A stretch of 36,616 bases of DNA from Candidatus Parcubacteria bacterium (GTDB lineage Bacteria; Patescibacteriota; Minisyncoccia; Phycocordibacterales; Zambryskibacteraceae). The stretch covers positions 84,852 to 121,467 of the forward strand of contig JAIFWN010000001.1 of assembly GCA_019658995.1 (NCBI GenBank). Direction: 5' to 3'. Each line of letters starts with the position of its first letter. Within the stretch, counting starts at the first letter, position 1. Below the pieces are notes generated by a model. The model ran no database searches. It had not been told where the DNA came from and worked only from the letters and a program-made list of their open reading frames with translations. Of the stretch, positions 1 through 36,616 are shown piece by piece. Both the position numbers and the translations under genes were made by a program.

Positions 1-612
1 GGAGAATATTTGGCGGGCACTGCCGAGGTTGCGACTATGGGCTATCACATGGATGAAGTCTTGGACAAGAAGGATTTCCCCAAAAAATATTTATCCTTCT
101 CCCCATGTTTCCGCAGAGAAGCCGGAAGTCATGCCAAAGACGTTAAGGGTCTCATCCGCGTTCATGAATTTTTCAAAGTAGAGCAGGTGGTGCTCTGCGA
201 GGCCTCTCACGAAGAATCAGTCAAGTATCATGAGGAGCTGAACAGGAACACGGAGGAGTTTGTCGAATCTCTCGGTATTCCATATCACACGGTGGTGAAC
301 TGCGGCGGCGATCTGGGTCTCGGACAGGTCAAGAAATATGACATCGAGCTTTGGGTTCCGCTGGAAAACACATATCGCGAAATTTCTTCGGCCTCATATT
401 TCCACGACTTCCAGACCAGACGCCTAAATATTCGCTACAAAGATGACAGCGGTAAGACCACTTATGCCCATTCGCTCAACTCCACCGCCGCTCCGACCCC
501 GCGCATTCTCGTCTCTCTTGTCGAAAACTTCCAGCAAGCCGACGGCTCGGTAAAGATCCCCGAGGTTCTCGTGCCTTATATGAATGGCAAGCATGAAATT
601 AGTAGGAAGTAG
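1..612 (+). CDS. serS: Seryl-tRNA synthetase, C-terminal part (5' truncated by window edge)
   Basis: Frame is open from base 1 (GEYLAGTAEVATMGYHMDEVL...). Class II aaRS motifs are visible: FSPCFRREAGSHAKDVKGLIRVHEFFKVE and EISSASYFHDFQTRRLNIRYK...HSLNSTA, typical of SerRS. Confidence 0.95.
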   Translation, partial: GEYLAGTAEVATMGYHMDEVLDKKDFPKKYLSFSPCFRREAGSHAKDVKGLIRVHEFFKVEQVVLCEASHEESVKYHEELNRNTEEFVESLGIPYHTVVNCGGDLGLGQVKKYDIELWVPLENTYREISSASYFHDFQTRRLNIRYKDDSGKTTYAHSLNSTAAPTPRILVSLVENFQQADGSVKIPEVLVPYMNGKHEISRK

Positions 613-1417
613 GGAGGCGGTACGGTCTCCGGAATTGCATAAGAAGAAGGAAAGGGTCAAGAAGGCTCGCTATGCCCTTTACGCAATCCTCATTGCAATT
701 TTCATCGTAGGGCCAGTCTTCACCCTGCGTAGCAAGAGTCTGCAGATCAGAAGTGTGAGCCTTGAAGGCAACCAAGTCACGAAGGAGGATGATATCAGGC
801 GCATAGTAACCGAGAGTCTCGACGGCAAATATCTCTGGATCATACCGAAGTCTAGCAGTCTGCTGTTTCAGAGGAGCACAATCGAGCGGGGTCTACTTGC
901 GGCTCTGCCGCGTCTGGCTTCGGCCGATGCATCACTTTCGGATACCAAGACTCTCAGGGTCGCCGTCACGGAGCGTACGCCTTATGCCTTGTACTGCTCA
1001 GACATATCCAATGCGGAGAACCCGGCTGAATGCTTTTTCCTCGACGAGACCGGATACATTTTTTCCGAGGCTCCTGATTTCTCCGGAGGAGTCTATATGG
1101 TATATGCGGCGGATCCTCCGTTTGACCCGCCTCTCCGTAGGCGGTTTCTACCAGACCAGAGTTTCAAAAATCTCGATAAATTCGCAAGAGATCTGGTGAA
1201 GCTAAGACTCGAGCCGCTTGTGGTGGTGAGGAAACACGATGAATACGATGCCCTGCTAAGGAGCGGTCCTGTATTGAAATGGAAGTCTGGCCAAGATCTC
1301 GAGCATCTTGCTCTTGATCTCGAAGCTTTCCTCAATGAGTCCAAGATGAAGGCGGGCGACATCTCCAAACTCCAATATCTCGATCTCAGATTCGACAATA
1401 AAGTCTTCTACAGATGA
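584..1417 (+). CDS. ftsQ: FtsQ-like POTRA-domain membrane protein
   Basis: N-terminal basic segment, one TM helix (ALYAILIAIFIVGPVFTL), then a POTRA-like segment (IRSVSLEGNQVTKEDDIRRIV...LRVAVTERTPYALYC). Start overlaps the serS end; ATG at 593 is an alternative start. Confidence 0.7.
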   Translation: MASMKLVGSREAVRSPELHKKKERVKKARYALYAILIAIFIVGPVFTLRSKSLQIRSVSLEGNQVTKEDDIRRIVTESLDGKYLWIIPKSSSLLFQRSTIERGLLAALPRLASADASLSDTKTLRVAVTERTPYALYCSDISNAENPAECFFLDETGYIFSEAPDFSGGVYMVYAADPPFDPPLRRRFLPDQSFKNLDKFARDLVKLRLEPLVVVRKHDEYDALLRSGPVLKWKSGQDLEHLALDLEAFLNESKMKAGDISKLQYLDLRFDNKVFYR

Positions 1418-2352
1418 AGCCGCCGATTTTTGCACTTGCGCCTATGGCGGATGTCACCGATGCAGCTTTCCGCCGGATTATCGCCAAGTACGGCAAGCCC
1501 GACATGATGTATACCGAATTCGTCTCGGCTGACGGCTTGGCCCTGGCGCCGGAGGAAGGAAGGAATAAACTTTTGGTAGATTTGGAATATTCGGAAGCGG
1601 AGCGTCCTATAATCGCTCAATTTTTCACCGCCCATCCCGAGAATATGAAGAGGGCCGCCGCGCTCGCCCGTGAGATGGGCTTCGATGGGGTAGATATAAA
1701 CATGGGATGCCCTCAGGAAAATGTAGTTCACCAAGGGGCTGGCGCCTGTCTTATCAAGGATCCCAAACTTGCGCGCGAGATCATAAGGGGGGCTTTGGAA
1801 GGAGCGGGGGATTTGCCGGTCTCTGTGAAGACTCGCCTGGGATTCAATAAGGATGAGCTTGAGGAGTGGCTGCCGGAACTCCTTAAGGAAGATTTGGCGC
1901 ACATCACTATCCACGCCAGGACGAAAAAGGATATGAGCAAGGTGCCGGCCCGCTGGGAGAGGGTGAAGAAGGCGGTTGAGATTCGCAATGCACTCGGATC
2001 AAAAACAAAGATACTCGGTAATGGCGATGTCGTAGACATTGACGACGCAAGGAGGAAATGTGATGAAACGGGAGCAGACGGAGTTATGCTCGGCCGCGCC
2101 ATCTTCGGCAATCCGTGGCTCTTCTCGGAACATATTCCGACTCTGCAGGAGAAGTTAGAGGTAATGGTCGAGCATACAAAACTTTTCGAAGAACTTCTTG
2201 GTAAGCACAAGAGCTTCAATATTATGAAGAAGCACTACAAGGCCTATGTGAACGGCTTTGATGGAGCGGTTGAGCTTAGGATCAGGCTTATGGCTGCGGA
2301 AAATGCCGGCGAGGTGGAGGGGATCATAAATACCTATATTCTTAGCCGTTGA
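1414..2352 (+). CDS. dus: tRNA-dihydrouridine synthase family protein
   Basis: LAPMADVTDAAFRRI, DINMGCPQENVVHQGAGACLI, VKTRLG, ITIHARTKKDMSK and GNGDV are characteristic Dus motifs. ATGA overlap with the upstream ORF. Confidence 0.9.
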   Translation: MKPPIFALAPMADVTDAAFRRIIAKYGKPDMMYTEFVSADGLALAPEEGRNKLLVDLEYSEAERPIIAQFFTAHPENMKRAAALAREMGFDGVDINMGCPQENVVHQGAGACLIKDPKLAREIIRGALEGAGDLPVSVKTRLGFNKDELEEWLPELLKEDLAHITIHARTKKDMSKVPARWERVKKAVEIRNALGSKTKILGNGDVVDIDDARRKCDETGADGVMLGRAIFGNPWLFSEHIPTLQEKLEVMVEHTKLFEELLGKHKSFNIMKKHYKAYVNGFDGAVELRIRLMAAENAGEVEGIINTYILSR

Positions 2353-2384
2353 TTTTGACACTTTTGAATATTTGTGTTTTTGTG

Positions 2385-2412
2385 TTGACAAATATCTTAG
2401 TTGTGATATACT
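2385..2412 (+). promoter_or_regulatory. Predicted sigma70-type promoter
   Basis: TTGACA (2385-2390), 16-nt spacer, TATACT (2407-2412). Confidence 0.6.
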
Positions 2413-2419
2413 TATATGT

Positions 2420-2742
2420 GCAGTAGGGGACTTGATAGTGCCCCGTGCATGTACCTTCAACCATCGAGGTTGTCCATGCGACCGACAAGTACCGCTCCGC
2501 CCAGCCGTGCCAGTACCAGTCTGAATCGCCGCTTGTACACCACGTTCGCCGCGCGCGGCACCGGCTGACCTCGGCAGGTCGGCTCGACGCTCCACGCAGT
2601 ACCGGCGGGTCGCGGGTCATCGAAACTGTCTGTTCGGATTGTTAATATCCGTCGATGCCCGCGGCTCCGCCGCATCCACTTTCACTCATCTGTCCGATAC
2701 CGGACGGAATCATCCCCTGACCTTGGTCAGGGTTTCATTTTA
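2420..2742 (+). ncRNA. Putative structured leader RNA or small ncRNA ending in an intrinsic terminator
   Basis: No convincing CDS. Successive hairpins: GCATG...CAACC/GGTTG...CATGC (2447-2479), GCTGACCT-CGGC-AGGTCGGC (2564-2583), GCGGC-TCC-GCCGC (2661-2673), GTCCG-ATAC-CGGAC (2692-2705), then the terminator at 2715-2742. Confidence 0.4.
2715..2742 (+). terminator. Intrinsic terminator-like hairpin
   Basis: CCCTGACC TT GGTCAGGG followed by TTTCATTTTAT. Confidence 0.6.
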
Positions 2743-2885
2743 TACACATCAGAAAGGCTTCTATGGCGACTGTTACCCATGTAATTATCATTGACTCAGC
2801 ACGTCTTTCGTGCTAGGAAGAGGCCAGAAACCTCTTTTGATCTTCGTCAAGAAACCACTTCACTGAACGACAAAGGAGCCCAACC

Positions 2886-4229
2886 ATGCGGACAAGGTTG
2901 TACGTATGTGCGGCCTTGGCCGCAGTCTTCACTCTGGCGGGTGCGTGCGATAGATCGCCCACCCAGCCGAACATCACCATCAGGATCGGTATCAACAACG
3001 GCAACGACGGCGGTGTCTTAGGCACCGGCGGCGGTAACACTCCCTCCGGCTGCTCGATCAATTTGACCATCAGCGGAGTCGCTGTGGGACCGAGCGGCAG
3101 CTCGACGTGGCAGTTTGGCGAGCGGCGCAACTACACCGGCTCGTTCACTACCAACCCGTTTAGCTGTGCCAAGCCGGAGGACTTCATGTTCACGTCTTCG
3201 GCGCCCGGTATCATCGGGATCGATGCTGTGACAGGTCAGGCCACCGCAGATAACACACCCGGACAGGCCACTCTCTGTTTTGTTTACAGGCCTGATCCTC
3301 AGAACATCCGGGCCTGCACACCGCCGCAGACGGTAGTCGGACCGACCGGCGGTAACCCCTCAATCAGCCCTATCGGTCAAATCTCGACCGGGAACCTCTG
3401 TCAGAGAATCTTCAACGGGGCGATAAACCCGCCTGGAACAGCGGGTACTTGGTCGATTGAAGGTTCAACCTTAGTTACGGTGAATCCGACGACCGGTGCC
3501 GGATCAGTTACGCAGTCAGGCGTGTCCGGATCGGCGACGCTTGTCTTCACAATGACGAACGGCACGCGAATCACAACGCCGCTCACATTCGTGGCTACGG
3601 ACTGTACCGCTCCGCCTCCGACGGCTACCTTTACCTTCAGCTTGCCGAGCATCTGCCTGAGCACGATTGCAGGTTCGCCGACGACAGCGGACTTCACCAT
3701 CACGGTGATAGTGCCCGGGATCAGTAATCCGGGTGTGAACATCACTTCGTCGAATACGTCGGTGGTAACGGTTGTGCCGGTCGGTTCCAGCACTGGTACG
3801 ACTACGACCTGGAGAGTCACTCTGTCCGGACCGGGCAATGCCAATCTCACGGCGTCGGTCCTTGGTATAAGCGGTGTTGGTTCATTGCCCGTGCAGGTGC
3901 TTACTACGGCCTGCCCTGGCGGTGGAAATTCGATCAGTTACTCTCCTCCGGGAGGTACGGTCGGAACCACAGTGCCAAACCCCGGTACACTCACTTCTGT
4001 TTGTATCCTGGGTACCGGTACGATCACCTGCAATCCGTTCTACACATCGAACCATCCGGAGCTCATCGACGTCTTCGGTAACGGAGTGACGCCTATCAAC
4101 GGCTTCAACTTCAGAACCGGCATGACGGCGACGATCACCAGAATAGCGAACACAACCATCGATGTGGAGATCTGCGTGCAGTGGTCTGTGACGGAAGTCA
4201 GCCCAAGATTCTGTCGCAATTGGCGATGA
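2886..4229 (+). CDS. Secreted or lipoprotein-like protein with repeated Ig-like (BIG2-like) domains
   Basis: RBS AAAGGAG upstream of ATG. Signal peptide MRTRLYVCAALAAVFTLAGAC with a near-lipobox. Thr/Ser/Gly-rich beta-type repeats (e.g. SSAPGIIGIDAVTGQATADNTPGQATLCF). Followed by a terminator. Confidence 0.7.
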   Translation: MRTRLYVCAALAAVFTLAGACDRSPTQPNITIRIGINNGNDGGVLGTGGGNTPSGCSINLTISGVAVGPSGSSTWQFGERRNYTGSFTTNPFSCAKPEDFMFTSSAPGIIGIDAVTGQATADNTPGQATLCFVYRPDPQNIRACTPPQTVVGPTGGNPSISPIGQISTGNLCQRIFNGAINPPGTAGTWSIEGSTLVTVNPTTGAGSVTQSGVSGSATLVFTMTNGTRITTPLTFVATDCTAPPPTATFTFSLPSICLSTIAGSPTTADFTITVIVPGISNPGVNITSSNTSVVTVVPVGSSTGTTTTWRVTLSGPGNANLTASVLGISGVGSLPVQVLTTACPGGGNSISYSPPGGTVGTTVPNPGTLTSVCILGTGTITCNPFYTSNHPELIDVFGNGVTPINGFNFRTGMTATITRIANTTIDVEICVQWSVTEVSPRFCRNWR

Positions 4230-4235
4230 TCCCTA

Positions 4236-4272
4236 ACCCCCGGAGATAGCAATATCTCTGGGGATTTTTATT
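4236..4272 (+). terminator. Intrinsic terminator
   Basis: CCCCGGAGATA GCAA TATCTCTGGGG followed by ATTTTTATTT. Confidence 0.8.
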
Positions 4273-4289
4273 TCTGATATACTTTCCGC

Positions 4290-5312
4290 ATGTCTGTGCT
4301 TTACCGCAAATATAGGCCCAGAAGCTGGAAGGATGTGACCGGCCAGGAGGCGGTTGTCAGCGTCTTAAGCAATGAAATCAACCTCGGTTCTGTCGCCCAT
4401 GCCTATCTCTTTGCGGGCTCCAGGGGGACGGGCAAGACCTCCGTGGCCAGGATATTCGCCGCCGAATTGGGTACGTCTCCGAACGATATTTATGAGATAG
4501 ATGCGGCATCCAATACCAGCGTCGAGGATATCCGGTCGCTCAATGAGGCTGTGCACACCTTGCCATTCGAATCAAAATACAAAGTTTACATTCTCGACGA
4601 GGCCCACATGCTCAGCAAGAGTGCCTGGAACGCATTTCTCAAAACTCTGGAGGAGCCTCCTGCGCATGTCATATTCATTCTTGCTACGACCGAACTGGAA
4701 AAAGTTCCTGAGACGGTACAGAGCCGGTGTCAGGCATTCGTCTTCAAGCGTCCGAGTCAGAAGATTCTCAGAGATTTCGCCATTCATATATCCAAAGAAG
4801 AGGGAAGAGGACTCGAGCCGGAAGCGGCTGAGCTGGTCTCCCTACTGGGTGACGGTTCCTTCCGTGATACGCATGGAATCCTTGAGAAAGTATTTTCGAG
4901 CACCAAGGAAAAAAATATAAGCAGGGAAGAAGTCGAAAGGGTCACCGGCGCTCCGAGAGCCGGACTAGTGCGAGATGTCCTGGCCTCGATAGTCGGACAA
5001 GATATCGAGAAGGGAATGAAGGCTATCGCAGAAGCCAGGAGGGATAATACCGATATTAAGATCTTCGCGCGCCTCATCCTGGAGCATTTGCGATACCTCT
5101 TCCTCATTCGTCTCAAAGCCGGGCTCGATGATTATATATTGGAAGAAACTTCGGAAGATGATTTCAAATTTCTCAAAGATCTGGCACAGAAGGCTGATAA
5201 GCATTTAACCGCCGAGGTGCTGGTGAAATTCATCGAGGCCGCTGACTCCGCGGGGCGTTCAAGCATTCCGGAACTTTCCCTCGAGATTGCTCTGACCGAG
5301 AGTATTCAATAA
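4290..5312 (+). CDS. dnaX: DNA polymerase III gamma/tau subunit (short form)
   Basis: MSVLYRKYRPRSWKDVTGQE, Walker A AGSRGTGKTSVAR, YILDEAHMLSKSAWNAFLKTLEEPP, ATTELEKVPETVQSRCQAFVFKR. Confidence 0.95.
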   Translation: MSVLYRKYRPRSWKDVTGQEAVVSVLSNEINLGSVAHAYLFAGSRGTGKTSVARIFAAELGTSPNDIYEIDAASNTSVEDIRSLNEAVHTLPFESKYKVYILDEAHMLSKSAWNAFLKTLEEPPAHVIFILATTELEKVPETVQSRCQAFVFKRPSQKILRDFAIHISKEEGRGLEPEAAELVSLLGDGSFRDTHGILEKVFSSTKEKNISREEVERVTGAPRAGLVRDVLASIVGQDIEKGMKAIAEARRDNTDIKIFARLILEHLRYLFLIRLKAGLDDYILEETSEDDFKFLKDLAQKADKHLTAEVLVKFIEAADSAGRSSIPELSLEIALTESIQ

Positions 5313-5363
5313 ATATAGAAATTGATTAATGGTGTTTTAGCCTGACTGGAGTATGCTTAAGTC

Positions 5364-5819
5364 ATGGCACACAAACTTACATTATTCCTACTCCGCATTT
5401 CTTTGGGATGGTACATGTTTTACGCCGGGATTACCAAAGTGATCGATCCGGCATGGTCTGCCGAAGGGTATCTTAAGGGAGCAAAATTACTGCCCGGATT
5501 CTATATGTGGTTAACATCGCCAGGGATTATGCCGGTAGTAAATTTCATAAATGAATGGGGTCTGACGCTTCTTGGGGTTTCGCTTATCTTGGGAATCTTT
5601 ATCAAATACTCCGCACCTCTCGGAGTTTTGCTTATGCTCCTCTACTACATCCCCCTAGGTATTATCCACCCAGACGCCCACTCGCTCATTGTAGATCAGC
5701 ATGTGGTATTCGGACTTCTTATGATCTATTTTACTCTTGTGGGAGCTGGTAAGGTATGGGGTCTCGACGGCCGTATTGGTAAATTAAAAAATCCTTGGCT
5801 TTCTCAGAAAGGGGAATAG
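5364..5819 (+). CDS. DoxX-family membrane protein
   Basis: Four hydrophobic segments; LLRISLGWYMFYAGITKVIDPAW start is typical of DoxX/DoxD-like proteins. Confidence 0.7.
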   Translation: MAHKLTLFLLRISLGWYMFYAGITKVIDPAWSAEGYLKGAKLLPGFYMWLTSPGIMPVVNFINEWGLTLLGVSLILGIFIKYSAPLGVLLMLLYYIPLGIIHPDAHSLIVDQHVVFGLLMIYFTLVGAGKVWGLDGRIGKLKNPWLSQKGE

Positions 5820-5937
5820 AAACGATTCAAAAACTAGTCTGATATATCGATAATAATCTGACTTAGCGGTTCTTGGTCTTTTTTTGGTCTCTAGAACTTG
5901 TGCCCAAGGTGGCTGGCTGTCTGGTACGAAGTTGGAA

Positions 5938-6423
5938 CTAATTTAAAAGCTTACGCCACACAAAGCCCTTCTCGCCGTTTGGGGCAGTAGCAGCGCCTGC
6001 TCGTTCGAAATTTTTGTCATATATACCCCAGGAATCCTGGTGAGTTTCTCCGCCGAAGAGTACTATTTCTGTATAACCATCTTTCTTAGCCTCATCAAAT
6101 CTTCTCATGATCAGAGCTTTGCCGATACCTCTACCACGCTCTTTTGCAGCAGCAACATAAAACTCTCCTGGATTACTTGTTGTCGTGTAGCCCTTCATAT
6201 GTTGCGGGGCTCGGCGAATTGCCGCCACCCCAACCACTTCTCCGTTCTCTTCAGCTACAAAGAACTTAAAATTTTGAACCGCCAAATCTGAGTCGTTGCT
6301 AGTATATTTTTGAAGCTTATCCTCTAAATTCTGACGAAAATTGTCATGCCAATATAGATCAAATATTTCTCCGACTGATTCCACGTCTTTTAGCTCAAGT
6401 GACCTGATAGTTCCTCTAAACAT
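5938..6423 (-). CDS. GNAT-family N-acetyltransferase
   Basis: FFVAEENGEVVGVAAIRR and FYVAAAKERGRGIGKALIMRRFDEAKKDGYTEIVLF match the GNAT acetyl-CoA-binding core. Confidence 0.85.
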   Translation of the reverse strand: MFRGTIRSLELKDVESVGEIFDLYWHDNFRQNLEDKLQKYTSNDSDLAVQNFKFFVAEENGEVVGVAAIRRAPQHMKGYTTTSNPGEFYVAAAKERGRGIGKALIMRRFDEAKKDGYTEIVLFGGETHQDSWGIYDKNFERAGAATAPNGEKGFVWRKLLN

Positions 6424-6477
6424 GTATTTAGACTATCACAACGTTTTACCTAGGCAATTCTTGCTTAACCTTGCTAG

Positions 6478-6548
6478 CTGGGAGACAGGGATTCGAACCC
6501 CGATTAAAGGCTTCAAAGGCCTCTGTCCTACCATTAGACGATCTCCCA
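6478..6548 (-). tRNA. tRNA-Gln (anticodon UUG)
   Basis: Reverse complement TGGGAGATCGTCTAATGGTAGGACAGAGGCCTTTGAAGCCTTTAATCGGGGTTCGAATCCCTGTCTCCCAG folds as a cloverleaf. Acceptor TGGGAGA/TCTCCCA, anticodon loop CTTTGAA, T-arm GGTTCGAATCC. CCA not encoded. Confidence 0.93.
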
Positions 6549-6607
6549 ATAAACTTAAAACTATCAAATTCTGACATAATTGAATAGCACGCTTCGTCTT
6601 AAAGCCA

Positions 6608-6793
6608 ATGGAAAACAAAAATCCCAAGATAGATGCCGATGCCATAGTTTCGCCGAAGAACACCAGGAAGCTCTATGGTGACAAGCCCCTTGACCAGGAT
6701 GAACCGGCGGGAGGACAAGGCAGCGATACGCCGACGTCTCTGCCGGAAAGTGTGGACGATATCGATCAAAATATGTTTCCGAGCGCCCCATGA
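6608..6793 (+). CDS. Small hydrophilic hypothetical protein
   Basis: 61-aa ORF whose stop overlaps (ATGA) the next membrane-anchored ORF; no recognised domain. Confidence 0.4.
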   Translation: MENKNPKIDADAIVSPKNTRKLYGDKPLDQDEPAGGQGSDTPTSLPESVDDIDQNMFPSAP

Positions 6794-7230
6794 GCAGAAA
6801 CCTCTTCCTGATCTTTGGCATAGCCGGACTGATAATTTTCAGTTTCCTTGTTGTGCAGAAATTTGGCTCAAAGACTTATGACAATGACGGGGTTGGAATA
6901 CGTTTCCGGTATCCCGATGAGTACAGTCTGGAGAAGGGGAATATAGATGGAGGGTTTGAAATCATCCTTACCAAGGATAAGCCCGGCGGGGAAGCCCCTC
7001 CGGCCATCAGGGTGAGCTTCGCTAAGGATCGTGACCTTCCGTCCGGTATACAGGGTGTTCTTTCCGGTAAGCCTTCAGTGTCCTATAAAACGGACGGGCT
7101 TTATGCCGGCGAGGCCGTATCTGTCTTAAACCGAGGCTACATGATTACCATGAGTGACGAGTACATCACCTCCGATGACCAGATCCGCAAGGATTTCCAG
7201 AAGATTCTGGAAACGGTCGAGTTATATTAG
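6790..7230 (+). CDS. Membrane-anchored hypothetical protein (PsbP-like C-terminal pattern)
   Basis: N-terminal TM (LFLIFGIAGLIIFSFLVV), then GVGIRFRYPDEYSLEK...ILETVELY. Confidence 0.65.
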   Translation: MSRNLFLIFGIAGLIIFSFLVVQKFGSKTYDNDGVGIRFRYPDEYSLEKGNIDGGFEIILTKDKPGGEAPPAIRVSFAKDRDLPSGIQGVLSGKPSVSYKTDGLYAGEAVSVLNRGYMITMSDEYITSDDQIRKDFQKILETVELY

Positions 7231-7281
7231 GGCATTTGTTATATAGTAAGAGAGATAGCTTAAGGACGTTAAGATAATCAT

Positions 7282-7851
7282 ATGAATAGAAACATACTCG
7301 TAGCTCTGGCGGTAATCATCCTGGCTATAGCGGCTTTTGTGTGGTTCAGGAATAGGGATGAGTCTCCTGACACATCTAACCCGGCAGTATTGGGAGAAAC
7401 TACAAGCTGGAAGAGCTTCTCCGATCCTGCCCGGGGCGTAGCCTTCAAATACCCCGAAACTCTCCCGACCAAGTACATACAAGCGGTAGACTGGCCTCCG
7501 CAGGCGGCCGTAGCTACGAGCGCCTATAATTGCACTGAGGGTGGTGCCGAGAGCGAGAGGGCGGGGAAGACCGAGAAAAGAACTATCAACGGCCGAGCAT
7601 ACTGTGTCACTAAGATCATCGGAGCTGCTGCCGGAAGTACTTATACCCAGTATGCTTACGCGGTGGAGAAAGGGGGTAAGACCGTAATCCTCACCTTCAG
7701 TATCCGCACTCCTCAGTGCGCCAACTACGACGAGCCCCAGAAGAGCGAATGCCAGTCCGAGGTTGCGTCTTTCAGCGTAGATAACTTAGTTGACAGCATA
7801 GTCGACACGCTCGAGCTCGGCACTCCGACTCTCGATTACGATAAGGGTTAA
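7282..7851 (+). CDS. Membrane-anchored hypothetical protein, paralogue-like to the preceding ORF
   Basis: N-terminal TM (ILVALAVIILAIAAFVWF), then GVAFKYPETL...FSVDNLVDSIVDTLEL. Confidence 0.7.
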   Translation: MNRNILVALAVIILAIAAFVWFRNRDESPDTSNPAVLGETTSWKSFSDPARGVAFKYPETLPTKYIQAVDWPPQAAVATSAYNCTEGGAESERAGKTEKRTINGRAYCVTKIIGAAAGSTYTQYAYAVEKGGKTVILTFSIRTPQCANYDEPQKSECQSEVASFSVDNLVDSIVDTLELGTPTLDYDKG

Positions 7852-7852
7852 G

Positions 7853-8266
7853 ATGAAACAAGTTTCAATCATACTGGGTGCCGCGATTCTGGCCGGGGGC
7901 ATCGTATTTTTCGCCACCGGACACAAATTGCCGAAGCCGGAAGCTAAAGACTCTGGCACCGGCATCATGGGTGAGGTCAGGCTCGGCCCGACTTGCCCTG
8001 TTCAGAACAATCCGCACAACGAAGAGTGTGCCGATAAGCCGTATCAGACTGACCTCATACTTGTTAATCTCGATGAAGTAGTGATCAAACGGTTCTCTTC
8101 CGGCACGGATGGCAAGTTCAAGATCGACGTTCCACCGGGCGACTATGCCATAAGAAAGGCTTCTTCAGAAAGTGCTCTGTCGAGCTGCGGTCAAAGCGGC
8201 ATAGTGCCCGTGGAAGAGAGCGGATACACGGAAGTGATTGTCTTTTGCGATACGGGAATCAGGTAG
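7853..8266 (+). CDS. Membrane-anchored protein with carboxypeptidase-regulatory-like beta-sandwich
   Basis: N-terminal TM; GIMGEVRLGPTCP...DGKFKIDVPPGDYAIRKAS resembles CarboxypepD_reg-like domains. Confidence 0.65.
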   Translation: MKQVSIILGAAILAGGIVFFATGHKLPKPEAKDSGTGIMGEVRLGPTCPVQNNPHNEECADKPYQTDLILVNLDEVVIKRFSSGTDGKFKIDVPPGDYAIRKASSESALSSCGQSGIVPVEESGYTEVIVFCDTGIR

Positions 8267-8271
8267 CCTTA

Positions 8272-8300
8272 TTGACAATATCATTTCAATAGTATATAGT
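8272..8300 (+). promoter_or_regulatory. Predicted promoter for the DEAD-box helicase
   Basis: TTGACA (8272-8277), 17 nt, TATAGT (8295-8300). Confidence 0.6.
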
Positions 8301-8349
8301 TGAGCACTAACTGAGTCACTCCTTCGGTTTAGTCGACGAGGTTACATAT

Positions 8350-9546
8350 ATGCCATTCAATCATCGCGGCCATAGGCCAGCAGGTGGTCGCCCGTTCCAC
8401 GGGAGATCGCAAAACTTCAATAGAGGCGGCAAACGTCCGCAGAAATCCTTCTCCGACATCTCTAAGTTCGTCAACAAGGCGGTTATTACGGAAGAGGTCG
8501 AGCAATTCATACCCGAACACAGGTTTGCCGACTTTGCCGTGAACGATCTTCTGAAGAAGAATATAGAAGCCAAGGGCTACGTTAACCCGACTCCCATACA
8601 GGACCGGGCTATACCGCATATACTGCGAGGTGAGGACATCGTGGGCATAGCCAATACCGGCACGGGGAAGACCGCCGCCTTCCTCATTCCACTTATAGAT
8701 AAACTCCTGAGGAATCCCGAAGAGAAGGTGCTTATCATCGTACCCACGCGCGAGCTTGCCTTCCAGATCGACGAAGAACTCAGGGCTTTTGCCAAGGGTT
8801 CGGGACTCTTTTCCGTCATATGTATCGGCGGGGCGGGCATAGGCAAGCAGATAACGGAGCTTCGTCAGAGGCATCACTTCGTTATCGGTACTCCAGGACG
8901 TCTCAAGGATCATATAGAGAGCAAGCGGCTTGATCTCTCCAAGTTCAATACGGTTGTTCTGGATGAGGCTGACCGCATGCTTGATATGGGATTCATCAAC
9001 GACATGCGCTACATGATGGATAAGATGCCGAAGTTCAGGCACACCCTCTTCTTCTCCGCCACCCTTTCTCCGGAAATAGAGAGACTCATCCATGCTTTTC
9101 TCAAATCTCCGGCCCGGATCTCGGTCAAGACCCGCGACACTTCGAAGAATATTGATCAGGATGTCATCCGCATACAGGGAAAGACCAAAGCCCAGGTGCT
9201 TCTCGACCTTTTGATACAGAAGGATTTCGACAAGGTACTCGTCTTTACCCGTACCAAGCACGGAGCGGACAAGCTTACCAAGTTCCTGCGTGACAGCGGC
9301 ATAAGCGCCGAGGCCATCCACGGCAACAAACAGCAATCAGCTCGGCAGAAAGCCCTGAACGATTTCAAGGCCAATAAAACTCAGGCTCTTATTGCTACGG
9401 ATGTGGCCGCCCGCGGCCTCGACATTGCCGACGTATCACACGTCATCAACTTCGATCTTCCCGCAACTTATGAGGACTACGTACACCGCATCGGCCGCAC
9501 CGGTAGGGCAGAGAAGAAAGGCAAAGCTCTGACTTTTATAGAATAA
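8350..9546 (+). CDS. DEAD-box ATP-dependent RNA helicase
   Basis: Q motif (YVNPTPIQDRAIPHIL), ANTGTGKTAAFLIPL, PTRELAFQI, VLDEADRMLDMGF, FFSATL, ATDVAARGLDIADVSHVINFDLP, HRIGRTGRAEKKG. Confidence 0.97.
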   Translation: MPFNHRGHRPAGGRPFHGRSQNFNRGGKRPQKSFSDISKFVNKAVITEEVEQFIPEHRFADFAVNDLLKKNIEAKGYVNPTPIQDRAIPHILRGEDIVGIANTGTGKTAAFLIPLIDKLLRNPEEKVLIIVPTRELAFQIDEELRAFAKGSGLFSVICIGGAGIGKQITELRQRHHFVIGTPGRLKDHIESKRLDLSKFNTVVLDEADRMLDMGFINDMRYMMDKMPKFRHTLFFSATLSPEIERLIHAFLKSPARISVKTRDTSKNIDQDVIRIQGKTKAQVLLDLLIQKDFDKVLVFTRTKHGADKLTKFLRDSGISAEAIHGNKQQSARQKALNDFKANKTQALIATDVAARGLDIADVSHVINFDLPATYEDYVHRIGRTGRAEKKGKALTFIE

Positions 9547-9553
9547 CGAAACA

Positions 9554-10195
9554 TTACTCTAACAGGGTGGTGTAGACCACCAGGCGCTCGGAGTAAGATT
9601 TTTCGCTCTTGATCCAGGTGCCGGCACAGGTTACAAGATTCAGGTGAGCCTTGCCGTCGGATGAAGTGAAGACTTTCCTGTTTGGAGTCTCCTTGTACGG
9701 ATAGTACTCGAGGGCATCGACTCTGAAGGTCAGTATCTTTCCGTCTTTGCGGCGCACCTCGACCGTGTCTCCGACCCGGAGCTCTCCCAGGCGCTTGAAG
9801 ACACCCTTCAGGGCCAGAGCATTGTCTACATGTCCGGCGAATACGGCTGTGCCAGGGTTGCCCGGTATAGCACCGTTTTTGTACCAGGCTACGTCAGTAA
9901 AGTTCGAAGGGTTCGCCATGGCGCCATTGCTCTTGACACCCACATACTGGACTGCGGCATTAACATTTATTTCGGGAATCAGGAGGCGTTCGGGGTAGAC
10001 AGAGGGAGCTGTTTTCTGAGTTACGGCCGGAGTGGAAGTCGGTGAGGTGACAACGCCGGCTGCCAGAGAACTCGTGGCATTTGGCGGAGTCAGTTCGGTA
10101 TCAGGCGCATAGAGCGTAGAACGGACGAGGACAAAACCCGCAAGAATTATGCCGATCATGGTGAGTGATATTCCGAATAATTTGTGCTTTGTCAT
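9554..10195 (-). CDS. Sortase family protein
   Basis: N-terminal TM anchor, PERLLIPEINVNAAVQYVGV, catalytic His in VFAGHVDN, catalytic Cys in LNLVTCAG, downstream Arg in YSERLVVYTTL. Confidence 0.88.
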   Translation of the reverse strand: MTKHKLFGISLTMIGIILAGFVLVRSTLYAPDTELTPPNATSSLAAGVVTSPTSTPAVTQKTAPSVYPERLLIPEINVNAAVQYVGVKSNGAMANPSNFTDVAWYKNGAIPGNPGTAVFAGHVDNALALKGVFKRLGELRVGDTVEVRRKDGKILTFRVDALEYYPYKETPNRKVFTSSDGKAHLNLVTCAGTWIKSEKSYSERLVVYTTLLE

Positions 10196-10208
10196 GGTTT
10201 GGTACGAC

Positions 10209-10236
10209 AGCGGGCGTCACTTGCGTGACGCCCGCT
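10209..10236. repeat. Perfect 12-bp-stem hairpin between sortase and its putative substrate gene
   Basis: AGCGGGCGTCAC TTGC GTGACGCCCGCT; no clear U-tract on either strand. Confidence 0.7.
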
Positions 10237-10258
10237 ATTATCGCAAGTTAGCTAATGG

Positions 10259-10954
10259 TTAGCGAGCCTGCTTTACAGCCTTGCTGGTGTAAGCAATACC
10301 GAGTGTTGCCAAACCAAGTGAACCAAGGAGAAGGGCGAAATTCATTGCCGCATTTCCGCCGGCACCTGTGTTAGGAACGGTCGGGATAACTACCGGAGGT
10401 ATCACCGGAGCCGCACCGCGGACGCTGACAACTGCCGGAAGACCGGTGACGATGCCAGTAGCCGCTACGTTAGCGGTGTTCATACTGACGGTGAACGAGC
10501 CGCCTGAAACGAGAGCCGCTGAGGGATCGCATCTGAGGTCGAGAGTTACAATCGTGTTTGAAGGAAGGACAAGCGGGGAAGAGAGGGTAACGGTGTTCAG
10601 GCCGTTTACCAATCCGACGCCGTTGCCGGGAGCTACACTCAAGTCGACTGACGAGTTGGTCTCATTGACCACGGTACAATTCGTGAGCGAAGATGCCAGA
10701 GCGCCGTTATTGGTGTTCAGGATGAAGGGGAGAGAAAGAATTCTTACTCCTTCAGGACTGCCGGTCGTGTCAAGAACCAATCGGGCGATAGTCGCATCGG
10801 TCGAGGATGCTGTCAATGGCGAAGTAAGGCCGGAGGTCAAGAGCTGTATTGCAACTCTTGGCTGGGTCGAAAGCTGAGCGCTCGCTGTTGCGGCAGTCGC
10901 TACTAGCGACAGGCCGACTGCGGCACTCATCAGTTTGTGTTTAAGTCTAAACAT
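10259..10954 (-). CDS. Secreted protein with sortase-type C-terminal sorting signal
   Basis: Signal peptide MFRLKHKLMSAAVGLSLVATAATASA|Q. C-terminus is VPNTGAGG, hydrophobic stretch NFALLLGSLGLATLGIAY, then a basic tail KAVKQAR. Confidence 0.75.
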   Translation of the reverse strand: MFRLKHKLMSAAVGLSLVATAATASAQLSTQPRVAIQLLTSGLTSPLTASSTDATIARLVLDTTGSPEGVRILSLPFILNTNNGALASSLTNCTVVNETNSSVDLSVAPGNGVGLVNGLNTVTLSSPLVLPSNTIVTLDLRCDPSAALVSGGSFTVSMNTANVAATGIVTGLPAVVSVRGAAPVIPPVVIPTVPNTGAGGNAAMNFALLLGSLGLATLGIAYTSKAVKQAR

Positions 10955-11176
10955 ATGTTTTCTTTTGTAATGTTAATGCTAAGATTTCGAACAGAGTGCT
11001 CATTTATAAGTGGTCGTTCACCCTGTCTTATATCCAATGACGCAGAGCATCTCCGCCTCTTACTTGCTTATTCCGCACATCTATGGATACTATAGTTAAG
11101 TAAGAAAGCTCCAAGTTTCCATAGCAGAGTTTCCTATTACAAATCTGTAAGAATTCCCTCAACAATACGTCTTTCT

Positions 11177-11698
11177 ATGTCGGAGCAAAAAAAGGTGCAG
11201 GCTGAATTCCAACAAGTATATGCGGCAGAGTCAGACGCGGTCTTTCGTTTTTGCCTGTTGAGGACATCTGATCATGATATGGCTCTTGATCTCACCCAGG
11301 ACACGTTTATGAGGTTTTGGGATACTCTCTGCAAAGATAAGAAGATCAAGAACTGCAGAGCTTTCCTCTTCGCGGTAGCGAGAAACCTCATCATTGACTG
11401 GTACAGGAAAAAGAAGGCGGTGTCGCTTGAGAGCATGCTCATCGAGGGCTCGGAGGACAAAAACGAGCTCCTTACTTCATCGGCTGGCATAGAGATAGAG
11501 GCTGAAGCCAAGTACCTTGTGAGGCAGATTAATGCTCTGGACGAGACTTATCGCGACGCCGTATACTTAAGATGCGTGGAAGGTCTAAAGCCGAAGGAGA
11601 TAGCCAAGATCATCGGCGAGTCTGCTAATGTGGTCTCCGTGAGAATTAACAGGGGGTTGCGCATACTAAGAGAGCAAATGCACTATGACGATAAATAA
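11177..11698 (+). CDS. ECF-type RNA polymerase sigma factor
   Basis: Region 2 (VYAAESDAVFRFCLLRTSDHDMALDLTQDTFMRFWD...NCRAFLFAVARNLIIDWYRKKK) and region 4 (YRDAVYLRCVEGLKPKEIAKIIGESANVVSVRINRGLRILRE). Confidence 0.93.
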   Translation: MSEQKKVQAEFQQVYAAESDAVFRFCLLRTSDHDMALDLTQDTFMRFWDTLCKDKKIKNCRAFLFAVARNLIIDWYRKKKAVSLESMLIEGSEDKNELLTSSAGIEIEAEAKYLVRQINALDETYRDAVYLRCVEGLKPKEIAKIIGESANVVSVRINRGLRILREQMHYDDK

Positions 11699-11876
11699 AA
11701 CACAGTTCGAAAAAGGTTTACAGGGATTACGAAAGCTCTCCATGACTCCCCGCGAGAAGGGCGAGGTTTTCCACAAACTTCATCTCTATACGGAGGCTCG
11801 TCCGGTTCCGGCAACCAGTGATATTTTTGCCGCAGTCGCCAGGTTTTTCAAAAAGAGTTTCCTATTTGTAAAATAG
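11685..11876 (+). CDS. Small ORF downstream of the ECF sigma gene; possible truncated anti-sigma N-terminal segment
   Basis: ATGA-type overlap with the sigma gene; 63 aa (KGLQGLRKLSMTPREKGEVFHKLHLY...), ends before any TM helix. Confidence 0.5.
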   Translation: MTINKTQFEKGLQGLRKLSMTPREKGEVFHKLHLYTEARPVPATSDIFAAVARFFKKSFLFVK

Positions 11877-12563
11877 GGCATCCACCGAGTCCCACCATCC
11901 GTCATTATCGGTATCCATTTTCTTCGGGTCGGTTTTAACGCAGTCTGATGCCACAATCTGACCTATGCACTGCTCTACATCGTCGGCCAGGGTATCTCCA
12001 TCCGTATCAAGCACCATCTCATCAAGTCTCGCAGACATGGTCGATGTTGCGGCTCCCTCCGTGCGTACGATGAGCGCTCCCTGGAAGGGATTCAATGAAA
12101 GGAATTTTATATCTTGGCCGTCTCTTACGAAATACAGTGTCATCCGTGTGATGGATAGCGACTCACCCTCGAGGTGTTTAACATATTCGCTGAAGAGGAT
12201 TATCTGCTTGTCATCATACAGAACGTGTTTCAGATTATTTTTGATGAAGTGGCTGCCGAAATTGTAAGCATTGTCCATGATCTCATAGCAGTCCTTCACT
12301 CTGGCGCTGTCTTTGCATGTCTCAGAGAGCTGGTATGAGAGAGCCTCTACCTTAGGCAGGTCATGGGCTTTCAATGCCGAGATGTAACTCTCGAAAACGC
12401 TCCAGGCGGCATCTTTTACCGCTACACCAGGGGTACCCGGAGTCGAACTTGCAGTAACCTCATATTGGGTCACAGCCGGGGCGCTCGCACGTCTTTCTCC
12501 AAGCAGGACGAAAGCCGCTGCCGCCGCAATAACGATACCTATGAACAGAATCAATTTTTTCAT
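11862..12563 (-). CDS. Membrane-anchored hypothetical protein with C-terminal Asp-rich (thrombospondin type 3-like) calcium-binding repeats
   Basis: N-terminal TM (LILFIGIVIAAAAAFVLL); C-terminal DTDGDTLADDVEQCIG...KTDPKKMDTDNDGWWDSVDAL. Confidence 0.75.
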   Translation of the reverse strand: MKKLILFIGIVIAAAAAFVLLGERRASAPAVTQYEVTASSTPGTPGVAVKDAAWSVFESYISALKAHDLPKVEALSYQLSETCKDSARVKDCYEIMDNAYNFGSHFIKNNLKHVLYDDKQIILFSEYVKHLEGESLSITRMTLYFVRDGQDIKFLSLNPFQGALIVRTEGAATSTMSARLDEMVLDTDGDTLADDVEQCIGQIVASDCVKTDPKKMDTDNDGWWDSVDALFYK

Positions 12564-12579
12564 CTAGCTACTATACAAC

Positions 12580-13815
12580 ATGAAGAGCGCCTGGGAAATC
12601 GAAAGAATCAGAGAGTTTAAAAAGCTCGACCACAATACCGAGGCCGATATCTGCATCATAGGAGGAGGTCTGGCCGGAGTGTGGTCTGCGTACCTGCTTT
12701 CCAAAGAAGGGAAGGAAGTGATTCTTATTGAGAAGGATAAGGTCGGCCGGGCGGCTACACTCTATACTACAGCTTTCATAACGCAGGTTATCGATACGGA
12801 TCTGACTGACCTCATCGAAATGTTTGGATCGGACAGAGCCAGACTCTCTTGGCAAGCCGGCGCGGATGCCATAGATCAGATAGCCGATTTCATAAAATAT
12901 GAGGGAATCGAATGCGAATTTGTACGCCTTCCAATGTGCTCATATAGTGACAGAAAGCGGGATCTCGATAAACTTCATCGCGAGGCGGCCGCCGCAACGC
13001 GTCTCGGATTCGAAGCCGGAGTGAGCCATAAGCCGATAGCGGGGTTCGAAAACGCTGTCTCCATGGTGGTGCCGAATCAGGCCAAATACCACCCGATGAA
13101 GTTCTTCAAGGCTTTGGTCAATGCTGCGGTAAGCAGCGGAGTAAAGATTTATGAGGATACCGAAGCGGTAGAAGTCAGCGGTGAGGATCCGGTAATAGTA
13201 AATACGAAAGAGAAAAATTCAATAAAGGTCAGAGATGTCATTGTGGCGACGTACGAACCCCTCAATAATCCCAAACCGACGCACTGGAAGAAGGGTATGT
13301 ACGAGACTTACGTATACGAGCTGGAGCTGCCCAAGGGCGCCATTCCGGAAATGATGTGCGAGGACCTACGTAATCCGTATCACTATTTCCGTGTCGATGA
13401 TCTCGGGGATAAAATGAGGATGATAGCGGGCGGTGAAGATCACAGGGCCGAGCTGAAATTCGAAGAGAGCAAGAGCTTCAGGGCACTTAAGGAATTCATA
13501 GTTAAGACTTTCCCGAAAATAGAATACGAGGTCGTGACCCGCTGGCACGGCGGCATCCTGGAGCCTTCGGACGGACTGTCACTGATAGGCGAGTATGCTC
13601 CGCACCAGTATGTTGCCAGCGCCTTTTCCGGTAACGGTATGACATACTCGGCTATCACCGGCCGTATTCTCACAGACCTTATAATGGAGAGGGGAAGCGA
13701 GTACGAGGAGCTATACGATCCCAAAAGGAGGCTCATGGGCAAGCCCGTGCTCTACAAGTTCCGCGATTACGCCGAAGAATTCCTGGGCGGCGCGGTTAAG
13801 AATTTATTCAAATAA
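12580..13815 (+). CDS. FAD-dependent oxidoreductase (DAO family, PuuB/glycine oxidase-like)
   Basis: ADICIIGGGLAGVWSAYLLSKEGKEVILIEKDKVGRAATLYTTAF dinucleotide fold; C-terminal RWHGGILEPSDGLSLIGE and SAFSGNGMTYSAITGRILTDLI. Confidence 0.88.
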   Translation: MKSAWEIERIREFKKLDHNTEADICIIGGGLAGVWSAYLLSKEGKEVILIEKDKVGRAATLYTTAFITQVIDTDLTDLIEMFGSDRARLSWQAGADAIDQIADFIKYEGIECEFVRLPMCSYSDRKRDLDKLHREAAAATRLGFEAGVSHKPIAGFENAVSMVVPNQAKYHPMKFFKALVNAAVSSGVKIYEDTEAVEVSGEDPVIVNTKEKNSIKVRDVIVATYEPLNNPKPTHWKKGMYETYVYELELPKGAIPEMMCEDLRNPYHYFRVDDLGDKMRMIAGGEDHRAELKFEESKSFRALKEFIVKTFPKIEYEVVTRWHGGILEPSDGLSLIGEYAPHQYVASAFSGNGMTYSAITGRILTDLIMERGSEYEELYDPKRRLMGKPVLYKFRDYAEEFLGGAVKNLFK

Positions 13816-13829
13816 GCGTCTATAATTAC

Positions 13830-14342
13830 ATGCGAAATCTTATCGTCGGGGTTGTCGTGCTAGCGGTCATAATACTCTTTGGCTGGATGATCTTCCGCAA
13901 TCGCAATGCCGCTCCTGCAGACACCGGTACGCCGGGTGTTACTAATACTCCGGGCACAAACAACCCGGACAACAACAGCGGCGGGCCTGCCAAACTGCCT
14001 GTTGTAGGCACTCAGGCAACATCAGACGACATTGTCATTGATACGCCAAAGGTCGGCGACAAAATCGGCTCGCCCCTGACTGTAAAGGGTAGGGCTCGCG
14101 GCGGCTGGTATTTCGAAGCTTCCGCACCGGTTATGGTCATAGACACGAGCGGCAAGGTTCTCGGACAGGGATTCGTCACGGCAGAAGGTGAGTGGATGAC
14201 TTCGGACTTCGTACCGTTCAGCGGCACGGTAAGGTTCAGCGGAGCAACTACCAATGCCGGTGCGGTCGTATTCATGAACGATAATCCTTCTGGTGATCCC
14301 GAGCGTCAGAAGTTCTGGGCCGTTCCGGTAATCTTCAAATAA
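13830..14342 (+). CDS. Membrane-anchored protein with Gmad2-type Ig-like domain
   Basis: N-terminal TM; IVIDTPKVGDKIGSPLTVKGRARGGWYFEASAPVMVID...GQGFVTAEGEWMTSDFVPFSGTVRF. Confidence 0.8.
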   Translation: MRNLIVGVVVLAVIILFGWMIFRNRNAAPADTGTPGVTNTPGTNNPDNNSGGPAKLPVVGTQATSDDIVIDTPKVGDKIGSPLTVKGRARGGWYFEASAPVMVIDTSGKVLGQGFVTAEGEWMTSDFVPFSGTVRFSGATTNAGAVVFMNDNPSGDPERQKFWAVPVIFK

Positions 14343-15101
14343 CTATACGGTTTCTGCGTGGGGTGCTCCGCCTTCGGTAGGTATTTCGGCGTCGAGGTGG
14401 AGCGGAATACTCTCTCTTACCGGAGACTTTCTTATGAGGTCGATAATTTCGTCGTGATTGTCGGTGATATGGTACAGAAGGAGATCCTCAGGCAGTATGG
14501 TGCCGCGGGAGAGGAGCTCTGACTGCATGAAGCGCTCCAGGGATTTCCAGTAATCGCTTCCGACGCATATGAGGGGTACGCCAACGATCTTCCTCGTCTG
14601 TATAAGCGTCATAATCTCAAAAAATTCATCCAAAGTTCCCAAACCCCCGGGGTAGAAAACGAAAGCCTCGGCCGAGAAGGATAGACAAACCTTGCGGACG
14701 AAAAAGTAGTACGGGTCAACCTCCTTGGTGATGTATTTGTTTATAGTCTGCGGGTCCGGGAGCTTAATAGTGAGGGCCAGAGATGTGCCGCCACTCTCGA
14801 ATGCGCCCCGGTTGGCAGCTTCCATGATCCCGGGACCACCGCCGGTGAAGACCGAGTAGCCAAGTTCCTTGGCAATCCGGCCCGAGAGCTCGCGGGCTGA
14901 GACGCAATAAGGGTTGTCCTGGTTCATGAGCGAAGATCCGAAGAAGGTAACCGACTTTGGGTAATCCTCGAGGAACTTAAAACCTTCGGTGAACTCCTTG
15001 GTGATCTCGGCGATGCGCTCGCGGGCCAACATTCTCATTTCCTCTCTTGAGAATGTATGGCTGTTTTGATCTTCCTTCATATGGGTTATAATAACATACA
15101 C
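14343..15101 (-). CDS. LOG/TIGR00730-family Rossmann-fold protein
   Basis: [66 protein letters not shown] (PGGxGTxxE motif). Confidence 0.9.
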
Positions 15102-15113
15102 ACTAATATCAAT

Positions 15114-15581
15114 ATGAAAAACAAAAATACTGCCATTGCCGTAGGAGCGGCCCTCGTAGTTATCGGCTTTCTCTTCTTCGGCAACCTGGTTATGGGTCTA
15201 TTTACTCCTAAGGCTCAAGAAAATAATACCGCCAACATGTCAACCGGATATAAAAAAGATGACGTAGTCGCCGGCACCGGTCCAGCAGCCGCCAAGGGTG
15301 ACAAAGTAACCGTTCACTATGTCGGCACGCTCACCGATGGCAAAGTATTTGATTCTTCGCGAGACCGCGGACAGCCGTTTGTCTTCACTCTCGGAGCGGG
15401 AGGAGTTATACGCGGATGGGATGAGGGTGTGGTCGGCATGAGAGTCGGCGGGACCAGAAGGCTCACGATCGCTCCTGACTACGGATACGGTGACAGGGCG
15501 GTCGGACCGATACCTGCCAACTCCACGCTAGTTTTCGTTGTGGAACTCCTTGGTGTAGAGAAGCCGGCAGCCGTCCGCTAA
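15114..15581 (+). CDS. FKBP-type peptidyl-prolyl cis-trans isomerase, membrane anchored
   Basis: Start taken at ATG 15114 ([23 protein letters not shown]). [66 protein letters not shown]. Confidence 0.93.
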
Positions 15582-15590
15582 TTTAAAAAA

Positions 15591-16217
15591 ATGCTCGAGC
15601 ACCACGCCTACTTGCTCTTAGGCGAGCGTCCGGAGGCTGATGCTTATATTGAAAATGTTTTCGAATCAGCCGGGATCAGACCGGCAGGAAATCCGGATGT
15701 ATTCTTCCTCGAACTTGATGTTTTCGGCGTAAACGATGCCCGCGCCTTGAGTGATCGGGCCATAGAGAAGGCCTTTGGAGATAAGAAGGTGTTTGTCATA
15801 CATGCCGCCAAGTTCACTGCCGAAGCCCAGAACGCGCTTCTCAAAACTTTTGAAGATCCGGTGCCTAATACGCACTTCTTCATTACGGCACGTGAGCACA
15901 GCGTTTTTCTGCCTACGCTTCTTTCTCGCATGCATAGTATTCGCGTCGGAGGAGAAGCGGAAGAGAGCAACGAAGTAAAAAAGTTTTTGAAGAAAACTCC
16001 CAAACAGCGTATAGACTTTGCCAAGAGGTTTGCCGATGAAAAGGAAGAAAGAGGTGCCGCCGCCCTCGCCGAATTCCTCGACTCTCTCCTCATCGAGCTT
16101 CGTGCAAGCGGTGCTCCGCTAGAAATGCAAAAGAAAATATTAAACATGCGCAAATACGCCCGTGACTCGGCCGCCATGCCGCGCCTCATCCTCGAGCACC
16201 TTGCATTATTTTTATAA
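15591..16217 (+). CDS. DNA polymerase III delta'-like clamp-loader subunit (short)
   Basis: VFVIHAAKFTAEAQNALLKTFEDPVPNTHFFITAREHSVFLPTLLSRMHSIRV matches the delta'/gamma core; no Walker A. Confidence 0.8.
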   Translation: MLEHHAYLLLGERPEADAYIENVFESAGIRPAGNPDVFFLELDVFGVNDARALSDRAIEKAFGDKKVFVIHAAKFTAEAQNALLKTFEDPVPNTHFFITAREHSVFLPTLLSRMHSIRVGGEAEESNEVKKFLKKTPKQRIDFAKRFADEKEERGAAALAEFLDSLLIELRASGAPLEMQKKILNMRKYARDSAAMPRLILEHLALFL

Positions 16218-16251
16218 AAGAAAGCCGTTCGCGACGAATAGCGAACGGCTT
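16205..16251 (-). terminator. Intrinsic terminator for the minus-strand gene 16264-16695
   Basis: On minus strand: AAGCCGTTCGC TATTCGTC GCGAACGGCTT TCTTTTATAAAAAT. Confidence 0.75.
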
Positions 16252-16263
16252 GGTACGACAGCG

Positions 16264-16695
16264 TTACATCTCAGCTGCCTTGAGATATGGAAGGACATTT
16301 GTGAGACCGGGCATCTTTCGCAACATACCTTCGGCGAGCTCGTTTCGATACTCGTATACGGTCTGCATGTCTTCGACTGAGAAGCTGCCACCCCACCGGT
16401 AGAGCATCTTATTGCCCAACCAGCAGAATGCGCACAGTTTCTTTGCACCCATATCTTTGTTACCCATACTCTCGCTGATGTAAACTCTCCACTCAAGAAC
16501 ATCCGGAGTATGTTCCTCAGTCTTGTTGGAGAACACAGTCAGGCAACCATCGTGTTCCCTCACGAACTTGAGGGCCTCGGGCCCGGCTCGACCGCACATG
16601 AGGCTAGCCAGTTTATCGACGGTCGCCTTCATCATGTCGATATTCTGCGCGCCGGCCAGAATTCGGTCACCGAGCCCCATCATTTCTTTTTCCAT
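16264..16695 (-). CDS. Hypothetical protein (about 143 aa)
   Basis: Start set at ATG 16695 (MEKEMMGLGDRIL...) because GGGAGGAGG lies just upstream. Own promoter and terminator. Confidence 0.65.
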   Translation of the reverse strand: MEKEMMGLGDRILAGAQNIDMMKATVDKLASLMCGRAGPEALKFVREHDGCLTVFSNKTEEHTPDVLEWRVYISESMGNKDMGAKKLCAFCWLGNKMLYRWGGSFSVEDMQTVYEYRNELAEGMLRKMPGLTNVLPYLKAAEM

Positions 16696-16773
16696 TTGAT
16701 CCTCCTCCCATCTCTGGGAGACTTCATGTGAAGTGGCATCTCTGCCGTTGGACTGCCAAAGAACTACTTCTAC

Positions 16774-16803
16774 ATAATACCATACTATGTAGCTATTTGT
16801 CAA
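16774..16803 (-). promoter_or_regulatory. Predicted promoter
   Basis: Minus strand TTGACA (16803-16798), 18 nt, TATTAT (16779-16774). Confidence 0.6.
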
Positions 16804-16852
16804 GCTATAAAATAAGCCCAAGAATAAGGCAGAATTATGATAAAATGCAGCT

Positions 16853-17404
16853 ATGACTTATAACTTCAATCAATTTAAATCTGGCGCAGAGCAGGCAGTA
16901 GAGTGGCTCAAGAGGGAATACGCCGGATTAAGAACTGGGAGAGCTAGCGCTGCGATACTCGATGCTATAAAGGTGGACGCGTATGGAAATGCAATGGCGA
17001 TAAATCAGCTCGCGGCGATAAACGTCGAGGGGCCGGGGTCTATACGTATAGTGCCGTGGGATAGCAATGTTGGTAAGCCTATTGAGTCAGCGATACAGCA
17101 ATCTAATCTTGGTTTGTCTGTAACTATGGATGACAAAGGACTAAGAATCAATTTTCCTCAATTAACCAGCGAAAGGAGGGCAGAGTTAGCTAAGGTCGCC
17201 AAGCAGAAGCTCGAGGAAGCTCGCGTAAGAGTGCGCAACGAGAGAGAAAAGGTCCACTCGGACGTCGATAAACAAGAGAAGGCCGGAGGCATGGGCAAGG
17301 ACGATGCCTACCGTGTAAGACAGGATTTGCAGAAGCTCGTGGACGAAGCCAACAAGAAGCTCGAAGAATTACTTTTGAAAAAGGAAAAAGAAATAACCGA
17401 ATAA
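16853..17404 (+). CDS. frr: Ribosome recycling factor
   Basis: LKREYAGLRTGRASAAILD, INQLAAINVEGPGSIRIVPWD, LGLSVTMDDKGLRINFPQLTSERRAELAKVAKQKLEEARVRVRNER. Confidence 0.97.
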   Translation: MTYNFNQFKSGAEQAVEWLKREYAGLRTGRASAAILDAIKVDAYGNAMAINQLAAINVEGPGSIRIVPWDSNVGKPIESAIQQSNLGLSVTMDDKGLRINFPQLTSERRAELAKVAKQKLEEARVRVRNEREKVHSDVDKQEKAGGMGKDDAYRVRQDLQKLVDEANKKLEELLLKKEKEITE

Positions 17405-18139
17405 ATGACAATAATAATTTTCCTCATAATTCTCTCTGTCTTGGTCATTGCCCACGAGTTCGGGCATTTTTGGATTGCCAAGAAAGCCGGCGTGGGGGTG
17501 AAGGAGTTCGGCATCGGCTTCCCGCCGAGGGCCAGGAAACTTTTCAGCTGGATGGGCACTGATTTTACTCTGAACTGGCTGCCGTTCGGCGGCTTCGTCA
17601 AAATGGAAGATGAGGGGGAGCGCAAGATATCTGTTCTCATCGCCGGAGTGGTGGCCAACTTTATCCTGGCCTGGATCCTCTTCACCATCGTACTTATGCT
17701 AGGCATCGAGGGGCAGGACGGATTCGTACAGCGTGGTCTTTTTGACGGGCTTTGGCACGGACTCCTGACTACGGGGAAGATTACCTGGCTTACTATTGGG
17801 GCGATATGGCATCTCCTGGCCGGAGCTTTCACCGGACAGGGCAGTCTGGCTGATGTCGTCGGACCCGTAGGCTTAGTCGGGTTGGTGGGTGAAGCTAAAA
17901 TGCTCGGTCTCTCGTATGTCCTCTACTTTACCGCACTCATATCCGTAAATCTGGCTATCATCAACCTCATACCGGTACCGGCCCTCGACGGCGGCAGAAT
18001 CCTTCTTGTGATCATCGAACGCGTGAGGGGCAAAAGGATCTCGCCGAAGCTTTTCAATATGATCAATCTGGCGAGTTTTGCTCTCCTCATACTGCTTATG
18101 GTGATAATCACCGTGCGCGACATACACAGGCTGTTATAA
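17405..18139 (+). CDS. Site-2 protease family (RseP-like, M50) metalloprotease, short form
   Basis: VIAHEFGHFWIAKKAGVGVKEFGIGFPPR (HExxH) and NLAIINLIPVPALDGGRIL (second zinc-site motif). Confidence 0.93.
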   Translation: MTIIIFLIILSVLVIAHEFGHFWIAKKAGVGVKEFGIGFPPRARKLFSWMGTDFTLNWLPFGGFVKMEDEGERKISVLIAGVVANFILAWILFTIVLMLGIEGQDGFVQRGLFDGLWHGLLTTGKITWLTIGAIWHLLAGAFTGQGSLADVVGPVGLVGLVGEAKMLGLSYVLYFTALISVNLAIINLIPVPALDGGRILLVIIERVRGKRISPKLFNMINLASFALLILLMVIITVRDIHRLL

Positions 18140-18146
18140 TAAGTGT

Positions 18147-18449
18147 ATGAGTATGGAAGGTTTAAACCATAAGGAAAGCAGTGAGGCTAGACTCGACAAG
18201 ATGTCTCTTGTTCGTGATGAAATTCGCAATGCGTTGATTATGGTTTCCTGCGGCGACAATGCCGATTTCAACGCATGCATGAAGGAGTGGGCGCTCCATG
18301 GTAACGAAGAGTATGAAAGGTTATTCGAAGAGTTTTCCGGAGAAGATGATAATTTCCTTGACCGCTGGGATGATCCAAAAGAACAGTCGGGTATTATTCG
18401 CCGTTTTGAGGAAAGAATAAGTACGACCACCTTCAAGCGAGCCGCCTAG
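18147..18449 (+). CDS. Hypothetical protein (100 aa, acidic)
   Basis: ORF fills the gap between the S2P gene and proS; no recognised domain. Confidence 0.55.
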   Translation: MSMEGLNHKESSEARLDKMSLVRDEIRNALIMVSCGDNADFNACMKEWALHGNEEYERLFEEFSGEDDNFLDRWDDPKEQSGIIRRFEERISTTTFKRAA

Positions 18450-18481
18450 TTTTGACCTCTGTTTTCGGGTACTATATTGCC

Positions 18482-19732
18482 ATGCTGCAAAGCCGGCTTT
18501 TTACCAAGACTCGGAAAGACGCGCCCAAAGATGAGGTCGCACTGAATGCCCAACTTTTGATACGAGGAGGATATATACACAAGGAGATGGCTGGAGCATA
18601 TTCTTATCTCCCGCTCGGTCTCAGGGTACTGGACAAGATTAAGAACATTGTGCGCGAAGAGATGAATTCTCTGGGAGGAGAAGAGCTCGTTATGACCTCT
18701 CTCCAGCGCAAAGAGCTCTGGGAGGAGACCGACAGATGGGACGATGAGAGGGTCGACGTCTGGTTCAAGTCTGCACTCAAAAGCGGCGCGGAAGTCGGCT
18801 TCGGCTGGTCGCACGAAGAGCCTATAACCGACATGATGAAGGAGTATGTTGCGAGTTATCGCGACCTGCCCGTGTATGTGTATCAGTTCCAGACCAAGCT
18901 CCGTAACGAGCTTCGTGCCAAGAGCGGCATCATGCGCGGACGCGAGTTTCTAATGAAAGATATGTACTCCTACACCGCAAGCGAGGAGGCGCATAAGGAG
19001 TTTTATGACAAAGTCACGGCGGCATACCTCAAGATTTTCGAGAGAGTCGGTCTTGGCGATATTACTTATCTTACCTTCGCCTCCGGTGGAGCCTTTACCC
19101 AGTTTAGCCACGAGTTTCAGACAGTTTTGCCGGCCGGGGAAGATACTATTTATATAGATTCTAAGAAGCGCATTGCGGTGAACAAGGAAGTACTAAATGA
19201 TGAAGTGCTTTCAAAGCTCGGTTTGGATAAAAAAGATCTTGTCGAGGAGACGGCGGCGGAGGTTGGTAACATTTTCAGCTTCGGCGGAGCAAAATCAGAA
19301 CAGCTCGGGCTCAATTTCAAGAACGAAGACGGCGAGTCAGTGCCAGTAACTCTCGGTTCGTACGGTATTGGTATAACCAGACTGATGGGTGTAGTGGTGG
19401 AAGCACTCGGCGATGAGAAGGGTATTGTCTGGCCGAAGTCGATTGCCCCTTTCCGCGCACATCTCTTGCTCCTCAGCGAGGATGCGAAGATTAAAGCCCT
19501 GGCTAATGAAGTTTATAAGACTCTCGAGAAGAATGGAGTGGAAGTTCTTTATGACGACCGTGATCAGAGAGCAGGTGAGAAGTTCGCCGATGCCGATCTC
19601 CTGGGTATTCCGAGCCAGATTATTATCGGCAACAAAACCGCGGAGTCAAAACTCTTCGAACTCAAGGACAGAGAAAGCGGAAAGACATCCGAGGTCAATC
19701 TAGAGCATCTGATCGCAGAACTTAGAGGTTAG
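18482..19732 (+). CDS. proS: Prolyl-tRNA synthetase (bacterial type, short)
   Basis: GAYSYLPLGLRVLDKIKNIVREEMN, SHEEPITDMMKEYVASYRDLPVYVYQFQTKLRNELRAKSGIMRGREFLMKDMYSY, GSYGIGITRLMGV, YDDRDQRAGEKFADADLLGIP. Start taken at ATG 18482. Confidence 0.95.
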   Translation: MLQSRLFTKTRKDAPKDEVALNAQLLIRGGYIHKEMAGAYSYLPLGLRVLDKIKNIVREEMNSLGGEELVMTSLQRKELWEETDRWDDERVDVWFKSALKSGAEVGFGWSHEEPITDMMKEYVASYRDLPVYVYQFQTKLRNELRAKSGIMRGREFLMKDMYSYTASEEAHKEFYDKVTAAYLKIFERVGLGDITYLTFASGGAFTQFSHEFQTVLPAGEDTIYIDSKKRIAVNKEVLNDEVLSKLGLDKKDLVEETAAEVGNIFSFGGAKSEQLGLNFKNEDGESVPVTLGSYGIGITRLMGVVVEALGDEKGIVWPKSIAPFRAHLLLLSEDAKIKALANEVYKTLEKNGVEVLYDDRDQRAGEKFADADLLGIPSQIIIGNKTAESKLFELKDRESGKTSEVNLEHLIAELRG

Positions 19733-19735
19733 TTT

Positions 19736-20797
19736 ATGACAAATATTAAGGAAAAATTAAGGAGAATCTTCTCCCATGATATTGGCATCGACCTGGGTAC
19801 GGCTAATACCCTGGTGTATCTGCGTGGGCGCGGTATCGTCATCAACGAGCCATCGGTGGTGGCAGTGAACCAAAAGACCGGGCAGGTGGTTGCCGTCGGT
19901 GCCGAAGCCAAGGCCATGCTCGGACGCACGCCAGCGCACATCTCCGCCATCCGCCCGCTTGTAGACGGAGTGATCTCAGACTTCGAGGTTACTGAGGAGA
20001 TGCTAGCCTATCTCCTGGGCAAGGCTCAGGAAAGTTCGCGCAAGATCCTGGCACCGAGAGTGGTGGTCGGGGTACCGTCGGGCATCACCTCGGTTGAGAT
20101 CCGCGCCGTGCGCGATGCCGCCAGGAATGCCGGAGCAGGCATGGTGCATATAGTAGAGGAGCCGATGGCGGCTGCCATAGGAATGCGTCTTCCAATACAT
20201 GATCCGGTCGGGAGCATGGTTGTCGATATCGGCGGGGGCACTTCGGACATTGCTGTGCTTAGTCTCGGCGGGGTGGTAAGGGCCAAGAACTTGCGCGTAG
20301 CCGGGGATAGATTCAACCAGGATATTATTTCTTACGTAAGAAATCAGTTCAAAATCCTGATCGGCGAGAAGACTGCCGAAGCCGTTAAGTTCGTCGCCAC
20401 CGCCTTAATACCCGAAGGAGATACTCTCGAAGCCAGGGTCAAGGGCAGGGATCTGGTCACGGGATTGCCGCGCGAAGTAATCATAACCGATGCCGACATT
20501 CGCGAAGCCCTCTCGGCCTCGATCGAAGCGCTGGTTTTAGGTATACGAGAAGTTCTGGAGACTACGCCGCCTGAAGTCATAGCCGATGTGATTGAACGCG
20601 GAATCTTCCTCGCCGGGGGAGGAGCGCTCTTGCATGGGCTGCCGGAACTTCTGGAGAGCGAGCTCAATATTCCGATCCATGTAGCATCTGACCCGCTTTC
20701 GGCCGTAGCCAGAGGTACAGGCGTGATACTTGAGGATATAGAGAAGTTCAGAGATATTTTAATTGAAAATGAAGACGACCTTCCGCAGAAGATATAA
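19736..20797 (+). CDS. mreB: Rod shape-determining protein MreB
   Basis: IGIDLGTANTLVYLRGRGIVINEPSVVA, HIVEEPMAAAIGMRLPI, GSMVVDIGGGTSDIAVLSLGGVV, FLAGGGALLHGLPELL. Confidence 0.98.
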   Translation: MTNIKEKLRRIFSHDIGIDLGTANTLVYLRGRGIVINEPSVVAVNQKTGQVVAVGAEAKAMLGRTPAHISAIRPLVDGVISDFEVTEEMLAYLLGKAQESSRKILAPRVVVGVPSGITSVEIRAVRDAARNAGAGMVHIVEEPMAAAIGMRLPIHDPVGSMVVDIGGGTSDIAVLSLGGVVRAKNLRVAGDRFNQDIISYVRNQFKILIGEKTAEAVKFVATALIPEGDTLEARVKGRDLVTGLPREVIITDADIREALSASIEALVLGIREVLETTPPEVIADVIERGIFLAGGGALLHGLPELLESELNIPIHVASDPLSAVARGTGVILEDIEKFRDILIENEDDLPQKI

Positions 20798-21551
20798 TGG
20801 CGGCGAGAAGAATTTCTCGAAGCGCACCTTGTATGTAATTGCCGCTCTTGGCGCCGGTATTGCAGTCTTTTACTTCCTGCGCTCCCCCATACTCAACGCC
20901 ATTTCGCCAGTATGGAGAGGTCAAAATTCCATAACCCGCGGAATAAGTAATTTCCTCGGCCTCATAAAAGATAAGGATTCACTCGCGCGCGATAACCTGG
21001 CCCTTCGCGAAAAACTGGCTTCGTACGAGTTGCTCCTTGCCGAAAACAGGGCGCTGTCTGCCTCGCGGGACGAGCTCCTCGGGAAGTTCGGACGCGAGGA
21101 AAGCACGGCGGGGATAGCGGCTGGTGTATTGGTACATCCTCCCGAGACTCCTTATGACAATCTAATCATAGACGCCGGTGAGGTAGAGGGGGTAAAGATG
21201 GATTCGAGAGTCTCTCTTCCCGAGGGTGGGGCACTTGGAACCATATCTGAAGTTCATGAGCATCAGTCCAAAGTGGCACTCTACTCAGGATCATCTATTG
21301 AGACCGGCGGGTTACTCGAGCGCGGCAATATACCGGTTACGCTTGTCGGCGCCGGGGGTGGAACCTTCAAACTGACCCTGCCTCGCGACGTAATCGTGGA
21401 GGCGGGAGACAAGATACTCTTGCCGGGGATTCGCTCTGAACTCGTAGGCGTGGTCAGAGAGGTGTCACTGGAGCCTACGGACTCTGAGAAACACGTTACC
21501 GTCGGTGCTGTTGCCAATATTCACGGAATTCGCTTTGTAAACGTACATTGA
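20763..21551 (+). CDS. mreC: Rod shape-determining protein MreC
   Basis: TM, coiled coil (DNLALREKLASYELLLAENRAL), then beta domain (PYDNLIIDAGEVEGVKMDSRVSLPEGGALGTISEV...). Directly downstream of mreB. Confidence 0.9.
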   Translation: MKMKTTFRRRYNGGEKNFSKRTLYVIAALGAGIAVFYFLRSPILNAISPVWRGQNSITRGISNFLGLIKDKDSLARDNLALREKLASYELLLAENRALSASRDELLGKFGREESTAGIAAGVLVHPPETPYDNLIIDAGEVEGVKMDSRVSLPEGGALGTISEVHEHQSKVALYSGSSIETGGLLERGNIPVTLVGAGGGTFKLTLPRDVIVEAGDKILLPGIRSELVGVVREVSLEPTDSEKHVTVGAVANIHGIRFVNVH

Positions 21552-21552
21552 T

Positions 21553-21810
21553 ATGCGGGTAGGATTCACCATCATTGCCCTTATATTGACTCTGGCACTA
21601 CCTTACTGGGTGTATCTGCCGTTTATTTTCGCCGGGGTTATTGTTTTCCCTTTATATATAGAAGCGGTTTTCCTGGCTCTGCTCATAGACACCCTGTACG
21701 GTGGCGGAGAATACGGTAAAATGCTCTTCGGATTCCCGTTCGGCATTGTCGCAGCCCTTCTGGTGATCTTTGCCGCTCCGCTTCGTGAACACTTACGTTT
21801 CAATGCATAA
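21553..21810 (+). CDS. mreD: MreD-like short membrane protein
   Basis: 85-aa, multi-TM protein between mreC and mrdA; assigned mainly by position. Confidence 0.6.
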   Translation: MRVGFTIIALILTLALPYWVYLPFIFAGVIVFPLYIEAVFLALLIDTLYGGGEYGKMLFGFPFGIVAALLVIFAAPLREHLRFNA

Positions 21811-23515
21811 CATAATCCGTAAATTCAAAAAGAGTCTTGACCACAGCAGCCGGGAAATAAATCCGGAAGACATCTTTATCGACTCTGCCAATCTGCCCGG
21901 CCTTAACCGCGACCGTTTCGAAGGCCGCATGGAGAGGCCGATTGGGGAAAGGACATTCTTCTTCTTCAAAATTTTCCTGGCCATAGTGATTGTATCCCTA
22001 GCGGGTAAGCTCTGGGGTCTCCAGGTCAAAGACGGCAAGGTCTACGCGGAGGTAAGCGAAAACAATCGTCTCGACCGCACCATAGTCTTTGCCGACCGCG
22101 GAGTAATATATGACAGGAACAAACTGCCGCTTGCCGAAAACAGCATAAAGCCCGGGGAGGAGGACTTCGCCGGACGTAAGTATGCTCCCATACAGGGTCT
22201 CGCGGCGGTACTCGGTTATGTGAAGTTTCCGCAGAAGGACTCGAGCGGCCGCTACTACGATGAGTCATACCACGGCCAGGCTGGGGTGGAAAAGATTTAT
22301 GATTATCAGCTTAGCGGCGTGAACGGTTCAAAGTTAATTGAGTCCGATGCCCGGGGCGAGATCACGTCGGAGTCGATAGTCGAGTCTCCAAGGAAGGGAC
22401 TCGATCTTACTCTCGCCATCGATGCCCGCCTGACGGAAGAACTTTATAAAGCCATATCTGCCGCCGCTAAACTGAGAGGATTTACCGGGGGTGCGGCGGT
22501 CATAATGGATACAGAGACCGGAGAGATACTCGCCCTCACAAGCTATCCGGAGTATGACCCGAGTGTAGTAACAGCCGGAACAGATAAGGAAGAAATTAAG
22601 AGACTCCTGAATGATAAAAGTAAGCCCTTCCTCAACCGCGCAGTATCCGGCCTATACACTCCCGGCTCTATTGTGAAGCCGATAGTCGCTCTCGGAGCGC
22701 TTTCCGAAGATGTGATCGATCCCGGCAAGAGCATACTCTCGACCGGCGCGCTCACTCTCCCGAATCCTTATGACCCGGCACATCCTTCGGTCTTTAAGGA
22801 CTGGAAAGCTCACGGCTGGGTCAATATGCGTGAGGCTTTGGCGGTATCGAGCGATGTTTATTTCTACGAAGTCGGAGGCGGATTCCAAAACCAGCCAGGA
22901 CTTGGTATTACCAAGCTCGATAAATATTTCTCACTCTTCGGCATGACGGAGAAGACGGGTATAGATCTTCCCGCCGAAGGCGAAGGATACATTGCCAACC
23001 CGGAGTGGAAGGAGAGAACCTTTCCCGAAGATCCTGTCTGGCGCATCGGCAATACTTATCACACAGCCATAGGACAGTACGGCACGCAGGTCACGCCGGT
23101 AGCGGCGGCACGGTGGACCGCCGCATTGGCCAATGGCGGTACTCTCCTAGTACCCACAGTAGTGAAGGGCGGACACTCTGAAGATAAAAGGGTTTTGAGG
23201 AAAATCGATTTGCCGGAAGGCGACTGGGAGATAGTTCGCGAGGGCATGTACCAGAGTGTCCACGGCGGGGTAGCAAGCGGACTCTCCACTCCGGAGGTAC
23301 AAATTGCCGCTAAGACCGGTACGGCCGAGCTCGGTGTCCATAAGGAGTTTGTAAACTCGTGGGTTACTGGCTTCTTTCCTTACAAAAACCCCCGTTACGC
23401 TTTTGCTTTGATAATGGAGAAGGGTCCGGTAGCAAACTTAGTAGGCGCCACCTCGGTGATGCGTCAGGTTATAGACTGGATGACGCTAAACACTCCGGAG
23501 TATTTGCTTAATTGA
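21803..23515 (+). CDS. mrdA: Penicillin-binding protein 2 (transpeptidase)
   Basis: TM near N-terminus, PBP dimerisation region, TPGSIVKP (SxxK), SSDVYFYEVG (SxD/N), AAKTGTAE (KTG). Start taken at ATG 21803. Confidence 0.93.
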   Translation: MHNIIRKFKKSLDHSSREINPEDIFIDSANLPGLNRDRFEGRMERPIGERTFFFFKIFLAIVIVSLAGKLWGLQVKDGKVYAEVSENNRLDRTIVFADRGVIYDRNKLPLAENSIKPGEEDFAGRKYAPIQGLAAVLGYVKFPQKDSSGRYYDESYHGQAGVEKIYDYQLSGVNGSKLIESDARGEITSESIVESPRKGLDLTLAIDARLTEELYKAISAAAKLRGFTGGAAVIMDTETGEILALTSYPEYDPSVVTAGTDKEEIKRLLNDKSKPFLNRAVSGLYTPGSIVKPIVALGALSEDVIDPGKSILSTGALTLPNPYDPAHPSVFKDWKAHGWVNMREALAVSSDVYFYEVGGGFQNQPGLGITKLDKYFSLFGMTEKTGIDLPAEGEGYIANPEWKERTFPEDPVWRIGNTYHTAIGQYGTQVTPVAAARWTAALANGGTLLVPTVVKGGHSEDKRVLRKIDLPEGDWEIVREGMYQSVHGGVASGLSTPEVQIAAKTGTAELGVHKEFVNSWVTGFFPYKNPRYAFALIMEKGPVANLVGATSVMRQVIDWMTLNTPEYLLN

Positions 23516-23540
23516 CAACTCTGGATTTTTAAGGTAATAA
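23512..23540 (+). promoter_or_regulatory. Predicted promoter overlapping the mrdA stop codon
   Basis: TTGACA (23512-23517), 17 nt, TAATAA (23535-23540). Confidence 0.5.
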
Positions 23541-23626
23541 GAGCTTATTCCGTAGGGGCGAAGATCGTCCTTTCTTGAGAGAAGAACTCTCATGGCATCC
23601 AGCCGGAATGGCTCTTTGGGTGACTT

Positions 23627-24025
23627 ATGGATACTCCTACGAAGTTGTTCCTCGGAATCGTTGCGTTTGTGATTGCTGTAAATCTTGTCGAATGGGTTGT
23701 TCAAAAGGTTCTCAAGGCGAAGCGTGCGGAAGCTTTTGTGGGTCTCTTCATGACTGAGGAAGTAGTCATGGGGAAACTTGCCCGGCTCGCCGCTGAGCTC
23801 GACAGCATCTTCCGTGAACAAATCAGGGTTCAGTCTGAAGGTCTTGATCTTGGCGTCGAAGTCTGGGAGGACATGAATCGCAGAATGCAGGATATCATCT
23901 GCAAAAATAAGGCCGAGTTCTGGCAGGCAGTCGAGCTTGCGCGAACATTTGGTTTTCTCAAAGAAAACCCGATAGCTTCATATAGAGATGCTCTGAAGCC
24001 TCAAAAGAAGGACAGCTCTACCTAA
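23627..24025 (+). CDS. Hypothetical membrane-anchored protein (132 aa)
   Basis: N-terminal TM (LFLGIVAFVIAVNLVEWVV); own promoter and a terminator overlapping the stop codon. Confidence 0.65.
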   Translation: MDTPTKLFLGIVAFVIAVNLVEWVVQKVLKAKRAEAFVGLFMTEEVVMGKLARLAAELDSIFREQIRVQSEGLDLGVEVWEDMNRRMQDIICKNKAEFWQAVELARTFGFLKENPIASYRDALKPQKKDSST

Positions 24026-24044
24026 TAACGGTGGAGCTTTTTTA
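24014..24044 (+). terminator. Intrinsic terminator
   Basis: AGCTCTACC TAATAAC GGTGGAGCT followed by a T-tract. Confidence 0.8.
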
Positions 24045-24103
24045 TTGTGAATAGTTGAGGTTGATAAAGGCAGCTTTTCCTGGTATCATTTTGCCATTAA
24101 TTT

Positions 24104-24565
24104 ATGCACACCGAATACCTGACCCAGAGTAAATTCGATGAGTTCAAGAAGGAGCTCGAGTACTTGAAGACCGAAAAAAGGACCGAAATTGCCAAGAGCC
24201 TCGAGTACGCCAAGTCGCTAGGAGACCTCTCGGAGAACGCTGAGTATCACGAAGCCCGCAACTCCCAGGCTGTGGTCGAAGACCGCATCAGCCACCTGGA
24301 GGCACTTCTCAAGTCCGCTTCAATTGTCTCTTCGCACAGTACAGACACTGTGGCTGTGGGCACTACTGTGACCCTTAAGCGCGAGAGTGACGGCAGCAAA
24401 AAGACTTTCACCATCGTTGGAAGCGAGGAGTCGGACGCAGCCGGCGGCAAGATCTCAGTCCGTTCGCCGCTCGGAAGTGCAGCTATGGGCAAGTCGAAGG
24501 GCGAGAGTTTCTCCTTCGAGACACCATCCGGCACTATGACCTACAAGGTTTTGGATATAGAATAA
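24104..24565 (+). CDS. greA: Transcription elongation factor GreA
   Basis: [58 protein letters not shown] (GreA coiled coil) and C-terminal [20 protein letters not shown]. Confidence 0.96.
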
Positions 24566-24569
24566 ACGC

Positions 24570-25928
24570 GTGGCTTCAATAGACGAAATACGCGAGGCGC
24601 GACTCCAAAAGCTAAAGCTCCTCGAAGAGAAGGGGATAAATCCATACCCCACTAGCGTTTCCCGCGACATGACTCTCGCGGAAGCGGCAGAAAATTTTGA
24701 TACATTATCCAGAGAGAGCAAGTCCATACACTTAGTCGGACGCATACTGGGCATAAGGGGGCAGGGTAAGATCGTATTCTTCGACTTCGACGACGGCTCC
24801 GCCAAATTCCAGGGGCTTTTGAAGAGGGGAGAACCGACCAAAGAGGATGAATTCGACCTCTTTAACGAGGTCTTTGACATCGGTGATTTCATCGAAGTTA
24901 AGGGTACGCTCTTCCTGACCAAACAGAACGAAAAGACGGTGCTAGTCGAGACCCTGCGCATGCTCGCCAAGTCCCTGCGTCCCCTCCCGGAGAAGTGGCA
25001 TGGCCTCCAGGATATCGAGGAGCGCTTCCGCAAGCGCTATCTTGATCTTATCGCGAGCAAGGAAGTTCGTGACCGCTTCAATACGAGATTTAAGATTATA
25101 TCTCTCATCCGCGAATTTTATATCGGGGATGGATACGCTGAGGTTGATCTACCCAACCTCCAGCCACTCGCCGGCGGAGCTACAGCCGCGCCATTCACTA
25201 CCCATCACAATGCTCTGGGCATGGACTTCTTCCTACCGGTGGCGCAGGAGCTTTATCTTAAGGAGCTTTTGGCCGGCGGGATGCCGAAAGTCTTTGAACT
25301 CGGCAAACGCTTCCGTAACGAGGGTATCGATACCACTCACAATCCCGAGTTCACTATGCTCGAAAGCAATGCCGCGTATGAAGATGCCGCCTCTCAGCGC
25401 GATTTTATAGAAAGACTTTTCCGTCATGTGGTACAGGGTATCTTTGGCACTCTGGAGTTTGAATACGGCGGGCACAAAATCAATCTTGAGAAGAAGTTCG
25501 AAGTTATGAAGTTTCCGGACATGAGCGATGATGAATATAAGAAAGAATTGCGCCCGAAACTGATTCAGCCGACCTTCCTCATTGACTATCCGGTAGGTGC
25601 AAATCCGTTTGCCAAGAGGAAAGATGATAATCCGGATCTGATCGACCGCTTCCAGCTCGTGATTGCAGGAGTCGAGCTCGTGAATGCCTTCTCGGAATTG
25701 AACAATCCTATCGACCAGAGAGAAAGATATTTGGAGGAAGATAAGAAGGGCAGGAAGGGGAATAAAGAAATTTCCCCGTCAGACCAGGAATATCTCGAGG
25801 CCATGGAATACGGCATGCCTCCGAACGGCGGTATCGGCATTGGTATTGACCGCCTGGTGATGCTTCTCACCAATGTCGTGAATATCAAGGAAGTCATCCT
25901 TTTCCCAACCCTGAAGCCGAAAAACTAG
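24570..25928 (+). CDS. lysS: Lysyl-tRNA synthetase, class II
   Basis: GTG start. [87 protein letters not shown]. Confidence 0.96.
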
Positions 25929-25929
25929 C

Positions 25930-25959
25930 TTGACATTTGACTAATCTGTGTGATATAAT
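25930..25959 (+). promoter_or_regulatory. Predicted strong promoter
   Basis: TTGACA (25930-25935), 18 nt, TATAAT (25954-25959). Confidence 0.75.
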
Positions 25960-25989
25960 ATAGGAAGAAACCCTCGGCAGGAGGCAGAT

Positions 25990-26325
25990 TTGGAAACATT
26001 CGTTCGGTGGGAGGACATTCGCGAGGCGGCTCAGGATCGACGTAAAAAACTCGGTCTTCGGGAGACAGCCAAGGAAATGTATCTCTCGTACGAGGGGCTG
26101 CAAAGCTTTCTCGACGGACGGAGGTCCCAAGAGTCAACGAGAGCCAATCTCGTAGCTTGGTACCTCTGGCACAAGAACATTCGCGTATCGAATGAAGATG
26201 TCACGATCGCCAAGGGAATTCTCGTGCGGCATGCATTCGAGCTTCGCAAACCGCGAGCCCGAGAACGCCGCATGGGAGCAATCGTTGGCGACCTTTTCCA
26301 CCAATTGCTGATGTTGGACGATTGA
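25990..26325 (+). CDS. XRE-like helix-turn-helix protein
   Basis: TTG start with GGAGG upstream. LGLRETAKEMYLSYEGLQSFLDGRRSQESTRANLVAWYLWH has an HTH-like pattern. Confidence 0.6.
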   Translation: METFVRWEDIREAAQDRRKKLGLRETAKEMYLSYEGLQSFLDGRRSQESTRANLVAWYLWHKNIRVSNEDVTIAKGILVRHAFELRKPRARERRMGAIVGDLFHQLLMLDD

Positions 26326-26349
26326 ACTTTCACAACAGGAGAGTGGAGC

Positions 26350-27012
26350 ATGAGACGCACCGTTATTATGCTTGCGCTCTGTGCTCCGTTTGCACTTGGA
26401 GCGCAGGAGTGGGAACAGGGCTTGTACTATCAGGCCCACTTCGACAAAGTCGGCCGTAGCTTCGAGCAATCTGGCCGGCTGTTGTATACGCAGGGCTACA
26501 TCGGGAAGGGTAAGAAAGGTCTGTGGGATTTCATTTCCGCGGATACCGGATACTTTTCCTTCGCGCTCGGCGGGTACTACACGCCAGCCAAGTACTTCGA
26601 TGCAGGCGTCGCTGTCGGGCTTGAGAACATTCTCACGGAGCAGGAAGCTTTGTCGGACGTCTGGAAGATTTACGCGCGTTATGCGGCGTATGTCCGTGCC
26701 GGTACTCTCAATACGGATAAGATCTTCCTGGCTCTCTACTACGAGAGCGGTACGTCGACTCCGCACTGGGTGCGCAGGTTCGATGCCGGCTGGTATCAGG
26801 CCGAGGCATCCTTCTCGGTCGGGAGATTTCTCTTCGGAGGCTTCTCTCAGACGGAGATCGGCACCGGCCCGCGGGTTCAGATCATGCTCATTGAGCGCGC
26901 TGGGCTGAAATTCCAGGCCTGGGGCTCGCCCAGCATGTACAAACTGGAAGAAAAGAAATGGGTCCATCGAGGCGTAGCTGGCGTGAACCTAATTCTTCAC
27001 AATCCCGAGTAA
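26350..27012 (+). CDS. Secreted hypothetical protein, possible beta-barrel-like
   Basis: RBS AGGAGAG. Signal peptide MRRTVIMLALCAPFALGA|Q. Alternating aromatic/hydrophobic strands (e.g. GYFSFALGGYYTPAKYFDAGVAVGL, RAGLKFQAWGSPSMYKL, GVAGVNLILHN). Own terminator. Confidence 0.65.
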   Translation: MRRTVIMLALCAPFALGAQEWEQGLYYQAHFDKVGRSFEQSGRLLYTQGYIGKGKKGLWDFISADTGYFSFALGGYYTPAKYFDAGVAVGLENILTEQEALSDVWKIYARYAAYVRAGTLNTDKIFLALYYESGTSTPHWVRRFDAGWYQAEASFSVGRFLFGGFSQTEIGTGPRVQIMLIERAGLKFQAWGSPSMYKLEEKKWVHRGVAGVNLILHNPE

Positions 27013-27016
27013 CACA

Positions 27017-27053
27017 GTCCCGTATCCACCGAAAGGTGGTACGGGGCTTTTTC
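27017..27053 (+). terminator. Intrinsic terminator
   Basis: GTCCCGTATCCACC GAAA GGTGGTACGGGGC then TTTTT. Confidence 0.82.
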
Positions 27054-27060
27054 TATGATA

Positions 27061-27088
27061 TTGACAAGTTAATTTAATATGATATGAA
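27061..27088 (+). promoter_or_regulatory. Predicted promoter
   Basis: TTGACA (27061-27066), 16 nt, TATGAA (27083-27088). Confidence 0.45.
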
Positions 27089-27132
27089 TACAAGCAGTCA
27101 GCCGTTCGTTTCAAAATTTCTCGGAGAAAATA

Positions 27133-27627
27133 ATGAAGCCAACTGTCTATGCCGTGATTGGCCTTGTCATGTATGGCCTTCAAAATGCCATCATCGACAT
27201 CAAGCTGAAGGGGTACTCGACCGTCAGCCTTCTCGTCGGGTTCTATCTGATTCTTCTGCCGCTCGGCCTTGGTTTGTTCCTCTATCAGAAGTACGTGGGA
27301 CAGCCACTGGTCATTCCATCCGGAAGTGCGATGATGACGGTGAGCGCTGTTGCGATCATGTTCTTCATTGCAGACTTCTTCTATATTGGTGCTTATACTA
27401 ACGGCGGCAATGCGATTGCGATTACAATCCTTGCCGCTCTGGTACCGGTAGTGGTGGCTCTGGTGAAGTTCGGCGTGATCCGGGAAGTCCCGACACCATA
27501 TCATTTCGGCGGATTTGTTCTTGCTCTTATGTCCGTGATGTTGGTCGCCTACGGCAACTCAAAGAAGCCTATAGAGTTAGGGACAGGAACTGCCATCGCA
27601 GTCGAAGAGCCGACCCTGGCCAAATAA
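27133..27627 (+). CDS. Small DMT/EamA-like membrane transporter-like protein
   Basis: About 5 hydrophobic helices in 164 aa; GNAIAITILAALVPVVVALVKF...FGGFVLALMSVMLVAYG resembles an EamA half-unit. Confidence 0.6.
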   Translation: MKPTVYAVIGLVMYGLQNAIIDIKLKGYSTVSLLVGFYLILLPLGLGLFLYQKYVGQPLVIPSGSAMMTVSAVAIMFFIADFFYIGAYTNGGNAIAITILAALVPVVVALVKFGVIREVPTPYHFGGFVLALMSVMLVAYGNSKKPIELGTGTAIAVEEPTLAK

Positions 27628-27630
27628 TTC

Positions 27631-27667
27631 GCTCCGTACCATCGTAAGGTGGTACGGAGCTTTTTTA
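27631..27667 (+). terminator. Intrinsic terminator
   Basis: GCTCCGTACCA TCGTAAGG TGGTACGGAGC then TTTTTT. Confidence 0.85.
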
Positions 27668-27694
27668 TACATAAAACAAGCTATTATTTTGTCC

Positions 27695-27723
27695 TTGACA
27701 AATAGGATAGATATTGGTATAAT
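27695..27723 (+). promoter_or_regulatory. Consensus sigma70 promoter
   Basis: TTGACA (27695-27700), 17 nt, TATAAT (27718-27723). Confidence 0.85.
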
Positions 27724-27771
27724 AGAAAAGGTTAGGTAGCACATTCACAACTTCTACATAGGAGCTCGGAG

Positions 27772-28368
27772 ATGTCGTCAGTCAAGGCGGTACTCTCGGT
27801 TGCAGCCGGCTTGATCTTCATCTTCGCGTTCTTCCCTTATATCAAGGCGATCGTGAAGAGGCAGACATGCCCGCGCAAGGCAACATGGTTCGTGTGGGCA
27901 CTTGGCGACATCATTATCCTCGCGGGTATGATCGACAAGGGCACCATCAGCGGTCAGCTGGTCGGAGCGGTTATCGGTGCGACTACGACCTTCATCCTCT
28001 CGGTCAAACTCGGTGAACCCGGATGGAATACGAGAGACAGGGTTTGTGTCACGCTGTCGCTTCTCTCAATTGGGCTTTGGCTCTACTTCGGTGAGTCGAA
28101 TCTCGGAATCGGTTTCAGCCTCTTGGCCCTCTGCATTGCGGCCTGGCCGACCTACGTGTCGGCTTGGGAAAAGCCGGAGAATGAGGACAAGAACGCCTGG
28201 ATCTGGTTCAACGTCTCAAGCGTCATCGCTGTGCTTGCGATCCCGCGGATGACATTCGCGGATGCTGCTCCGCCGATCGTCTTCATGGCGATCGACGGAG
28301 TGATGATCTATCTACTCTTCCTCCGTCCTAAGTGGGATAGAGTGAAGACAGAAATACTAGGCTGGTAG
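27772..28368 (+). CDS. Polytopic membrane protein (PQ-loop-like hypothetical)
   Basis: About 6-7 hydrophobic helices; LIFIFAFFPYIKAIVKRQTCPRKATWFVWALGDIIIL. RBS GGAG; consensus promoter and terminator. Confidence 0.65.
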   Translation: MSSVKAVLSVAAGLIFIFAFFPYIKAIVKRQTCPRKATWFVWALGDIIILAGMIDKGTISGQLVGAVIGATTTFILSVKLGEPGWNTRDRVCVTLSLLSIGLWLYFGESNLGIGFSLLALCIAAWPTYVSAWEKPENEDKNAWIWFNVSSVIAVLAIPRMTFADAAPPIVFMAIDGVMIYLLFLRPKWDRVKTEILGW

Positions 28369-28383
28369 AAGTTGTTTCAAACA

Positions 28384-28414
28384 GAAGGCCGTCGCGCAAG
28401 CGCCGGCCTTTTCC
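28384..28414 (+). terminator. Intrinsic terminator
   Basis: AAGGCCGTCGC GCAA GCGCCGGCCTT then TT. Confidence 0.75.
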
Positions 28415-28452
28415 ATACTTTAAGAACAAATGTGGATAACTCGTCTAGTAGT

Positions 28453-28499
28453 GTGGCAGGTAGTGGGATACACTATCTATCAAGTGGGAGAAAGTGGTA
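28453..28499 (+). promoter_or_regulatory. Putative MraZ-binding boxes upstream of mraZ
   Basis: GTGGCA (28453), GTGGGA (28463), GTGGGA (28484), GTGGTA (28494): two pairs with 10-bp periodicity, 21 bp between pairs. Confidence 0.65.
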
Positions 28500-28517
28500 A
28501 TATGACAAAATCACGAA

Positions 28518-28952
28518 ATGTTCATAGGCGAGTACGCACATACCGTCGACGAGAAAAGAAGAATCTCGTTGCCAGCCAAATTCCGCAAGGAGCTTGGATC
28601 TAAAGTAGTAGTCACTCGCGGCTTGGATAATTGTCTTTTCCTCTTTCCTCACAAAGCGTGGCAGGCGATTTCGGAAGAAACCGCCAAGCTCGGACTGATG
28701 CAGCATGATACCAGAGGCTTTACCCGCTTCATGTTCTCCGGGGCTTCCGAGATAGATGTCGACTCAATGGGCCGCATCCTCATCCCGGATTATCTCCGAG
28801 AGTTCGCAGGGGTGAAATCCTCGGCTATCTTCGCCGGAGTCCACAACCGCATCGAGATCTGGAATGAAAAGCGCTGGGAATCTTATAAAAAGAAGATCGA
28901 AGGCGAGGCCGAGGAGATGGCCGAGAAGCTCTCCTCGATAGGTCTCAGATAA
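28518..28952 (+). CDS. mraZ: Transcriptional regulator MraZ
   Basis: MFIGEYAHTVDEKRRISLPAKFRKEL and SEIDVDSMGRILIPDYLREFAGV (paired SpoVT/AbrB-like motifs); followed by rsmH. Confidence 0.97.
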   Translation: MFIGEYAHTVDEKRRISLPAKFRKELGSKVVVTRGLDNCLFLFPHKAWQAISEETAKLGLMQHDTRGFTRFMFSGASEIDVDSMGRILIPDYLREFAGVKSSAIFAGVHNRIEIWNEKRWESYKKKIEGEAEEMAEKLSSIGLR

Positions 28953-28957
28953 ACGAC

Positions 28958-29851
28958 ATGCGGCACGTACCTGTTCTTTTACACGAAGCGGTGGAAGCAC
29001 TCAATCTCCGCGATGGAGATATCTTCCTCGACGGCACTCTCGGAGGCGCCGGGCACTCCCTCCTCGTAGCCGAGAAATTCGGCGACGATGTGGAAATCAT
29101 AGGACTCGACCGCGATATCGAGGCGCTGGAACGTAGCGGGGAGAGGCTGCGTGAGCTTACCAAGTCGGCATACCTCAAGCTCGAGAGCTTCAGGAACCTC
29201 GATACGGTTCTAGAGTCTCTCGGCATAGAGAAAATCAATGCCGTGCTTCTCGATCTGGGAATTTCATCCGAACAGCTCGAGGAGTCCGGCAGGGGATTCA
29301 GTTTTCAGAAGGATGAGCCCCTGGAGATGACCATGGAGAAGGACAAGAAAGGCGTAACAGCCAAAGAGGTCCTGAACCATTGGGATGAGGATACGCTGGA
29401 ACTCGTTCTCCGGGGATTCGGAGAAGAAAAGTTCTCAAGACGTATAGCCGCAGAAATTGTGAGAAGGAGGGAAGAGAAGCCGTTTGAGACGACGGGCGAT
29501 CTCCTTGAAGCCGTGCGTCTTGCCACGCCGGCCTCTGCCAAACGCCATAAGATCCATCCGGCTACCCGAACTTTCCAGGCTATACGTATTGCCGTTAACG
29601 AGGAGCTGACCGCGCTCGAAGAGGGGCTGAAGAAGGCGTTTGAGGTTCTGGCCCCCAAGGGTAGGCTGGCGGTCATCTCCTTCCACTCCCTAGAAGACAG
29701 GATCGTCAAGAATTTCATGCGCGATCTTGCCAGAGAGGGAAGAGGGAAGCTCATTACAAAGAAGCCCATCACCCCGAGTGAGGAAGAGGTGAAAAATAAT
29801 CCGCGTTCGCGAAGCGCCAAGCTGAGAATTTTAGAAAAAAATGAAGACTAG
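28958..29851 (+). CDS. rsmH: 16S rRNA (cytosine(1402)-N(4))-methyltransferase
   Basis: HVPVLLHEAVEALNLRDGDIFLDGTLGGAGHS, AVLLDLGISSEQLEESGRGFSFQKDEPLEMTM, LAVISFHSLEDRIVKNFM. Confidence 0.97.
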   Translation: MRHVPVLLHEAVEALNLRDGDIFLDGTLGGAGHSLLVAEKFGDDVEIIGLDRDIEALERSGERLRELTKSAYLKLESFRNLDTVLESLGIEKINAVLLDLGISSEQLEESGRGFSFQKDEPLEMTMEKDKKGVTAKEVLNHWDEDTLELVLRGFGEEKFSRRIAAEIVRRREEKPFETTGDLLEAVRLATPASAKRHKIHPATRTFQAIRIAVNEELTALEEGLKKAFEVLAPKGRLAVISFHSLEDRIVKNFMRDLAREGRGKLITKKPITPSEEEVKNNPRSRSAKLRILEKNED

Positions 29852-30161
29852 AATAAGCACATTTTCATACGAAGCAAGAGTCCGGGTATTCTGGACGTTG
29901 TCTGTAGTCGCAATAGCAGCTCTTTCACTGTATTTCTACGCGGTTTTAGCAACCATACATCACACGGTAGCCAGGGCGACGCTCGAAAACCAAAGTCTGG
30001 TTCTATCCGCACGAGTGAGTGAGCTCGAGTTTGAGAGCATAGCTCTCAAGAACACGGTAAACCTGGATGTAGCCATTAGGGAAGGCTTCACCGAGGTCAA
30101 GAATCCTCTATATGTCTCGAGATCCCGAGGTTCTCTCACGCTCAACACCGGAGGTCGCTAA
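29841..30161 (+). CDS. FtsL-like cell-division membrane protein
   Basis: Short single-TM protein with coiled-coil-like region, positioned between rsmH and ftsI. Confidence 0.6.
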   Translation: MKTRISTFSYEARVRVFWTLSVVAIAALSLYFYAVLATIHHTVARATLENQSLVLSARVSELEFESIALKNTVNLDVAIREGFTEVKNPLYVSRSRGSLTLNTGGR

Positions 30162-30181
30162 TAGTGCGGTAAAATATATAA

Positions 30182-31933
30182 ATGAATTCACCAGGCCGAA
30201 TGCGTCTCCTCTCTATCGGGGTCATGCTCTTTGCATTACTCCTTATAGCCAAGCTCTATGAAGTACAGGTTCTGAAGGGGGAGATATACAGGGCCAAGGC
30301 CGATCATCAGTATGTGGAGGGAGGGAACTACTTCGACCGCGGCTCCATCTTCTTTACCGCCAAGGGCGGCTCGCATGTGCCGGCCGCGAGTGTCAAGACC
30401 GGCTTCATGCTCACTATCGACCCACAGCTTTTCAGGAAGATGGAGGCCGATAAGGAAGACATATATAAGCGCATCAATGCTGTTACTCCCATAGATAAAC
30501 TTGTCTGGGACACCAAGGCTTCTAAAGATTATGATCCGTACGAAGAGCTGGCCAAGCGTCTTTCCTCGGACGTAGCCAAGGGTATCCAGGCGCTCGGCAT
30601 TCCGGGCGTATCAGTATTTAAGGAAGACTGGCGTGTTTACCCGGGCGGCCCCATGGCCGCTCACGCAGTAGGCTTTGTCGGCTACGGCGGACCGGACGGT
30701 ACGGAGCTTGCCGGCCGCTACGGCCTCGAGCGATATTATGAAAATGTTTTAAAGCGGAGCGGCAACAAGGCTTTCGTCAACTTCTTTGCGGAGGTATTCT
30801 CCGATATTAAGAAGACCCTGACTCCGGGCGAGAGTCTCGAGGGGGATATTGTCACCACCATAGAACCATCGGTCGAGAGCATACTCGAGGAGGAACTCGA
30901 AAGGCTGCAGGGAAGATATCTTTCTGAATTTTCCGGCGGTATTATCATCGACCCTAAGACCGGAGAAATCTATGCCATGGCGCTTTCGCCGTCCTTCGAT
31001 CCGAATTCGCCCCAGTCCGCAGACTCTTCAGAAATATTCAGCAACAAGCTCGTTGAGGACCGGTACGAAATGGGATCGATCGTGAAGGCTCTTACGATGG
31101 CCGCCGGCCTGGACTCCGGCGCGGTATCGCGTAAGACCGTATACAACGACCCCGGCTGCCAGACTCTCGACAAAAAGACATTCTGCAACTATGACGGAGT
31201 GTCTCATGGTAATAATTTGCCAATGCAGGTGGTACTGAACAAGTCGCTCAACACCGGAGCGGCCTTCGTGGTTTCTAAAATGGGCAATGGCACTTTCCGC
31301 AAGTACATGCTCGATTACGGGCTGGGCGAGCTTACCGGTATCGATCTCCCCAACGAGGGTAAATCGCTCATTGCCAATCTATCGAGTCCGCGAGATCTTG
31401 AGTACGCCCAGGCCTCCTTCGGCCAGGGCGTAGCCTTCACACCGGTGCAGATGGTAAGAGCGCTCTCAGTTCTCGCCAACGGCGGTTATCTCATCACCCC
31501 TCATCTGGTGAAGAAAATCGAATATGAAATAGGCACCAGCAAAGAGATAAAACCGGAGAGGGGCGACCAGGTATTCAAGAAAGGCACTTCCGAGGAAATC
31601 TCACGCATGCTTACGGAGGTGGTCGATACAGCTCTCAAGGATGGCCATGTGCGCCTGTCAAACTACTCGGTAGCGGCGAAGACCGGCACCGCCCAGATTG
31701 CCAATCCGGCCGGGGGAGGGTATTATCCTGACCAATACTTACACTCCTTCTTCGGCTACTTCCCGAGCTATGATCCGCGCTTTCTCATCTTCCTCTATAC
31801 TTATTATCCGAAAGGTGTACAGTATGCATCCGAAACTCTTACCGACAGCTTCATTAATCTCACCAAGTTCCTCATCAGCTACTACAACATTGCTCCCGAC
31901 AGGCAAGCTCCCCCGCCTCCGATCGTCAAATAA
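30182..31933 (+). CDS. ftsI: Penicillin-binding protein, FtsI-type transpeptidase
   Basis: TM, RGSIFFTAKGG, YEMGSIVKALT (SxxK), KSLNTGAAFV (SxN), AAKTGTAQ (KTG). Confidence 0.92.
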   Translation: MNSPGRMRLLSIGVMLFALLLIAKLYEVQVLKGEIYRAKADHQYVEGGNYFDRGSIFFTAKGGSHVPAASVKTGFMLTIDPQLFRKMEADKEDIYKRINAVTPIDKLVWDTKASKDYDPYEELAKRLSSDVAKGIQALGIPGVSVFKEDWRVYPGGPMAAHAVGFVGYGGPDGTELAGRYGLERYYENVLKRSGNKAFVNFFAEVFSDIKKTLTPGESLEGDIVTTIEPSVESILEEELERLQGRYLSEFSGGIIIDPKTGEIYAMALSPSFDPNSPQSADSSEIFSNKLVEDRYEMGSIVKALTMAAGLDSGAVSRKTVYNDPGCQTLDKKTFCNYDGVSHGNNLPMQVVLNKSLNTGAAFVVSKMGNGTFRKYMLDYGLGELTGIDLPNEGKSLIANLSSPRDLEYAQASFGQGVAFTPVQMVRALSVLANGGYLITPHLVKKIEYEIGTSKEIKPERGDQVFKKGTSEEISRMLTEVVDTALKDGHVRLSNYSVAAKTGTAQIANPAGGGYYPDQYLHSFFGYFPSYDPRFLIFLYTYYPKGVQYASETLTDSFINLTKFLISYYNIAPDRQAPPPPIVK

Positions 31934-31936
31934 AGT

Positions 31937-33253
31937 ATGAGAGATATTTTCAGAAGAATAGTGGTCGTAATCCTGCAGTGGGAGGCCAAAGCGGTGTTGA
32001 AAAGGTACAAGCCTTCCATTATCGGCATTACCGGCACGGTTGGAAAAACATCTACCAAGGAAGCGGTTTATACAGCTCTGTCACAATTCGAAAGCGTCAG
32101 AAGAAGCCCCAAGAGTTTCAACAGCGACTTCGGCGTGCCTCTGGCTATCCTCGGACAGAAGGGGCCGGCTGATGTGACGGATATGGCTGGATGGCTGAAG
32201 GTTTTCCTCGAAGGTCTGATTGTACTTATCTTCCCCCACCATTATCCGAGATGGCTTATTCTTGAAATAGGTACGGACAGGCCGGGTGATATACGCGAGC
32301 TGACACAATGGATCAAGCCGGATGTGGTCATCGTTACCAAACTTGCCGAGGTTCCGGTGCATGTGGAGGCCTTCGGTTCTCCGGAGGACCTCTTTGCCGA
32401 GAAGGCGCACCTGGTGAAGGCTCTTAAGCCCGGCGGTACGCTTATACTCAATGCCGATGACAGCGATGTAGTAGCTTTCAGAAATTATTCGGAAGAGAGG
32501 GTGATCCTCTTCGGCAATTCGGCCGGCTCGGATGTCAGCGCCGCCAACTACAAAATTATTTATGATGATAAGAAGATTCCCAGAGGTGTACAGTTCGAAG
32601 TATTTACCGCCGGCCATGAATCCGAACCTGTAACCGTCGCCCTTTCCGGTACTCTCGGCGAGAGCCATGCCTATCACGTCCTGGCGGCGCTCTCGGTTAT
32701 AAAATTGCTTAACGAAAATATGGCCGCCGCCGCCAAGAGCTTTTCCCGCGAGAGCCCTCCGCCGGGCCGGGTGAGGATCATCGAGGGCCTCAAAGATTCC
32801 ATCATCATTGACGACACCTACAACTCTTCACCGGTAGCCGTGGAAGAAGCTCTGAAGATCCTGAAATCGGTCAGGTTGCCCGTGAGAGGAGGAAGGCGGA
32901 TCGCCATACTCGGCGACATGCTCGAACTCGGGCGTTACACCATAGATGCGCACAAAAATATCGGCAAGAAAGCTGCCAAGATAGCAGACTTGCTAGCCGT
33001 AGTCGGCATCCGCTCGCGCGCCACGGTTGAAGAAGCTCGGAGTGCCGGTCTCGGCGAATCGGAAGTGTTCCATTTTGACGACTCTATAGAAGCCGGGAAG
33101 TTCATGAAGGATCTGATAAAAAAAGGAGATATAATCTTAGTCAAAGGCTCCCAAGGCATGCGCATGGAGCGCGTAGTCGAAGAGCTTATGGCACACCCGG
33201 AAGACAAAGAAAAACTCCTGGTCCGCCAGGATGAGGAGTGGAGGAACAGATAG
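31937..33253 (+). CDS. murF: Mur ligase, MurF-like
   Basis: IIGITGTVGKTSTKEAVYTAL, LILEIGTDRPGDI, ILNADDSDV, IIIDDTYNSSPVAVEEALKIL, AILGDMLELG. Confidence 0.92.
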   Translation: MRDIFRRIVVVILQWEAKAVLKRYKPSIIGITGTVGKTSTKEAVYTALSQFESVRRSPKSFNSDFGVPLAILGQKGPADVTDMAGWLKVFLEGLIVLIFPHHYPRWLILEIGTDRPGDIRELTQWIKPDVVIVTKLAEVPVHVEAFGSPEDLFAEKAHLVKALKPGGTLILNADDSDVVAFRNYSEERVILFGNSAGSDVSAANYKIIYDDKKIPRGVQFEVFTAGHESEPVTVALSGTLGESHAYHVLAALSVIKLLNENMAAAAKSFSRESPPPGRVRIIEGLKDSIIIDDTYNSSPVAVEEALKILKSVRLPVRGGRRIAILGDMLELGRYTIDAHKNIGKKAAKIADLLAVVGIRSRATVEEARSAGLGESEVFHFDDSIEAGKFMKDLIKKGDIILVKGSQGMRMERVVEELMAHPEDKEKLLVRQDEEWRNR

Positions 33254-33306
33254 TTGATTTTTGGTTTCAGAAATGGTGATATAGGCAAAGACAGAGAGGA
33301 GAGACC

Positions 33307-33726
33307 GTGACAATAGAGAAAAGCGGCAGGGAACTGCTCTTGGAAGCCGTGAGGAAGAAGGACGGCTCAGGAGTCTTCTATATCTACGGAAGCAACGAAG
33401 AGGAGAAGCGGAGGATCGTGAAGTTTGTCAGTCTCGAGGCCCCGGATGAGATGTGCCGAGATTTCAATTTCGCCGAGAGAGATGCTCGGGAGTTAAACGG
33501 CGAGCTCTTCGCCGAGCTTCTGTCCCAGCCGATTTATCTCGCAGGCCGCCGGGTAGTCATAATCCAGTGTGCCGATAAGCTCTCGGACGAGGCTCGTCAT
33601 GCTTGGGCGCGATTTCCTGAAGTTGCGATTGAAGAGGTATTGCTCCTCTTGGTCAATACTCCCCATACTGATCGTGACGAATCCCTCGCCAGGCTAGAGG
33701 GAATTGTTCTCGTAGAGTGCAAGTAA
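33307..33726 (+). CDS. Small protein resembling the N-terminal domain of the DNA polymerase III delta subunit (HolA)
   Basis: GTG start. GVFYIYGSNEEEKRRIVKFV...CRDFNFAERDARELNGELFAELLSQPIYLAGRRVVIIQCADKLSDEARHA resembles the HolA N-terminus. Confidence 0.55.
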   Translation: MTIEKSGRELLLEAVRKKDGSGVFYIYGSNEEEKRRIVKFVSLEAPDEMCRDFNFAERDARELNGELFAELLSQPIYLAGRRVVIIQCADKLSDEARHAWARFPEVAIEEVLLLLVNTPHTDRDESLARLEGIVLVECK

Positions 33727-33748
33727 TCCCGCTTTGGCGGGATTTTTA
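33725..33748 (+). terminator. Intrinsic terminator
   Basis: AATCCCGC TTT GGCGGGATTTTTATT. Confidence 0.8.
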
Positions 33749-34084
33749 TTACCTTATGACAAACGAGGTGATGGTGTGGCCGGTCTGATCCGAGGAAGTG
33801 TAAGTGAAGTCGGCAGTGTATGCGTTGTGGCCGTCTTCATACGAGACTACGCCCTTGCCGTCGGCGGCAGTAATACTAGTGACGTAGAATTTTCCGCCTA
33901 ACTGCTCTTTGACAGGGGAGAGAGCGGAAATATTTTGAGTAATATAATTCTCGATAGACATGAGCTTGCCCTGCGAAGCAATATTTTCCTCCGGTACATT
34001 CAAGTGCACATTTGGCCACCACATATAGACAGCCGCGCCAATGGCGATGATCACTATAACAAGAAAAAGTATTGATTTATTCAT
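33749..34084 (-). CDS. Membrane-anchored hypothetical protein (111 aa)
   Basis: N-terminal TM (SILFLVIVIIAIGAAVYMWW), then a short extracytoplasmic region. Confidence 0.65.
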   Translation of the reverse strand: MNKSILFLVIVIIAIGAAVYMWWPNVHLNVPEENIASQGKLMSIENYITQNISALSPVKEQLGGKFYVTSITAADGKGVVSYEDGHNAYTADFTYTSSDQTGHTITSFVIR

Positions 34085-34122
34085 GAGCTGATTATATCAA
34101 AGCCTGTGACCCAAGTGGGACA

Positions 34123-34168
34123 AAGTTGGAACCAGCTTGTAGGAGAACTTAGCGCCTGGTACCAACTT
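34123..34168. repeat. Imperfect 13-bp inverted repeat
   Basis: AAGTTGGAACCAG (34123-34135) and CTGGTACCAACTT (34156-34168), one mismatch, 20-bp spacer. Confidence 0.6.
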
Positions 34169-34453
34169 GGTCAAGACCTACAAGGATATTCAAATCATAG
34201 CCGAAAGATGGCCCTTCAGCCAGCTTAGCCGACTACCCAGTAGGATTAGAACATATAGGGTTATTATCGAGGCGTTGAGGCTTTTGAGGGTTTAAGGGGC
34301 TTGTAAGGACTCCAGAAACCTCTCCGTAGACTACTCGCTAAACCAAATGGCTGTGAATAATGATTTTATGGCTATAAATATGGCCTATCCAGAAGTTAAT
34401 AAACAAACGGCATCGAATAAAGCGAGTGATTTCGGTGGTAAATCCGAGCCTTA

Positions 34454-36616
34454 TTAAGGGGTAGCTGTAAGCGATACAATCTGAGGGATTACTGCAGCGG
34501 CTGAAGCGAGCCTCTCTTCGTCGATCTTTACAACAAGCTCATCCAGTACGCTATAAACAGCTGGGAGATCTTTGCTATAGCTAGCTGTATAGTTTCCTGT
34601 CTCTACAACCTTTGCCTTAGAAGAAAGATCTAAGGCTTTAATAGCAGCCGAGTTACTCCTCCAGTATTCAGCCAATCTGATTCGATCAATCACTTTAGTA
34701 AACTCTGGAACATGAGGGGTATACTCTCGTCCCGTGACTGACGAGAAGCTAGTAGAAAGGTTCATGAGCAGATAATCCAATAAGTACTCATATCCTTCTG
34801 GTGAGGGACCAAAGCACTTATCAAAGAGGTAATCATTCATTGCTTCTGCAATACCACCGTCATCCTCGTTGCCGCTCTCATCATAATAACCACACCCAAT
34901 ACCGTGGCTAATGTCCGTATTCCCTAACTGATAAATGGTAAACGACTTAATCCTTGATTTAAGTTGTGCGAGTGATTTATCAGCGTCTTCTTGGCTAAGT
35001 TTGCCTGAAGCGATCTGTGCTTTTAAATAGTCAAAATAATCTCCACTTATATCCTCGAGAGTAAGATCGTCGACTATAGAAAAGAAGTTCATGTCGGTGG
35101 TTATATATCGGCTCTTGAATATACCAAACACACGCTGCGACATCTCCCTCATTTCTTCAATAACTATATTACGTGTTGAGCCTTCGGTTGGAGCGGATGG
35201 GCTACCATGTTTTGATAATGCGCGAGTAAGATTAAATATATCTCCGCCCCTATCAGCATTGCAGAATAATCTGAAGGCTATCAAATCATATAAACCCAAC
35301 ACCCCACGTTGCTCCTGACTAAGAATATCGAGAATCCCTTCACCACTATGCCTAGACTCTCCAAATATCCACTCTGCAATCTCTGCCACATTCTTTTCGA
35401 CATTATTCCTGTGCTGATCGTTCTCATCTGCCCAACCTGCAGTATCGAGAAGCTTTATTAGGAAGAAATCTAGATCATCTCTAAATCCAAGTCCAATCTT
35501 TTCGTTCGTAAACAGCGAGTAGCGTTGGATATTGTTAACTAAGTAAAGTATCAGTTTGCGGCCATAGCTCCCGCCCACATCATATAAGCTATTTACCAAC
35601 ACTCTCCAGAGTTGCTCCTGCGAGGATTCTCCCAGAGAAGTTGAAAACACTTCGTCTGATAAGACCTCTTCCATAGTTTTTCCTCCCACAATCTCATTCT
35701 TGGCTCTCAAGTAAAATCTGTGCTGATTTTGCTTCTGTGGCTTAGATAGATTAACAATGAGCTGGAGATAATCAGTCAGATTTTGACCACCTGCCCAAGG
35801 ACCCCCATTGAAACAAGCTAGCGTCCTCTTAACCTCTTCGGGCACATCATCAATCTTTACTGTTTCTATAGCCTTACCATCAACCTTTGCCTTAGGGAGG
35901 CGCTGCAAAACATTGAAAACTTTATCAACAAGAAACTTCGGGTTTGGTGTGAGTTTCTCAGCATACTCGGTATAGAGAGTAGAGTTTGCGTATAAACTAT
36001 CACTGAATCTATCTCGAGGTCCTCTAGTCCCAGGCGGATAGTTATCATCGTACGGTATCACTACTGAGAAAAAGCCTCTCTTACCATTGGTCTCTGTATC
36101 ATAGATCTTTCTAAAAACATTTGGATAGTTGATATAAATCAAAAGCAGATGGATAAGGTCCTTTTGATCAAAGTCACTGTTGTCAAAATCTGTCTTCTGA
36201 ACTTCGAGCAGCAGAAGGGTGTTTAGGAGTCTCTTGAGCTTTCTCACATCTCCAACGAATGGGAGATAGTTATGGTACTCATCGGAGTTAAGTATCTCGG
36301 TTAAGCCTCCCAAAGCCTTAGATACAAGAATGGGATCCGCCTCAGAGTTTCCATCTAAAGCTTTGCCAATATTCTCTGTTATGTATCTAACTAAAGTACT
36401 ACTTTCAAGATATAGGCTAGTCTTTACATTCACAAACTTCTCAAGAAACTCTGTGACCTTCTCGGTATTTGAGTCCTTGTCTTCTAAGGCCTTTATGTTG
36501 TCTGTGTCGTAGCAAAGCACATAAGAAATATTTGGCAGAAGGAAACTCTTTTTTATAACAAATAGAACGTCCTTGATAGCCTTAAAAGTTAGGCGGTCAA
36601 GATCATCCACTACTAT
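34454..36616 (-). CDS. KAP-family-like P-loop NTPase, partial (N-terminus beyond right edge)
   Basis: Frame is open to the window edge: IVVDDLDRLTFKAIKDVLFVIKKSFLLPNISYVLCYDTDNI resembles the KAP Walker B region. Long C-terminal region without recognised domain. Confidence 0.7.
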   Translation of the reverse strand: MVVDDLDRLTFKAIKDVLFVIKKSFLLPNISYVLCYDTDNIKALEDKDSNTEKVTEFLEKFVNVKTSLYLESSTLVRYITENIGKALDGNSEADPILVSKALGGLTEILNSDEYHNYLPFVGDVRKLKRLLNTLLLLEVQKTDFDNSDFDQKDLIHLLLIYINYPNVFRKIYDTETNGKRGFFSVVIPYDDNYPPGTRGPRDRFSDSLYANSTLYTEYAEKLTPNPKFLVDKVFNVLQRLPKAKVDGKAIETVKIDDVPEEVKRTLACFNGGPWAGGQNLTDYLQLIVNLSKPQKQNQHRFYLRAKNEIVGGKTMEEVLSDEVFSTSLGESSQEQLWRVLVNSLYDVGGSYGRKLILYLVNNIQRYSLFTNEKIGLGFRDDLDFFLIKLLDTAGWADENDQHRNNVEKNVAEIAEWIFGESRHSGEGILDILSQEQRGVLGLYDLIAFRLFCNADRGGDIFNLTRALSKHGSPSAPTEGSTRNIVIEEMREMSQRVFGIFKSRYITTDMNFFSIVDDLTLEDISGDYFDYLKAQIASGKLSQEDADKSLAQLKSRIKSFTIYQLGNTDISHGIGCGYYDESGNEDDGGIAEAMNDYLFDKCFGPSPEGYEYLLDYLLMNLSTSFSSVTGREYTPHVPEFTKVIDRIRLAEYWRSNSAAIKALDLSSKAKVVETGNYTASYSKDLPAVYSVLDELVVKIDEERLASAAAVIPQIVSLTATP

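Follow-up and report, generated by a model that had tools for sequence, protein, structure and literature searches.

The interval immediately upstream of mraZ in this Candidatus Parcubacteria bacterium is most probably a gene-turnover hotspot of a Patescibacteria family, filled with moron-like units. According to the scheme favoured here, small self-contained units, each with a strong sigma-70 promoter, one or two genes and a terminator and oriented like mraZ, would fill a gap that lies at the start of the division and cell-wall cluster. Since each unit would start and end its own transcript and is placed after the preceding operon and ahead of the promoter and operator of mraZ, its gain, loss or swap should spare the essential neighbours. 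The window analysed, 36,616 nucleotides long, comes from contig C6; the draft genome (labelled G000) measures 545 kb and is 96% complete, and close relatives by MraZ are Parcubacteria C7867-005 and Zambryskibacteria.

The lysS gene ends with a stop codon at 25928 and mraZ lies at 28518; the block between them fills positions 25929–28428 and comprises three promoter–gene–terminator units with four plus-strand ORFs (Table 1). The order given in the initial annotation, i.e. promoter, HTH gene, secreted protein and terminator, followed by a DMT-like and a PQ-loop-like gene, each between its own promoter and terminator, was recovered with every element in its place; the start codon of the HTH gene has been corrected to TTG. 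The promoters had been described as close to or at consensus, which is exact for the first and third units and fails for the middle one, where TTGACA at 27061-27066, upstream of the EamA-like gene, is followed by a poor -10 element and the best scan score of 9/12 is equalled by 12% of shuffles. The terminators are as strong as had been claimed: one follows each of the three units, and all three are better than every shuffle (10 shuffles per terminator). Similar units had also been noted elsewhere in the window, and the one at 16.2–16.8 kb, on the minus strand, indeed has a good promoter and a terminator, while that at 23.5–24.0 kb has the terminator and a poor -10. Rfam searches returned no known RNA element within the block, and no tRNA adjoins the site.

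Table 1. Features of the lysS–mraZ gap, in window coordinates
Feature	Position	Strand	Remarks
Promoter, unit 1	25930..25959	+	TTGACA-N18-TATAAT; begins 2 nt past the lysS stop codon
HTH protein, 111 aa, TTG start; unit 1, gene 1	25990..26325	+	Small DNA-binding-like regulator
SEC, 220 aa, apparent signal peptide; unit 1, gene 2	26350..27012	+	Beta-rich (by eye)
Terminator T1, unit 1	27016..27052	+	89% identity to T2 over 27 nt
Promoter, unit 2, weak	27061..27088	+	TTGACA-N16-TATGAA, read from the sequence
EamA/DMT-like half transporter, 164 aa; unit 2	27133..27627	+	Pfam EamA match
Terminator T2, unit 2	27631..27666	+	Near-copy of T1
Promoter, unit 3	27695..27723	+	TTGACA-N17-TATAAT with TG extension
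5' arm ACAACTTCTAC of the 5'UTR/3'UTR inverted repeat	27747..27757	+	Just upstream of the Shine-Dalgarno sequence
PQ-loop-fold membrane protein, 198 aa; unit 3	27772..28368	+	AlphaFold model and PDB matches
3' arm GTAGAAGTTGT	28365..28375	+	Reaches over the PQ stop codon; 11 bp perfectly complementary to 27747-27757
Terminator T3, unit 3	28386..28413	+	Last signal ahead of the mraZ promoter region
GTGG-repeat region before mraZ, probable MraZ operator	about 28432..28498	+	Right boundary of the site; repeats also in relatives' intervals

Evidence for turnover comes from the interval before mraZ as read in 45 genomes, a comparison of lysS–mraZ intervals that the initial annotation had proposed and that revealed empty sites. 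Every one of the nine genomes in the genus has a filled gap, and no two of them carry the same gene set; the survey is limited by a contig end in G002, where lysS is not seen, and by ORF calls that are weak in some distant genomes. The contents run from HTH-SEC/EamA/PQ in G000 to PQ in G001, a secreted protein in G002, SEC2 (a plus-strand secreted protein) in G003, HTH-EamA2 in G004, a 99 aa ORF followed by a PQ-like gene in G005, a 110 aa ORF in G006, a 115 aa ORF followed by SEC in G007, and SEC/PQ in G008. In the sister genus gyrB takes the place of lysS, and eight genomes have a bare gap of 112–212 nt without any ORF; units are present at the site in others (G015, G016, G018, G022 and G028). 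The hotspot persists despite the switch of its left neighbour from lysS to gyrB. Short empty lysS–mraZ gaps of 134–346 nt occur in the more distant G010, G031, G033, G035 and G039. The GTGG-repeat region is kept before mraZ in those intervals of relatives that were inspected, and the relatives' units at the site likewise have promoters and terminators that beat shuffles. The site combines conserved flanking genes and differing accessory content with empty alternatives, two hallmarks of a hotspot, and the original description as a modular accessory locus is supported: empty sites exist, the contents vary in every congener and each unit has its own signals. Two other intervals, mrdA–greA and greA–lysS, were compared by eye. 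The one between mrdA and greA (23515-24104) is a second variable gap, which is filled in G000, G001, G005 and G007 and measures about 56–70 nt in G003, G004, G006 and G008. The gyrB–mraZ gap of G026 (locus L225) holds an 89-aa ORF that by eye resembles a RelE/ParE-type toxin; toxin genes, too, may thus turn up there.

A limited set of families recurs at the site, as judged by profile searches; frequencies refer to 61 genomes (PQ, EamA) or 247 genomes (SEC, HTH). PQ is found there in G000, G001, G008, G022 and, remotely, G005, out of a family present in 21/61 genomes; SEC1 in G000, G007, G008 and G018, the four with a copy at the site out of the 9/247 genomes that have it; SEC2 in G003, G016, G011 and G012; and TM175 in G015, G016, G018 and G022. 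EamA occurs at the site in G000 and G028 (the family in 4/61 genomes), and HTH is convincing in 2/247 genomes, G000 and G004, where it is the first gene at the site in both, followed by SEC in the former and by the non-homologous EamA2 gene in the latter. In some relatives the PQ family is multi-copy at unrelated loci, with four copies in G008 and five in G040. These distributions bear directly on the suggestion that the four proteins of the block act jointly as one novel system for the envelope or for transport, a reading that is hardly credible: the genes are adjacent, share a strand and specify secreted and membrane products, but the four families meet in G000 alone, no co-occurrence was seen outside it, their frequencies are low and unequal, their promoters and terminators are separate, and similar strong-promoter units are scattered across the genome. 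Conservation of all four genes at the site, which would have spoken for an ordinary housekeeping locus, was looked for within the family and the order and does not obtain there.

It is less easy to set aside an ancestral multi-gene envelope cluster beside mraZ that was lost piecemeal, with small proteins diverging so fast that orthologues now look unrelated, although we consider this unlikely. In its favour, families recur at the site across several genera, the SEC1 families are tied together by profiles only (hhalign E 1.8e-6 for G000/G021 against G007/G018, with the SEC of G008 matching the G007/G018 family at 1.6e-6), and SEC followed by PQ is an order common to G000 and its relative G008, which suggests some inherited layout. 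Against this stands the phylogeny of PQ. G008 is the closest relative of G000 by lysS (81%) and greA (84%), its PQ in the mraZ gap shares 36% identity with that of G000, and the nearest PQ (65%) belongs to G021, in another genus and at another locus. The site copies were monophyletic in 0% of 200 bootstraps, and well-supported branches force at least three changes; since the copies do not form one clade, repeated placement is favoured. A piecemeal loss would also have to accommodate one HTH family, convincing in so few genomes, at the head of non-homologous genes, as well as multiple clean empty sites. Turnover at a hotspot remains the preferred reading. For SEC, EamA and PQ, neither codon usage nor GC stands out from the rest of the genome, with the codon usage of HTH slightly off, so nothing points to a recent arrival from a distant source. 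A foreign composition of the block was ruled out for SEC, EamA and PQ on the same grounds of codon usage.

Two kinds of repeat may be traces of how the units move. T1 and T2 are near-copies 613 nt apart, which places direct repeats on either side of the EamA unit, and the genome has no further copy at fewer than 2 mismatches. A genome-wide terminator repeat family was considered and ruled out, as the T1/T2 sequence has just two close copies. In G022 two near-identical terminators (L083:3129-3167 and 3860-3898; 39 nt at 90%) close its adjacent units before mraZ. The second repeat is the pair of complementary UTR arms that flank the PQ gene, which are seen in five congeners (G000, G001, G004, G005 and G008). 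They occur solely in the unit nearest to mraZ, where the ORFs that they enclose differ: PQ, a distant PQ-like gene and the non-homologous EamA2. The complement between 5' and 3' arms is longer than in most shuffles; the automatic count for the PQ unit of G000 is 7, counted from after the stop codon, as compared to the 11 bp read directly. The predicted duplex has an energy of -11 to -16 kcal/mol, and the predicted pairing probability is about 1.0 in G000, up to 0.99 in G004 and 0.13–0.35 in the other three. Arms from different genomes pair as well as those from the same genome, and there is accordingly little covariation to prove a role of the RNA. A genome-wide 5' motif was likewise ruled out, since ACAACTTCT..GGAG is nearly absent outside the mraZ site. 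The arms could be either a resident frame for ORF replacement or co-travellers of membrane-protein cargo, and the 11-bp repeat around non-homologous ORFs suggests ORF exchange in a conserved transcript frame, pairing of the 5' and 3' ends of the mRNA, or both.

This raises a further alternative, compatible with a hotspot, in which ORFs are swapped within a conserved frame and the 11-bp repeat acts as an exchange handle or as a translation-controlling 5'–3' mRNA helix. A frame of this kind would consist of 5' arm, ORF, 3' arm and terminator. The recurrence of the arms around PQ and EamA2 in five congeners, a complement exceeding most shuffles, the strong predicted pairing in G000 and G004 and the near absence of the 5' motif elsewhere in the genomes all point in this direction; however, the four remaining congeners lack the arms, as do the PQ units of other genera, pairing probability is low in three of the five, and own pairs do no better than cross pairs. 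We consider the proposal unlikely. Still smaller is the chance of a general transposase-free cassette system in Patescibacteria, by which surface and transport ORFs would be exchanged in conserved transcript frames (promoter, 5' arm, ORF, complementary 3' arm and terminator), or whole units via repeated terminators, at fixed tolerated sites.

The moron-like architecture of the block and a weak match of the HTH homologue of G004 to a PHROG transcriptional regulator (E 5.8e-5) might be taken to indicate the remnant of a prophage or integrative element. This is highly improbable: SEC and HTH have no relatives in phage records and PQ, SEC and EamA none in viral contigs, the proteins of the window are without PHROG match, and the site lacks a tRNA. 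By eye, no recombination-site-like sequence is common to the units, and inspection of the window ORFs revealed no integrase. For the hotspot itself, the route of exchange would most likely be homologous recombination after DNA uptake, via the conserved flanks or the repeated terminators.

The units of G000 would act independently of each other, and the membrane or cell surface is the most likely place. The HTH protein is likely to bind DNA, judging by resemblance, and is a candidate regulator of its own unit; it is 32% identical over 74 aa to the first gene product of the G004 unit at the site. SEC is apparently exported, given the signal peptide seen by eye; its structure model has a pLDDT of 28.9, and a match to a BCSC_C fragment, obtained as a test for a beta-barrel, is weak; a barrel would be unexpected in an organism regarded as having no outer membrane. 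The EamA-like protein covers nearly the whole Pfam EamA domain at E 1.6e-5 and 25.6 bits, against a cut-off of 28.2, and a homologue with 66% identity is encoded immediately before mraZ in G028, which belongs to another genus. With one DMT domain it probably acts as a dimer, by analogy with the DMT superfamily. The PQ protein was modelled from four sequences with AlphaFold (pLDDT 82.4, pTM 0.76 for the best of five models, the other four having pLDDT 55–63) as seven long helices and a short C-terminal one. Foldseek relates this model to cystinosin, the KDEL receptor and SWEET with probabilities of 0.75–1.0, a query TM of about 0.5–0.64 and E-values above 0.05. PQ had no PQ-loop/SWEET Pfam match, a Pfam scan of three PQ members gave no family, and the protein is therefore labelled as having a PQ-loop-like fold rather than filed as a member. 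The model indicates a PQ-loop fold, and the protein is probably a small-solute transporter; its predicted fold is like that of the PQ-loop/SWEET/cystinosin superfamily, from which it differs in being very divergent and without a Pfam family match. PADLOC found no anti-phage defence match.

The promoters of the block belong to a small class. Exact matches to TTGACA-N16..19-TATAAT number 13 in 545 kb, as compared to 0 for the reversed pattern used as control, and two of the 13 lie inside the 2.6-kb lysS–mraZ gap, where 0.06 are expected, about 30 times the mean density. Apart from those that serve tmRNA, an RRM protein and the region ahead of 23S rRNA, the remaining ones mostly belong to short accessory ORFs. 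Several of these have signal peptides, lipoprotein boxes or transmembrane helices, and they are followed by terminators at operon borders. The same style of strong promoters on short ORFs is found in G008 and partly in G001. As exact promoters are mostly on short ORFs throughout the genome, the lysS–mraZ block exemplifies a type of accessory unit that is found genome-wide. One perfect promoter, G000:C13:33929-33958 at locus L189, directly precedes the tmRNA gene (Rfam tmRNA at L189:1603-2007) and is kept in most genomes of the genus as TTGACAAT.GT.CC...GGTGTATAAT. A 447-aa lipoprotein at 2886-4229 reads MRTRLYVCAALAAVFTLAGACDRSPTQP..., and similar CxDSTAP-like boxes are found in lipoproteins of several strong-promoter units of G000 and G008; presumably these boxes resemble those of Gemmatimonadota lipoproteins, a possible hint of donor or host.

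Although Patescibacteria are regarded as streamlined organisms with few genes, perfect promoters in this genome are mostly spent on small lineage-specific secreted or membrane proteins. Promoters of the same class serve tmRNA and the 23S region, and the accessory genes are placed where swapping should be harmless. The organism is probably a symbiont. If exchange does take place, host-interaction genes of uncultured lineages could be sought in the mraZ gap, and the repeated terminators and paired UTR arms would make a recombination mechanism testable; should the cassette system hold, streamlined symbionts would gain a rapidly renewed surface.

Phage morons are laid out as promoter, gene and terminator, and the units upstream of mraZ likewise have their own promoter and terminator around one or a few genes, the EamA promoter being weak. 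The ant morons of P22-like phages comprise ten types in sixteen genomes at one tolerated position (PMC2629481), and the mraZ units resemble them as self-contained extra units at one such position; unlike the ant morons they lie in a cellular chromosome beside a division cluster, and no phage relationship was found. Since they do not reside in a phage or prophage, they are called moron-like rather than morons. In icaR of Staphylococcus aureus the 3'UTR holds the complement of a 5'UTR segment close to the ribosome-binding site (PMC3868564), a complementarity shared by the PQ unit, where the pairing is predicted and, unlike in icaR, the 5' arm is located just upstream of the Shine-Dalgarno sequence and the 3' arm over the stop codon. 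Chromosomal hotspots of integration and turnover between core genes are established in bacteria, and those without mobile elements are over-represented in transformable species (PMC5635113; Nat Commun 2017). The mraZ gap shares with them the fixed core neighbours, the many differing accessory genes, the empty alternatives and the turnover, and differs in that it belongs to a streamlined 0.55-Mb Patescibacteria genome, holds a tiny cargo of 1–4 genes drawn repeatedly from few families, and emerges from a comparison of species rather than strains.
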